Shown here: positions 1 through 55,737 of the stretch, piece by piece
How positions within the stretch are numbered: the stretch's first letter is position 1
How the letters are laid out: each line of letters starts with the position of its first letter
Assembly: GCF_018678075.1 (NCBI RefSeq)
Contig: NZ_JAHHIR010000053.1
Coordinates: forward strand, 1-55,737
Direction of reading: 5' to 3'
DNA length: 55,737 bases
From: Epibacterium ulvae
GTDB taxonomy: Bacteria > Pseudomonadota > Alphaproteobacteria > Rhodobacterales > Rhodobacteraceae
The notes under the pieces: model-generated
What the model was told of the DNA's origin: nothing
The model's database searches: none
What the model saw: the letters and a program-made list of their open reading frames with translations, nothing else
Made by a program: the position numbers and the translations under genes

Positions 1-143
1 CGTGAATCGTGCCTTCATTTGTCCGTCCTTTTGTTGGGCGGACTCTACACTAATCTGGAGGAGTTTTAGGGGCTCAGGTCAAGATGAGCATGCAGAATGC
101 TTTGCTGAAGGAAGCTTAAGGAAAAAAGCGTTAAGACCGTCCA

Positions 144-183
144 CTGCCCGGCAGGGCATTGCCCTGCAATGTCCCGAGAGGGA
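144..183 (+). repeat. Short palindromic insertion element, copy A
   Basis: Forty bases interrupt an otherwise readable transposase sequence: removing them joins CGTCCA to CGGAGACGAGAG, restoring R-P-R-R-R-E. The copy reads conserved left flank CTGCCCGGCAG, stem GGCATTG, loop CCCTG, stem CAATGTC, right flank CCGAGAGG. The flanks recur in copies B to E while the hairpin stem differs in each. The length (40) is not a multiple of three, so it shifts the frame. Confidence 0.65.
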
Positions 184-336
184 CGGAGACGAGAGATGGC
201 CATGAATGCGGTCGCGCGGCATGGGGTCAGCATTGCGTTGGCCAGCCGCACATTCCAAATCTGTGAGACGTGTTATCGCTACAGCCCAGTGCTGAGCGAT
301 GAGAACGAAGAGATTTCTGACTGGCTTGAACGTCTT

Positions 337-375
337 GCCGTTGCCTGGCAGGGCATTGAAAATGCCCGAGAAGAG
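337..375 (+). repeat. Short palindromic insertion element, copy B
   Basis: Thirteen extra in-frame codons separate ERL from NKRSWGFG in the transposase remnant. The sequence is left flank TTGCCTGGCAG, perfect hairpin GGGCATT, GAA, AATGCCC, and right flank GAGAAG. It matches copy A in its flanks but has a shortened loop. As it is in frame, it would add residues without stopping translation. Confidence 0.65.
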
Positions 376-463
376 GCAAACAAGCGCTCCTGGGGTTTTG
401 GGTTGTGTTTCTTTGTATCTGCGCAACGTTCAAGGCTATGGCTGGAACCACAAGCGTGTCTAC

Positions 464-504
464 CCATTGGCTGACAGGCGATTGTGCAGCAATCTGCCGA
501 GAAG
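464..504 (+). repeat. Short palindromic insertion element, copy C
   Basis: Forty-one bases sit exactly between the codons of RVY and RIYCELEL. Deleting them restores the expected RVYRIY junction and the frame. The sequence is left flank CATTGGCTGACAG, stem GCGATTG, loop TGCAG, stem CAATC, then TGCCGAGAAG. The right part closely resembles copy D (AATCTGCCGGGAGG). Confidence 0.7.
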
Positions 505-927
505 CGGATCTACTGTGAACTGGAGCTGAACCTGCGGATCAAGCCCAAGAAGCGCCTCAAGCGTGACAAGCCTGAACCGTTGGCGGTCCCAGGCCTGCCA
601 AACGACACGTGGTCGATGGATTTTATGGCGGATCAGCTTGCAGATGGCCGTTCGATCCGGACATTAAACGTGCTTGATGACTTTAATCGCAAAGGTCTGT
701 GCATTGAAGTGGACTTCTCGTTGCCCGCCGAGCGGGTCGTGCGCAGCTTGAACCAGATCATTGAATGGCGGGGTAAACCGCAGACGATACGGGTCGACAA
801 TGGCCCCGAATACATCAGCGGGAAGCTGATGGAATGGGCTGAAAAGCATGGCGTTCGCCTCGAACATATCCAACCAGGCAAGCCGCAACAGAACGCCTAT
901 ATCGAGCGCTACAATCGCACCGTTCGC

Positions 928-969
928 GCCTCTCATCGAACCTTCATTTCGACTGCCGTGCAGTGGGAC
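928..969 (-). repeat. Short palindromic insertion element, copy E (reverse orientation)
   Basis: Forty-two bases lie between NRTVR and EWLGQY of the transposase, where the family has a single His codon (net +39, in frame). Read on the minus strand the copy is CACTGCACGGCAG, stem TCGAA, loop ATGAAGG, stem TTCGA, then TGAGAGG. The left flank is nearly identical to copy A, so this is the same family inserted in the opposite orientation. Confidence 0.55.
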
Positions 970-1215
970 GAATGGTTGGGACAATACATCTTCGAAACAA
1001 TCGAGGAGGCATAGGATCAGGCAACCGAACGGCTCTGGACTTACAACAACGAGCGCGCCAACATGGGCATCGGCGGCATGACACCCGCTATGAAGCTGAA
1101 AACAGCCGCGTGAATCGAACGGCTGAGCCCCATTAAAAATGGGGAATTACCGGGGAAACCACGACCCAAAGGCAAAACCCCGCACCATCTCTAGCGCGAG
1201 GTCCTTTAAGTCTTT

Positions 1216-1236
1216 GAAAATCCGTTCTTAAACGGA
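1216..1236 (-). terminator. sdh operon terminator overlapping the sdhB stop codon
   Basis: On the minus strand TCCGTT, loop TAAG, AACGGA is followed by TTTT. The sdhB stop codon TAA (1230-1228) is the loop. The six-pair stem plus short T run fits a compact intrinsic terminator. It lies between the operon and the IS relic. Confidence 0.55.
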
Positions 1237-2007
1237 GCGTTCGACCATCATCTGCTTGATGTTGGCAATCGCCTTGGCAGGGTTCAGGCCTTTGGGGCAG
1301 GTCTTGGCGCAGTTCATGATGGTGTGGCAGCGATACAGTTTGAACGGATCTTCCAATTCGTCCAGACGCTCACCGGTTGCCTCATCACGGCTGTCGATGA
1401 TCCAGCGATAGGCATGCAGCAAGGCCGCGGGCCCCAGGTAGCGATCACTGTTCCACCAGTAGCTCGGGCAAGAGGTCGAGCAGCTGGCGCACATCACACA
1501 TTCATACAGGCCGTCTAGTTTCTTACGGTCCTCAATGGACTGTTTCCACTCTTTAGCCGGACGGTTGGTCTTGGTCTCCAACCACGGCATGATCGAGGCG
1601 TGCTGCGCGTAGAAATGCGTCAGATCCGGGATCAGATCCTTGACCACCGACATGTGTGGCAGCGGATAGATCTTCACGTCGCCCTCAACCTCATCCAGAC
1701 CATAGATACAGGCCAGCGTATTGATGCCGTCGATATTCATCGCACAGGACCCACAGATCCCTTCGCGGCAGGAGCGGCGGAAGGTCAGGGTTGGATCAAT
1801 CTCATTCTTGATCTTGATCAGCGCGTCCAGGATCATCGGACCACATTTGTCCATATCCAGGAAGTATGTGTCCAAGCTGGGGTTTTTGCCATCATCCGGG
1901 TTCCAGCGATAAATCTGGAACTTCCGTACGTTGGTGGCCCCTTCCGGCTTTGGCCAGGTTTTACCCGTGGTGATGCGGGAATTCTTCGGGAGTGCAAATT
2001 CAACCAT
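1228..2007 (-). CDS. sdhB: Succinate dehydrogenase iron-sulfur subunit
   Basis: This is the electron-transfer subunit of respiratory complex II, passing electrons from the SdhA flavin to ubiquinone at the inner membrane. The 259 residues are full length. The N-terminal ferredoxin domain carries the [2Fe-2S] cysteines C80, C85, C88 and C100. The C-terminal domain has C170, C173, C176 and C237 for [4Fe-4S], and C180, C227 and C233 for [3Fe-4S], by analogy with E. coli SdhB. It is the last gene of sdhCDAB, starting 12 bases after the sdhA stop, and is followed by a small terminator and the IS relic. No key residue is missing. Confidence 0.97.
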
Positions 2008-2019
2008 ATCTGTATCTCC

Positions 2020-3828
2020 TTAGAATGTCCGCGCCTTGGGCGCGATTTTGGCCAGCGAGATGCCGCCTTCGTCCTCAGATGTCAGCGGATCCAGAACCAC
2101 CGGGCGGAAGCTCAGGTCTACCTTGTTGCCGTCCACGCGGGTCACCGAGTGGATGCGCCAATTCTCATCGTCGCGAGTGCTGTAATCCTCATGCGCGTGG
2201 GCGCCACGGGATTCTTTACGCGCTTCCGCGCCAACGATTGTCGCCAAAGCGTTAGGCATCAAGTTGTCGAGTTCCAGGGTTTCCATCAGGTCAGAGTTCC
2301 AGACCAGCGAGCGATCGGTAACCTTGAGGTCGTCCATCTTGGCCGCGATCGCGGTCATTTTCTCGACACCCTCTTTCAGGGTTTTGTCGGTGCGGAACAC
2401 GGCTGCATCAGACTGCATGGTCTTTTGCATTTCCAGACGCAGATCTGCAGTTGCCATCGAACCATTTGCATTGCGCAGCGCGTCGAAACGATCAAACGCC
2501 TTGTCGATGGAAGACTGGCTCAGAACTGGGTTGGACGCATCTTTGTCGACCACTTTACCCGCTCGGATCGAAGCCGCGCGGCCAAAGACCACAAGGTCGA
2601 TCAAGGAGTTCGAGCCCAGACGGTTGGCACCGTGCACAGACGCACAGCCCGCTTCGCCAGCCGCCATCAGACCAGGAACAACGGCGTTTGGATCTTCCGC
2701 AGTTGGGTTCAGAACCTCACCCCAATAGTTGGTCGGGATACCGCCCATATTGTAGTGAACGGTCGGCAGAACCGGGATCGGCTCTTTGGTGACGTCAACA
2801 CCGGCAAAAATCTTGGCCGATTCAGAGATACCCGGCAGACGTTCCGCCAGCGCGTCGGCAGGCAAGTGGCTGAGGTTCAGGTGAATGTGATCACCGCCCT
2901 CGCCCACGCCGCGTCCCTCGCGGATTTCCATGGTCATCGAACGCGAAACATAGTCACGCGGCGCCAGGTCTTTGTAGTTTGGCGCGTAACGTTCCATGAA
3001 GCGTTCGCCTTCGGAGTTGGTCAGATAACCACCTTCGCCGCGTGCACCTTCGGTGATCAGACAACCGGACCCGTAGATGCCGGTTGGGTGGAACTGAACG
3101 AATTCCATATCCTGCAGCGCAAGACCCGCGCGGGCCACCATGCCGCCACCGTCGCCGGTGCAGGTGTGAGCCGAGGTTGCCGAGAAATAGGCGCGCCCGT
3201 AACCACCGGTTGCCAGCACCACCATCTTGGCGTTGAAGACATGCATGGTGCCGTCGTCCAGCTTCCAGCAGACAACACCCTGACATTGACCGTCATCCGA
3301 CATGATCAGGTCAATGGCGAAATACTCGATATAGAATTCCGCGTTGTTCTTCAGCGACTGACCATACAGGGTGTGCAGGATCGCGTGACCGGTCCGGTCG
3401 GCTGCTGCACAGGTCCGCTGAACGGGGGGACCTTCACCAAATTCGGTGGTGTGGCCGCCAAAGGGACGCTGGTAGATCTTGCCCTCTTCGGTCCGCGAAA
3501 ACGGCACGCCGTAGTGCTCCAGCTCGTAAACCGCTTTGGGGGCTTCACGGGCGAGGTATTCCATCGCATCCGTATCACCCAACCAGTCAGAGCCTTTGAC
3601 GGTGTCATACATGTGCCACTGCCAGTTATCCGGACCCATGTTGGACAGAGAGGCCGCGATGCCGCCCTGTGCTGCAACTGTGTGCGAGCGGGTCGGGAAC
3701 ACTTTGGAGATACAGGCGGTCCGCAGACCCTGTTCTGCCATGCCAAGCGTCGCACGCAGACCCGCACCACCTGCGCCTACGACAACGACGTCGTATTCGT
3801 GGGTTTCATATTCATATGCTGCTGTCAT
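2020..3828 (-). CDS. sdhA: Succinate dehydrogenase flavoprotein subunit
   Basis: The catalytic subunit oxidises succinate to fumarate with covalently bound FAD. I chose the ATG at 3828, giving 602 residues (MTAAYEYE); an upstream in-frame extension to 3894 lacks family similarity and would overlap sdhD. The Rossmann motif GAGGAGL lies at residues 18-24. H49 in SHTVAAQGG is the flavin-linking histidine. H247 (FHPTG) and R291 (APRDYVSR) are the substrate-site residues by analogy with E. coli H242 and R286. It sits between sdhD and sdhB in one operon. Confidence 0.97.
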
Positions 3829-3853
3829 CGTTTCTTGTTCCTTGTCGCGCGCA

Positions 3854-4225
3854 TTAAAGGGCGAGTTTGACGAGGGCAAACAAACCCGCGGCAATCAGGG
3901 TGTAAGCAAAGGCGCCAACGGCAACCAAGGCCAGTTTTTCGGCCGTGCCGTGCATGTAGTCTTCGATCGCGACCTTCGCCTCGTTCATCAGGTGAAGTGT
4001 GATCACGACCAGGCTCAGCCCCATAACGATCGCTGGGAAGGGGCGGCTGAAGTAGGCTTGCACCTCTTCGAACGTGCCACCGATACCGGCGCCGAGGGTA
4101 AAGATGAACAGGGGAACCAGAGGGACCAGCAGGATGGAGCTGACCATCATCTGCCAGTGGTGATGTGTACCGCTGCCGCCAGCACCAAGGCCGTGGGCGC
4201 GTTTACGATCGGTCAAATAACGCAT
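3854..4225 (-). CDS. sdhD: Succinate dehydrogenase membrane anchor subunit
   Basis: This small hydrophobic subunit anchors SdhAB to the membrane and shares the heme b and quinone site with SdhC. The start is the ATG at 4225 ([12 protein letters not shown]), preceded by AAAGGAG; the protein is 123 residues with three predicted membrane segments (about 31-52, 64-85 and 98-121). The His-containing stretch [16 protein letters not shown] after the second helix fits the family. It starts 11 bases after the sdhC stop. The name rests on position and topology, because anchor subunits are poorly conserved. Confidence 0.9.
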
Positions 4226-4236
4226 GGATCGCTCCT

Positions 4237-4620
4237 TTATACCGCAACGATTGTGACGACGGTCAGGCCGGTTGCGACGATGAACATCAGCAGACCCAGT
4301 TTTTCGGAAAAGTCGACGTCGAGCCCGTATCCAAAGTCCCACATGACATGGCGCAGACGGCCCAGCATGTGATACCACAGGGCCCAGGTGCCGCCCAACA
4401 TGATCAGGTCTCCAAACCAGCTGCGCACAAATCCGTCGATGCCAGCAAAGGCGGTTTCAGAGGTTGCAGCGGCGACCAGCCACCAAACAAACAGAACCGC
4501 CAGAACCAGCGAAGCAATCGCTGTGATGCGGACCATGATTGACGAACCTGACGTCATTTGCGGGCGATAGATTGTCAAATGGGGCGACAGAGGGCGGTTG
4601 CCCCGATTCACATCGGCCAT
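4237..4620 (-). CDS. sdhC: Succinate dehydrogenase cytochrome b556 subunit
   Basis: This is the heme b-binding membrane subunit of complex II. The start is the ATG at 4620 (MADVNRGNRPLSPHL), preceded by AAAGGAG; a longer frame to 4677 is not supported. The protein has 127 residues. It carries the family signature RPLSPHLTIYRPQ near the N terminus, followed by three hydrophobic helices. The H-M-L-G-R-L-R-H segment in the second helix contains the expected heme-ligand histidine. It is the first gene of sdhCDAB, with the probable promoter and operators in the 360-base upstream gap. Confidence 0.94.
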   Translation of the reverse strand: MADVNRGNRPLSPHLTIYRPQMTSGSSIMVRITAIASLVLAVLFVWWLVAAATSETAFAGIDGFVRSWFGDLIMLGGTWALWYHMLGRLRHVMWDFGYGLDVDFSEKLGLLMFIVATGLTVVTIVAV

Positions 4621-4712
4621 AGGTGGCTCCTTTCCGGTTAGCTGTGCTCGTTTTACCGGATTTTTGCCCGCTGTCACGCTAAGGTCGGGTAAATTTTGCG
4701 CTGCAGCATGGC

Positions 4713-4765
4713 TGTTGGCGCTAAAAAAATGAGATTGTGATCACGGCAACATATTAAGTGATCAC
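4713..4765 (-). promoter_or_regulatory. Composite operator upstream of sdhC
   Basis: Three sites are visible. TGTTGGCGCTAA at 4713-4724 (reverse TTAGCGCCAACA) is a LacI-type palindrome with central GCGC. Two identical GTGATCAC palindromes lie at 4737-4744 and 4758-4765, centre to centre 21 bp, with outer bases forming TTGTGATCAC and its reverse complement GTGATCACAA. The same trio, with the same 21-bp spacing, lies upstream of sucC (11079-11132). The regulators are not identifiable from the sequence. CceR (LacI family) and AkgR are known to control TCA genes in Rhodobacter and are natural candidates. Confidence 0.7.
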
Positions 4766-4883
4766 AAATATTTTCTGACTGTTTTTGTTGGACATGAAAC
4801 AATTCTGCGTTGCGTTGCATCTAGGTAATTCGAAAAAGATTAATCCATTGCAACAGCAGCGCGCAAAAATTGGCGGTCGTGCC

Positions 4884-4917
4884 AGAAACAAACAACGCGC
4901 CCGGATGACAGGGCGCG
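4884..4917 (-). terminator. Terminator downstream of mch
   Basis: On the minus strand CGCGCCC, an eight-base loop and GGGCGCG are followed by TTGTTTGTTT. The stem is perfect at 4896-4902 with 4911-4917. It separates the mch operon from the sdh promoter region. Apart from this hairpin and the operators at 4713-4765, I see nothing gene-like between 4621 and 4980. Confidence 0.8.
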
Positions 4918-4980
4918 CCGTATGGGCGGTCGCGGCTGAACCAGTTCAGGTACCACATCATATACAAAGAATGATCCCGG

Positions 4981-6012
4981 TCAGAGCGGCATCAAGGCCC
5001 AGTAGTCGAGATCCAGCAGAACCTCGGGGCGGTATTTTCCGTCCTCGCCTTTGAGCGCAAATGCCTCACCACCAGAGATCGCAACCAGTCGCAGACGGAT
5101 CGCACCCACGCCGGGGGCGGCGGTTTCCGCCTTGTCCAGAACCTCGGACCAGGCGCGGATGGTGGTGCCGGACAGACAAGGGTTGGCGTGTGCGCCGCCG
5201 TTCAGACCCACGATCATCTGCGCATTGGCCAGACCATTAAAGGACAGGGCGCGCGCCATTGAAATCACATGGCCGCCATAGATCAGCCGGGTGCCATCGG
5301 GGCGGGCGGTGGTGTCGAAATGAACCTTGGCCGTGTTTTGCCACAGGCGCGTGGCCAGCATGTGCTCGGCTTCTTCCACGGTGACGCCATCAACGTGATC
5401 GATCGTTTCGCCAATCTCGTAGTCCCCCCAACGATGGGGTTCGCCTGCAAGTGTGAAATCGTAATTGCTGAAATCTAGCCCGGTTAGGATCACCAGATCG
5501 GCGGGGTCGATCACTTTGGACAGTTCGGGAATGACGGTGTCCGGGGCAGCTGCCGCCAAATCCCGTTTGCGCACCATGACCCAGCGGACGTATTCCATGA
5601 CCACGTCATCGTTCTGGTTCAGGCCGCGCGTGCGCACATAGACGACGCCGGATTTACCGTTGGAGTTCTGCTTGACGCCGATCACCTCAGATTCCGAGCG
5701 CAGCGTGTCACCTTCATAGACCGGCAGCAGCCAGCGCCCTTCGCCATAGCCAAGATTGGCAACTGCGTTCAGCGAGACATCGGGCACCGTCTTGCCAAAG
5801 ACGATGTGAAACGCCGCCAGATCATCCAGTGGCGCACGGGGCAGACCAACCAAGGCCGCAAATTCATCCGAAGAATACAGCGCGTGGCGCGCCGGGTAGA
5901 GCGCATGATAAAGCGCGCGCTCGCCCCCGGACACGGTGCGGGGCACCGCGTGTTTAATCACGTCGCCCACTGTGTAATCTTCGAAAAAACGGCCAGAGTT
6001 GGTCTTTGCCAT
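4981..6012 (-). CDS. mch: Mesaconyl-CoA hydratase
   Basis: This enzyme hydrates mesaconyl-C1-CoA to beta-methylmalyl-CoA in the ethylmalonyl-CoA pathway, which lets many alphaproteobacteria assimilate acetyl-CoA without a glyoxylate shunt. The 343-residue protein is a double hot-dog (MaoC-like) dehydratase; residues 1-150 and about 190-330 form the two halves, beginning FFEDYTVGDVIKHAVPRTV. Its context (mcl2, nnrU-like, DUF1737, mch, sdh) matches the order I recall from Rhodobacter sphaeroides. The start ATG overlaps the DUF1737 stop by one base (TAATG), so translation is probably coupled. Confidence 0.92.
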   Translation of the reverse strand: MAKTNSGRFFEDYTVGDVIKHAVPRTVSGGERALYHALYPARHALYSSDEFAALVGLPRAPLDDLAAFHIVFGKTVPDVSLNAVANLGYGEGRWLLPVYEGDTLRSESEVIGVKQNSNGKSGVVYVRTRGLNQNDDVVMEYVRWVMVRKRDLAAAAPDTVIPELSKVIDPADLVILTGLDFSNYDFTLAGEPHRWGDYEIGETIDHVDGVTVEEAEHMLATRLWQNTAKVHFDTTARPDGTRLIYGGHVISMARALSFNGLANAQMIVGLNGGAHANPCLSGTTIRAWSEVLDKAETAAPGVGAIRLRLVAISGGEAFALKGEDGKYRPEVLLDLDYWALMPL

Positions 6013-6215
6013 TAGTGCTCTCCCAATTTGGTGTCAGGGGTATATGCGCCCTCAACCTCCTTCACCACGGATTGCCCACAGCGCATGATGCCTTTGGCGG
6101 CGTCAAACGCATAGGCGGGGTCGCCGTGCAGCTCCCAGCCCTTGTTCAGGGCGTCGGTGACTTTGTGGCAGAAGGCAGACGTATCGTCTTCGCTCAAAAA
6201 ACGGTAAAGTTTCAT
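6012..6215 (-). CDS. DUF1737 domain small protein
   Basis: A 67-residue soluble protein starting MKLYRFLSEDD, with the W-E-L-H-G-D-P core typical of DUF1737. The start at 6215 is set by an AGGA motif nine bases upstream; a longer frame to 6296 overlaps the NnrU-like gene and is not used. Its function is unknown. It is sandwiched between the NnrU-like gene (4-base gap) and mch (1-base overlap), so it is cotranscribed with ethylmalonyl-CoA pathway genes. Whether it acts in that pathway is not known. Confidence 0.85.
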   Translation of the reverse strand: MKLYRFLSEDDTSAFCHKVTDALNKGWELHGDPAYAFDAAKGIMRCGQSVVKEVEGAYTPDTKLGEH

Positions 6216-6219
6216 AGTG

Positions 6220-6768
6220 TTATCCTCCAAAAGGCGATGGACCAACGAGGCCGTGCACATAGCCGACCGCGCCCACCAGCACAATTGAAGCGCCAAAGAA
6301 CATAGCGTCCTTGGCCAAGGTGCCCTTGGGCCCCGGTGTCCATTCCTGTTCGGCGCGGTTGATCACTTTGATCTCGACCACGGTCCAGACCAGCATCGAG
6401 CCAAACAGGGCAAAGGAAGCCACGTCCCAATTCACCAACAGATGCGCCACAGCCCAAAGGCCCAGCCCCATCAGCATCGGATGACGCAGTCCGTTAAGAA
6501 GCGCGCCTTTCTTGGGGGCCGGGCTCATCATGTAAAAAGCCACCAGAACCAGCAAGTTATTGATGCCTTTAAGCGCGGCATTGGGCGCGGCCAGGTCGTA
6601 AACGTCCGCCGTTTTATAGCCCCAGATCATCAAAATGATGCTGGCAAACAGCGCCAGTGCAATAGGGCCCTTGCCCTTTTCACCAAGGGCGGCGCGTTTG
6701 GCCGGGGCCAGACGTTTGAACAAATGGGCTGCCCACCAGAGCAGGATGCCTAAGACAAGAAGTGCCAT
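6220..6768 (-). CDS. NnrU family membrane protein
   Basis: A 182-residue integral membrane protein with about five hydrophobic segments (near 1-17, 34-51, 68-84, 102-126 and 158-174). The motif NGLRHPMLMGLGLWAVAHLLVN matches the NnrU family, first described near nitric oxide reductase genes but widespread in alphaproteobacteria without denitrification. No nitrite or nitric oxide reductase genes are present here, so a role in NO metabolism is not supported by context. It lies between mcl2 and DUF1737, and its function in this operon is unknown. Confidence 0.85.
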   Translation of the reverse strand: MALLVLGILLWWAAHLFKRLAPAKRAALGEKGKGPIALALFASIILMIWGYKTADVYDLAAPNAALKGINNLLVLVAFYMMSPAPKKGALLNGLRHPMLMGLGLWAVAHLLVNWDVASFALFGSMLVWTVVEIKVINRAEQEWTPGPKGTLAKDAMFFGASIVLVGAVGYVHGLVGPSPFGG

Positions 6769-6802
6769 GTCAGTCTCCGCAGAATGTAAATCTGCTAAAC
6801 AC

Positions 6803-7657
6803 TTAGGCCTCTAGCGCTGCGATTGCATCCGCTTTGGCGAGAATTTCGCGGGCTGTTGCCACATGGAGGTTTTCGACGATTTTACCATCCACAACGGCAA
6901 CGCCCTGCCCGACTGCCTCGGCCTCTTCAAAAGCAGCGATTTGGCGACGGGCCAGATCAATTTCCGCATCAGACGGGGCAAAGGAGGCGTTGGCCATATC
7001 GACCTGCGCCGGGTGGATCAGGGTTTTGCCATCCATACCCATATCGCGGCCCTGATCGCATTCGACGGCCAGACCTTCGGCATCCTTGAAGGCGTTATAG
7101 ACCCCATCGACGATGATCTTACCCTCGGCCTTGGCAGCGAGAAGACACATATTGAGGCCACCCATCAGCGGCAGGCGGTCGGAGCGGAAGCGGGTCTGCA
7201 ACTCTTTGGCGAGGTCATTGGTGCCCATCACCAGCCCTTCGAGCTTGGGGTGCGCCGCGATTTCAACCGCGTTCAACATGCCGCGCGGGGTCTCCATCAT
7301 CGCCCACAGGGGAATATCGCCCGTAATTTCCGCAAGTGCATCCAATTCCGCCGCGCGGTCGACCTTGGGCAGGAGCACCGCGTCACAACCCATCTTGGCG
7401 GCGGCTGCAGCATCGGCGCGGCCCCATTCGGTGTCGAGCCCGTTGATGCGCACGATTTTCACCCGCGCGCCATAGCCGCCCTCTTCCAAGGCCTGGGCTA
7501 GGGTTTGGCGGGCATTTTCCTTTTCTTCCAAGGACACAGCGTCTTCGAGGTCAAAGATAATGGCATCCACAGGCAGGCCGCGGGCCTTGTCCAGCGCCCG
7601 GGGTTTGGAGCCGGGGATATAGAGAACGGAACGGTACGGACGGTTGCGCAAAGCCAT
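6803..7657 (-). CDS. mcl2: (3S)-malyl-CoA thioesterase (Mcl2 type)
   Basis: This CitE/HpcH-like TIM-barrel protein has 284 residues. It resembles R. sphaeroides Mcl2 (start PYRSVLYIPGSKPRALDKA, ending VENLHVATAREILAKAD), which hydrolyses (3S)-malyl-CoA to malate and CoA in the ethylmalonyl-CoA pathway. It is distinct from the lyase Mcl1, which has a different N terminus and a longer sequence. Motifs include FDLEDAV near residue 36, the METPRGMLNAVEIA substrate segment and GTNDLAKEL. I use the ATG at 7657 because GGGAG lies seven bases upstream; the ATG at 7678 has no ribosome site. It probably leads the operon to mch. Confidence 0.88.
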   Translation of the reverse strand: MALRNRPYRSVLYIPGSKPRALDKARGLPVDAIIFDLEDAVSLEEKENARQTLAQALEEGGYGARVKIVRINGLDTEWGRADAAAAAKMGCDAVLLPKVDRAAELDALAEITGDIPLWAMMETPRGMLNAVEIAAHPKLEGLVMGTNDLAKELQTRFRSDRLPLMGGLNMCLLAAKAEGKIIVDGVYNAFKDAEGLAVECDQGRDMGMDGKTLIHPAQVDMANASFAPSDAEIDLARRQIAAFEEAEAVGQGVAVVDGKIVENLHVATAREILAKADAIAALEA

Positions 7658-7728
7658 GAATATCTCCCGATGAGTCATAAAATTGCCAGATTGCTATCGT
7701 TTTAGAAATATGATTTCAACAGTAATTC

Positions 7729-7743
7729 TTCTGCGCTGCAGAA
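7729..7743. promoter_or_regulatory. CTGC-N3-GCAG palindrome upstream of mcl2
   Basis: TTCTGC, GCT, GCAGAA is a perfect six-base inverted repeat about 70 bases upstream of the mcl2 start. It contains CTGC-N3-GCAG, which as I recall is the binding pattern reported for the Paracoccus PHB regulator PhaR. The link is tentative. The rest of 7658-7993 shows no other feature I can support. Confidence 0.35.
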
Positions 7744-7993
7744 AAACTGTGCAAATACCGGTCATATTCCGTGTCGAAAATGTCAAACTTGGGGGTGCGC
7801 GCGCTGCGTTAACCAGTTTGCAGGGTCTTCCTGAGACAGTTTTCATACGGGACCGAGTTCATTGCATCGACCACGTGCAGGCGGATCCGTTGGCAGGAAA
7901 ACCTGCCTTATCGTCAAACCGGCCAGTTTGCAGAGCGTTATGGGGGCGTGGAATGCACTTTTGCGGGCGGCCGTTCCGGAAAGGGTAAAACCC

Positions 7994-8314
7994 ATGAAGA
8001 AGACGACTATGACTGTCATCGCCGCGCTGGTCAGCACCGTTTTGACTGCGCCCGTTGTTCAAGCCCAGACGGCCAGTCGCAACTGCGCACCGCGTGAAGT
8101 TGTCGTGCAACGATTGGCCGATAAATACGGCGAAAGCCGCAAAAGTATCGGCATCGGCCAACAAGGCACCGTGATGGAGACATTTGCCTCAGAAGATACC
8201 GGCACCTGGACCATCACCGTGACAATGCCAACTGGCGTGACCTGCCTAGTGGCCTCTGGCCAGTCGTTTGAGACATTGGCTGAAGTTGTCCCGGACCCGG
8301 AACAAGACGCCTGA
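7994..8314 (+). CDS. Small secreted protein of unknown function
   Basis: A 106-residue protein with a clear Sec signal peptide (MKKTTMTVIAALV, cleavage after VQA near residue 24). The start at 7994 is preceded by GGAAAGGG. The mature part of about 80 residues has two cysteines (in RNCAPRE and VTCLVAS) that could form a disulfide in the periplasm. A conserved-looking segment, REVVVQRLADKYGESRKSIG, is followed by a TWTITVTMPTG strand. I do not recognise a characterised family. It stands alone, convergent with nothing and upstream of mdh. Confidence 0.7.
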   Translation: MKKTTMTVIAALVSTVLTAPVVQAQTASRNCAPREVVVQRLADKYGESRKSIGIGQQGTVMETFASEDTGTWTITVTMPTGVTCLVASGQSFETLAEVVPDPEQDA

Positions 8315-9837
<1,523 letters not shown>

Positions 9838-9860
9838 GTTTGACCGACGAACAAGATTTT

Positions 9861-9896
9861 GAAGGGCGCCCGTTGTGGCGTCCTTCTTTGTTTTTG
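9861..9896 (+). terminator. Terminator of mdh
   Basis: GAAGGGCGCC and GGCGTCCTTC pair around a six-base loop (9861-9886), with one wobble/mismatch, followed by TTTGTTTTT. Confidence 0.85.
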
Positions 9897-9926
9897 GCTG
9901 CTCCGCCTTTTCGAAAACCGTTGGTG

Positions 9927-10514
9927 TTAGATGCGCACCAATGCCGCAAAAACGGTTTTCTGTAGCTGTTGCAAATAACCTTCGGCACTCCACGCGCCTT
10001 GAAGAACACAATTGGCCCAATTGTCCATATTGAGCAAAGCAAAGTAGTAATCCGTTGCCTGAGCCTGCCTCATGCCACTGGCCAAATCCCCGTCCTCATC
10101 CAGAGCACCAATGGCTGCGGCGCAGCCCTCTTTCATCGCGTGGGTTCTGTTTTCCCAAGCGGCCTTGGCCTCACTATCGACGGGGCCCATGCGCATAAGC
10201 GCCTGCTGAATGGGATAGATCACGGGGAAGAATTCCAACATTGCGACCGTAAATGCTTCAATCCGCAGTTTACCGGTATCGGCCTCCCGACTGGCTGCGA
10301 GGCGTGCGTCGACATCCAACGTATCACCAAAGTGCCGGACTGCTGCAATCAGCATGTCGGTCCGATTGGAAAAATGGGCATCGACAGTTTGCCGGGTGAC
10401 ACCCGCGGCCTTGGCCACATCAATCATGCGAAGCGCCGATTGATCGGGATGCAACAGCAAGGAAATCACCGTTTCAAGAAGGTGTAAACGTGTTTGCTCG
10501 AGCTTATTTGACAT
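9927..10514 (-). CDS. TetR family transcriptional regulator
   Basis: A 195-residue regulator with an N-terminal helix-turn-helix (MIDVAKAAGVTRQTVDAHFSNRTD, residues about 30-53) and a C-terminal ligand-binding helical domain without recognisable ligand signatures. It is divergent from the DUF4345 gene at 10587. Three copies of a TTGACAC-GTGTAA-type palindrome fill the 72-base gap, one overlapping its own start codon. It therefore probably represses itself and the neighbour. The inducer is unknown. Confidence 0.88.
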   Translation of the reverse strand: MSNKLEQTRLHLLETVISLLLHPDQSALRMIDVAKAAGVTRQTVDAHFSNRTDMLIAAVRHFGDTLDVDARLAASREADTGKLRIEAFTVAMLEFFPVIYPIQQALMRMGPVDSEAKAAWENRTHAMKEGCAAAIGALDEDGDLASGMRQAQATDYYFALLNMDNWANCVLQGAWSAEGYLQQLQKTVFAALVRI

Positions 10515-10574
10515 AGTGTAAAATTATATTTGACACGGTGTAAGGTTTTTTCTGCAAATCTTACATCGTGTCAA
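10508..10574. promoter_or_regulatory. Triple TetR-type operator
   Basis: TTGACATAGTGTAAA (10508-10522), TTGACACGGTGTAAG (10530-10544) and CTTACATCGTGTCAA (10560-10574, the inverse orientation with one mismatch) share the partly palindromic core ACA-N2-3-TGT. Copies two and three form a 15-base inverted repeat around 15 bases. The first covers the tetR start codon and the third abuts the ribosome site (CGGAGG) of the next gene. Confidence 0.7.
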
Positions 10575-10586
10575 CGGAGGCTAATT

Positions 10587-11000
10587 ATGCCAAAACTTGA
10601 GAATATCTTTCTAATAGTGTCTGCGGCCGTTCTTGTAGCCGTTGGATCAGCCTTATCATTTGCTCCGGACGTGCTCTATCACGGGTCAGGAGCGGGTTTG
10701 CCGGATATGACGTTATTGCGATCCGATTTACGGTCGGGTGGAGCACTATTGCTGTTGATCGGACTCTATGCGTTCTGGTCAGCACTTTTTGCGCAAGAGT
10801 TACGCCCTGCACTTGGCCTTTCGGCCCTCACTTACCTGGGATATGGTTTGGGGCGCCTTGTCAGCATCGGATTTGATGGCCCTGCAACCGGTACATTGCT
10901 GACCATCATCGTTTTGGAATGGATCTTGGGACTTATTGCGCTGGTATTTGCCATGCGGTGCGGCGCAGTTCAGCTAAATCACCAGGCCACTGTCGCATAA
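10587..11000 (+). CDS. DUF4345 family membrane protein
   Basis: A 137-residue protein with four hydrophobic helices (about 5-26, 52-72, 77-98 and 105-126). The pattern LRSDLRSGGALLLLIGLYAFW followed by LGYGLGRLVSIGFDGPA fits DUF4345. The ATG at 10587 has CGGAGG upstream; an in-frame start at 10530 would begin inside the operators and is rejected. Its divergence from the TetR gene through shared operators makes it the likely regulated target. The function is unknown. Confidence 0.8.
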   Translation: MPKLENIFLIVSAAVLVAVGSALSFAPDVLYHGSGAGLPDMTLLRSDLRSGGALLLLIGLYAFWSALFAQELRPALGLSALTYLGYGLGRLVSIGFDGPATGTLLTIIVLEWILGLIALVFAMRCGAVQLNHQATVA

Positions 11001-11078
11001 AGTTCGCAAATATTGTGGATACCTTTTGACAGTGCCAATAGTCTTTGTGTTGCGCTCAGCCGGACGCAGCACGAATCA

Positions 11079-11132
11079 TGTTAGCGCCAAGGGCTCGGCA
11101 CTTGTGATCACACCCCGAAATAGCGTGATCAC
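11079..11132 (+). promoter_or_regulatory. Composite operator upstream of sucC
   Basis: TGTTAGCGCCAA (11079-11090) is followed by GTGATCAC at 11104-11111 and 11125-11132, 21 bp centre to centre, the outer bases forming TTGTGATCAC and GTGATCACAA. This is the same arrangement as upstream of sdhC (4713-4765). Relative to transcription, the LacI-type box is promoter-distal here but promoter-proximal at sdhC. The sucC start is 113 bases downstream. Confidence 0.7.
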
Positions 11133-11245
11133 AAAATCAAAAAATCTTCGATATTTCTGCGCTCCCCGTCAAATAAACCTTTAACCCAAAGGTGTATCTG
11201 GGCTCAATAACAACGGACAATTGTAGCCAGACGGGACAGTTTCTC

Positions 11246-12439
11246 ATGAACATCCATGAATATCAGGCCAAGGCCCTTTTGAAGAGCTATGGCGCACCAG
11301 TATCAGAAGGTCGCGCTGTACTGAAAGCAGAAGACGCCAAAACCGCAGCAGGCCAGCTGGACGGCCCTCTTTGGGTTGTAAAAGCCCAGATCCACGCGGG
11401 CGGTCGCGGCAAAGGCTCCTTTAAGGAAGCTGACGCAGGCGAAAAGGGCGGTGTACGCCTCACCAAGTCGGTTGAAGAAGCCGCTGAAGAAGCCAAGAAG
11501 ATGCTGGGCCGCACCCTGGTCACGCATCAGACCGGTCCTGCAGGCAAGCAGGTCAACCGCATCTACATCGAATCCGGTGCAGGTATCCAGACCGAGCTGT
11601 ATCTCGCGCTGCTGGTGGACCGTGTCACCTCGCGCGTTTCGTTCGTATGCTCCACCGAGGGCGGCATGGACATCGAAGAGGTTGCCGAAAGCACCCCTGA
11701 GAAGATCCTGTCTTTCTCTGTTGATCCGGCAACCGGATACCAAGCCTACCACGGCCGTCGCATCGCGTTCTCCTTGGGCCTCGAAGGCACACAGGTGAAA
11801 GAATGCGTCAAGCTGATGGGTCTCTTGTACAAAGCCTTCGTTGAGAAGGACATGGAGATGCTGGAGATCAACCCGCTGATCGTGACCGACGAAGGTTCGC
11901 TCAAGGTTCTGGACGCCAAGCTGGGCTTTGACGGCAACGCGGTTTACCGCCACGCCGATGTCGCTGCCCTGCGCGACGAATCCGAAGAAGACCCCAAAGA
12001 GCTGGAAGCGTCGAAATACGACCTGAACTACATCACGCTCGACGGTGAAATCGGCTGCATGGTGAACGGCGCTGGTCTGGCGATGGCCACAATGGACATC
12101 ATCAAACTCTATGGTGCTGAGCCTGCGAACTTCCTCGATGTTGGTGGCGGTGCGACCAAAGAGAAAGTGACGGAAGCGTTCAAGATCATCACCTCTGACC
12201 CCAACGTCAAAGGCATCCTGGTCAACATCTTTGGTGGCATCATGCGCTGCGACGTGATCGCGGAAGGTGTGATTGCGGCTGTGAAAGAAGTTGGTCTGGA
12301 AGTGCCGCTGGTTGTGCGTCTGGAAGGCACCAATGTTGAGCTCGGCAAAGAGATCATCAACAACTCGGGCCTGGACGTCATCGCAGCAGACAACCTGTCT
12401 GACGGTGCCGAGAAAATCGTGAAGGCGGTTAAGGGTTAA
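11246..12439 (+). CDS. sucC: Succinyl-CoA synthetase beta subunit
   Basis: The beta subunit of the ADP/GDP-forming enzyme converts succinyl-CoA to succinate with substrate-level phosphorylation. I use the ATG at 11246 ([16 protein letters not shown]), the universal N terminus of the family, giving 397 residues; the upstream in-frame codon at 11192 is not needed. The ATP-grasp domain covers about residues 1-235 ([13 protein letters not shown] near 50; [11 protein letters not shown] near 208), and the CoA-ligase-like domain follows with [12 protein letters not shown] and [10 protein letters not shown]. Unusually, two unrelated genes separate it from sucD. Confidence 0.97.
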
Positions 12440-12974
12440 TGAAGGCGACCGTCGCACTTCTTTCCTTGCTTTTGGCAACGACCTCTGCGCATGCGAAGGG
12501 TCTCTCTGACCGTGCAGCAGAGATTTTCGAACAGGCTTGTCTGTCGAAACCTGTGCTTGCCATAAGCAATGGATCGGATGCGGGCGAGGTTGCTTTGGCC
12601 GCGAAATACGCAGGAGATGTCTTCGCGTATTTTGATGCCAAAGGGCAGGCAAAGGGCCTTAGAGGAACTCCGAGATATGAATTGGGAAGCTCTGGAACCG
12701 GCCGCTTCACCCGCTATGTGACGTCGAAAGACCTCACAGCAAGCGACGTCGTCAAAAAGTTCAAGCGATTGACAAGAGTAGCAAGTCAAGGGTCAAAACC
12801 AACCTTTCTTGGCCCGCAAAATTCGATGACGATCCAGATCGCTTCATCGAAGGAAAGAGGGCGGAATTTGAAAGTGACGGCCGCAAGTTGCAGCTGGAAG
12901 CCTTCTTTTTCATGGCTGAGCAAGGTCCCGTTGGCGCTCTTTTCTTGACACTTGAACACAGGGTTTCTCGCTAA
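12439..12974 (+). pseudogene. Secreted-protein gene with a one-base frameshift
   Basis: The ATG overlaps the sucC stop (TAATG). The first 109 codons encode a signal peptide ([19 protein letters not shown]) and a plausible secreted domain up to VVKKFK. After 12765 the open frame degenerates into a Ser/Lys-rich tail ending at 12948. The neighbouring frame continues sensibly as AIDKSKSRVKTNLSWPAKF, through DDDPDRFIEGKRAEF and AFFFMAEQGPVGALFL, to a TAA at 12972. Restoring one G (AAGGCG instead of AAGCG at 12763-12767) rejoins both parts into a protein of about 178 residues. It is either a recent mutation or a base-calling error. The family is unknown. Confidence 0.7.
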
Positions 12975-13010
12975 ACCGGGACATTCAATAGAACCTTCAA
13001 ACGGAACAAA

Positions 13011-13850
13011 ATGAAACTCGCGACGTATCTCATATCTCTGACCCGGGCGACCGGGCGACATGCTCAGATGGGTGTGACGCTTGCGGCTGCGCAGGTGGAG
13101 GCGAAGTACGTCGAGGCAGTGGATTTGCAGGACACCCCACACGAGGAGCTGTTGCGTAAGTGCAATAGCTTTGGTCCGTGGGGTGTGTTTGCGCCGGGTA
13201 ATATGGCCTGCACGCTGAGCCATGCAAAAGTCTGGGAGACTTTTCTGGCCTCAGATGCGGATGTGGCGCTGGTATTGGAGGACGATGTCTTCCTGTCGCC
13301 AGAACTGCAGCACTGGCTTGAGGACCTCAGCTGGTGGCCGCAAGGCTGCCAGATGGTCAGCCTGGAATTTTGGCGCAGCAAATCGATGCGGGTTCTGCTG
13401 GGGGCGTCTGCACGCTCTCATCTGGGTCGCAACGTGGCGCCGATGTTGTCCCGCTACCCCGGTGCGGCCGGCTATATGCTGACGCGCAAAGGGGCTGAGG
13501 TTCTGTTAGCGCAGGCACCGTTTGACATGACGGTGGATGCGCTTTTGTTCAATCCTATGGTCTCTGCTCCGGCACGAGATCTGAAGCCCGTTCAAATCGA
13601 TCCCGCCCTGATCAAACAGGGCAACACGCCTATCGACGAAGACAGCTTTCTTGGGCATGCGGCGCGCAAGCCATCTGGAGAGCTTTTGAAACGTCAAAAA
13701 CGCCTGCGGGGCATCGCGGAACTGAAAGCCGTGCCCCTGCAACTCCTTCGTCTGGTCACAGGGGCCGCGCGTCTGACGCGTGTGACTTATGCCGACCGGA
13801 CATTCACCGACGACAGCGCGGCGGCTGCCGCACAGGCAAACACCGCATAA
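13011..13850 (+). CDS. Glycosyltransferase family 25 protein
   Basis: A 279-residue GT25-type (LPS glycosyltransferase) protein. It begins KLATYLISLTRATGRHAQM, the usual N-terminal nucleotide-sugar strand, and carries the acidic motif LVLEDDVFLSP with E90, D91 and D92, followed by PGAAGYMLTRKGAEVLL. Such enzymes typically add sugars to lipooligosaccharide; donor and acceptor are unknown. It lies between sucC and sucD, only 18 bases before sucD, so it would be cotranscribed with TCA genes despite having no metabolic link. The Ala-rich tail (SAAAAAQANTA) is unstructured. Confidence 0.85.
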   Translation: MKLATYLISLTRATGRHAQMGVTLAAAQVEAKYVEAVDLQDTPHEELLRKCNSFGPWGVFAPGNMACTLSHAKVWETFLASDADVALVLEDDVFLSPELQHWLEDLSWWPQGCQMVSLEFWRSKSMRVLLGASARSHLGRNVAPMLSRYPGAAGYMLTRKGAEVLLAQAPFDMTVDALLFNPMVSAPARDLKPVQIDPALIKQGNTPIDEDSFLGHAARKPSGELLKRQKRLRGIAELKAVPLQLLRLVTGAARLTRVTYADRTFTDDSAAAAAQANTA

Positions 13851-13868
13851 TCGAAAGGAAGGGACATC

Positions 13869-14753
13869 ATGGCAGTCCTCATCGACGAAAACACCAAAGT
13901 GATCTGTCAGGGCTTTACCGGCTCGCAGGGCACATTCCACTCGGAACAAGCCATCGCATACGGCACCAAAATGGTTGGTGGCGTGACCCCAGGCAAAGGT
14001 GGTCAGACCCACTTGAACCTGCCGGTTTTCAACTCGGTTCACGAAGCCAAGCATGTGACCGAAGCCAATGCATCCGTGATCTATGTTCCGCCCCCCTTTG
14101 CGGCTGACTCGATCCTGGAAGCGATTGACGCGAACATGGAACTGATCGTCTGCATCACCGAAGGCATCCCTGTGCTGGACATGATGAAGGTAAAGCGCGC
14201 GCTGGAAGACAGCACCTCGCGTCTGATCGGCCCCAACTGCCCCGGCGTTATCACCCCTGATGCATGCAAAATCGGCATTATGCCCGGCCACATTCACAAG
14301 CGTGGCTCAGTAGGCGTTGTGTCGCGTTCCGGCACCTTGACCTATGAAGCGGTAAAACAGACCGCAGACATCGGCCTGGGCCAGTCCACAGCTGTGGGCA
14401 TCGGCGGCGACCCGATCAAAGGCACCGAGCACATCGACGTGTTGGACATGTTCCTGGACGATGATGAGACTCAGTCGATCATCATGATCGGTGAGATCGG
14501 TGGCTCTGCAGAAGAAGAAGCTGCAGAATTCCTCGCCGAGCAGAAGAAAAAAGGCCGCTGGAAGCCGGTTGCTGGTTTCATCGCCGGCCGCACGGCCCCT
14601 CCCGGCCGCCGCATGGGCCACGCTGGCGCGATTGTTGCCGGTGGTAAAGGCGGCGCAGACGACAAGATCGAAGCGATGAAATCCGCAGGTATCATTGTTG
14701 CAGACAGCCCTGCCGGTCTTGGCGAAGCTGTTCTGAAAGCGATCGACAAATAA
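13869..14753 (+). CDS. sucD: Succinyl-CoA synthetase alpha subunit
   Basis: This CoA-binding, phosphohistidine-carrying subunit partners SucC. The 294 residues include the CoA-binding Rossmann domain ([17 protein letters not shown] near 11-27; GGVTPGKGG near 37-45), the SRSGTLTYE segment, and the active-site H251 in [14 protein letters not shown]. The start is preceded by GGAAGG. It is followed by a 220-base gap with an imperfect hairpin before sucA. Confidence 0.97.
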
Positions 14754-14757
14754 TGCC

Positions 14758-14789
14758 GGTTCGAGACTGTCATCATGACAGGCTCGACC
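14758..14789 (+). other. Hairpin in the sucD-sucA gap
   Basis: GGTTCGAG, A, CTGTCA, TCA, TGACAG, G, CTCGACC forms a stem of about 13 pairs with one bulge and one mismatch, right after the sucD stop. No T run follows, so it is not a classical terminator. It may partially stop transcription or protect the 3' end of a sucCD message. A second palindrome, GGGCAC-AC-GTGCCC, lies near 14853-14866. Otherwise the gap to 14974 shows nothing gene-like. Confidence 0.5.
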
Positions 14790-14974
14790 TGAGAAAACGA
14801 GGTGGGCGCCCCGTGCCCGCCTCTGGCATCCTATGGGATCATGCTGCCAATCGGGCACACGTGCCCTATTCGCAGCGCGATCCGGTCAAGATTTCACCAT
14901 TCTGAAACCCTTCATGACCACGCTGCCGCACAAGATCTGAAAAGATACGGTCCGAACCCACAAGAGGCATTAAA

Positions 14975-17929
14975 ATGACCGAACAAAGCCCGAATGACAT
15001 CTTCCACGCGTCCTCGTTCATGCAGGGACACAATGCGGAATATCTGGAGCAGCTTTACGCCCAATACGCAAACGACCCAAATGCCGTTGATCAGGCCTGG
15101 GCCGAGTTCTTCCGCCAGATGGGTGATGCAGAGCTGGACGTAAAGAAAGAGGCCGAAGGCCCGTCCTGGGCGCGCGCCGATTGGCCGCCTGCGCCAACGG
15201 ATGAGGACACGGCTGCGCTGACCGGTGAATGGCCGGTGGCACCTGCCGAAGCAAAGGGTGCTGGCAAGAAGATCAAGGAAAAAGCGGCCTCGACCGGGGT
15301 TGAGATTTCGGACGCGCAGGTTCAACGCGCGGTGCTGGATTCTATCCGCGCCCTGATGCTGATCCGCGCCCACCGTATTCGCGGCCACCTGGCAGCAAAC
15401 CTGGACCCGCTGGGTCTGCACGGGCGCGAGCCGCATCCGGAACTGGATCCCAAAGCCTATGGGTTTACAGATGCGGATATGGATCGCCCGATCTTTATCG
15501 ACAATGTTCTGGGTCTGCAGGTCGCCTCCATGCGCCAGATCGTGGACATTGTGCGCCGCACCTATTGTGGCACCTTTGCGCTGCAGTACATGCATATCTC
15601 CGACCCCGAGCAATCCGCATGGCTGAAAGAGCGTATCGAAGGCTACGGCAAGGAAATCCAGTTCACCCGTGAAGGGCGCAAGGCGATCCTGAACAAGCTG
15701 GTTGAGGCCGAAGGTTTTGAGAAATTCCTGCACGTCAAATACATGGGTACTAAACGCTTTGGTCTGGATGGCGGCGAAAGCCTTATCCCGGCGATGGAAC
15801 AGATCATCAAGCGCGGCGGTGCGCTGGGTGTTCAGGACATCGTAATCGGCATGCCGCACCGGGGCCGTTTGTCGGTTCTGGCAAATGTGATGCAGAAACC
15901 CTATCGCGCGATCTTTAACGAATTCCAGGGTGGCTCGTTCAAGCCCGAGGATGTGGATGGCTCGGGTGACGTGAAATATCACCTTGGTGCCTCGTCCGAC
16001 CGTGAGTTTGACTCCAACACGGTTCACCTGTCGCTGACCGCGAACCCCTCGCACCTGGAAGCGGTGAACCCGGTTGTTCTGGGTAAAGTGCGCGCCAAAC
16101 AAGACCAGCTGGGTGACGGCTCACGCACCACGGTTCTGCCGATCTTGCTGCACGGCGATGCCGCCTTTGCGGGCCAAGGTGTGGTTGCGGAATGTTTTGC
16201 CCTGTCTGGTCTGCGCGGCCACAAGGCTGGCGGCACCATCCATATCGTTGTGAACAACCAGATCGGTTTCACTACAGCGCCGCATTTCTCGCGTTCGTCA
16301 CCTTATCCAACCGACAATGCGTTGGTTGTCGAAGCGCCGATCTTCCACGTGAACGGCGACGACCCCGAAGCCGTTGTTCATGCGGCCAAGGTTGCGACCG
16401 AGTACCGCCAGAAATTCCACAAGGACGTGGTTCTGGATATCTTCTGCTACCGCCGGTTTGGTCACAACGAAGGCGACGAGCCGATGTTCACCAACCCGTT
16501 GATGTACAAGAAGATCAAGGGTCACAAAACCACCCTTTCGCTTTACACCGAGCGTCTGGTCAAAGACGGTCTGATCCCCGAGGGGGAGATCGAGGACATG
16601 AAAGCGGCCTTCCAGGCGCATTTGAACCAAGAGTTCGAAAGCGGCAAGGAGTACAAACCCAACAAAGCCGACTGGCTGGATGGGCGCTGGTCGCATCTGG
16701 ACAAGCAAGACGCGGATTATCAACGTGGCCAAACAGCGATCAAGCCAGAAACCCTGGCCGAAGTTGGTCGTGGTCTGACCACCCTGCCCGAGGGCTATCC
16801 GGTTCACAAAACCATCAACCGCTTCCTGGGCGCCCGCGCCAAGATGTTTGAAACCGGCGAAGGTTTTGACTGGGCAACCGGTGAAGCCATGGCGTTTGGC
16901 TCGCTGGCGACCGAAGGCTATCCAGTCCGTCTGTCAGGTCAGGATGCTACACGCGGCACTTTCTCACAACGCCACTCTGGCATTGTGAACCAGGACACCG
17001 AAGAGCGCTATTACCCGATCAACAATATCCGCCCCGGTCAGGCCCAGTACGAAGTCATCGACTCGGCCCTGTCGGAATATGCGGTTCTGGGTTTTGAATA
17101 TGGCTACTCGCTGGCGGAACCCAATGCGCTGACCCTGTGGGAAGCTCAGTTCGGTGACTTTGCCAACGGCGCGCAGATCATGTTCGACCAGTTCATCTCA
17201 TCCGGTGAAAGTAAATGGCTGCGGATGTCTGGTCTGACGGTTCTGCTGCCACACGGGTTTGAAGGCCAAGGCCCCGAGCACTCCTCGGCACGTCTGGAGC
17301 GCTTCCTGCAGATGTGTGGTCAGGACAACTGGATCGTGGCGAACTGTACAACGCCTGCGAACTACTTCCACATCCTGCGTCGTCAGCTGCACCGGACGTT
17401 CCGGAAGCCGCTGATCCTGGTGACGCCAAAATCCCTGCTGCGCCACAAGCTGGCGGTCAGCAAGGCGGAGGAATTCACCACCGGGTCCAGCTTCCACCGC
17501 GTGTTGTGGGATGACGCGCAACAGGGTCTGTCCGACACCAAACTGGTCGAAGACAAGAAGATCAAACGCGTCGTTCTGTGTTCGGGCAAGGTCTATTACG
17601 ACCTGCTGGAAGAGCGTGACGCGCGTGGCATCGATGATGTCTACATCATGCGGATCGAACAGTATTACCCGTTCCCGGCGATCTCGCTGGTGAAGGAACT
17701 TGAGCGTTTCAAGGACGCCCATATGGTCTGGTGTCAGGAAGAGCCCAAGAACCAGGGCGCCTGGTCGTTCATCGAGCCCAATATCGAATGGGTGCTAACC
17801 CGTATCAAAGCGAAACATTCGCGCCCGGCATATGTCGGTCGTGCCACATCGGCCTCGCCTGCAACCGGCCTGGCCAGCGAACACAAAGCCCAACAAGCGG
17901 CGCTTGTTAACGAAGCGCTGAGCATCTGA
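14975..17929 (+). CDS. sucA: 2-oxoglutarate dehydrogenase E1 component
   Basis: This thiamine-diphosphate-dependent subunit decarboxylates 2-oxoglutarate and transfers the succinyl group to SucB lipoate. The 984-residue protein is full length. An N-terminal E2-binding segment begins [22 protein letters not shown]. Further motifs include the active-site [38 protein letters not shown] for cofactor binding, and a transketolase-like pyrimidine domain ([36 protein letters not shown]). The start ATG follows AAGAGGC. sucB follows after 13 bases. Confidence 0.98.
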
Positions 17930-17942
17930 GGAAGACAGAGAA

Positions 17943-19442
17943 ATGACCACTGAAGTGCGTGTGCCCACTCTGGGCGAATCCGTAACTGAAGCAACTGTGG
18001 CGACCTGGTTCAAGAAACCGGGTGACGCAGTGGCACAGGACGAAATGCTGTGTGAGCTGGAAACCGATAAGGTCACCGTCGAAGTACCGGCCCCGGCGGC
18101 TGGCACCCTGGGTGAAATCGTTGCAGGCGAAGGCGAGACTGTTGGTGTTGATGCGCTGCTCGGCATGATCACTGCGGGCGGTGCGGCAGCAGCTGCAGCC
18201 CCTGCGGCGGCTCCGGCCCCTGCGGCAGCTGCTCCGGCAGCGGATGCGGGCGCGTCGACCGATGTTATGGTTCCCACCTTGGGTGAATCCGTGACCGAGG
18301 CGACCGTGTCCACTTGGTTCAAAGCCGTTGGCGACACCGTCGCGCAGGACGAGATGCTGTGTGAGCTGGAAACCGACAAAGTCTCTGTCGAAGTGCCCGC
18401 CCCAGCCGCCGGTGTTCTCACCGAGATCACAGCGCCCGAAGGTGCAACCGTTGACGCAACCGCGAAACTGGGTGTGATCGGTGGATCTGCGGGTGCAGCT
18501 GCGCCGGCCGCCGCGCCTGCTGCTGCTGCCGCTCCTGCAGCTGCTGGCAAAGACATCGCCAATGCGCCATCGGCGGAGAAAGCCATGGCCGAAGCCGGTC
18601 TGAACGCCGCAGGTGTTGCAGGTACTGGCCGCGACGGTCGCATCATGAAGGACGACGTTGCCCGCGCCGTTGCAGCCACTGCTGCAACCCCTGCGCCTGC
18701 CGCCGCTGCCGCACCTCGTGCGCCAGTACCAGTTGACGACGCCGCCCGCGAAGAGCGCGTGAAAATGACCCGCCTGCGCCAGACCATCGCCAAGCGTCTG
18801 AAAGACAGCCAAAACACCGCAGCCATGCTAACCACCTACAACGAGGTCGACATGACCGAGGTGATGGCGCTGCGCAAAGAGTACAAAGAGCTGTTTGAGA
18901 AAAAGCACGGCGCGCGTCTGGGCTTTATGTCCTTCTTCACCAAGGCCTGCTGCCACGCACTGAAAGAAGTGCCTGAGGTGAACGCCGAGATCGACGGCAC
19001 CGACATCGTGTACAAGAAATTTGTTCACATGGGTGTCGCCGCTGGTACCCCAACAGGTCTGGTTGTTCCGGTCATCCGCGACGCTGATGCGATGTCCTTT
19101 GCCGAGATCGAAAAAGCCATCGCCGAAAAGGGCAAACGCGCCCGTGACGGCAAACTGTCGATGGCAGAAATGCAGGGCGGCACCTTCACCATCTCTAACG
19201 GTGGTGTCTACGGTTCGCTGATGTCCTCGCCGATCCTGAACCCCCCACAGTCCGGTATCCTGGGCATGCACAAGATCCAGGATCGCCCGATGGCGATCAA
19301 TGGCAAGGTTGAGATCCGCCCGATGATGTATCTGGCCCTGTCCTATGACCACCGTATCGTCGACGGCAAAGGTGCTGTGACCTTCCTGGTTCGCGTCAAA
19401 GAAGCCCTCGAGGATCCGCGCCGTCTGCTGATGGATCTGTAA
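17943..19442 (+). CDS. sucB: 2-oxoglutarate dehydrogenase E2, two lipoyl domains
   Basis: Dihydrolipoyl succinyltransferase, 499 residues. Two lipoyl domains are present (about 1-78 and 106-182) with lipoyl lysines K43 and K146 in ETDKV(T/S)VEVPAP, separated by Ala/Pro-rich linkers. They are followed by the E3-binding domain (about 205-243, ending [12 protein letters not shown]) and the catalytic domain with the family's active-site [15 protein letters not shown] near the C terminus. E. coli SucB has one lipoyl domain; two is, as I recall, usual in Rhodobacterales. The lpd gene that normally follows is displaced by an unrelated gene. Confidence 0.97.
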
Positions 19443-19446
19443 ATCG

Positions 19447-20010
19447 ATGGCGCCTATCACGCCCGCTGAGTTTCGCTTTCGCTTTGCAGCTTGGGCTGCA
19501 GTTCGAGCATCTCAGCGAGGCGTGAGCGGGCTCAAAGTTGACCTAGCATTAGCTGCGCTCAGGAATATCGGCTTCGAGGAACTGGCAAAAAACCCAACCG
19601 CTATCCCAGGTACTGTGGAAGAGTTTGACGCATTGCACCACACGTGGTGCAATACCCTGGTCGCAGAACTGCAGCCGAACGTTAATGCAAGCTATGGCGT
19701 TGCAGCAAAGGTCATCAACGTTTTCATCAAAGCGCTGTGCCTTTCAGATTTCGGCAGTATCGACCCTTCTGTTTCTGGGCGTACCAACGTCTTTCATCCG
19801 CCTGTTGATCGACAGGTTCTGAACGGGCTGGCAAAGAGCAAGACCCTTTCCCGCACTGACAAAATCTACTGGCGTAGAATGCGAGATACTGGGTGGACCA
19901 GATTTGATCAGGATACCTACAACGACGTCATCAGAAGGATGCGCATCCTAGCGAATAACGAGCTGTGGCGGATCGAAGCATATTGGTCAGATCATGCCGC
20001 GGTCATCTAA
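19447..20010 (+). CDS. Unrecognised protein inserted between sucB and lpd
   Basis: A 187-residue soluble protein starting four bases after the sucB stop, with no clear ribosome site, so it probably depends on translational coupling. I cannot assign a family. Visible features are KVINVFIKALC (near 98-108), FHPPVDRQVLNGL (near 125), and a C-terminal WRRMRDTGWTRFDQDTYNDVI followed by ELWRIEAYW. The last aromatic stretch resembles a pattern I have seen in uncharacterised proteins with a helical fold. Base composition looks lower in GC and codon use less biased than in sucB and lpd, suggesting acquisition. It is followed by a repeat element before lpd. Confidence 0.65.
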   Translation: MAPITPAEFRFRFAAWAAVRASQRGVSGLKVDLALAALRNIGFEELAKNPTAIPGTVEEFDALHHTWCNTLVAELQPNVNASYGVAAKVINVFIKALCLSDFGSIDPSVSGRTNVFHPPVDRQVLNGLAKSKTLSRTDKIYWRRMRDTGWTRFDQDTYNDVIRRMRILANNELWRIEAYWSDHAAVI

Positions 20011-20023
20011 TCCCATTCATCTT

Positions 20024-20082
20024 TTCCCAAATACTTCGGGGGAGGCCCGTTCTTGGGCCGGGGGCAGAGCCCCCTCCCCGCT
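20024..20082 (+). repeat. GC-rich intergenic repeat upstream of lpd
   Basis: TTCCCAAATACTTCGGGGG is followed by AGGCCCGTTCTTGGGCC and GGGGGCAGAGCCCCC, containing two nested hairpins. I recognise this as a repeat widespread in intergenic regions of Rhodobacterales (the CCAAATACTT ... GGGGGCAGAGCCCCC type). It lies directly before the lpd ribosome site (AAAGGAG at 20093-20099). Confidence 0.7.
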
Positions 20083-20108
20083 CTCAAAACCCAAAGGAGC
20101 ACATATAA

Positions 20109-21503
20109 ATGTCATCCTATGACGTCATCATCATCGGCGCGGGCCCTGGCGGCTATGTGTCGGCCATCCGTTGCGCCCAGCTGGGCCTGAAAACCGCCAT
20201 CGTTGAGGGTCGCGAAACCCTGGGCGGCACCTGCCTGAACGTGGGCTGTATCCCGTCAAAGGCGCTGCTGCACGCAACGCACCAGCTGCATGAGGCAGAG
20301 CATAACTTTGCCAAGATGGGCCTGAAGGGCAAATCGCCTTCGGTCGATTGGAACCAGATGAAGTCCTATAAGGATGAAGTCATCGGCCAGAACACCGGTG
20401 GTGTTGAGTTCCTGATGAAGAAGAACAAGATCGACTGGCTGAAAGGCTGGGCGTCTATTCCGGCGGCCGGTCAGGTCAAGGTTGGTGATGAGACCTACGC
20501 GACCAAGAACATCGTGATCGCCTCTGGCTCTGTCCCCTCCTCCCTGCCGGGTGTTGAGGTCGACAATGACACGGGCGTTGTCGTCGACAGCACCGGCGCA
20601 CTGGAACTGCCGAAGGTCCCAAAGAAGATGATTGTCATCGGTGCGGGCGTTATTGGTCTGGAACTGGGGTCGGTCTATGCGCGTCTGGGGTCAGAAGTCA
20701 CCGTGGTTGAATATATGGACGCGGTCTGCCCCGGCATGGACAAGGACGTTCAGCGCGGCTTTAAGAAGATCCTCGAAAAACAGGGCCTGAACTTTATCAT
20801 GGGCGCAGCCGTTCAAGGTGTCGATGCGACCAAAACCAAAGCCAAAGTCAAGTATCAGCCCAAGAAAGGCGGCGACGAAGTTGTCTTGGACGCGGATGTG
20901 GTGCTGGTTGCCACCGGTCGCAAACCCTATGCCGAGGGTCTGGGACTGGACGCATTGGGTGTCAAACTGACCGAGCGCGGCCAGATCGCCACTGACGCCA
21001 AATGGGCCACCAACGTGCCGGGCGTCTATGCCATCGGTGACGTAATCGAAGGTCCGATGCTGGCGCATAAAGCCGAAGACGAAGGCATGGCGGTTGCCGA
21101 AGTGATCGCGGGCAAACATGGCCACGTGAACTATGGCGTCATTCCGGGTGTCGTTTACACCACGCCTGAGGTTGCCACCGTCGGTGCCACCGAGGATGCG
21201 CTAAAGGCCGAAGGTAAGAAGGTCAAAGTTGGAAAATTCTCCTTTATGGGCAATGGCCGAGCCAAGGCCGTGGGCCAGGCCGATGGGTTTGTTAAAATCA
21301 TCGTGGACGCCGAAACCGACCGCGTTCTGGGCGCTGCTATCATCGGCCCCGCAGCCGGTGACATGATCCACGAGATCTGTGTGGCCATGGAATTCGGCGC
21401 TTCTGCCGAAGACATCGCCCTGACCTGCCACGCACACCCGACCTATTCCGAAGCGGTCCGCGAAGCCGCCCTGTCCTGCGGCGACGGCGCCATCCACGCC
21501 TAA
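20109..21503 (+). CDS. lpd: Dihydrolipoyl dehydrogenase
   Basis: This is the E3 flavoprotein that reoxidises dihydrolipoamide of the 2-oxoglutarate complex (and possibly others) with NAD+. The 464-residue protein carries FAD motif GAGPGGY near 10-16, redox-active C42 and C47 in [16 protein letters not shown] motif [11 protein letters not shown], the second FAD motif VYAIGDV, and the catalytic His-Glu pair in [14 protein letters not shown]. It closes the sucAB-lpd block, with a strong intrinsic terminator behind it. Confidence 0.97.
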
Positions 21504-21517
21504 GGCAACGATATCCA

Positions 21518-21547
21518 AGCCCGCTCATTATTTTGAGCGGGCTTTTT
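21518..21547 (+). terminator. Terminator of the suc-lpd cluster
   Basis: AGCCCGCTC (21518-21526) and GAGCGGGCT (21535-21543) form a perfect nine-pair stem, followed by TTTT. Confidence 0.92.
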
Positions 21548-21561
21548 CTATTGGGTTCGAT

Positions 21562-22086
21562 TTGAACAAAGTCATTTTCTGTCTCTTTATTCTGGCCGGT
21601 CTTGGGATCGGTTTTTTCGGTGCTTCACAACTATGGCCGCGCGAAAGCCGCGCTGAGCGGATCATGTGGTTGTTTGCACAGTATTGCATCCCTCCCTACT
21701 CCCAAGATCTGGACGCGACACTCAACCAAAGGTTGAACAGATGGACGCCGTTGCCTGGGGTTGTAAGCTGGGTTGACGACAGATCCGCCAGTGTTTTGCG
21801 CACAGACGCGCAGCGGTGCAGTATTGCGACCAACGTGCCTTTTGCCCTGAGCCGTGACGAGGCTGCGGAGTTGCGCGATTTGGTCGACGTCTTTGCGCGT
21901 CAGCAGTTTCCTGAACTGGCTTATGACCCCAAATCCACGATGGGTGACACAGAGCTTGCAACAGCATGGGTGTATGGCGCGGTCGCCACGCCTGAACGCT
22001 GGGGGATTTATGCGTTTGCGTATCCTGATTGGGGTGACAGCGCGGGCAGTATTATGAGTTTTAGCCGCAGGAAAAGTGGCCGGTGA
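21562..22086 (+). CDS. Hypothetical protein with N-terminal membrane anchor
   Basis: A 174-residue protein with a hydrophobic N terminus (VIFCLFILAGLGIGFFGA, residues 4-21) acting as signal anchor or signal peptide, and a periplasmic part with three cysteines (one in the N-terminal helix, then QYCIPPY and QRCSIAT). The only usable start is a TTG at 21562 without a strong ribosome site, so the start is uncertain. I do not recognise the family. The stop codon lies inside the hairpin at 22077-22101. It is separated from lpd by a terminator and so is a separate unit. Confidence 0.6.
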   Translation: MNKVIFCLFILAGLGIGFFGASQLWPRESRAERIMWLFAQYCIPPYSQDLDATLNQRLNRWTPLPGVVSWVDDRSASVLRTDAQRCSIATNVPFALSRDEAAELRDLVDVFARQQFPELAYDPKSTMGDTELATAWVYGAVATPERWGIYAFAYPDWGDSAGSIMSFSRRKSGR

Positions 22087-22101
22087 GCAAATCACCGGCC
22101 A
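22073..22101 (-). terminator. Shared hairpin terminator between convergent genes
   Basis: TGGCCGGTGA and TCACCGGCCA form a perfect ten-pair stem with loop GCAAA. On the minus strand it is followed by CTTTTCC, so it best serves the membrane hydroxylase ending at 22281; it may also act on the plus strand, where it overlaps the stop codon. Between it and 22281 lies one more inverted repeat (GGCGACAC/GTGTCGCC near 22148-22172) and nothing gene-like. Confidence 0.65.
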
Positions 22102-22280
22102 GTTGAGTATGGCCCGCTTTGGCGGCTGGGCCAACTTTCGGAACATGGGCGACACAGAGACGGAGGGTGTCGCCTGTAGACTCTCACGCCGTGGCAGGGT
22201 GTTTCCGTCGGGCGCGCATTGCAAAAATCAGAAAAAATTCAATGCGAACAATTCGCTGCCCGAAAGGGGTTGGGAAAACC

Positions 22281-23285
22281 TTAAGTCAGACCGGTTGTTT
22301 TGACCTTGGTCTGAGTTTTCTTTTTCCGCAGACGGCGGGCGGCTTTGACAAAGGGGACGGAATACAACTTCCAGCAGCTATCCATCTCCATCGACTTCAT
22401 GCCGGCGACACCGAATTTCACGTCCCGATTGTCGTCGGGCATGATGTAAGTGCCAAAGATCACGTCCCAGATCGGAAAGAGAAAGGCGAAGTTCTTGTCG
22501 AAATGGGCCGGGTGGCAGCTGTGGTGAACGTGGTGATGGGCTGGCGAAGGAAAGACCTTGGACCAGACACCGGGCCAGCGCAGCCAGATGTGGGAATGAC
22601 GCAGATTATAGGCCAGGATATTGAACAGAAACATCAACACGGGCACGCCGAGAATGCTGGGCAGGCTGGGCACCACATCCAGCACCAGATAGGCCCCTCC
22701 GGTCACTGCGCCGTAGCCCAGGCCGATGCAGAGCTGATACAACAGATTGTCGATCGGGTGTTCACGGTAATTGGACAGCGGGTGCATGACCTCGGCGCTG
22801 TGGTGGACTTTGTGGAATTCCCACAGGATCGGCACTTTGTGCTGCAAGTAATGCACGCCCCAGCCAATGAAATCGGACACCAAGGTAGAGACAAACATAT
22901 AGGCGATCACGATCACCCAGCTGAGACCGCCCTGCGCCGTTGTCGGCAAAGAGGTGATCGACACCCCGGTCATCAGGCGAAACACCATTGCTGCCGCACC
23001 GGCCAACAGGCCGAACATCAGGAAATGACCGATCAGCTTGTGAAAGAAGAAATAACGCACATCCAGCCAGGCAGAGGGGTGTCCCCAGACGGATTTGGGA
23101 AACAGAAACGCTACGAAACTATCGGGCGTCTCCGCTGATTTACGGGCACGGTGTACAGAATAGACCCCAAAGGCGACCAGGATCGACGTCGCCAGATAGA
23201 GGTAAAAGATCCGCTGGCTGGGGTCAAAAACCGCCATCAAGACATGTTTGGCATAGGCCAGATAAGTGGCAAAAAACTCCTGCAC
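22281..23285 (-). CDS. Sterol desaturase / fatty acid hydroxylase family protein
   Basis: A 334-residue membrane di-iron oxygenase. Histidine motifs typical of the superfamily are HYLQH (145-149), HKVHHS (158-163) and HHHVHH (250-255), with a further NLRHSH near 228. Several hydrophobic segments precede and flank them. Substrates in this superfamily include sterols, carotenoids and acyl chains; none can be assigned here. The start is a GTG at 23285, and a TATAAT-like box lies about 30 bases upstream on the minus strand. The C terminus is very basic (RRLRKKKTQTKVK), placing it in the cytoplasm. Confidence 0.88.
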   Translation of the reverse strand: MQEFFATYLAYAKHVLMAVFDPSQRIFYLYLATSILVAFGVYSVHRARKSAETPDSFVAFLFPKSVWGHPSAWLDVRYFFFHKLIGHFLMFGLLAGAAAMVFRLMTGVSITSLPTTAQGGLSWVIVIAYMFVSTLVSDFIGWGVHYLQHKVPILWEFHKVHHSAEVMHPLSNYREHPIDNLLYQLCIGLGYGAVTGGAYLVLDVVPSLPSILGVPVLMFLFNILAYNLRHSHIWLRWPGVWSKVFPSPAHHHVHHSCHPAHFDKNFAFLFPIWDVIFGTYIMPDDNRDVKFGVAGMKSMEMDSCWKLYSVPFVKAARRLRKKKTQTKVKTTGLT

Positions 23286-23320
23286 GGCGGGTCACCTCTG
23301 CGATTTACGACCTCATTATA

Positions 23321-23345
23321 ACGGGTGGGGTTTGATCCCACCCGT
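23321..23345 (-). terminator. Hairpin downstream of the first PPOX gene
   Basis: ACGGGTGGG and CCCACCCGT pair perfectly around a seven-base loop. No long T run follows on either strand, so termination efficiency is uncertain. It separates the flavoprotein gene from the membrane hydroxylase. Confidence 0.55.
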
Positions 23346-23390
23346 CTTACTGTGCAGAAGTCTAATTAAAATTGTGGCAATCCTCGGACG

Positions 23391-23996
23391 CTACCACATT
23401 GTTTTTGCGGCGCGCGGGGCCCATTCGCGGTCATAGGTCTCACCACCTTCTTCGCCTTCGGTGGCCTCGGCTAGCAATTGGCCCACGGACGGCAGATCCG
23501 CGCTTTCGTCACTGCTTGTCCAGGTTTTGGAGCGGATCAGGGCGCGGGCGCATTGGGAATAGATCTCGGCGATGGTGATCACGATCACAGTGGCGGGCTG
23601 TTTGCCGTGTTTTTCAAACCGGGCGCGCAGCTCGGAGTCGGCGGTCAGAATTGCGCTGCCATTCACCCGGATCACATTGTTGGAGCCGGGCACCATGAAC
23701 ATCAGCGACACGCGTTTGTCGCGCACGATATTGCGTAAGGAATCGATGCGATTGTTGCCGCGCCAATCCGGCAGTGCCAGGGTCTGAGCGTCGAGCTCCA
23801 TCACCACCGGCCCTTCGTCGCCGCGCGGGCTACCGTCCGTGCCTTCGGGACCAATTGTCGACAGCACGCAAAACCGAGAGGCCATGATCCATTTGCGATA
23901 CAGCGGTGTCATCTGTGTCACCACCTTGCGCAGAGAGGGCGCGCCCGGAGCGCTGTAAAGGTCCTCTAGCTGTTCAAGTGTCTCGATTGGCTGCAT
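23391..23996 (-). CDS. PPOX-type FMN flavoprotein, copy 1
   Basis: A 201-residue pyridoxamine-phosphate-oxidase-like split-barrel protein, related to the MSMEG_1061-type FMN-dependent flavoproteins. Family features: MASRFCVLSTIGPEGTDGSPRGDEGPVV near the N terminus, LALPDWRGNNRIDSLRNIV for flavin binding, and a C-terminal EIYSQCARALIRSKTW. The start at 23996 (MQPIETLEQLEDLY) aligns with that of the neighbouring paralogue. It is about half identical to copy 2 at 24198 by eye, so the pair arose by tandem duplication. The substrate is unknown. Confidence 0.85.
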   Translation of the reverse strand: MQPIETLEQLEDLYSAPGAPSLRKVVTQMTPLYRKWIMASRFCVLSTIGPEGTDGSPRGDEGPVVMELDAQTLALPDWRGNNRIDSLRNIVRDKRVSLMFMVPGSNNVIRVNGSAILTADSELRARFEKHGKQPATVIVITIAEIYSQCARALIRSKTWTSSDESADLPSVGQLLAEATEGEEGGETYDREWAPRAAKTMW

Positions 23997-24091
23997 GTTC
24001 AAAATCCTATTCTGTCCGAACGTGGTCGATAGGCCCATCTTTTCCGCAGTCGGCCTCTCCTTACGGTGCTCAGATGCTGGCGCAAAATGGC

Positions 24092-24128
24092 AAAAATGCA
24101 CCCTGCGCAAAATTGGGCTGCGCAGGGT
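24092..24128 (-). terminator. Terminator between the two PPOX genes
   Basis: ACCCTGCGC and GCGCAGGGT form a perfect nine-pair stem (24100-24108 with 24120-24128). On the minus strand it is followed by GCATTTTTG. It suggests that the second PPOX copy ends the ftsE operon and that copy 1 has its own promoter. Confidence 0.8.
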
Positions 24129-24197
24129 TTACGTCGGAAAATCTGATGGTTTTATGACAAAAGCTTGTGGTGTTTGACACGATCGCGCGAGGACGCG

Positions 24198-24770
24198 TTA
24201 GGCCGTGTTTTTCGCGCTCCACTCCAGCGCTTCGCCAATCAGCTCTGCCACGGTGGGCAGGTCCTGACTTTGATCGCCGGCAGTCCAGGTCTCGGCCCGT
24301 TTCAGAGCCTGGGCGCATTGGCCGTAGACTTCGTGGATCGACACAAGGATCACGGTTCTGGGTTGTTTGCCGTTCCGGTCAAATCGCGCACGCAGCACGG
24401 GGTCGGCGGTCAGACGCGCGGTACCGTTGATGCGCACCACATTATCGGAGCCCGCCACCAGAAACATCAGTGAGATCCGCCCGTCGCGGATGATATTGCG
24501 CAGACTGTCCAAGCGGTTGTTGCCGGGCCAATCCGGCAGCGCGAGGGTTTTGGAATCCAGCACCTGTACCACCGGCCCTGTGTCTCCGCGCGGGCTGTCG
24601 TCGGTGCCTTCGGGGCCAACGGTGGCCACCATGCACAGGCGCGATGCCATGATCCATTTCTCATAAAGCGGTGACAATTCTGCCATCACCTTGTTGATCA
24701 CCAGATCCGCTGGTGCTTCATAGAACGCCTCAAGCGCTTCTACGGTTTCGATATAGTCAACTTGGGTCAA
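24198..24770 (-). CDS. PPOX-type FMN flavoprotein, copy 2
   Basis: A 190-residue paralogue of the gene at 23391, with the same motifs (MASRLCMVATVGPEGTDDSPRGDTGPVV, LALPDWPGNNRLDSLRNII, EVYGQCAQALKRAETW). The start appears to be a TTG at 24770 that overlaps the end of plsC by 14 bases, with AGGC upstream; no ATG is available nearby. It is the last gene of ftsE-ftsX-plsC-PPOX by overlap, and ends at a terminator. Flavoproteins of this family reduce or bind small quinone or heme-like ligands; no ligand can be inferred here. Confidence 0.83.
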   Translation of the reverse strand: MTQVDYIETVEALEAFYEAPADLVINKVMAELSPLYEKWIMASRLCMVATVGPEGTDDSPRGDTGPVVQVLDSKTLALPDWPGNNRLDSLRNIIRDGRISLMFLVAGSDNVVRINGTARLTADPVLRARFDRNGKQPRTVILVSIHEVYGQCAQALKRAETWTAGDQSQDLPTVAELIGEALEWSAKNTA

Positions 24771-25485
24771 AGCCTGCCTCTTTCATCAAGGCGTTCGAGC
24801 GGGTTTCGACCACGTCTTCCACCCGCGCCATGAACGCGTCCTTGGACAGTCCTGGGGCAATTGGGTCGAGGAATTCAATAACCGCCACGCCGGGCTTTCG
24901 TAAAATTCCCGTGCGTGGCCAGAAAAGGCCCACATTGGTGGCAACCGGCACGCAGGGCTGGCCCAGTTGTTCATACAGAACCGCGGCGCCGACTTTGTAG
25001 GGTTTGTGCACACCGGGGGCGACCCGGGTTCCCTGGGGGTAGATCACCAGCTGGCCGGGTTCCGCAAATTCCTTGGCCACGTCTTGGACCATTTTGGCAA
25101 TCGTGGTGCCGCCTTTGCCACGCTTCACCGGCACGCAGCCCAGACGTTTGGCATAAAGACCGATAACCGGCGTCCACATCAGCTCGCGTTTCATGATGAA
25201 TTTCGGCCAGGGCATATGGCCAAAGAGGATCAGAATATCCAGGAAGCTCTGGTGCTTAGAGGCGATGACAACCTCATCCCGTGGGATGGTACCGCGAATT
25301 TCGGTGCGGATGCCCACCATCCAGCGCGCGCTCCACAGCACCCAAGTGCAATAGACCTTGCAGGCGAGTTTGGCACCCGATTTGGAGAAAATAGCCAGCG
25401 GTGCAAAGAGGATGCCAAGGATCAGCATCGCCGCGTAGATCTGTACCATATACAAAAGCGATCGTAGCCATTGGATAAGGATCAC
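24757..25485 (-). CDS. plsC: 1-acyl-sn-glycerol-3-phosphate acyltransferase
   Basis: This enzyme makes phosphatidic acid by acylating lysophosphatidic acid at the inner membrane. The 242-residue protein has an N-terminal membrane helix (about 10-34), the catalytic HX4D motif as KHQSFLD (H78, D83), and the glycerophosphate-binding YPQGTR (149-154), a variant of FPEGTR. The start is a GTG overlapping the ftsX stop (GTGA), and its end overlaps the flavoprotein gene, so translation is coupled with ftsEX. Alphaproteobacteria often have several PlsC-like proteins with other lyso-lipid acceptors. Confidence 0.9.
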   Translation of the reverse strand: MILIQWLRSLLYMVQIYAAMLILGILFAPLAIFSKSGAKLACKVYCTWVLWSARWMVGIRTEIRGTIPRDEVVIASKHQSFLDILILFGHMPWPKFIMKRELMWTPVIGLYAKRLGCVPVKRGKGGTTIAKMVQDVAKEFAEPGQLVIYPQGTRVAPGVHKPYKVGAAVLYEQLGQPCVPVATNVGLFWPRTGILRKPGVAVIEFLDPIAPGLSKDAFMARVEDVVETRSNALMKEAGFDPS

Positions 25486-26372
25486 GTCAGAGCTCCCAGT
25501 CGTTTCTTGGCGGCGCGGGTGGTGGCAAGAAAGGCCACAAGCGCGCCCAGCGGTGGAATGGCCAGCGGCAGCAGCCAGCTGAGGCCAGAGAAACCCAAAC
25601 CTGTGAGGAAGCCGCCTTCCTCGGATGCGGCGGGCAGGAAGAATATGCCCAGCATGCCGCAGATCACACCCACAGCCGCGCCAAGTAGCGCGCGCAAGGT
25701 GAAACGGCGGACAAAGGCGTGGGCGATGTAAGTATCGAGCGCACCGACCAGTCGCAGCACCTCGATCACCTGAGAATTGGCAGCAAGAGCTGCATTGGCG
25801 GCAAGGGTAATCATCGCCGCCGTGGCACCACCGATCAGCAAGATCGACACCACCGCCAGACGGCGCAGCGCGCGCGCCGCATCCACCAGGGGTTCACGCC
25901 AGCGGGTGTGGTCATCCAGCACCGCGCCCGGCACCTCGGCCTGCAGACGCAGGCGAAGCCCGGTGGCATCATAGGGGGGATTGTCGGCCAGGACCTCAAC
26001 CAATTGCGGCACCGGTAGGGTGTCGAGAGGCAAATCCGCGCCGAACCAGGGTGACAGCATCGCTGCCTGTTCCTCGGACGTGATGACACGGACATTGGCC
26101 ACGCCGGGGGTTTGGTTCAGAATGGTCAGCGCCGCTTCTGTCTGGGCCTGACGTTGATCGGCAGGAGCATTGATGCGCAGGGTCGCAGCGCCGGCCAACT
26201 CATCCGCCCAACGATCCGCCAAACGACCGGAGGCCACCGACAGGGCCAATGCAAACACCGTCAGAAACGCCATGGCGCCGGCCACAAACAATGTCAGTTG
26301 CGCAGTAAAGCCGCTGGGGGGCACCACCCGGTCGGCCTGGGCATCGCCAAGGATCAGGTTGCGCGCGCTCAT
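25482..26372 (-). CDS. ftsX: Cell division ABC transporter permease FtsX
   Basis: The membrane partner of FtsE, 296 residues. It has a cytoplasmic N terminus, a first helix near 23-46, a periplasmic domain (about 50-165) that usually regulates a cell-wall hydrolase or its activator, and three further helices in the C-terminal half (near 175-198, 220-240 and 262-285). The ATG overlaps the ftsE stop (ATGA). No peptidoglycan hydrolase gene is adjacent, so the effector is encoded elsewhere. Confidence 0.9.
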   Translation of the reverse strand: MSARNLILGDAQADRVVPPSGFTAQLTLFVAGAMAFLTVFALALSVASGRLADRWADELAGAATLRINAPADQRQAQTEAALTILNQTPGVANVRVITSEEQAAMLSPWFGADLPLDTLPVPQLVEVLADNPPYDATGLRLRLQAEVPGAVLDDHTRWREPLVDAARALRRLAVVSILLIGGATAAMITLAANAALAANSQVIEVLRLVGALDTYIAHAFVRRFTLRALLGAAVGVICGMLGIFFLPAASEEGGFLTGLGFSGLSWLLPLAIPPLGALVAFLATTRAAKKRLGALT

Positions 26373-27046
26373 AGATCGACCCCCGCCAAGGCCAACTGCC
26401 GGTTGGAGATCCTCAACACGCGTGCCTGCACCTGGTTCTTTGCAGCGCGGATCAGCGGCAGGTCATGGGTCGCGACCAGCACGGTTTTGCCCATATTGTT
26501 CAATTCTACCAACAGGCGCAGCAGACGTTGGGACATTTCCCAATCGACGTTACCGGTGGGTTCATCGGCGATAATCACATCCGGCGACAGGATCACCGCG
26601 CGGGCCAGCGCCGCCCGTTGGCGTTCACCGCCCGACAGTTCCGGCGGTAGCGCATGGGCGCGTTCCGACAGGCCGACCCAGTTCAACAGTTCGTGTAGGT
26701 TGGCCTCTTCTTGGGAGAGATCCTTGCCAGAGACAGTCAAGGGCAGCGCGATATTTTCGATAAGGGTCAGATGGTCCAGAAACCGACAGTCCTGATGCAC
26801 CACACCAACCCGGCGACGCAGATACGCCATCTGGTCGCGGTCCAGCCCGTTCACATCCATGTTAAAGGCCCGTACACGCCCTGCGGTGGGGGCCAATGCG
26901 CCATAGCACATCTTGAGCAGCGTCGTCTTACCTGCCCCGGACGGGCCGGTCAGGAAGTAGAATGAGCCAGGCGCAAGTTGCACCGAGACATTGCTCAGCA
27001 GCTCACCCTCCCCGTAGTTATAGGCTATGTTGTCCAGCTCAATCAC
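26369..27046 (-). CDS. ftsE: Cell division ATP-binding protein FtsE
   Basis: A 225-residue ABC ATPase that with FtsX couples ATP hydrolysis to septal peptidoglycan remodelling. Walker A GPSGAGKT is at 34-41, the signature LSGGERQR at 137-144, and Walker B VIIADEPTG at 157-165, followed by H-loop ATHD. The start is a GTG at 27046. It heads an operon with ftsX, plsC and the second flavoprotein, and is divergent from the zinc-ribbon gene at 27259. The 212-base gap between shows no clear regulatory motif. Confidence 0.95.
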   Translation of the reverse strand: MIELDNIAYNYGEGELLSNVSVQLAPGSFYFLTGPSGAGKTTLLKMCYGALAPTAGRVRAFNMDVNGLDRDQMAYLRRRVGVVHQDCRFLDHLTLIENIALPLTVSGKDLSQEEANLHELLNWVGLSERAHALPPELSGGERQRAALARAVILSPDVIIADEPTGNVDWEMSQRLLRLLVELNNMGKTVLVATHDLPLIRAAKNQVQARVLRISNRQLALAGVDL

Positions 27047-27258
27047 GGCTGCCCCCTCAATTCACGGGCCAGTTGTGCCCCAGCCGGGGGCGGGTTTCAA
27101 TGGCTGGCGTCGTTCAGTTGTGTCTCTCGGGTCCCTCTGCGCCGCCTTGGCCCGCGTCTGTGGCAATTGTGTCTTTCGTGATGGCCGTGAACTGCTTATG
27201 ATTTCTGGAAAATCAAAGATGGTGCGCCCGGGCTGCCGTCTGCGACAAGGAGAACCGA

Positions 27259-28239
27259 ATGCGCCTGACATGTCCAAATTGCGGAGCCCAATATGAGGTT
27301 CCCGACGATGTCATCCCTGATGAAGGCCGGGACGTGCAATGTTCGGACTGCGGCACCACCTGGTTTCAGGCGGGTGCGGCGGGTGTTGAGGCCACGATTA
27401 CTGAACCGGTTGTAGAAGTCGCGTCAGACGCGACTGAGGTGGAAGAGCAGGCACCAGAGGGTGACGATGCCTTTGACGCGCCGGATGCCGACGACAACCC
27501 ACAAGAGGATTACTCCACCGCGCCAGATGAGGTTGCCGAAGAGAAGGTGGAAGAGACCTTCGAAGAGGTCGCAGCAGAAAAAGACGCCGAGGATTTCGCG
27601 CCTGAAGAAGAACCCGCCGATGACCTCGCGGAAGAAGATGAAGATCTCGAAGACGACGAACCGGAACCCGCGCCCCAGCCAGAACGCGCCAGACAGCGTG
27701 GGCTTGACACCTCGGTTGCGGATATCCTGCGGGAAGAAGCCAAACGCGAAGCGGCCCTACGTGCGGCCGAGGCAACCGGGCTGGAGACACAACCGGATCT
27801 GGGACTGGAAAGCCCCTCTCCCGATGACACGGAACAACGCGCGCAACAGACCCGCGAACGTATGGCGCGGCTGCGCGGCGAAGACCCTGACAGCCCGGAA
27901 GAGGACTATTCGGGTTCCCGCAGAGGCTTGTTGCCCGACATCGAAGAAATCAACTCATCCCTGCGCGGCGGGTACGAGGTGCCAGCCGCAGCGGCCCAGG
28001 GCCTGACCTATGACGAGGCACCACAGCGGCGGCGCAGCGGATTTTTGCGGGGCTTCACTATTGCGATCCTGATCGCGGTGGCGGCGGCCATGGTCTATCA
28101 GAATTCCGCAACCCTCGCGGTCTATGTGCCCGAAGCAGAGCCGCTGTTGCAGTCCTATGTGGATTGGGTGAATGAGACCCGCGTGTGGCTGCACACCCAG
28201 GTGGAGCAATTGGCGCAACAGCCGACCGCGCCCGAATAA
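27259..28239 (+). CDS. Zinc-ribbon, acidic, single-pass membrane protein
   Basis: A 326-residue protein. The N-terminal MJ0042-type zinc ribbon (CPNC at 5-8 and CSDC near 29-32) is followed by a long Glu/Asp-rich low-complexity region (about 45-150), a basic middle part, and one hydrophobic helix near 263-283 (TIAILIAVAAAMVYQ) with a short C-terminal tail. Proteins of this layout are common in alphaproteobacteria next to ftsEX and have no established function. The topology puts the zinc ribbon in the cytoplasm. Confidence 0.85.
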   Translation: MRLTCPNCGAQYEVPDDVIPDEGRDVQCSDCGTTWFQAGAAGVEATITEPVVEVASDATEVEEQAPEGDDAFDAPDADDNPQEDYSTAPDEVAEEKVEETFEEVAAEKDAEDFAPEEEPADDLAEEDEDLEDDEPEPAPQPERARQRGLDTSVADILREEAKREAALRAAEATGLETQPDLGLESPSPDDTEQRAQQTRERMARLRGEDPDSPEEDYSGSRRGLLPDIEEINSSLRGGYEVPAAAAQGLTYDEAPQRRRSGFLRGFTIAILIAVAAAMVYQNSATLAVYVPEAEPLLQSYVDWVNETRVWLHTQVEQLAQQPTAPE

Positions 28240-28305
28240 CCTTCCAGCTCGCCCGCTGAGGCGCGCGCTACAAACAACATCGCAGGCCGCAAGGCTGGAC
28301 CGCCC

Positions 28306-30954
28306 TTAGAAGCGGTCGAGCAGCCGTTGCAGGTAGTTGCGCTCGCTTTCACTACGGTCTTGTTCGCCTGAGCGGCGGCGAATGTCTTCGAGCAGATCCC
28401 AGGCCCGGCGATAGGCTTGTTCGTCGCCGACATTGCCGCCTTCGCTGGCCCCACCGCCATTGCGGCCCAAGGGATCCGTACCCTCAGCCCGGTTTTGCTG
28501 GCCGTTTTCACCCGGGCTGCCGGGGGCTTTCTGTTGTTCGGCCATGGCTTCGCCAAGGGCGCGCATACCGTCGCGCAGGGCTTCCATCGCCTCGGACTGG
28601 CGATCAAGCGCTTCGGCCATGTCACCCTGACGCAGGGCGTCTTCGGCATCATCCATGGCGCGCCCTGCCCGGTCGAGCGCTTCGCGTGTGTCTTCGCCTT
28701 CGGAGGAATTGCCAAAGGGCAGACCCTCCTGCTGGCGTTGCAGCTCATCCCGCAATTGCTGTTGACGGTCCGCGAGTGATTGCCCCTGTCCCTGCCCCGT
28801 CTGCGCACCGCCTTCGGAGCCTTCGCCGGTCTGGCCCTCGCCGTCGGGCGATTGCTGGCTCGGCTCATGGCTTTGACCACGCCCCTGCCCGCCCTGGCGG
28901 CCCTCGTTCTGACCACTTTCGCCAGATTGCGCATTGGGGTTGAACTGTTCCTGCAGATCGCGGAACGCCTGATCCGAGAGGCCCTGTTGGTCGCGCAAGG
29001 TTTCAGCCAGACCTTCCATGGCCTGATCACCGGGCGAGTTGCCCTGCCCCTGTTGGCCCTGGGTGACTTGCATGTTTTCCATCACCTGCTGGAATTCACG
29101 CAAGGCCTGTTCGGCCTCGGCCATGCGGCCCTGTTCCATCAGCTCCTGGATGCGGTCCATCATCGCCTGCAGATCGTCCTGGCTGAGTTCGAGCATGTTC
29201 TCCGACTGTTGCCCGCTGTCGCGGTCGTCGCTCTCATTCTCTTGGGCCTGGCGTTGCAGCTGGCGCATATAGTCCTGCGTGGCCTCGCGCAGCTCTTGCA
29301 TCAATTCGGCAATTTCCTGATCCGAAGCCCCGTCACGCATCGCCTGGCTGAGGCGATCCTTCGCGCGGCGCATCCGTTCCAGCGCATCGCCAATGTCACC
29401 ATCTTCTAACGCAATGGCGAAATCCCACAGAGCGGCGGCGATCTCTTCCTGCTTCTCCTCGTCGAGCCCTGCAACCATATAGGTTTCGAGCCGACGCAAA
29501 ATGGCGCGCAGACGTAAATAATCACCGGTTTCGCGGAACAGATCTTCGGGTTCATGGGTCAGCGTGCGCAGGATCTGGGAGATCCGCGGCGCATTGGCCC
29601 GCGCCCACAAAAGATCGCGGCGTTGTTCAATAATGGCGGCTGCGAGCGGGTCAAAGAAGCGCCGCGCTGCAAGGGGGGCACCAAAGCCCGCACTCTCTCC
29701 GGTCTGACCAGCGGCGTCTTCGACAAAGAACGTAAAGACCATGGGCATATTGGCCCAAGGATGCTGGGAGAAGTCATCGACCAGAAATTCGGTAAACTCG
29801 CGCCGATCCCCGGTCAGGGGCAGCGGCAAGTCCAGCTCAATCGCGGAGCGCGGGTCTGGTTCGATGGTCAGACCGTGGCGACGTTCCAACGCGAGGATAT
29901 CCAGGTCGATGATCACCTGTCCGCGCTCAATTCCATAGTCATCTCTGCCCGAGAACGGCAATTGCATCAGACCTTCGACACCGACTTCCGGCTCACCAGC
30001 CACAGACACGCGCGGGGCGGTGTCAGGGACCACATTGACGGTCCAGCTGTGCCCGCCGGGTCCGCGAATTTCGATATTGCCTCCTTGGGTGATCGTAAAA
30101 TTCTGTTCGGGATCTGCGGCGGACGGCAGGGTATCGGTGCGGCCCGACACGGTTTCCGCCAGCGTCAGATCACCGATTTCGCCGTAAAACCGCAAGGTCA
30201 CGGTGCTGCCCTCGGCGACGCCCAAGGTCGAACCGGGCTGATCCGCAAGATAAAGCACCGGCAGACCGGTGTAGCGCGGGGGCTCCAGCCAACCTTCCCA
30301 GCTGGGACCGATCTGCGCCTGCGCGGCACCGGGGGCCATCTTTTGCAGGCTGCCCACGTGGAGGATGGATCCAAACAGCAGCGCCACAACCATCACGGTC
30401 AGCGCCATGTAGCGCAGGGCAAAGGGATCGGCTGCCGCCAAGCGCAGGTCCGGCGCGGGGGCCGTGGCCTCGGCCGCGCTGGTGGCCATACGTTTCTGGT
30501 GCAGTTTCCACAATTGGGCAGAGGCCGCGTCGCCCTGGCCAATCACCTGATCATCCAACAGCGCAGCAATAGGGCGTCCCAGCAGAGTTTTGTCCAGATG
30601 GGTCTGGGCCATTTCCCAGCTGGGCCAACGCAACCGCCGCAGTCCCCAAACTGAGGTCGCCGCCAAAAGAAGCCCCAAAAGGACGGCACCCGCCCAAAAT
30701 CCTTCGATCGGCAGGAATTCCGCCGCCCCGAGCATGACGGCGGCGAGAATCACAAAAAGAACTGAGACCGCAGGCCAAAGCGCGCGCATCAGGTTTTCGC
30801 CAAAGAGGCCAAGCCGTGTCAGCCACAACTGACGGCGCAGCGGCAACAGTCGGGGATCAAGGCCAAATAGGCCGATCTGCCTGTCTTTTTGTGGCCCCTT
30901 TGGTCCACCCCAAGCCGATCCGGCGGGGCTGTTCTGGCGGTCCTTTTTGGACAT
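28306..30954 (-). CDS. TIGR02302 / DUF4175 family membrane protein
   Basis: A large protein of 882 residues from the ATG at 30954 (MSKKDRQN), which has GGAGGC eight bases upstream; a longer frame to 31002 overlaps the end of lysA and is rejected. Two or three N-terminal helices (about 58-100 and 178-195) are followed by a beta-rich periplasmic-type domain with LEPPRYTGLP, a helical region, and a long Gln/Glu/Gly-rich low-complexity coiled-coil part (about 590-830). This is the TIGR02302 layout seen across Rhizobiales and Rhodobacterales. The function is unknown; a role in the cell envelope is a guess. It follows lysA by 38 bases. Confidence 0.85.
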   Translation of the reverse strand: MSKKDRQNSPAGSAWGGPKGPQKDRQIGLFGLDPRLLPLRRQLWLTRLGLFGENLMRALWPAVSVLFVILAAVMLGAAEFLPIEGFWAGAVLLGLLLAATSVWGLRRLRWPSWEMAQTHLDKTLLGRPIAALLDDQVIGQGDAASAQLWKLHQKRMATSAAEATAPAPDLRLAAADPFALRYMALTVMVVALLFGSILHVGSLQKMAPGAAQAQIGPSWEGWLEPPRYTGLPVLYLADQPGSTLGVAEGSTVTLRFYGEIGDLTLAETVSGRTDTLPSAADPEQNFTITQGGNIEIRGPGGHSWTVNVVPDTAPRVSVAGEPEVGVEGLMQLPFSGRDDYGIERGQVIIDLDILALERRHGLTIEPDPRSAIELDLPLPLTGDRREFTEFLVDDFSQHPWANMPMVFTFFVEDAAGQTGESAGFGAPLAARRFFDPLAAAIIEQRRDLLWARANAPRISQILRTLTHEPEDLFRETGDYLRLRAILRRLETYMVAGLDEEKQEEIAAALWDFAIALEDGDIGDALERMRRAKDRLSQAMRDGASDQEIAELMQELREATQDYMRQLQRQAQENESDDRDSGQQSENMLELSQDDLQAMMDRIQELMEQGRMAEAEQALREFQQVMENMQVTQGQQGQGNSPGDQAMEGLAETLRDQQGLSDQAFRDLQEQFNPNAQSGESGQNEGRQGGQGRGQSHEPSQQSPDGEGQTGEGSEGGAQTGQGQGQSLADRQQQLRDELQRQQEGLPFGNSSEGEDTREALDRAGRAMDDAEDALRQGDMAEALDRQSEAMEALRDGMRALGEAMAEQQKAPGSPGENGQQNRAEGTDPLGRNGGGASEGGNVGDEQAYRRAWDLLEDIRRRSGEQDRSESERNYLQRLLDRF

Positions 30955-30992
30955 TTGGCATTGCCTCCGTATGCTCCGAAGGCAAAATCGCT

Positions 30993-32258
30993 TCAGAGCC
31001 ACTCTGGCATGGTATCGCGATTTATCATTTCGTCAAAGCTTGGCCGCTTGCGAATAACTGCGAATTGATCTCCGTTAACGAGCACCTCGGGGATCAGGGG
31101 GCGTGAATTGTATTCACTGGCCATCACCGCGCCATAGGCACCGGCACTACGAAACGCGATCAGATCCCCGGCATCCAACGGCGGCATATTGCGGCCTTTG
31201 GCAAAAGTATCACCTGATTCGCAGACCGGGCCGACGATATCATAGGGGCGCGGTTCGACCCCTGGCGTGGCTTCGACGACTGGCACGATGTCATGATGCG
31301 CCTCGTACATGGCAGGGCGGATCAGGTCATTCATGGCGCCATCAATAATTAAGAAATCACGGTCTTCTCCGGACTTCACATAGATCACCTTGGACAGCAT
31401 GATGCCAGCGTTGCCGGCAATCAAACGGCCCGGCTCAATTTCGATCTCACAACCCAGGTGGCCCAATGTATCCTTGATCAACTGGCCATATTCCACCGGC
31501 AAGGGCGGCGCGTCGTTGGAGCGGGTGTAAGGAATGCCAAGGCCACCGCCCAGATCCAGACGGCGAATATTGTGGCCCTCAGCGCGCAGGGACTCGGTCA
31601 GCTCTGCGACCTTTTGATAGGCCAGCGCAAAGGGTTCCAGCTCGGTCAATTGCGAGCCGATATGGCAGTCGATCCCCACAACGTCGAGCGCAGGCAAAGA
31701 GGCTGCCAGAGCGTAGACCTCTTTCGCGCGGGAGATCGGAATGCCAAATTTGTTTTCCGACTTGCCGGTTGCGATCTTGGCATGGGTTTTGGCATCCACG
31801 TCCGGATTGACGCGAATGGTGATCGGCGCGGTTTTGCCCAATTCCTGAGCAACGCGGTTGATCTCCACCATTTCAGGCTCGGATTCGACGTTGAACTGGC
31901 GGATGCCACCGCTCAGCGCGGTGCGAATCTCTTCCTCGGTTTTGCCAACTCCGGAAAAGACGATCTTGTCACCGGGCACGCCTGCCGCCTTGGCCCGCAG
32001 GTATTCGCCCTGGCTCACCACATCCATACCGGCACCGGCATCAGCCAGCGTCTTGAGGATCGCCTGGTTGGAGGCCGCTTTCATCGCATAGCACACCAGA
32101 TGTTCCGTGCCCTCCAGCGCCTCGTCAAACAGGCGGAAGTGGCGCAACAACGTCGCGGTGGAATAGATGTAACAGGGGGAGCCAACGGCGGCCGCAATCT
32201 CGGCCACCGGCACGTCTTCGGCGTAAAGCGCGCCGTCGCGGTAGAGAAAATGATCCAT
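30993..32258 (-). CDS. lysA: Diaminopimelate decarboxylase
   Basis: This PLP enzyme converts meso-diaminopimelate to lysine, the last step of lysine biosynthesis. The 421-residue fold-type III decarboxylase has the PLP lysine K60 in CYAMKAASNQ, HIGSQL in the barrel, the glycine-rich LDLGGGLGIPY, EPGRLIAGNAG, and the CESGDTFA motif with the substrate-site cysteine near residue 346. It is preceded by two small lipoprotein genes and argH on the same strand, an arrangement typical of this group. Confidence 0.97.
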   Translation of the reverse strand: MDHFLYRDGALYAEDVPVAEIAAAVGSPCYIYSTATLLRHFRLFDEALEGTEHLVCYAMKAASNQAILKTLADAGAGMDVVSQGEYLRAKAAGVPGDKIVFSGVGKTEEEIRTALSGGIRQFNVESEPEMVEINRVAQELGKTAPITIRVNPDVDAKTHAKIATGKSENKFGIPISRAKEVYALAASLPALDVVGIDCHIGSQLTELEPFALAYQKVAELTESLRAEGHNIRRLDLGGGLGIPYTRSNDAPPLPVEYGQLIKDTLGHLGCEIEIEPGRLIAGNAGIMLSKVIYVKSGEDRDFLIIDGAMNDLIRPAMYEAHHDIVPVVEATPGVEPRPYDIVGPVCESGDTFAKGRNMPPLDAGDLIAFRSAGAYGAVMASEYNSRPLIPEVLVNGDQFAVIRKRPSFDEMINRDTMPEWL

Positions 32259-32359
32259 GAGATGGCGTTTAGGGTAAAAGGGCGGTGGGGATCAATGATT
32301 TCCGAACTGATCGACACAATTGCGATGGCTCTTGTTCGGGGATCCAAGCGCAGTAAGGG

Positions 32360-32524
32360 TTAGAAACGCCCCGACACGCCCACCCGCGCGCTGCCGGAAA
32401 TTGTGATGCCGCTTTGGGGCGCCGGTGTCTCTACGCGGTGGGGATCCGGTCTTAGCGCCGCAGGGTGGGGTTCGCAGGCCAACAAAGGCGCGACAAGGAT
32501 CAATCCCAACAGGGGGCGCAGCAT
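32360..32524 (-). CDS. Small lipoprotein upstream of lysA
   Basis: A 54-codon gene read from the sequence: MLRPLLGLILVAPLLACEPHP, then a proline-rich middle and a C-terminal SGSARVGVSGRF. The lipobox LLAC places the acylated cysteine at residue 17, so it is a very short lipoprotein (mature about 38 residues). AGGA lies just upstream of the ATG at 32524. It is 101 bases upstream of lysA on the same strand. No function is known. Its C-terminal motif (GITISGSARVGVSG) resembles the repeats in the other lipoprotein (VNVSSSGVHVGTSVGVSKG), suggesting that the two are related. Confidence 0.65.
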   Translation of the reverse strand: MLRPLLGLILVAPLLACEPHPAALRPDPHRVETPAPQSGITISGSARVGVSGRF

Positions 32525-32614
32525 GGTCCTATTCAACTCTCAATCCCCTTTTGCACCATGTGATCCCGCGCTCTGGTCAGACGGGCACAGACCACCCTGG
32601 CCTCAGGCACCCCT

Positions 32615-32684
32615 GCACCGCGCTGGCGCGGTGCTACGCCCAACGGGAGCGGTTTTTCTGTGGAAAACTGGCGACGGGCGGGAG
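32615..32684 (+). repeat. Two-hairpin intergenic repeat, copy F
   Basis: Hairpin 1 is GCACCGCGC, TG, GCGCGGTGC. It is followed by TACGCCCAAC, seven bases, hairpin 2 (GTTTTTC, TGT, GGAAAAC), eight bases and GGCGGGAG. The same order and spacing occur in copies G (43108-43178) and H (50667-50739), with stems of different sequence. This copy lies between the two lipoprotein genes. Confidence 0.75.
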
Positions 32685-32701
32685 CGTTCGAACCCAATAA
32701 A

Positions 32702-32878
32702 TCAAAGCCCAACAGAGACCGAGATCGGCCCTTTGCTGACGCCCACACTGGTGCCCACGTGCACGCCGCTGCTAGAGACATTGACGCCCGCACCAAAGGT
32801 TGGGCGGATGGGTTCACCATCCGCACCACAGGAGGCCAGAACCAGAAGGGCCGCCATCAGGCAAACAATTTTGGACAT
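32702..32878 (-). CDS. Small lipoprotein downstream of argH (LptM-like position)
   Basis: A 58-codon gene: signal peptide MSKIVCLMAALLVLASC with the lipobox LASC (acylated C17), then GADGEPIRP, and a Gly/Ser/Val repeat-like tail (GAGVNVSSSGVHVGTSVGVSKG). GGAGG lies six bases upstream of the ATG at 32878. It follows argH by about 50 bases. In many proteobacteria a small CGxxGP lipoprotein (YifL/LptM, which helps mature the LPS translocon) is encoded next to lysA; the CGADGEP start and the position suggest a relative, but the match is too short to be firm. Confidence 0.7.
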   Translation of the reverse strand: MSKIVCLMAALLVLASCGADGEPIRPTFGAGVNVSSSGVHVGTSVGVSKGPISVSVGL

Positions 32879-32927
32879 TTCAACCTCCGTCTCGTTTCAA
32901 TCTTCGTCTTCAGACCTGACTGACAAT

Positions 32928-34322
32928 CTAGCCGTTCAGGATCTCTTTCCAACGGATGACTTGCGCGCGCACCTGCGCAGGCGCGGTTCCGCCATAGCTC
33001 ATGCGGGAGTTGACCGAGTTTTCCACGCCCAACACTGTGAAGATATCCGCAGTAATGCCCGCATGCACGCCTTGCATGTCCGCGAGGCTCAGATCCGGCA
33101 GATCGCAGCCGCGGCTTTCGGCCATGGCCACCAGCGCGCCAGTGACGTGGTGGGCATCGCGGAAGGGCACTTTCAACACGCGCACCATCCAATCGGCCAG
33201 GTCCGTCGCAGTGGAGAATCCCGACCCCGCAGCCGCCGCCAGGGATTCGCGGTTGCCGGTCATATCCTTGACCATGCCTTCCATCGCTGCCAGCGCCAGC
33301 ATCCAGTTGTCGGCGGCATCAAAGACCTGTTCCTTGTCTTCCTGCATATCCTTGGAATAGGCCAGCGGCAGACCTTTCATTACCATCATCAACGCGGTGT
33401 TCGCGCCAAAGATCCGACCCACTTTGGCGCGGATCAGCTCGGCCGCATCGGGGTTTTTCTTTTGCGGCATGATAGATGAGCCGGTGGAGAACCGGTCCGA
33501 CAGGGTCACGAAACGGAACTGGGCTGAGGACCAGATCACCAATTCTTCCGCAAAGCGCGACAAGTGCATCGCACAGATCGAGGCGGTGGAGAGGAACTCC
33601 AGCGCAAAATCGCGATCCGACACCGCATCCAGCGAGTTCGCGGTTGGGCGGTCAAAGCCAAGCGCGCTTGCGGTCATTTCCCGGTCGATCGGAAAGGACG
33701 TGCCTGCCAGGGCGGCAGAACCCAGCGGGCTCTCGTTCATCCGGGCCCGCGCATCGCGCACCCGGCTCAGGTCCCGGCCAAACATTTCCACATAGGCCAT
33801 CATATGGTGGCCCCAGGTCACTGGCTGCGCGGTCTGCAGATGGGTAAAGCCTGGCATCACCCAATCGGCGCCTGCCTCGGCTTGATCCACAAGCGCTGCG
33901 ATCAGCGCCAGCAGGCCTTTTTCGGCGGCATCAAATTGGTCGCGCACCCAAAGTTTGAAATCGGTCGCAACCTGGTCATTGCGCGAACGGCCCGTGTGCA
34001 GACGTCCGGCGGGTTCGCCGATCAAAGCTTTCAGGCGCGCTTCCACATTCATGTGAATGTCTTCCAGCGCCGTGGAATATTCAAATTTTCCCATTTCAAT
34101 CTCTGACAATACGGTGAGCAGACCTTCCCGAATGGCCTCCGCATCATTATCCGTAATAACGCCTGTGGCCGCGAGCATCGCAGCATGGGCCCTGGAACCG
34201 GCGATATCTTGTGCTGCCATCCGCTTGTCAAAACCGATCGAGGCATTAATTGCCTCCATGATCGCGTCTGGACCAGCGGCAAAGCGGCCGCCCCACATCT
34301 GGTTCGAGGTTTGATCTGTCAT
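32928..34322 (-). CDS. argH: Argininosuccinate lyase
   Basis: This enzyme cleaves argininosuccinate to arginine and fumarate, the last step of arginine synthesis. The 464-residue fumarase/aspartase superfamily protein has the N-terminal MWGGRF, the catalytic-region [14 protein letters not shown], the [13 protein letters not shown] segment, and the superfamily signature [11 protein letters not shown]. It is divergent from a TlpA-like gene, with 20 bases between the start codons. It is followed by the lipoproteins and lysA. Confidence 0.97.
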
Positions 34323-34342
34323 AGTGGAACCCTGGAGAAATT

Positions 34343-34906
34343 ATGCGTCTGTTTCGTCACCTCACCCTTTATATGGCTCTGGCGCTCGGTGCAAATGCCG
34401 CCCTTGCCGCCGATCCTGCCACATTGGAGGCCCTGCGCGAAGACAGCCTGCGGCGACTAGTGGTTCACAGCACAGCCAAGGATGTCTCGGACAAACCGTT
34501 CAACCTGGCCGATGATGCCGGCAGTGCCACCTTGCAGGATTACAAAGGCAAAGTGGTTCTGGTGAACTTCTGGGCCACCTGGTGTGCGCCCTGCCGCAAA
34601 GAGATGCCGCAGATTTCCGAGTTACAGGAAGAATTTGGTGGCGAGGACTTCGAGGTTCTAACCATTGCCACCGGCCGTAACTCCCCCGGTGGCATCCGCA
34701 AGTTCTTTGACGAAAACGGCATCACCAACCTGCCCCGCCACCAGGACGATCGTCAGACCCTAGCGCGCGACATGGCAGTGATCGGCCTGCCCATTACCGT
34801 GCTCTTGGACCGTGACGGCAAAGAGGTCGCCCGCCTGTTGGGCGATGCTGAGTGGAATTCCGACAGCGCCAAGGCAATTGTTCAGGCGATGATCGACGCT
34901 GAATAA
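34343..34906 (+). CDS. TlpA-like periplasmic thiol-disulfide oxidoreductase
   Basis: A 187-residue thioredoxin-fold protein with an N-terminal signal sequence (MRLFRHLTLYMALALGANAALA) and the redox motif WCAPC (C81, C84) in VVLVNFWATWCAPCRKEMPQ; the cis-proline is in IGLPITVLLD. TlpA/ResA-type proteins keep periplasmic cysteines reduced, for example in cytochrome maturation. GGAG precedes the ATG. It is adjacent and divergent to argH and ends at a strong terminator, so it is monocistronic. Confidence 0.88.
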   Translation: MRLFRHLTLYMALALGANAALAADPATLEALREDSLRRLVVHSTAKDVSDKPFNLADDAGSATLQDYKGKVVLVNFWATWCAPCRKEMPQISELQEEFGGEDFEVLTIATGRNSPGGIRKFFDENGITNLPRHQDDRQTLARDMAVIGLPITVLLDRDGKEVARLLGDAEWNSDSAKAIVQAMIDAE

Positions 34907-34985
34907 TGCTTGCGTGGTCAGGCTATTGGCCGGGTCTTACTGGCTTTAACCGGATCACAAGCTGGGTTGTCCAGAATAATGGGAT

Positions 34986-35019
34986 GAGAGCATGACGCAG
35001 GCGGTCATGCTCTCTTTTT
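34986..35019 (+). terminator. Terminator of the TlpA-like gene
   Basis: GAGAGCATGAC and GTCATGCTCTC form a perfect 11-pair stem with a seven-base loop, followed by TTTTT. Confidence 0.92.
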
Positions 35020-35117
35020 CATTAATTAAAATCCTATACTTAATCACCGCTTCACTCTTTTGCAGGATCCTGTGGTTTGACGCATATTGGTCAACGTGAA
35101 CCACCGGGAGCTTTTCC

Positions 35118-35957
35118 GTGAAGAAAAATCGCATCAAACTTGCCGATATGGCCGAAGGGGCAGACACGCCGCTCGGCTCTGCTGTGGCCAACCGGGACCG
35201 CTCCACCTTGGACATGGTGGCGGATGCGATCAAATACGACCAGACCATGCTGGCTTATCAGCCGATCATGCAGGCCCTGCCGCCCCATGGCGTCGCCTTT
35301 TACGAGGGTTATATCCGGGTGCTGGATTCCACGGGCCGGGTGATCCCGGCGCGTGAATTCATGGATGTAGTGGAAGACACCGAACTAGGGCGCGAAATGG
35401 ACTGTTTGGCCCTACAACACGGGTTGCGGGCGCTCAGCAAACATCCTGAAATCCGCCTGTCGGTCAATATGTCTGCACGTTCCATCGGATATGAACGTTG
35501 GAACCAGGCATTGAAACGCTTCCTCATCAAAGACAAAACCATCGGCGAACGTCTGCTGCTGGAAATCACCGAAGCCTCAACCCAGGGCGCGCCCGAGTTG
35601 GTCTTGGACTTCATGACCCGCATGCAAGAATATGGCATCGCCTTTGCCATGGATAATTTCGGCGCGGGCAGCATGTCGATTGCCCATTTCCGCCAATTCT
35701 TTTTCGATGCGGTGAAACTGGATGGGCAATTCATTCGCAAGATTTCAGAAAACTTAGACAACCAAGCCGTTGTGCGTGCGCTTGTTGGGGTCTCCAAACA
35801 GTTCGACATGCTGACGGTGGCCGAAGCTGTCGAGACTCAGGAAGACGCTGAATTCCTGGTATCCATCGGAGTTGATTGTCTTCAGGGCTATCTGTACGGG
35901 GCGCCAACCGTGCGTGCCCCATGGGTGGAAGAGCTGAAGAATCGCAATCGCGCATAA
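35118..35957 (+). CDS. EAL-domain protein, probably catalytically degenerate
   Basis: A 279-residue stand-alone EAL domain. The start is GTG at 35118 with GGGAG eight bases upstream. Cyclic-di-GMP phosphodiesterase landmarks are present: E63 (EGYIR in place of EALIR), N117 in SVNMSARS, E149 and E152 in LEITEAS, D179, K200 in KLDGQFI, E236 in EAVET and Q256 in QGYLYG. However, the metal-binding DDFGTG loop reads DNFGAG, so the second Asp is N180, and the following SS is altered to SMS. That change should weaken or abolish hydrolysis, making a c-di-GMP sensor or adaptor likely. No GGDEF domain is attached. Confidence 0.85.
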   Translation: MKKNRIKLADMAEGADTPLGSAVANRDRSTLDMVADAIKYDQTMLAYQPIMQALPPHGVAFYEGYIRVLDSTGRVIPAREFMDVVEDTELGREMDCLALQHGLRALSKHPEIRLSVNMSARSIGYERWNQALKRFLIKDKTIGERLLLEITEASTQGAPELVLDFMTRMQEYGIAFAMDNFGAGSMSIAHFRQFFFDAVKLDGQFIRKISENLDNQAVVRALVGVSKQFDMLTVAEAVETQEDAEFLVSIGVDCLQGYLYGAPTVRAPWVEELKNRNRA

Positions 35958-36188
35958 GTTAGACTTGCAACCTCAGCGTTATCTATTTCCAAAAAGCACA
36001 CGCCCTGATGTGACGGTTTCAGTTGACTTTGGACCTTCAGCTGCGACACCTTGCGAATTGCTGCAGGTGCACAAACTTGTTTATTGTGCCCAGCAAGGGA
36101 GGGGGAATGCCGGTCGCTGCGATAGCATATACAGTTTTTAACCTGTGCCCCGCTTCCGCAATATCTGGATGTCAAAGGACCAAAAGTC

Positions 36189-37364
36189 ATGACCAACGTT
36201 GTAATTGCATCCGCTGCGCGGACCGCAGTCGGAAGCTTTGGCGGCTCGTTCGCCACCACACCTGCCCACGATCTGGGTTCTGCTGTTCTGGAAGCCGTTG
36301 TCGAACGCGCAGGTGTCGACAAAGCCGAAGTTTCGGAAACCATCCTGGGCCAGGTTTTGACAGCCGCCCAAGGCCAGAACCCCGCGCGTCAGGCGCATAT
36401 CAATGCAGGCCTTCCCCAGGAGAGCGCTGCATGGGGTATCAACCAGGTCTGTGGCTCTGGTCTGCGCGCCGTAGCACTGGCCGCACAGCACATCCAGCTG
36501 GGTGATGCATCGATTGTGGCCGCCGGTGGTCAAGAGAACATGACCCTGTCGACCCACGCCGCGCATCTGCGGGCCGGGCAGAAGATGGGCGACATGAAAT
36601 ACATCGACACCATGATCCGCGATGGCCTGTGGGATGCATTCAACGGCTACCACATGGGGCAGACCGCAGAAAACGTCGCCGAAAAGTGGCAGATCAGCCG
36701 CGAGATGCAGGATGAATTTGCACTGGCCTCCCAAAACAAAGCGGAAGCCGCACAAAAAGCCGGTAAATTCGCGGATGAGATCGTACCCTTCATCGTGAAA
36801 CACCGCAAAGGCGACATCACCGTCGATGCGGATGAATACATCCGCCACGGCGCAACCATCGAAAGCATGCAGAAACTGCGCCCTGCTTTCACCAAGGACG
36901 GCTCGGTCACTGCGGCCAACGCATCTGGCCTCAACGACGGTGCAGCCGCGGCTCTGCTGATGAGCGCGGATGAAGCCGAGAAACGCGGAATCGAGCCTTT
37001 GGCGCGAATCGTTTCCTATGCAACCGCAGGCCTGGATCCGTCGATCATGGGCGTTGGTCCGATCTATGCGTCACGCAAAGCGCTGGAGAAGGCCGGCTGG
37101 TCCGTAGACGATCTAGATCTGATTGAAGCCAACGAAGCCTTTGCCGCGCAGGCTTGTGCCGTGAACAAAGACATGGGCTGGGATCCGTCGATTGTGAACG
37201 TCAACGGTGGCGCCATCGCCATCGGCCACCCGATTGGCGCTTCTGGTTGTCGCGTTCTCAACACGTTGTTGTTTGAGATGCAGCGCCGGGATGCCAAAAA
37301 AGGTCTCGCCACATTGTGTATCGGTGGGGGTATGGGCGTCGCTTTGTGCGTTGAGCGCCCATAA
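36189..37364 (+). CDS. phaA: Acetyl-CoA C-acetyltransferase
   Basis: This thiolase condenses two acetyl-CoA to acetoacetyl-CoA, the first step toward polyhydroxybutyrate and the ethylmalonyl-CoA pathway. The 391 residues are full length, with nucleophile C88 (NQVCGSGLR), H347 (IGHPIG) and acid/base C377 (LCIGGG). It is followed by a terminator and then phaB, so the two may be transcribed separately. The 230-base upstream gap contains TGCTGCAGGTGCA and TTGTGCCCAGCAA, two TGC-rich palindromic stretches that could be PhaR sites, but I cannot confirm this. Confidence 0.96.
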
Positions 37365-37389
37365 ATGATTAAAAAACCGTAATTTACGA

Positions 37390-37418
37390 GGGCACCCCTA
37401 GGGGTGCCCTTTTGTTTT
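37390..37418 (+). terminator. Terminator between phaA and phaB
   Basis: GGGCACCCCT and AGGGGTGCCC form a ten-pair, near-loopless palindrome, followed by TTTTGTTTT. The loop must open in RNA, but the T run is clear. Confidence 0.85.
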
Positions 37419-37556
37419 GACATCGCCCCGTTACCATTGATCGTACAACATGGCCTTAGGTAAATTCAAATTCAACGTCGCAATTAGCTTGCGTGACAAC
37501 GTAGAATTTTGCAATTTAATTACAAGAGCGAATACCCAAGTGGAGGAAGACTAAAA

Positions 37557-38279
37557 ATGGCACGTATAGCACTGGTTACGGGTGGATCACGCGGCATTGG
37601 CGCAGCAATCTCCAAAACGCTGAAAGCCGAAGGTTACACCGTCGCTGCGACCTATGCCGGCAATGATGAAGCCGCAGCCGCATTTACCGAAGAAACCGGC
37701 ATCAAGACCTACAAATGGAACGTAGGCGATTACGAAGACTCCAAAGCGGGTATCACACAGGTAGAAGCCGACCTGGGTGGCATCGATGTGGTTGTCGCCA
37801 ATGCTGGCATCACCCGCGATGCGCCGTTCCACAAGATGACGCCAGAACAATGGCAGCAAGTGATCGACACCAATCTGACGGGTGTTTTCAACACGGTACA
37901 TCCGATCTGGCCTGGCATGCGCGAACGTGGGTTTGGCCGCGTGATCGTGATCTCATCGATCAATGGCCAAAAGGGTCAATTTGGTCAGGTGAACTATGCC
38001 GCGACCAAAGCGGGTGATTTGGGCATCGTCAAATCACTGGCACTGGAAGGCGCGGCCAAAGGCATCACTGCAAATGCGATCTGTCCGGGCTATATCGCCA
38101 CCGAAATGGTGATGGCGGTTCCCGAGAAGGTCCGTGACATGATCATCGGTCAGATCCCAACCGGTCGTCTGGGTGAACCGGAAGAGATCGCACGCTGTGT
38201 GGCCTTCCTGGCCGCCGACGATTCGTCGTTTATCAACGGCTCCACCATTTCTGCAAACGGTGCACAGTTCGTCGTTTAA
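37557..38279 (+). CDS. phaB: Acetoacetyl-CoA reductase
   Basis: This NADPH-dependent SDR reduces acetoacetyl-CoA to (R)-3-hydroxybutyryl-CoA for PHB and the ethylmalonyl-CoA pathway. The ATG at 37557 (MARIALVTGG) follows GGAGGAAG; the frame upstream to 37509 is not used. The 240 residues carry TGGSRGIG (8-15), NAG (82-84), S133/S134, Y147 and K151 of the catalytic set, and the AcAcCoA-reductase-like INGQKGQFGQVNY. The PHB synthase gene is not in this window. Confidence 0.96.
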   Translation: MARIALVTGGSRGIGAAISKTLKAEGYTVAATYAGNDEAAAAFTEETGIKTYKWNVGDYEDSKAGITQVEADLGGIDVVVANAGITRDAPFHKMTPEQWQQVIDTNLTGVFNTVHPIWPGMRERGFGRVIVISSINGQKGQFGQVNYAATKAGDLGIVKSLALEGAAKGITANAICPGYIATEMVMAVPEKVRDMIIGQIPTGRLGEPEEIARCVAFLAADDSSFINGSTISANGAQFVV

Positions 38280-38316
38280 CTGCGACCGTCAGTCCCATTG
38301 GACACCCAAATAAATC

Positions 38317-38345
38317 AAGGGCCGCCCGGATGAGCGGCCCTTCTT
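38317..38345 (+). terminator. Terminator of phaB
   Basis: AAGGGCCGC and GCGGCCCTT form a nine-pair stem with an eight-base loop, followed by CTTGT. It may also stop the small gene running toward it from 38367. Confidence 0.75.
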
Positions 38346-38366
38346 GTATCCCGTAAGGACCCAGGC

Positions 38367-38513
38367 CTAGGCCCAGCGGGAAGCAGAGGCGCGCGTGCGC
38401 CGTTTTGGCAAACTCCACAGCATCGCCCAAAAGATCGAAAACGCCTTGGCCCGTTCGTTGTGGGCGCGCGTCATGGCCTGTGCGATATGTGTCTGCGTGG
38501 TTGCTTCGATCAT
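38367..38513 (-). CDS. 48-residue basic protein of unknown function
   Basis: Read directly: MIEATTQTHIAQAMTRAHNER, then AKAFSIFWAMLWSLPKRRTRA and a short tail ending SRWA. A strong AGGAGG lies five bases upstream of the ATG at 38513. The protein has an N-terminal amphipathic part, a central hydrophobic FSIFWAMLW stretch and a basic C terminus, suggesting membrane association. It is convergent with phaB and divergent from the LysR gene. I do not recognise a family; the ribosome site and the sensible composition are the reasons for calling it. Confidence 0.55.
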   Translation of the reverse strand: MIEATTQTHIAQAMTRAHNERAKAFSIFWAMLWSLPKRRTRASASRWA

Positions 38514-38626
38514 CTTGGCCTCCTGTTCGGGTTAGCTTGTCTTTACTGAACCAAAGATGCATTCTTTCTGCGCAAGCGACAAACGAGACTTCTGCGGACG
38601 TCAGTTAAGTAAAACTTGGGTGAAAG

Positions 38627-39577
38627 ATGCCAGACCGCCTGCCCCCACTGACCGCCCTGCGTGCCTTTGATGCAGCGGCGCGCCACATGTCCTTTGCCAA
38701 GGCGGCGGATGAGTTGAACGTGACGCCCGCAGCGCTGTCCTTTCAGATCAAGACGCTAGAGGAGCATCTGGGCGATAAGCTTTTTCGCCGCCTGAACCGC
38801 GCGGTTGAGCTGACGGAGGCAGGGCGCACCCTGGCCCCCGGTGCATCAGAGGGCTTCCTGCGCCTGTCCGAGGCCTGGACCGCCACGCGGCGCTTGCAAA
38901 ACAACACAACCCTGACCGTGACGGCTGGGCCTGCCCTGACGGCCAAATGGCTGGCACCCCGGCTGTATGATTTCGCCCAGGCGCACCCCAATATCGATCT
39001 AAGCTTTTCAGCGACATTGCGCACCGTCGATCTGCAACGCGAGGACGTGGATGTGGCAATCCGCTTTGGCGCGGCGGACCCGGAGGGATTTTATGTGCGC
39101 CCCGTGCCCAAAGATTGGCTGACGCCGGTCATGACGCCAGAACTCGCTGAGCGGTTCACCACGCCAGAGGCGATCACCCGCGCCCCGCTTATCATCGACG
39201 AATCGCTCCATTTCCTGCCCCAGCCGCCGCGATGGCAGGATTGGTTTCGCGCTGTGGGGATTGATTTCACCCCGGACCACGGCACCCGCTTTTCTGGGGC
39301 GAACCATGTAGTGGATGCGGCCGTTGCCGGGCTGGGAGTAGCGCTGGCCAGACGCCCCATGATCATCAAGGACATTCAAGACGGGCGACTGGTTGCCCCC
39401 TTTGCCACAGCCATCGAAGTCTCAGCCTGTTTTCGGTTTATGTGCATCAATGGCAGTCAGGACCGACCAAAAATTGCAGCCTTTCGTGATTGGTTCTTTG
39501 CAGAGATAAACAAAACCGCGCATATATTTGACGGATTTGAAATTATTCCGATAGAAGAGCTCATTGATCATGACTAA
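38627..39577 (+). CDS. LysR family regulator (GcvA type)
   Basis: A 316-residue regulator with the N-terminal helix-turn-helix of the GcvA-like subgroup (LPPLTALRAFDAAARHMSFAKAADELNVTPAALSFQIKTLEEHLG) and a LysR substrate-binding domain from about residue 92. Its ligand is unknown. It overlaps the downstream exporter gene by eight bases, so regulator and transporter form an operon, and it may control export of its own ligand. The divergent gap upstream is 113 bases. Confidence 0.92.
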   Translation: MPDRLPPLTALRAFDAAARHMSFAKAADELNVTPAALSFQIKTLEEHLGDKLFRRLNRAVELTEAGRTLAPGASEGFLRLSEAWTATRRLQNNTTLTVTAGPALTAKWLAPRLYDFAQAHPNIDLSFSATLRTVDLQREDVDVAIRFGAADPEGFYVRPVPKDWLTPVMTPELAERFTTPEAITRAPLIIDESLHFLPQPPRWQDWFRAVGIDFTPDHGTRFSGANHVVDAAVAGLGVALARRPMIIKDIQDGRLVAPFATAIEVSACFRFMCINGSQDRPKIAAFRDWFFAEINKTAHIFDGFEIIPIEELIDHD

Positions 39578-40445
39578 ATTCCGCGCGACCCTGATTGGGT
39601 TTGGCGCCATCCTGCTGTGGGCCCTGCTGGCGCTTTTGACGGTTGGCTCAGAACCTACGCCGCCACTGCTGCTGAATGCGCTGTGCTTTAGCATCGGGGG
39701 CAGTCTGGGTATGATCTGGTGTGCAGCATCCGGCAACCTAAGTAAGCTGCGCCAGGTGCCATGGCGGGTCTATGCCTTTGGCTCGGTTGCGCTATTTGCC
39801 TATCATGCGCTCTATTTTTCGGCCCTACGTCTGGCACCTGCGGCAGAGGCCGGGTTGATCGCCTATCTTTGGCCGCTGCTTATTGTGTTGTTCTCTGGCT
39901 TGCTGCCGGGGGAACATTTGCGCAGTGGCCATGTGATTGGGGCCGTTTTGGGGTTTTGCGGCGCGACCTTGATCGTCAGCGGCGGCGCGGCCGGGTTTCA
40001 GGCGCAGTATCTGCCGGGCTATGGGCTGGCCCTTCTGTGCGCGCTGACCTGGTCCAGCTATTCGGTGATCTCACGCCGTTTTGCCGCGGTGCCCACCAGC
40101 AGCGTCACAGTGTTTTGCCTGTTCTCTGCCATCGCGTCTTGGGGCCTACACCTGGCGCTAGAAGAGACCGTCTGGCCCAGCTCTGCGCTCAGCTGGGCAT
40201 CTGCCATCGGATTGGGATTGGGGCCCGTGGGGCTTGCGTTTTTTGTCTGGGACATTGGCGTCAAGAAAGGCGACATCCAGATGTTGGGCACGGTGTCTTA
40301 TGCCACGCCGCTGCTGTCGACGGTTGTTCTGGTGCTGTCAGGATTTGCGCTGTTCAGCTGGAATTTGGCGCTGGCGGCGGGGTTGATCACTACTGCTGCC
40401 CTCTGCGCGGCCTTTGCCAGCCGTGGGGCGAACGCGCCGGACTAG
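39570..40445 (+). CDS. EamA/DMT family exporter (YddG-like)
   Basis: A 291-residue membrane protein with ten hydrophobic helices in two EamA repeats. The sequence (FGAILLWALLALLTVGSEPTPPLLLNALCF, then APAAEAGLIAYLWPLLIVLFSGLLPGE and VKKGDIQMLGTVSYATPLLSTV) resembles the aromatic amino-acid exporter YddG group. The ATG at 39570 overlaps the LysR stop; a TTG two codons upstream is possible. The substrate is not certain; amino acids or similar metabolites are likely. It is cotranscribed with the LysR gene. Confidence 0.85.
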   Translation: MTKFRATLIGFGAILLWALLALLTVGSEPTPPLLLNALCFSIGGSLGMIWCAASGNLSKLRQVPWRVYAFGSVALFAYHALYFSALRLAPAAEAGLIAYLWPLLIVLFSGLLPGEHLRSGHVIGAVLGFCGATLIVSGGAAGFQAQYLPGYGLALLCALTWSSYSVISRRFAAVPTSSVTVFCLFSAIASWGLHLALEETVWPSSALSWASAIGLGLGPVGLAFFVWDIGVKKGDIQMLGTVSYATPLLSTVVLVLSGFALFSWNLALAAGLITTAALCAAFASRGANAPD

Positions 40446-40462
40446 AATCACGACGCGGGGCC

Positions 40463-40491
40463 AACAAAAAGGGCCATCTCAGGATGACCCT
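40463..40491 (-). terminator. Terminator of the DUF465 gene
   Basis: On the minus strand AGGGTCATC and GATGGCCCT pair (one T-G wobble) around CTGA, followed by TTTTTGTTGG. Confidence 0.7.
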
Positions 40492-40560
40492 AAATGCCTG
40501 TCCCAGCTAGGCATGCCCCATCGGCGCCGTCCCGCATCCTTCACGAGGCGCGGTGGCGTG

Positions 40561-40728
40561 TTACTCCGCCGATAGTCGTGATATTTGTTCTTTGATCTTC
40601 AGCTTCTGCTTCTTTAGGGAGGCGATTTGCAGACCATCCGTTCCCGGCGATCGCTGCGCGACCTCCACCTCATTGCTCAGGTGCTCGTGCTTCCTTTTCA
40701 GTTCATTGAGATGCGAGCTGAGGCTCAT
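40561..40728 (-). CDS. DUF465 (YdcH-like) small coiled-coil protein
   Basis: A 55-residue protein: MSLSSHLNELKRKHEHLSNE, then a charged helix ending LKKQKLKIKEQISRLSAE. The two heptad-bearing helices and the LKKQKLxIKEQI motif are those of DUF465. AGGAGG precedes the ATG at 40728; a longer frame to 40845 lacks support. The function is unknown in the family. It is monocistronic with its own terminator. Confidence 0.85.
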   Translation of the reverse strand: MSLSSHLNELKRKHEHLSNEVEVAQRSPGTDGLQIASLKKQKLKIKEQISRLSAE

Positions 40729-40845
40729 GGCAATCCTCCTGTTGAGCGTTGAATGATCCCGGTTTCTCCGGGCGATTTCAGTGGACCACAAAACCGTCAC
40801 ATCTGTCACGCTGCAGATGCGAGAAATTCGAGACGAATGCGGCAA

Positions 40846-40865
40846 ATCGGCAGTTGCATGCCGAT
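40846..40865 (-). terminator. Hairpin downstream of the methyltransferase gene
   Basis: ATCGGCA, TGCAAC, TGCCGAT (minus strand), followed by TTGCC. The stem has seven pairs and the T run is weak. It is a possible terminator of the TrmN6-like gene. Confidence 0.4.
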
Positions 40866-40912
40866 ATTAGATCAAAAACCGTGAAATTTACGCATTTCGT
40901 ACATCAAACACG

Positions 40913-41701
40913 TCACTTTGGCCAATTCAGCCCCTGCCCCTGGCGCAGAATGGCTTCGATCTCGGGGCGGTAATCGGGGTGGTCGCCGCGGTGTTCTGGA
41001 TTTTCATGCAAAACCAACGGCGCGTGGAGTTTCAAATCCGCCCGCCCACCTTTGCGCGCGCGCAGCAAGATCAGCTCAGCCGCGCGGCCCACACGGGGTG
41101 TCACGGGAAGAATTTCGAGACTGCCCAATCGCCCGTCGCAAGCGCGCAGCACATCCGAGAGCCGGTCTGCGCGTTGGATCAGGTGCAAATAGCCCTTTGG
41201 CGCAAGCCTGCGACTCGCTGTGTCCAGCCACAGATCGAGCGGTGTCTGCTCGCCCAAAGCCACCGATCGCCCACCATCTTGTGCCGGGCTATGGGCGCCG
41301 GGGCGATAATAGGGCGGATTGGCGATAACGTGATCAAAGCGGATCTGGCGCAGGTCGCTGGGCAGCTCTGACAAATCAGCCTGAACCACGTTTAAATCCA
41401 CGTCATTCAAAGCGCCATTTTGCCGCGCCAAATCTGCATAGGCTGGCTGCAATTCTACCCCAGTGAGTCGTATGCCCCCGGCCCGTCGCCCCAGACAGAT
41501 CAACGCCTGCCCGGCCCCGCAGCCCAACTCCAATACGGATTGCCCTGCTTTTGCGGGTACCGAAGCCGCCAACAACACCGGATCGACCCCGGCACGATAG
41601 CCATTTTTGGGTTGTAGTAGCGTGACTTGCCCCCCAAGGAAGGCATCGCGGCTCAGCTGATCATCGCCAAACACGAGATCAGCGCCCCAAGGGGATTTCA
41701 T
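40913..41701 (-). CDS. TrmN6-like tRNA1(Val) adenine-N6 methyltransferase
   Basis: A 262-residue class I SAM-dependent methyltransferase. Motif I is VLELGCGAGQALICLG (about residues 56-71), and the adenine-N6 catalytic motif NPPY follows FDHVIANPPYYRPG near 126. The N-terminal QPKNGYRAGVDPVLLAASVP is characteristic of the TrmN6/YfiC family, which modifies A37 of tRNA1(Val). The start at 41701 overlaps the end of the DUF2007 gene by 23 bases, so the two are coupled; a start a few codons downstream cannot be excluded. Confidence 0.85.
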   Translation of the reverse strand: MKSPWGADLVFGDDQLSRDAFLGGQVTLLQPKNGYRAGVDPVLLAASVPAKAGQSVLELGCGAGQALICLGRRAGGIRLTGVELQPAYADLARQNGALNDVDLNVVQADLSELPSDLRQIRFDHVIANPPYYRPGAHSPAQDGGRSVALGEQTPLDLWLDTASRRLAPKGYLHLIQRADRLSDVLRACDGRLGSLEILPVTPRVGRAAELILLRARKGGRADLKLHAPLVLHENPEHRGDHPDYRPEIEAILRQGQGLNWPK

Positions 41702-41894
41702 TGTCGTGCATCACACGCTCTGCGCGGGCGTGATCGTCGACGCGCACCATCAGACGGCGGGGAAAAATTCCGATCCCTCCTTCGAGGACGCTCATATTTA
41801 CGTCCATCTGAAAGCAGGCTATATCCTCTCCCTCAAGAAGAGCCGAAGCAAAAGCTAGGATGGTTGGATCTGTGCTGCGCAAGAGTTCTTTCAT
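41679..41894 (-). CDS. DUF2007 small protein
   Basis: A 71-residue protein, MKELLRSTDPTILAFASALLEGEDIACFQMD, then NMSVLEGGIGIFPRRLMVRVDDHARAERVM. This is the DUF2007 (putative signal-transducing) fold, with a conserved G-I-F-P-R-R-L-M-V core. No ribosome site is obvious before the ATG at 41894. It overlaps the methyltransferase gene and is divergent from the polyprenyl synthase at 41949. The function is unknown. Confidence 0.82.
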   Translation of the reverse strand: MKELLRSTDPTILAFASALLEGEDIACFQMDVNMSVLEGGIGIFPRRLMVRVDDHARAERVMHDNEIPLGR

Positions 41895-41948
41895 GGGGAT
41901 GGATCTAAGGCCAAGGGCACGCGCTTGTCGAGCCTTGCAGACGGGAAA

Positions 41949-42950
41949 ATGATGGATCAAGTCAACTCGCAAAAGCCGCATGAATTGCTTGCGGAACATT
42001 TGGACTCCGAAATGGTGGCGGTGAACGCGCTGATCCGGGATCGGATGGCCTCCAAACACGCGCCGCGCATTCCCGAAGTGACGGCACATCTGGTGGAAGC
42101 CGGCGGCAAACGCCTGCGCCCGATGCTGACGTTGGCAGCGGCAAAACTCTGTGGTTATTCCGGCGCGGATCACCTGAAACTGGCCGCAACGGTTGAGTTC
42201 ATTCACACGGCAACCCTGCTGCATGATGATGTGGTGGATGAAAGCGGCAAGCGACGCGGGCGTCCGACGGCGAACCTGCTGTGGGACAACAAAAGCTCGG
42301 TCCTGGTTGGCGACTACCTGTTTTCCCGCAGTTTCCAGTTGATGGTCGAAACCGGATCGTTGCGGGTTCTGGACATCCTTGCCAATGCCTCGGCAACCAT
42401 TGCCGAAGGTGAAGTGCTGCAGATGACCTCAGCCAGCGATTTGCGCACCGATGAAGACGTCTATTTGCAGGTCGTACGCGGCAAAACGGCGGCGCTGTTT
42501 TCGGCCGCGACAGAAGTGGGGGGCGTTATTGCCGGCGTGTCCGAGGATGCGGTGCAGGCACTGTTTGAATATGGTGACGCGCTGGGGATTGCCTTCCAAA
42601 TCGCCGATGATCTGCTGGATTATCAAGGCGACAGCAAAGTAACCGGCAAGAACGTTGGCGATGATTTCCGCGAGCGCAAGCTGACCCTACCCGTCATCAA
42701 AGCCGTGGCGCAGGCTACCAATGAGGAGCGCGCGTTTTGGACGCGCACCATTGAGCGGGGCAAGCAGGAAGACGGCGACCTCGACCAAGCTTTGGCGTTG
42801 ATGGCAAAGTATCAAACGCTGCAAGCAACGCGTAAGGACGCCTTGGCTTGGTCTGCCAAGGCACAGGCAGCGATGGAAAAGCTTCCAGAGCATCCCCTGC
42901 GCGAGATCCTGTCAGACCTTGCTGATTACGTGGTCGCGCGCCTCAAGTAA
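41949..42950 (+). CDS. Polyprenyl (octa-/decaprenyl) diphosphate synthase
   Basis: This trans-prenyltransferase makes the side chain of ubiquinone by adding isopentenyl units. The first Asp-rich motif LLHDDVVDES (D93, D94 and D97, numbered from the chosen ATG) and the second ADDLLDYQG (about 219-227) are both intact. GGKRLRP near 52 binds isopentenyl diphosphate. I chose the ATG at 41949, preceded by ACGGG (333 residues); a TTG at 41925 would add eight residues. The product chain length cannot be read from the sequence, though Rhodobacterales use ubiquinone-10. Confidence 0.92.
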   Translation: MMDQVNSQKPHELLAEHLDSEMVAVNALIRDRMASKHAPRIPEVTAHLVEAGGKRLRPMLTLAAAKLCGYSGADHLKLAATVEFIHTATLLHDDVVDESGKRRGRPTANLLWDNKSSVLVGDYLFSRSFQLMVETGSLRVLDILANASATIAEGEVLQMTSASDLRTDEDVYLQVVRGKTAALFSAATEVGGVIAGVSEDAVQALFEYGDALGIAFQIADDLLDYQGDSKVTGKNVGDDFRERKLTLPVIKAVAQATNEERAFWTRTIERGKQEDGDLDQALALMAKYQTLQATRKDALAWSAKAQAAMEKLPEHPLREILSDLADYVVARLK

Positions 42951-42972
42951 CCCGCCTGCGGCGCGCGGGCCC

Positions 42973-43052
42973 CTCCCGCGCCTGTGACTTGTTTTGCCAC
43001 GGCAAAACCAGCCAAACAGCCTTGGGCCGAGCGCCGTGCTAACGCACGGCGC
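42973..43052 (-). repeat. Two-hairpin intergenic repeat, copy G-prime (reverse)
   Basis: On the plus strand it reads CTCCCGCGCCTG, then hairpin 2 (GTTTTGCC, AC, GGCAAAAC at 42991-43008), then TTGGGC, then hairpin 1 (GCGCCGTGC, TAAC, GCACGGCGC at 43031-43052). This is the reverse-complement order of copies F, G and H. It faces copy G across about 55 bases, between the convergent polyprenyl synthase and ispE genes. Confidence 0.7.
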
Positions 43053-43107
43053 GGTACCGCTTCCTTGAGGCGTTCGAATGTTGAACTCAGTTCCCGCAAC
43101 ACGCGTA

Positions 43108-43178
43108 CGCCGCGCGTTAGCGCGGCGCTATGCCCAACGGAACGCAGTTTCCCATTGGGAAACAAGGACAGGCGGGAG
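43108..43178 (+). repeat. Two-hairpin intergenic repeat, copy G
   Basis: Hairpin 1 CGCCGCGC, GTTA, GCGCGGCG (43108-43127); then CTATGCCCAAC; eight bases; hairpin 2 GTTTCCC, ATT, GGGAAAC (43147-43163); seven bases; GGCGGGAG. The layout equals copies F and H. Confidence 0.75.
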
Positions 43179-43213
43179 TGCTATGGCCTGTAGAGGGAGT
43201 TTCGCTTGGAGGC

Positions 43214-44047
43214 TCACGACAGAAGACAGGGTTTGATCCACCACGAGGGTTGGCTTTGCTTCAACGTTGCTGCTGCCTTTTGCGCCTGCTCTATCGTGGC
43301 AAACAGCGCGAAACATGTGGCGCCGGAGCCTGACATGCGCACCAATCGCGCCTGCTCTAAGCCCTTAAGAGCCTGCAAAACCTCCGCAATGCCAGGGTGC
43401 AGCGACACCGCAGGTTCCTGCAGGTCATTACGCATGGTCCACAGCCAGGTGATCGCGTCACTTGCACTTGAGAACACCGGAAGCTCTGTCGGCATCGGCG
43501 CGTTGTCTTTCTGCGTCAGCGCGCGAAACACCGGCGGTGTAGCGACTGGAATACGTGGGTTCACCAAGAGCGCGGGTAGCGTGGGAAAGCTCTCCAGCAC
43601 CGACACCCGCCCGCCCGTCCCAGACATCCGCGCGGCTTTCGCAGCAAAACAGACCGGCACATCGGCTCCAAGACGCTCAAGCGCTTCAGGCGCGGCACCG
43701 CCAAATTCATCTGTCAGCGCGTGCAGTGTTGCGGCAGCATCCGAGGAACCGCCACCAATTCCAGCTTCGGCGGGCAGGTGTTTGTCCAGAACGATATCGG
43801 CATCTCGCACCTGGGCAAGGCGCACAGCTTTGACCACCAGGTTGCTATCATCCGTTGGAACGCCCTGCGCCAGTGGCCCCGTCACGGACAGGCTCAAACC
43901 CGCGCCTACGGACGCGGGTGTCACCGTGACCTGATCTCCGACATCGGCAAAAACAACCAACGAATCCAAAAGGTGATAGCCGTCTGCGCGTTGGCCGGTC
44001 ACATGGAGCGTCAGGTTGATTTTAGCAGGCGCAAAGGCCTTAGCCAT
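43214..44047 (-). CDS. ispE: 4-diphosphocytidyl-2-C-methyl-D-erythritol kinase
   Basis: This GHMP kinase of the MEP isoprenoid pathway phosphorylates CDP-methylerythritol. The 277-residue protein begins AFAPAKINLTLHVTGQRADGYH (substrate site with K and D), has the ATP loop AEAGIGGGSSDAAATL near 87-102, and the C-terminal MSGSGATCFALF. It overlaps the TPR gene upstream by eight bases. Its neighbour on the other side, the polyprenyl synthase, uses the pathway's product. Confidence 0.96.
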   Translation of the reverse strand: MAKAFAPAKINLTLHVTGQRADGYHLLDSLVVFADVGDQVTVTPASVGAGLSLSVTGPLAQGVPTDDSNLVVKAVRLAQVRDADIVLDKHLPAEAGIGGGSSDAAATLHALTDEFGGAAPEALERLGADVPVCFAAKAARMSGTGGRVSVLESFPTLPALLVNPRIPVATPPVFRALTQKDNAPMPTELPVFSSASDAITWLWTMRNDLQEPAVSLHPGIAEVLQALKGLEQARLVRMSGSGATCFALFATIEQAQKAAATLKQSQPSWWIKPCLLS

Positions 44048-45788
44048 CCTGTGCCACTTTCAACGGTTCCGCGCCTTCTTCCGCCAGTACAGCGTCCAGA
44101 CCGAGATCCAGTTTGCTGCGGATGCGGTCGGGGTCTGCTTCGCTGTCGGTGTCTTCAGGGTCGATAAAGGACAGGGCACGACGCCACTGGAATTCAGCCT
44201 CACGGGCGCGGCCCACGGCCCAGTAAACATCACCGAGGTGGTCGTTGACCACCGGATCGACCGGCATCAATTCAACAGCTGTCTCCAGATGACCCACCGC
44301 CTCGCCGTAGCGGCCAAGCCGGTAGAGAACCCATCCCAGCGAATCGACGATATAGCCGGACTCAGGCTCGGCTGCGACGGCGCGTTCGATCATCGACAGG
44401 GCTTCATCCAGGTTGATCTGTTTTTCCACCATGGAATACCCAAGGTAGTTCAGCACCTGCGGCTGATCCGGGTTCAAATCCAGTGCGGCGCGAAAATCTG
44501 CTTCGGCCAGTTCCCAGTTTTTCAGACGTTCGTGGCTGATCCCACGCGCGTAATGCAGGATCCAATTGCGCGAGCTGCCCTCGGCTGTCAGCTCTAGCGC
44601 GCGATCATAGGCAGGCACCGCCTTGGCATAGTTTTCTTGCTGACGTTGCAGATCCCCAAGCTCAAGGTGAACGGCGGGATCATCGGGATATGCTTTGGCC
44701 AGATTGGACAGGACTTCGGCCGCCGCATCGGGTTTTGCAGAGCGGCGCAACGCCTCGGCCCGGCCCAGTTCAGCGGCATGATATTCGGGGTGTGTTGCAG
44801 GCACTTTGCCATAGGCCTCAATCGACAGGTCATAGCGGCCCAGCTGATCCAACACATCCGCGCTGAGCAGCAGCGCGTCCACATGGTCGGGGCGCAATGC
44901 AACGGTCAGCTGCGCGTAGATCAGCGACAGATCGGCACTTGCATCGCCGCTGAGCGCCACACTGAGGGTAAAGAAGGTCTCGGCCAGCCCATCCACAGGT
45001 GTTGGTGCAATATCAAAGGCCAACGTTTCGCCTGCGCGCAGTTGATCCGCAACATGGGTCAGCGCCGGGTCGAACCTGCCAGCAAAGGCAAGCTCCATAA
45101 ACTCAAGCGCTTCGTCGCCACGGTCCAATTGCGACAGGATCTGCACATAGGCCAGAACCGAGCGCCGCGAAGACCGCGCCAAGCGGCGATCATCGGCGGA
45201 CATCATATCGGCCGCGCCTTGGTAATCACCAACCGACGCCAGCGCGAGGGCGCGATGGTAGTCGGCAAAGAAGATTAGGTTTTCGTCCTCGGACAGGGCG
45301 GTTAGCTCTTCCACGGCCTTGCTGACAGATCCATTACCCAAATGCGCCCAGGCATTGATCAGACCGTCCGTCAGATTCCCGGTGCCTTGGGTTTCCAGAT
45401 CCCGCGCCAAAAGGCCCCCGAAATCCTGCGTTTTGGCCATTGCACCGGCGACCGCGACATTGGCGATCTGGCTGACCGCGCCGCGATCCCAGATGCGACG
45501 TGCCACAGGTTCGGCCCGGTCCAACTGTCCGAGCGCCATCCGCGAGAACACCACATTGTCCATCAAGACCGCGTTTTCCGGATCGCGTGCCAAGGCGCGA
45601 GCAAAGTAATCCGCGGTCGCTGCAAAGTCGCCTTCATAGGTGGCCGCGCGTCCGGCCAGATATGCGCCCGCCAATCCGTGAGATGCGCTCTGTGCCAATG
45701 CGGCGGTGGATGTGGTCGAAAGAAGCGCGCTGCATGTGGCGGCGATGGTCAGAGAGCGGATAAAACGAAAGGCCACGCGGGTCTCCAT
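44040..45788 (-). CDS. Secreted tetratricopeptide repeat protein
   Basis: A 582-residue protein with a signal peptide (start METRVAFRFIRSLTIAAT, cleavage near ALAQS) and many TPR units, for example ALARDPENAVLMDNVVFSRMALGQLDRAE and ALDLNPDQPQVLNYLGYSMVEKQINLDEALSMIERAV. Proteins of this layout precede ispE across Rhodobacterales; their partner is unknown but is probably an envelope complex. The start at 45788 lacks a strong ribosome site, and a longer frame to 45842 is possible but spoils the signal peptide. Confidence 0.85.
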   Translation of the reverse strand: METRVAFRFIRSLTIAATCSALLSTTSTAALAQSASHGLAGAYLAGRAATYEGDFAATADYFARALARDPENAVLMDNVVFSRMALGQLDRAEPVARRIWDRGAVSQIANVAVAGAMAKTQDFGGLLARDLETQGTGNLTDGLINAWAHLGNGSVSKAVEELTALSEDENLIFFADYHRALALASVGDYQGAADMMSADDRRLARSSRRSVLAYVQILSQLDRGDEALEFMELAFAGRFDPALTHVADQLRAGETLAFDIAPTPVDGLAETFFTLSVALSGDASADLSLIYAQLTVALRPDHVDALLLSADVLDQLGRYDLSIEAYGKVPATHPEYHAAELGRAEALRRSAKPDAAAEVLSNLAKAYPDDPAVHLELGDLQRQQENYAKAVPAYDRALELTAEGSSRNWILHYARGISHERLKNWELAEADFRAALDLNPDQPQVLNYLGYSMVEKQINLDEALSMIERAVAAEPESGYIVDSLGWVLYRLGRYGEAVGHLETAVELMPVDPVVNDHLGDVYWAVGRAREAEFQWRRALSFIDPEDTDSEADPDRIRSKLDLGLDAVLAEEGAEPLKVAQDG

Positions 45789-45919
45789 CTGATGGGGCAA
45801 ATCATTAACAACCAAGCTAGGCGTTCGGCAAGCGAGAGGCAATGGCGCTTAGATCAACTTGCTGCCATCCGCCCATCACCACGCAAAATCTATGGGCAGC
45901 AGGTTTATGAAACCCAAGT

Positions 45920-45956
45920 AAAAACCGCCATACCGGGATTTGGATCGGCGGTTTTT
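45920..45956 (-). terminator. Terminator downstream of ETF-QO
   Basis: AAAAACCGCC (45920-45929) and GGCGGTTTTT (45947-45956) form a ten-pair stem with A and T tracts on both sides, so it can work in either direction. It ends the ETF-QO transcript (minus). Confidence 0.85.
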
Positions 45957-45993
45957 CTGATTTTCAACCCACGCGCAGACCGCGCGGACGGAT

Positions 45994-47643
45994 TTACATG
46001 TTTGGGTAGTTCGGACCGTCGCCGCCCTGTGGCGTGGTCCAGGTGATGTTCTGGGCCGGGTCTTTGATGTCGCAGGTCTTGCAGTGAACGCAGTTCTGGA
46101 AGTTCACCACAAATTCCTTTTGGCCGTCCTTTTCCACCACCTCATAGACACCTGCCGGGCAATAGCGCTGCGCCGGTTCGTCATACATGGGCAGATTGTC
46201 AAACAACGGCTTATTTTCATCCGTCAGACGAAGGTGCGCGGGCTGGCTCTCTTCGTGGTTGGTGAAAGAGAAGGAGACATTGGTCAGCCGGTCAAAAGAC
46301 AAAACGCCATCGGGTTTGGGATAGTCGATGGGTTTGTGCGCCGCCGCAGGTTCGGTCGATTGCGCGTCGTTTTTGCCATGTCCCAAGGTGCCAAAGAGCG
46401 AGAAGCCCAACATGTTGTTGGTCCACATGTCAAAACCACCCAGCGTGAGCGAGGCCGCGAGACCCCATTTGGACCACATCGGTTTAACGTTGCGCACCAT
46501 CTTAAGGTCTTTGCCGATAGCACCGTCGCGCACGTCGGCCTCATAGGCGGCCAGCTCATCGCCCGAACGCTCTGCCTTGATCGCGTCAAAGGCCGCTTCG
46601 GCGGCAGCTTTGCCCGACAGCATGGCGTTGTGGTTACCCTTGATGCGAGGGACATTCACCATGCCCGCGGAACAGCCCAGAAGTGCGACGCCCGGCGCCA
46701 CCAGTTTTGGCATCGACTGCCAGCCACCTTCGGTGATCGCACGTGCACCGTAGGCCACGCGTTTGCCGCCCTTCAGCAACTCCGCCACAATCGGGTGGTG
46801 CTTGAAGCGCTGGAATTCCATGTAAGGGAAAAGATGCGGGTTCTTGTAGTTCAGATGCACCACAAAACCGACGTAAACCTGATTGTTGTCCAGGTGATAG
46901 ATGAAGGATCCGCCGCCCGCATTGGAGCCCAGCGGCCAGCCCATCGTGTGGGTGACAGAGCCCGCTTTGTGCTTGGCTGGGTCGATTTCCCAGATCTCCT
47001 TCATGCCGACGCCGTATTTCTGCGGCTCTTTACCGGCTGCGAGGTCGTATTTGGTGATCACCTCTTTTGACAGCGATCCGCGCACACCTTCGGACAGGAA
47101 GACATATTTGCCGTGCAGTTCCATGCCGAGTTCGGAATTCGGCCCTAGTGATCCGTCCGCTTCCAAACCAAAGACACCGGCGACCACGCCTTTGACCTCG
47201 CCTTTGTCACCGTAGACAAGTTCCGAACAGGCCATGCCGGGGAAGATCTCAACGCCCAGCTCTTCGGCTTGTTCCGCCATCCAGCGGCAGACGTTGCCCA
47301 TGGATACGATATAGTTGCCGTGGTTGTTCATCAGCGGCGGCATGGGGAAATTGGGAATGCGGATTTTGCCCGCCTCACCCAGCATGAAGAAATTGTCTTC
47401 GTTCACTGCTGTGTTCAGCGGCGCGCCTTTTTCTTTCCAATCCGGGATCAGAGCGTCCAGACCACAAGGATCCAGAACAGCGCCGGACAGGATATGGGCG
47501 CCCACTTCGGAGCCTTTTTCCAACACGACGACATCAAGGTCCGCGTCCAATTGTTTCAGACGAATAGCTGCCGACAGACCTGCAGGGCCTGCGCCCACGA
47601 TCACGACATCATATTCCATCATTTCACGTTCAATCTCGGCCAT
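45994..47643 (-). CDS. Electron transfer flavoprotein-ubiquinone oxidoreductase
   Basis: This inner-membrane-associated enzyme passes electrons from acyl-CoA dehydrogenases, via ETF, to ubiquinone. The 549 residues have FAD motif VGAGPAGLSAAIRL (16-29), the family's LSGAVLDP and NHGNYIVSMG segments, and a C-terminal ferredoxin-like part with cysteines in NCVHCKTCDIKDP that bind the [4Fe-4S] cluster. GGAG lies before the ATG. It is monocistronic with a terminator. It supports fatty-acid and branched-chain oxidation feeding the TCA genes nearby. Confidence 0.96.
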   Translation of the reverse strand: MAEIEREMMEYDVVIVGAGPAGLSAAIRLKQLDADLDVVVLEKGSEVGAHILSGAVLDPCGLDALIPDWKEKGAPLNTAVNEDNFFMLGEAGKIRIPNFPMPPLMNNHGNYIVSMGNVCRWMAEQAEELGVEIFPGMACSELVYGDKGEVKGVVAGVFGLEADGSLGPNSELGMELHGKYVFLSEGVRGSLSKEVITKYDLAAGKEPQKYGVGMKEIWEIDPAKHKAGSVTHTMGWPLGSNAGGGSFIYHLDNNQVYVGFVVHLNYKNPHLFPYMEFQRFKHHPIVAELLKGGKRVAYGARAITEGGWQSMPKLVAPGVALLGCSAGMVNVPRIKGNHNAMLSGKAAAEAAFDAIKAERSGDELAAYEADVRDGAIGKDLKMVRNVKPMWSKWGLAASLTLGGFDMWTNNMLGFSLFGTLGHGKNDAQSTEPAAAHKPIDYPKPDGVLSFDRLTNVSFSFTNHEESQPAHLRLTDENKPLFDNLPMYDEPAQRYCPAGVYEVVEKDGQKEFVVNFQNCVHCKTCDIKDPAQNITWTTPQGGDGPNYPNM

Positions 47644-47804
47644 TCTTGCGGTGCTCCCTGGCTACATTTCGCTACGACCCCGGCTGGGCGCAATATTCTT
47701 TCGCGATTGCTTAGCGCCTGCGTAAGCAACCCGTCAATCCAAACTCTACGTGTGGAGCGATGCGTCGCGGCAAGATTGCGCTAACGTTCTATCGTTTTCG
47801 ACAA

Positions 47805-48272
47805 TCAATCGCTGCTTTGCGGCATTGGTCGGTCCCCCATCAGGTAGCGCGGGCCTGCTCCTTTGCCATTTGCGAAGTCACCAGGATTGTAAAGCCTGCA
47901 TTTGGGCAGCGACAGGCACCCGCAGCCGATACAGCCGTCCAGATTGTCACGTAGTTTCTGCAAGGTCTCGATTCGCCGATCAAGGTTTTCGCGAAACGAC
48001 AGCGAAATCTGCGTCCAATCCTCGGGCGTTGGGGTGCGACTGCCAGGAAGCTCTGACAACAGTTCACGGATTTCCGGCAGAGAAAAGCCAAACTGCTGGG
48101 CGATCATAATAAAACTTAACCGGCGAATATCGGCCCGCATGAACCGCCGCTGCCCCCCGGCATTGCGCCAGGGGCTCACCAATCCCTGCGCCTCATAGTA
48201 GCGAATGGCCGAGACCGCCAAACCGGTGCGCTCCGCCAGATATCCAATCGACACCCCTGCTCCATCTGCCAT
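47805..48272 (-). CDS. soxR: Redox-sensitive transcriptional activator SoxR
   Basis: A 155-residue MerR-family regulator. The N-terminal winged helix (SIGYLAERTGLAVSAIRYYEAQGLV) is followed by a dimerisation helix and the [2Fe-2S] cluster cysteines C114, C117, C119 and C125 in CIGCGCLSLPKC. Oxidation of the cluster by redox-cycling compounds switches it on. It is divergent from a VOC-family gene, and a SoxR-box-like sequence lies between them (48296-48315). No soxS is present, as usual outside enterobacteria. Confidence 0.96.
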   Translation of the reverse strand: MADGAGVSIGYLAERTGLAVSAIRYYEAQGLVSPWRNAGGQRRFMRADIRRLSFIMIAQQFGFSLPEIRELLSELPGSRTPTPEDWTQISLSFRENLDRRIETLQKLRDNLDGCIGCGCLSLPKCRLYNPGDFANGKGAGPRYLMGDRPMPQSSD

Positions 48273-48293
48273 TTCTGCACCTCTAAAATTATC

Positions 48294-48316
48294 TTGACCT
48301 GAAGTTAGGTTTAGAA
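48294..48316 (+). promoter_or_regulatory. Putative SoxR box and -35 element
   Basis: GACCTGAAGTTAGGTTTAGA (48296-48315) matches about 15 of 20 positions of the E. coli soxS SoxR box as I recall it (GACCTCAAGTTAACTTGAGG). It overlaps a consensus-like -35 (TTGACC, 48294-48299), the geometry used by MerR-family activators. The VOC gene begins 52 bases downstream. Confidence 0.65.
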
Positions 48317-48367
48317 ATTAGCGTGAAGCGACTCGTAAGGTCAAATGACACTCAAGGAGACACTCTG

Positions 48368-48748
48368 ATGACTGCAATTTTGGAACACGCCAATGTCACT
48401 GTTACAACCCCTGCTGCAACAGCGGCCTGGATGGAGAAAGTCTTTGGCTGGCACATCCGCTGGCAAGGGGATTCAATCGATGGCGGCCATTCAATGCACG
48501 TGGGATCGGACACCAGCTATGTCGCGCTCTACACGCCCAATTCCGAGCTGAACGAGGCACCAAGTAGCTATGTCACACGCGGAGGCCTCAACCATTTGGC
48601 GGTGATCGTAGAAGATTACGAAGCCACAGAACGCGCGGTTGTGTCGGCCGGTTTCAAACCCGGTGAACACTATGACTACGAACCTGGTCGTCGCTTTTAT
48701 TTCCATGATGACAATGGGATCGAATTTGAAGTTGTGACCTATGACTAG
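48368..48748 (+). CDS. VOC-family (glyoxalase/bleomycin-resistance-like) protein
   Basis: A 126-residue vicinal-oxygen-chelate protein with two beta-alpha-beta-beta-beta modules. Metal-ligand candidates are H7 (LEHANVTV), the H in LNHLAVIV, and E in FHDDNGIEFEVVTYD. The start at 48368 has AAGGAG nine bases upstream. Expression is probably induced by SoxR. Such proteins can modify or sequester redox-active compounds or electrophiles; the substrate here is unknown. It is followed by a hairpin (48786-48811). Confidence 0.87.
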   Translation: MTAILEHANVTVTTPAATAAWMEKVFGWHIRWQGDSIDGGHSMHVGSDTSYVALYTPNSELNEAPSSYVTRGGLNHLAVIVEDYEATERAVVSAGFKPGEHYDYEPGRRFYFHDDNGIEFEVVTYD

Positions 48749-48785
48749 GGCCGTCGGGCATGGACACGCGCGCCAAGTCAGCGTG

Positions 48786-48811
48786 AAATAGCCAAGGATT
48801 TTCGGCTATTT
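48786..48811. terminator. Hairpin after the VOC gene
   Basis: AAATAGCC and GGCTATTT form an eight-pair stem with a ten-base loop. There is no T run beyond the stem's TTT, so termination is uncertain. Confidence 0.5.
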
Positions 48812-48916
48812 GCTGCTGATCTGGTGGCAAATCTGCCCCAAAGACACCCGCGACATTGCCCCTGCCCCTTGCAATCCGGCTCAGGATTGGGTCAGGTATC
48901 TGTTAACTCGATCTAT

Positions 48917-48947
48917 CGCCCCGCCCGCAGCCCCCTGCGGCGGGGCG
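48917..48947 (+). other. Strong GC hairpin in the greA leader
   Basis: CGCCCCGCCCGCAG (48917-48930) and CTGCGGCGGGGCG (48935-48947) pair over 13 positions with one bulged C and a CCCC loop. It lies about 60 bases before the greA ATG. It could be a leader attenuator or the end of a short leader RNA. The remaining bases between 48812 and 49008 show no gene. Confidence 0.55.
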
Positions 48948-49008
48948 GAACCGTTCGACCCCGATAACAACCGCTGTTCGCAGCTACAAAAAGACGCCGG
49001 ACCTTCCT

Positions 49009-49479
49009 ATGGAAAAAATCCCAATGACGCCTACTGGCTTTGCCGCGCTTGAGGCTGAGCTGAAAAACCTGAAATCCGTCGAACGCCCTGCAATCATTCA
49101 GGCGATCGCCGAAGCGCGCGAGCTGGGCGATTTGTCGGAAAACGCAGAGTATCATTCAGCCCGTGAAAAACAGTCCTTTATAGAGGGCCGTATCAAAGAG
49201 CTGGAAGGGACCCTGTCCCTGGCCGACGTGATTGACCCGTCCAAGCTGAAAGGGTCGATCAAATTCGGTGCCAAGGTTACGGTGGTGGATGAAGACACCG
49301 ACGAAGAAAAGACCTGGCAAATCGTGGGGGAACACGAGGCCAATATCGAAGCGGGTCTGCTAAATATCAAATCTCCCATAGCGCGTGCCTTGATCGGCAA
49401 GGAAGAAGGCGACAGTGTAGACGTGCGCACCCCCGGTGGCGTGCGCTCGTATGAGATCCTGACGATCGTTTACGGCTAA
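49009..49479 (+). CDS. greA: Transcription elongation factor GreA
   Basis: GreA rescues backtracked RNA polymerase by stimulating transcript cleavage in the secondary channel. The 156-residue protein has the N-terminal coiled coil (residues about 8-75) with the acidic tip [15 protein letters not shown], and the C-terminal FKBP-like domain ([28 protein letters not shown]). The ATG at 49009 has no obvious ribosome site, but the sequence begins exactly where the family does ([10 protein letters not shown]). A strong hairpin precedes it. Confidence 0.97.
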
Positions 49480-49506
49480 TACCTTTGTGACCAGAGCATT
49501 CCTATT

Positions 49507-50535
49507 ATGAACGGCACATCGCCCTCGGACAGCAAGACCTCAAACCCGCATGCTGTGCCGGTTTTTGAACGCAGTGATGTGCACCCCTTGGGTCTGGCAG
49601 AATGGATCGCTGCAGGCTTGAGCCTAGTGTGGGTGCTGTTCTTCCTGCTCAGCGGCGCGTTGGATGGTGAAGGGGTCGGCGTTGCCAGCTGGGTTGACCC
49701 GATCCAGTCGATTTTTGCGCTGATTGCGCCGGTCTTGCTGCTGTGGGCTGCAGCGCTGTCGATCCGTTCGGCACGTCTGGTGCGCAGCGAAAGCGACCGT
49801 TTGCATGTGATGATTGATGCTCTGCGCACGGCTTACTTGACGCAAGTGCAGCAAAATGCTGCCCTGTCTGGACCGTCGATGACTAAGAAGCTGGAAGAGA
49901 TCATCGAGGCCGCGCGCAGCACTGAAACCGCGCTTGCCACCTTCCAGAGCAGCCGTCGCGAAGGCGCAAGTCGAGATACGGCCGACAGCCCCAAGGTCAC
50001 AACAGCTCCGGCCCAGGACCAAGGCGCATTGGCCCTCGGCACCCCGGCCGATGATATGAAGCCGCCCCTGCCGGTGCATCAGTTCATCCGCGCGATGAAT
50101 TTCCCGGAAACCGCAGAAGACCAGGATGGGTTTGTAGCTCTGCGCCTGGCGCTGCAGGACCGTAAGGCGAGCCAGGTTATTCAGGCCGCCCAGGATGTAC
50201 TGACACTGCTCAGCCAGGACGGTATCTATATGGATGACCTGCGCCCGGACATGTCACGTCCCGAAATCTGGCGCAGCTTTGCCCAAGGCGCGCGCGGCAA
50301 AGAGATCGCGAGCCTTGGGGGCGTACGCGACAGGGCGGCTCTTGCCCTGGCATCAGCACGCATGAAGCAAGACCCGATTTTCCGCGATGCCGCGCACCAC
50401 TTCCTGCGCCGCTTCGATCAGATGTTCTCAGAATTTGAAGCGGGCGCATCGGATTCCGAAATTTCCGCTCTGAGCGAAACCCGAACCGCGCGCGCCTTTA
50501 TGCTGCTGGGCCGTGTCGCGGGAACATTCGACTGA
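49507..50535 (+). CDS. Hypothetical protein with two membrane helices
   Basis: A 342-residue protein with two membrane helices (about 33-50 and 66-87), a coiled-coil stretch after the second (SIRSARLVRSESDRLHVMIDALRTAYLTQVQQ, then MTKKLEEIIEAARSTETALATF), an unstructured Pro/Ala segment, and a helical C-terminal domain (from about 195). I do not recognise a named family. It starts 27 bases after greA and is probably cotranscribed with it. The topology suggests a membrane-tethered cytoplasmic assembly protein, but there is no functional evidence. Confidence 0.75.
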   Translation: MNGTSPSDSKTSNPHAVPVFERSDVHPLGLAEWIAAGLSLVWVLFFLLSGALDGEGVGVASWVDPIQSIFALIAPVLLLWAAALSIRSARLVRSESDRLHVMIDALRTAYLTQVQQNAALSGPSMTKKLEEIIEAARSTETALATFQSSRREGASRDTADSPKVTTAPAQDQGALALGTPADDMKPPLPVHQFIRAMNFPETAEDQDGFVALRLALQDRKASQVIQAAQDVLTLLSQDGIYMDDLRPDMSRPEIWRSFAQGARGKEIASLGGVRDRAALALASARMKQDPIFRDAAHHFLRRFDQMFSEFEAGASDSEISALSETRTARAFMLLGRVAGTFD

Positions 50536-50575
50536 CGTCTATCCAAACGGCTGCACCCACGCCCTGTCGGGGGAA

Positions 50576-50619
50576 CTCCCGCCCGTCGTACGGGTCTTGC
50601 GACCCTTCTCCCGTTGGGC
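50576..50619 (-). repeat. Two-hairpin intergenic repeat, copy H-prime (reverse, degenerate)
   Basis: The plus strand reads CTCCCGCCCG, hairpin CCCGT, CGT, ACGGG (50582-50594), then TTGGGC at 50614-50619: the reversed order of the family's conserved blocks. The GC-rich stretch to about 50650 would hold hairpin 1 but is degenerate. It faces copy H. Confidence 0.55.
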
Positions 50620-50666
50620 CGGGCAGCTCCCCTGCGGCGCGCTGCGGTGGCGTCCAGATGCAACCC

Positions 50667-50739
50667 GCACCGTGCAAAGCACGGTGCCACGCCCAACTGC
50701 GCAGCACATTCCCGTGGAATGTGAACAAGCAGGCGGGAG
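50667..50739 (+). repeat. Two-hairpin intergenic repeat, copy H
   Basis: Hairpin 1 GCACCGTGC, AAA, GCACGGTGC (50667-50687); CACGCCCAAC; eight bases; hairpin 2 ACATTCC, CGT, GGAATGT (50706-50722); nine bases; GGCGGGAG. It lies between the convergent hypothetical gene and moeA. Confidence 0.75.
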
Positions 50740-50760
50740 ACTTTCCCTTGTCCTGTTACG

Positions 50761-52017
50761 TCACATTCCGAAACTCGCGTAAGGGAAATACATCACCGGA
50801 TCCCCTTCGGCGATCTCTGCCGCGCCGTCACCCAGCTCCACCAGGCCCTCGGCCCAGCTCAACCCGCTGATCCGACCGGAACCATCGGATTTAAACACCT
50901 CAACCCGACCTCCGCGCATCCGCGCGCGCAGGTATTCGCGCCGCCCCGGTTTCATTAGTTTGGAAAACCCTGCGGGCACCTGAAATCCCTGCGGCACGTG
51001 CCAGCCGCGTCCCGCAAGCAGATCCATCGCCGGACGCGCAAAAACGAGACTACAGATCAAAGCCGCCACAGGGTTGCCTGGCAGTCCAAACACCGGCACG
51101 CCTTGCCACATCCCCAAGGCCAACGGCCGTCCCGGTTTGATCGCAATCCGCCATTCCTGCATTGCACCGCTTTCGCACAGCAACGCGGACATGTGGTCCT
51201 CATCCCCTGCGGATGCCCCGCCGCTCGTTAGGATCACGTCGACCTTATCGGCGGCCTCGTCCAGACATTTGCGCAACAGTTCACGGTCATCCATCACCCG
51301 GCCAAGATCGACCGGCACATATCCCATGCGTGCCGACATCGCCAAAAGCATCGGGCGATTGGCGTCAAAGATCTGTCCCGACTTTGCCTCTTCGCCGGCC
51401 CCAACCAGCTCATCCCCTGTGGACAGGATTCCCACCCGCAAAGGTTTGCGCACCTCAAGCGCATTCCCCCCTGTTGCCGACACTAGTGCCAGATCCGCAG
51501 GCGTCAGACGCCGCCGTGCCGACAGGATAACCTCGCCTGCGGCCACGTCCTCTCCCGCTTTACGCGCATTCGCGCCTTGGCGCAGAGGGCCGCGACAGGC
51601 GATCGCGGTGCCGTCGGTGGTGACGTCCTCTTGCAGAATAACCGTATCTACGCCTTTTGGCAGACTGGCCCCGGTGAGGATGCGGATCGCGTGTCCGGGT
51701 GGAACTTCGCCCTCAAAAGCAAGCCCTGCGGCGGCGCGCCCTTCCATCAAGGGGATCAGATGCTCCCCATCCGACAGCCCTCCGGCAAAACCATAGCCAT
51801 CAACGGCAGAATTGGGCAGCGGTGGGTTGGAGCGTTGCGCGATCACATCCTTGGCCAGGACCCGGTCTAGTGCATCCACCAGAGCCACCGTCTCGACCGC
51901 GGTCACGGGATGCAGGCGGTCGCGCAAAAGGGCCAGCGCTTCGTCCACCGGGGTCCAATGCACACCGGCTGGCAAGGCAAAACAATCGTTGCGCAAGGGG
52001 GGCGGTTTCAAGGTCAT
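50761..52017 (-). CDS. moeA: Molybdopterin molybdotransferase
   Basis: MoeA inserts molybdenum into adenylylated molybdopterin. The 418-residue protein has the usual four-domain layout, with NPPLPNSAVDGYGFA near 62-76, the catalytic-domain LSTGDELV and ILTSGGASAGDEDH, and GRPLALGMWQGVPVFGLPGNPVA. It is the last gene of the fdhD - membrane protein - mobA - mobB - moeA operon, 16 bases after mobB. No molybdoenzyme gene lies in the window, so the served enzyme (probably formate dehydrogenase) is elsewhere. Confidence 0.95.
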   Translation of the reverse strand: MTLKPPPLRNDCFALPAGVHWTPVDEALALLRDRLHPVTAVETVALVDALDRVLAKDVIAQRSNPPLPNSAVDGYGFAGGLSDGEHLIPLMEGRAAAGLAFEGEVPPGHAIRILTGASLPKGVDTVILQEDVTTDGTAIACRGPLRQGANARKAGEDVAAGEVILSARRRLTPADLALVSATGGNALEVRKPLRVGILSTGDELVGAGEEAKSGQIFDANRPMLLAMSARMGYVPVDLGRVMDDRELLRKCLDEAADKVDVILTSGGASAGDEDHMSALLCESGAMQEWRIAIKPGRPLALGMWQGVPVFGLPGNPVAALICSLVFARPAMDLLAGRGWHVPQGFQVPAGFSKLMKPGRREYLRARMRGGRVEVFKSDGSGRISGLSWAEGLVELGDGAAEIAEGDPVMYFPYASFGM

Positions 52018-52033
52018 GGGCCTGGATCCTTTA

Positions 52034-52540
52034 TCAATCCTGCGCGCGTTTCAAATTGAGGTCGTGGGCAATAAAATCAGCAATCGCGCCCGTGTCATCC
52101 AGATCAAACTGTGGTCGGTCCAGCTCCAAGAGCGTATCCGTGGCCACCGCGCGCACCAAAGGATCCTGCGGCGCAAGCAATGGCTGCCCGGCAGCGCTGC
52201 GATAGGCCTCGACCTTGGGGTGAGCCTCGCTTTTGTAGCCTTCCACCAGGATCAGATCGACAGGACGCATGCGGGCCAACAGGTCCGTCAGGGACGGCTC
52301 TGCCGCTCCGCGCAATTCCTGCATAATCGCGACCCGGTTGGGCGAGGCCAGCACCACTTCCTGCGCGCCAGCCACACGATGGCGGTGACTGTCGGTGCCA
52401 GGTTGGTCCACGTCGGTGCTGTGGTGGGCGTGTTTCAGGGTCGAAACCGTCAGGCCGCGTGCACAAAACTCAGCCACCAGACGCTCCATCAACCCAGTCT
52501 TGCCGTTGTTCTTCCACCCTGTGACGCCATAGATCTTCAT
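52034..52540 (-). CDS. mobB: Molybdopterin-guanine dinucleotide biosynthesis adaptor MobB
   Basis: This GTP-binding partner of MobA has 168 residues. The P-loop is GWKNNGKTGLMERL near the N terminus (residues 7-20); further motifs are LKHAHHSTDVDQPGTDSHRH and LILVEGYKSEAHPKVE. The ATG overlaps the mobA stop by four bases (ATGA). It is needed for efficient MGD cofactor formation but is not essential in E. coli. Confidence 0.95.
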   Translation of the reverse strand: MKIYGVTGWKNNGKTGLMERLVAEFCARGLTVSTLKHAHHSTDVDQPGTDSHRHRVAGAQEVVLASPNRVAIMQELRGAAEPSLTDLLARMRPVDLILVEGYKSEAHPKVEAYRSAAGQPLLAPQDPLVRAVATDTLLELDRPQFDLDDTGAIADFIAHDLNLKRAQD

Positions 52541-53172
52541 ACGCGAAATGCCTCGGCCCGCTTCAGATCCTCGGGCGTGTTTACGTTGAAAAACGGATCA
52601 AAGGGCGCGGCCTCAAACAAGGCTTCGCGCCCCTTGTGTTTGTCGGTCCACAAGACCACCTTGCGTAGGCCATCATTCAACGCCGCCCGCAAATCATCGC
52701 GCAGCGCCACCGGCCACAGACCAAAGGTCGGATGACGGTTCACTTTGCTGCGTCCGCCCGATTTCAATTCCTCTCCGGTGCGCGGCGTTGTGGCCAGCAC
52801 CAGCGGATGGGCCTGCCTTGCAGAGGCCGCAACTAGGCGCGACACCAGATTGGTTGGGAAAAACGGCGTATCAGCAGCAGCGGTAACGATACAGTCGGCT
52901 CCCTGCTCTGCCGCCCAATCAAGGCCCGCAAGGACGCCCGCCAAAGGGCCTGCAAACCCGCCGATACTGTCAGCCACAACCGGCAGACCCAGATCTCTGA
53001 ACCGCGTCGCATCTCCATTGGCATTCAGCGCAAGCCCTGCGACCTGGGGCGATAAGCGTTCGATTACATGGGACAAAAGGCTCTGCCCGCCAACCTGCAG
53101 CAGCCCTTTGTCACCACCGCCCATCCGGGTGGCGAGACCGCCTGCGAGAATGACACCTAAAGCCTTTGTCAT
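52537..53172 (-). CDS. mobA: Molybdenum cofactor guanylyltransferase
   Basis: MobA transfers GMP from GTP to molybdenum cofactor, giving the bis-MGD form used by DMSO-reductase-family enzymes. The ATG at 53172 (MTKALGVILAGG) gives 211 residues; the frame upstream runs through the neighbouring gene and is rejected. The nucleotidyltransferase motif LAGGLATRMGGGDKGLL lies at 9-25, with ITAAADTPF-type metal-site residues (VTAAADTPFFP) near 96. Start and stop overlap neighbours by four bases each. Confidence 0.95.
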   Translation of the reverse strand: MTKALGVILAGGLATRMGGGDKGLLQVGGQSLLSHVIERLSPQVAGLALNANGDATRFRDLGLPVVADSIGGFAGPLAGVLAGLDWAAEQGADCIVTAAADTPFFPTNLVSRLVAASARQAHPLVLATTPRTGEELKSGGRSKVNRHPTFGLWPVALRDDLRAALNDGLRKVVLWTDKHKGREALFEAAPFDPFFNVNTPEDLKRAEAFRV

Positions 53173-53525
53173 GTGTATTTTCCCAGTTCGAAAGGCCGCG
53201 TTAAAAAACCAGCGATCGCAAAGAAACTTCCTAAAAAAAGAACGGCTCCGATGCCCATAACCAATGTGATATGCACGAAAAAGGCTGCATAACAGGCAAA
53301 AAACCACAAGCGGAGCTTTCTAACACGTGATTTCAATTCCGGATCTGCGTTCATCACTCCGGCAAAAAGTACTCTGCGCGAAGCGGCGCTATCAAAAAAT
53401 GTGACATCTAATTCGGCTGCGATGGGGGCCCAAAATCGAAACATAGCATAAAAGCTGACAATACCGAGCGCCATGATCGGGCCCAAAAGATAAACCATCG
53501 CCAGCAACAGGTTCGCGTCAATCAA
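53169..53525 (-). CDS. Membrane protein within the molybdenum cofactor operon
   Basis: A 118-residue protein with about three hydrophobic helices (near 5-30, 73-97 and 84-108, the last two adjoining) and a charged loop (RVRKLRLW). It overlaps both fdhD (ATGA at 53522-53525) and mobA by four bases, so it is translationally coupled within the cofactor operon. I do not recognise a family. The context suggests a role around formate dehydrogenase or molybdate, but nothing in the sequence shows it. Confidence 0.75.
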   Translation of the reverse strand: MIDANLLLAMVYLLGPIMALGIVSFYAMFRFWAPIAAELDVTFFDSAASRRVLFAGVMNADPELKSRVRKLRLWFFACYAAFFVHITLVMGIGAVLFLGSFFAIAGFLTRPFELGKYT

Positions 53526-54448
53526 TTTTCCGCACCCTTTCGGCTATGTCTCTTGTCTTCCACTGGCGCGTCCTTTGGATCCATATCCCGCACCAGTCGT
53601 TCTTCTCCGCTCAAACAGACGAACCGTTGCCCACGCATGCGGCCGATCAGTGTCAGGCCAATCTCTCGCGCGATTTCAACGCCCCAAGCGGTAAACCCGG
53701 AACGTGACGCCAGCACCGGGATACCCATCATCGCGGTTTTGATCACCATCTCAGAGGTCAGCCGCCCGGTGGTATAGAGGATCTTATCCTCCGCACCCAC
53801 CCCTTCGGACAGCATCCATCCCGCGATCTTATCCACCGCATTGTGGCGGCCCACGTCCTCCATATAGACCATTGGCTGGTCCTGATGGCACAGGACAGTC
53901 CCATGGATCGCCCCGGCCTCAAGATACAGCGACGGCGTGCGGTTGATCTGATGCGCCAGCGTATAAAGCCAACTGGTGCGCAGCTCTGCCTTGGGCAGAG
54001 TCACGCCTTCCAACCCCTCCATCATATCGCCAAAGACCGTGCCGACGGCACAGCCCGAGGTGCGGGTCTTTTTCTTCAGCTTCTCTTCATGTGAAGTCTC
54101 AACCGCAGTGCGAACCACCACAGTCTCCAGATCCTCGTCATAATCAATGCGCGTGACCTCATCCGTTGGCAACAACATGCCCTGGTTCTTGAGAAATCCA
54201 AGCGCCAGGTAGTCCGGATAGTCGCCAATGGTCATGGCGGTGACAATTTCCTGGGAATTCAAGAAGATGGTCAGCGGGCGTTCTTCAACCACCGAGATCT
54301 CGCTGATCTCACCATCTTGATCAACACCTTGCACAGATCGGGTCAGACGGGGGTTGTCCGGGTCCGGCGCGATCACATATCCGGAATGACCATCACATTT
54401 CGCCAATTGAATTACTCCGCCAGTCGACCTAGATGCAGCATTACTCAT
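53522..54448 (-). CDS. fdhD: Formate dehydrogenase accessory sulfurtransferase FdhD
   Basis: FdhD transfers sulfur to the bis-MGD cofactor of formate dehydrogenase. The 308 residues contain ERPLTIFLNSQEIVTAMTIGDYPDYLALGFL, the GRLTSEMV motif and the C-terminal AREIGLTLIGRMRGQRF. The catalytic loop reads TSGCAVGT with C133 present, but the second cysteine of the E. coli CxxC pair is Gly here. It heads the operon and is divergent from azlC with 13 bases between start codons, so their promoters must overlap each other's coding region. Confidence 0.94.
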   Translation of the reverse strand: MSNAASRSTGGVIQLAKCDGHSGYVIAPDPDNPRLTRSVQGVDQDGEISEISVVEERPLTIFLNSQEIVTAMTIGDYPDYLALGFLKNQGMLLPTDEVTRIDYDEDLETVVVRTAVETSHEEKLKKKTRTSGCAVGTVFGDMMEGLEGVTLPKAELRTSWLYTLAHQINRTPSLYLEAGAIHGTVLCHQDQPMVYMEDVGRHNAVDKIAGWMLSEGVGAEDKILYTTGRLTSEMVIKTAMMGIPVLASRSGFTAWGVEIAREIGLTLIGRMRGQRFVCLSGEERLVRDMDPKDAPVEDKRHSRKGAEN

Positions 54449-54461
54449 CTAAAGGTATCTC

Positions 54462-55217
54462 ATGGCAATCACCACCACCAGTGCGGCATTTTGGAAAGGC
54501 TTCCGCGATGGCGCGCCTTTTATGCTGGTTTCCGGCCCTTTTGGCTTGTTGTTCGGAGTACTTGCCAGCGAAGCCGGGTTGGACGTTCTGACGGCTTTTA
54601 GCTTTTCCATGGCAGTCTTTGCTGGAGCGGCGCAGTTTACGGCCCTGCAGCTGATGCAGGAACAAGCGCCAACGGTGGTTATCCTGATCTCGGCCTTGGC
54701 GGTGAACCTGCGGATCGCCATGTATTCGGCCTCGCTCACACCCTATCTGGGAGAGGCCCCATTGTGGAAACGTGCCTTTGCCGCATATTTCACGGTGGAT
54801 CAGTCCTATGCGCTGTCGATTGTTCAGTTTGAAACCGGTGAGCCGCTGACATTGAACCAACGATTGGCCTATTTCTTTGGCACCAATGGGGTGGTCGCCC
54901 CAATGTGGATGTCGGCCACCGTTATTGGCGCGTTGCTGGGCAATCAGGTTCCCGAGAGCTGGGGATTGGATTTTGTACTGCCGCTCGCATTTTTGGCGAT
55001 GATTGGGCCGATGATGCGCACACCTGCGCATGTGATTGCCTGTTTCGCGGCCATTGCCGTGTCGTTACCGGCCTCAATGCTGCCCTATAATCTGGGGCTG
55101 ATCGTGGCTGGCTTGGCCGGAATGATGGCCGGTGCCCAGGCTGAATTACACCTGCCGCCATCCGGGCGCAAAGAGCCCAGCCCAATTCCAGCTCCCGCGC
55201 AGGAGACCCAGGCATGA
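54462..55217 (+). CDS. azlC: Branched-chain amino-acid exporter large subunit AzlC
   Basis: The large membrane subunit of the AzlCD export system for branched-chain amino acids or azaleucine, 251 residues with five to seven helices. The family's N-terminal GFRDGAPFMLVSGPFGLLFGVLASEAGL, FAGAAQFTALQL and NLRIAMYSASLTPYL segments are present. AAAGG precedes the ATG at 54462. Its last four bases overlap the azlD start (ATGA). Confidence 0.93.
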   Translation: MAITTTSAAFWKGFRDGAPFMLVSGPFGLLFGVLASEAGLDVLTAFSFSMAVFAGAAQFTALQLMQEQAPTVVILISALAVNLRIAMYSASLTPYLGEAPLWKRAFAAYFTVDQSYALSIVQFETGEPLTLNQRLAYFFGTNGVVAPMWMSATVIGALLGNQVPESWGLDFVLPLAFLAMIGPMMRTPAHVIACFAAIAVSLPASMLPYNLGLIVAGLAGMMAGAQAELHLPPSGRKEPSPIPAPAQETQA

Positions 55218-55546
55218 GCGATATCGATCCCATTACCCTGTGGACCGTGATCATCGGGCTTGCCGTGGGCAGCTTCGCCCTGCGCTTTGCCTTTATTGGG
55301 ATCATGGGCGGACGCGCGATGCCCGAGTGGCTGATGCGCCACCTGCGCTATACCGCTGTGGCCGTCATCCCTGCCCTGGTTGCCCCCTTGGTGGTCTGGC
55401 CTACGCCGACCGGCGGCGAACCCAGCCTCATTCACCTGGCCGTAGGCTGCGCGACCCTGGCGGCGGGTTGTTTCACACGGAACGTGTTTGCGGCGATGGG
55501 CACAGGCGCGATTTTGTTGATTGGTTATCTCGGCTTGTTTGGCTGA
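55214..55546 (+). CDS. azlD: Branched-chain amino-acid exporter small subunit AzlD
   Basis: The small partner of AzlC, 110 residues with four hydrophobic helices (about 8-30, 45-65, 73-90 and 92-108). The motif GSFALRFAFIGIMGGRAMPEWLMRHLRYTAVAVIPALVAPLV is typical. It is translationally coupled to azlC by ATGA. The IS481-type element begins shortly downstream. Confidence 0.93.
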   Translation: MSDIDPITLWTVIIGLAVGSFALRFAFIGIMGGRAMPEWLMRHLRYTAVAVIPALVAPLVVWPTPTGGEPSLIHLAVGCATLAAGCFTRNVFAAMGTGAILLIGYLGLFG

Positions 55547-55620
55547 GGTATCATGGGCATAGAGGCAACTAGGTGTTTGATCCCATGGTGCGATCTGTTT
55601 TTGGAATCGAAGGAAGCATT

Positions 55621-55737
55621 ATGGGACAAGTGCGTCACGGGAGTGCCACGCACTGTTGCCCGGCAGGCGATTTGCACCGCAAATCTGCCGGGAGGGCACG
55701 CACGCGGTCAGAGCGGCAATACAGCGATCGCAAGCTT
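55621..55737 (+). pseudogene. IS481-family transposase, partial and interrupted
   Basis: Ten codons (MGQVRHGSAT) are followed by a 47-base palindromic insertion and then, in a different frame, by codons for THAVRAAIQRSQA up to the window edge. The insertion length is not a multiple of three, so the reading frame is broken. The gene is also cut by the window end. Confidence 0.75.
55651..55697 (+). repeat. Short palindromic insertion element, copy D
   Basis: Left flank CACTGTTGCCCGGCAG, stem GCGATTTGC, loop ACC, stem GCAAATC, then TGCCGGGAGGGC. It has the longest stem of the five copies, and the outer CCCGGCA/TGCCGGG can extend it. It interrupts the IS481-type transposase after codon 10, in the same way that copies A, B, C and E interrupt the IS3 relic at the other end of the window. 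Confidence 0.7.

Follow-up and report, generated by a model that had tools for sequence, protein, structure and literature searches.

The stretch of DNA analysed here (the window) comprises 55,737 nt, bases 1-55737 of contig C32 in a draft assembly of 107 contigs of Epibacterium ulvae. A relic of an IS3 transposase fills its first 1.1 kb, and the start of a second transposase gene, which we take to be of the IS481 type, makes up its last 0.1 kb. The relic (82..1144, plus strand, the stretch matched by related plasmid IS3) is interrupted by four short palindromic blocks, placed, like the fifth below, by a covariance model and by homologues that lack them: copy 1 at 142..182 (plus strand, 41 nt, site 1), copy 2 at 339..374 (plus strand, 36 nt, in frame, site 2), copy 3 at 465..505 (plus strand, 41 nt, site 3, in a VY-RIY stretch) and copy 4 at 928..966 (minus strand and thus reversed, 39 nt, in frame). 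A fifth block, copy 5 at 55654..55696 (plus strand; the model gives 43 nt), interrupts the IS481-type gene in the region coding for the N-terminus; of this gene the window has the 5' end (55621..55737, plus strand), the contig stopping within it. All five show a CRYTGCC(N)GGCA-like left part and a GAGARG-like right part with a hairpin between them. Because the window IS3 additionally contains a 1-nt frameshift and a stop codon, both outside the elements, it has to be considered a relic.

The preliminary description had read these blocks as insertions into two transposases, and comparison with homologues in which the sites are empty shows that they are real insertions and fixes their boundaries. 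Plasmid-borne IS3 transposases from two Sulfitobacter, one Pseudosulfitobacter and one Pontibrevibacter are free of the blocks, and none of the intact homologues compared carries them as ordinary protein sequence. Site 1 is empty in four homologues (L116-L119) and filled in Roseobacter litoralis pROLI127; site 2 is likewise occupied in R. litoralis, and the E. ulvae genome has two further IS3 copies, L034 and L040, with an element there; site 3 is filled also in R. litoralis and empty in L040, and here the empty homologues run uninterrupted through VY|RIY, a junction that the preliminary description saw restored on removal of the blocks. The hairpins at these three sites of the R. litoralis IS3 are slightly different ones, its fourth site having no element; the IS3 of S. 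pontiacus carries a reversed insertion near site 1. In L034 and L040 half of the site 1 hairpin is gone, through a deletion that the two share and that followed the insertion. Copy 4 is an insertion relative to six empty IS3 homologues (L114-L119), four of which were re-checked. The site of copy 5 is empty in a homologue with integrase-core Pfam matches (L156), the net insertion relative to the empty homologue being 44 nt as against the 43 nt of the model, and nine copies in the E. ulvae genome, that of the window included, have an element at this position.

In another genome, G046, an IS3 that has inverted-repeat ends was compared with an intact Phaeobacter IS3 (82% identity over 1231 nt); the two are separated by four insertions, 38, 40, 38 and 38 nt long and each of them an element, and by no further indel. 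The trinucleotide 5' of the element (n=120) is ATC at 42 sites and GTC at 22, with C at position -1 in 99 and G at +1 in 77; in the cases where this can be seen, CRTC belongs to the empty target. Direct repeats around the elements do not rise above shuffled sequence, so that the target duplications looked for on the strength of the preliminary description did not appear. The elements are clean insertions behind an RTC-like motif, made without target duplication.

A covariance model was built from nine copies, all from the E. ulvae genome. Copies 1 to 5 score 63.7, 40.7, 54.8, 15.2 and 53.8 bits, respectively, but since copies 1, 2, 3 and 5 are training rows their own scores prove nothing, and the evidence lies in the further copies; copy 4, which stands outside the training set, scores poorly (E 0.053 in the window). 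Further copies are numerous. The E. ulvae genome holds 33 matches at E<=0.01, including the nine training rows, and 19 of 41 relatives match the model, namely 19 of the 25 that belong to the same family (Rhodobacteraceae) and none of the 16 from other families of the class. In a sample of 295 genomes, approximately one per genus of the family, the element was found in 117 (E<=0.001); only 20 candidates per genome were scored in this survey, and per-genome copy counts saturate and are lower bounds. One query copy matches 102 plasmid records, the genera named among them being rhodobacterial, as well as one phage record (60% of its length, E 0.07); Dinoroseobacter shibae DFL 12 and Ruegeria pomeroyi DSS-3 are among the strains with matching records. 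Altogether we collected at least 227 distinct copies at no fewer than 121 distinct sites, part of the collection deriving from a search of which 150 out of 164 matches were aligned. A longer or autonomous form was not seen in the collected loci, where ten occurrences of the 5' motif lack the 3' motif, some of them resembling decayed copies. The window has no gathering-level match in Rfam 15, and seven loci with copies gave a single sub-threshold Rfam match, located away from the elements. Among the titles and abstract openings listed by searches of open-access literature, none describes such elements; as far as these searches reach, the family, one of very small mobile elements, has not been described before.

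The family layout consists of a constant 5' part, CRYTGCCCGGCA, a hairpin stem and a constant 3' part, GAGAGGG. Lengths range from 36 to 45 nt (41 nt at 65 of the 121 sites); the one exception is a half-deleted copy that measures 26 nt. The stem, usually of 8-9 bp, opens with a G-C pair at 107 of the 121 sites, and its sequence differs between sites yet continues to pair: counting the best-paired copy per site, 1047 stem pairs divide into 1011 Watson-Crick, 24 G-T or T-G, three A-C or C-A and nine other combinations. The proposal of constant flanks around a covarying stem is borne out by a covariation of 0.498, compared with 0.117 in shuffled and at most 0.092 in slid controls, by 88 two-sided changes as opposed to 29.3 in shuffles, and by pairing in 98.6% of cells; these values come from the 62 rows of the 41-nt class with a bulge (54 distinct 41-nt sequences), a choice that favours structure somewhat. 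An unpaired base occurs on the 3' arm at 80 sites and is T at 72 of them. In the 41-nt bulged class a C and a G mostly enclose a purine-N-A triloop (28 of 65 sites read CGCAG), a kind of triloop that is unusually stable in DNA. The excess of G-T over A-C mismatches (24 versus 3) makes the pairing a property of one strand, an asymmetry equally compatible with folded RNA and with single-stranded DNA. Outer pairing between the two flanks does not exceed chance, and the ends of the element are not inverted repeats of each other. Guidance by RNA, which the preliminary description had also considered, is not supported by matching of stem and flanks, whose mutual identity and complementarity do not exceed those of shuffled sequences.

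By translated comparison, 108 of the 121 sites lie within 500 nt of sequence resembling a transposase or a helper gene, the best panel protein being from IS3 (57), IS5 (21), IS21 (12), IS630 (6), IS481 (4), IS91 (3), IS1182 (2), IS66 (2) or IS256 (1); the panel proteins are partly Pfam-supported and the family names partly our own labels. A first, smaller panel had assigned 88 sites, 65 of them with similarity on both sides of the element, i.e., with the gene interrupted; the rise to 108 followed the addition of IS21, IS630 and other proteins from these same loci, and a panel derived from hosts is blind to insertion sequences in which the element never occurs. Seven nearly closed genomes (1-6 contigs) have 27 sites, a set overlapping the 121, and 25 of these are beside transposases (one of the 25, L208, weakly at E 6e-5 and without assignment in the larger set), while 13 of 600 random points in G046 and 7 of 400 in the window are near transposases, the control having been scored against a larger database in which the same E limit is stricter. 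The excess of sites near transposons is therefore about forty-fold. Among the 13 sites without panel assignment, L044/L045 reads by eye as an IS3 ORFA. Within an IS21 with istA- and istB-like reading pieces (L200, G278:C1097:5400-9400) we observed six element matches, at 494+, 1475+, 1702-, 2069+, 2491+ and 2850-.

Such a distribution could arise passively if the element inserted anywhere and survived only in dispensable transposon genes. Many hosts are indeed broken transposases, and two sites outside insertion sequences adjoin accessory genes, with a RelE-like reading piece starting beside the element at L048 and a DUF3768 piece ending at it at L210. Against this, sequence outside all 100-codon reading frames makes up 5.5% of the 400 kb considered in G046, which underestimates the intergenic DNA and still exceeds the transposase-near fraction (13/600), yet 25 of the 27 sites in the seven nearly closed genomes are by transposases. 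We consider passive survival an unlikely account of the preference.

A second possibility is that a few ancient insertions were spread mainly through recombination or gene conversion between insertion sequences, with the stems drifting thereafter. Homologous hosts do have sites in common. When the hosts are at least 90% identical the stems are alike in 32 of 32 same-site pairs, as such spread would predict; at 80-90% identity they are alike in 31 of 60 and very different in 6, and at 70-80% alike in 48 of 155 and very different in 42. This divergence at shared sites implies that positions are reused or that stems turn over. Against recombination as the main route stand sites in nine labelled IS families, the S. 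pontiacus insertion that lies reversed close to site 1, and sites at which one homologue has an element while others have none, and we regard it as improbable.

Hosts carrying elements have themselves multiplied. G046 holds six full-length, gap-free copies of the four-element IS3 (L175:776-2160 and five sisters), 98.6-99.2% identical to the reference copy. Near-identical element-bearing copies also occur in G108 (99.1% over 1479 nt, with five elements) and G156 (99.8-99.9%), and in G068 an IS5-like element with two 41-nt insertions (contig C5, L156/L157) has copies that are 100% identical over 919 bp and has probably moved recently, to judge from this identity. The G046 IS3 is a non-autonomous, amplified insertion sequence; a full-length copy free of elements was not found in that genome, where a 318-nt fragment (98%) stops short of the first element. 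More likely than activity of its own is movement in trans, with a source copy that has since been lost or is missing from the assembly.

These amplified hosts bear on two further interpretations. The first sees in the hairpins either the work of a system that inactivates transposons, comparable to repeat-induced mutation but in bacteria, or a dedicated hyperparasite with a new way of recognising insertion sequences; taken together, we hold the two to be unlikely. Under inactivation, cells or a resident element would recognise insertion sequences of many families, or repeated DNA, and plant a mostly frameshifting hairpin in them. As a host defence proper, in the manner of RIP, disabling transposases or repeated DNA, the idea draws on the strong preference for transposases of unrelated families, on the four to six insertions found in single insertion sequences and on the predominance of frameshifting lengths; decorated insertion sequences have spread all the same, as the six copies in G046 demonstrate, and the constant ends of the element itself suggest a selfish element, so that we think defence decidedly improbable. 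The second is that the elements are intron-like, or are bypassed in translation, being removed from the RNA or skipped while their hosts stay active. The lack of any indel besides the four elements in the G046 IS3, and the lack of a full-length element-free copy in that genome, could be understood in this way. However, of the 15 coding substitutions that distinguish the six copies, 6 are at codon position 1, 5 at position 2 and 4 at position 3, so purifying selection is not seen in the host coding sequence and splicing or bypass is unlikely; the elements occur in both orientations, 47 on the strand of the host and 41 on the opposite one at the 88 sites assigned with the first panel, and the window relic has other lesions. 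We give this interpretation very little credence. Least probable of all is a mobile RNA form, in which a reverse transcriptase would turn a small structured RNA into DNA; the 24 to 3 wobble asymmetry would agree with it, the exact ends and the DNA target motif do not.

We favour, with a probability of roughly 0.55, a non-autonomous single-strand hairpin transposon that behaves like REP sequences or IS200 and prefers the DNA of insertion sequences. At 36-45 nt the element is too short to encode a transposase. It would be copied into the position immediately following an RTC-like trinucleotide, whatever its orientation to the host gene and with strong preference for insertion sequences; a folded single DNA strand would be the moving form, handled in trans by an HUH-like or similar single-strand transposase. 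Four traits are reminiscent of single-strand transposition as in IS200 and REPs: the lack of duplication, the 5' motif, the hairpin formed by one strand and the bulged T. Elements with unlike stems that occupy matching positions, to within 3 nt, in homologous hosts also speak for this reading. Insertion sequences may be preferred because their DNA is exposed as single strands, or otherwise marked, during transposition or copying, which is a guess, and the host would then multiply the element, a form of hyperparasitism in which the hairpins look like a parasite of parasites.

How does the family compare with known systems? The ends of IS200/IS605 elements have a hairpin with an unpaired base, and these elements insert 3' of a short motif without duplication. 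Our element likewise has a motif abutting its 5' end and no target duplication, but it has a single hairpin and no tnpA or tnpB. With MITEs it shares being non-autonomous and multi-copy, but not terminal inverted repeats or target duplication. Di Nocera et al. (2013; PMC3733652) divide REPs into a GTAG and a CGTC group. According to that account, GTAG REPs and their RAYTs (REPtrons) resemble our element in the 20-40 nt hairpin, the variable stems and an unpaired conserved tag, and are thought to be moved by a Y1 single-strand transposase; the element differs in lacking the GTAG tag (its unpaired 5' part being CRYTGCCCGGCA), in residing mostly by transposases where REPs are intergenic, and in that most genomes rich in it have no Y1. 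The CGTC REPs, as outlined there, are mostly alpha-proteobacterial, include RPE-4/6 and dRS3, and are, like our element, short palindromes without a known dedicated transposase (PMC3733652). The frequent CATC or CGTC-like 5' neighbour of the element recalls them, but where their stems open with A-T and end in a CCA tail (PMC3733652), ours mostly opens with G-C and its tail is GAGAGGG, its RTC lies in the target and its hosts are mostly insertion sequences. The Rickettsia palindromic elements, with which the preliminary description had drawn a parallel, are also small palindromes inside protein genes, but measure about 150 nt according to a MITE review (PMC10969869), while ours, of about 40 nt, occur in both orientations, mostly in transposases. 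The in-frame insertion noted for two of the five window copies stands for these copies and not for the family, in which only 16 of 121 lengths are divisible by three and most shift the frame. The family thus fails defining features of GTAG REPs, CGTC REPs and Rickettsia elements as given in these sources, and we class it among the small palindromic repeats, as a new variant. With exact boundaries and more than 100 distinct sites, the movement of REP-like palindromes that lack a transposase becomes a testable question, as does whether anything in bacteria singles out the DNA of insertion sequences as a target; some of the broken transposases of these genomes may also owe their state to the elements.

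We searched for a candidate mobiliser in the 295 genomes, 22 of which are rich in the element (nine or more matches). At the thresholds used, the Y1 transposase domain (PF01797) is absent from the E. ulvae genome and from 16 of the 22; it is present in 24 of the 295, i.e., in 6 of 22 high-copy and 18 of 273 other genomes. The element occurs in 18 of 24 genomes with Y1 and in 99 of 271 without, and most high-copy carriers have no Y1. Y2 (PF04986) is found in 8 of 22 high-copy genomes (missing in 14) and in 14 of 273 others, nine of the 22 lacking both domains; among the 25 family relatives Y2 is present in five, including the four richest in copies. IS66, taken as a control for IS load, is likewise commoner in high-copy genomes (14 of 22 versus 78 of 273). 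IS91 was rejected as mobiliser, the Y2 association being confounded by IS load and the compared IS91 ends being unlike the element; a weak element match (7.6 bits) lies just outside one IS91 end. The 5' end of the element resembles a MOBP nic site, but an origin from oriT was dropped because the copy beside a relaxase sits in an apparent IS3 ORFA. At one locus (L138, G122:C121:480-3526) a Y1 match (G122:C121:2582-2941) lies between two elements on opposite strands (1501-1547, minus; 2612-2654, plus) in a REPtron-like arrangement, one of the two at a site common to an IS5-type host. Finally, a tyrosine recombinase gene precedes the transposase at four of five IS91-type loci (L256, L259, L260 and L261, as opposed to L257), and L259 aligns with L256 over about 2.5 kb at 79%.
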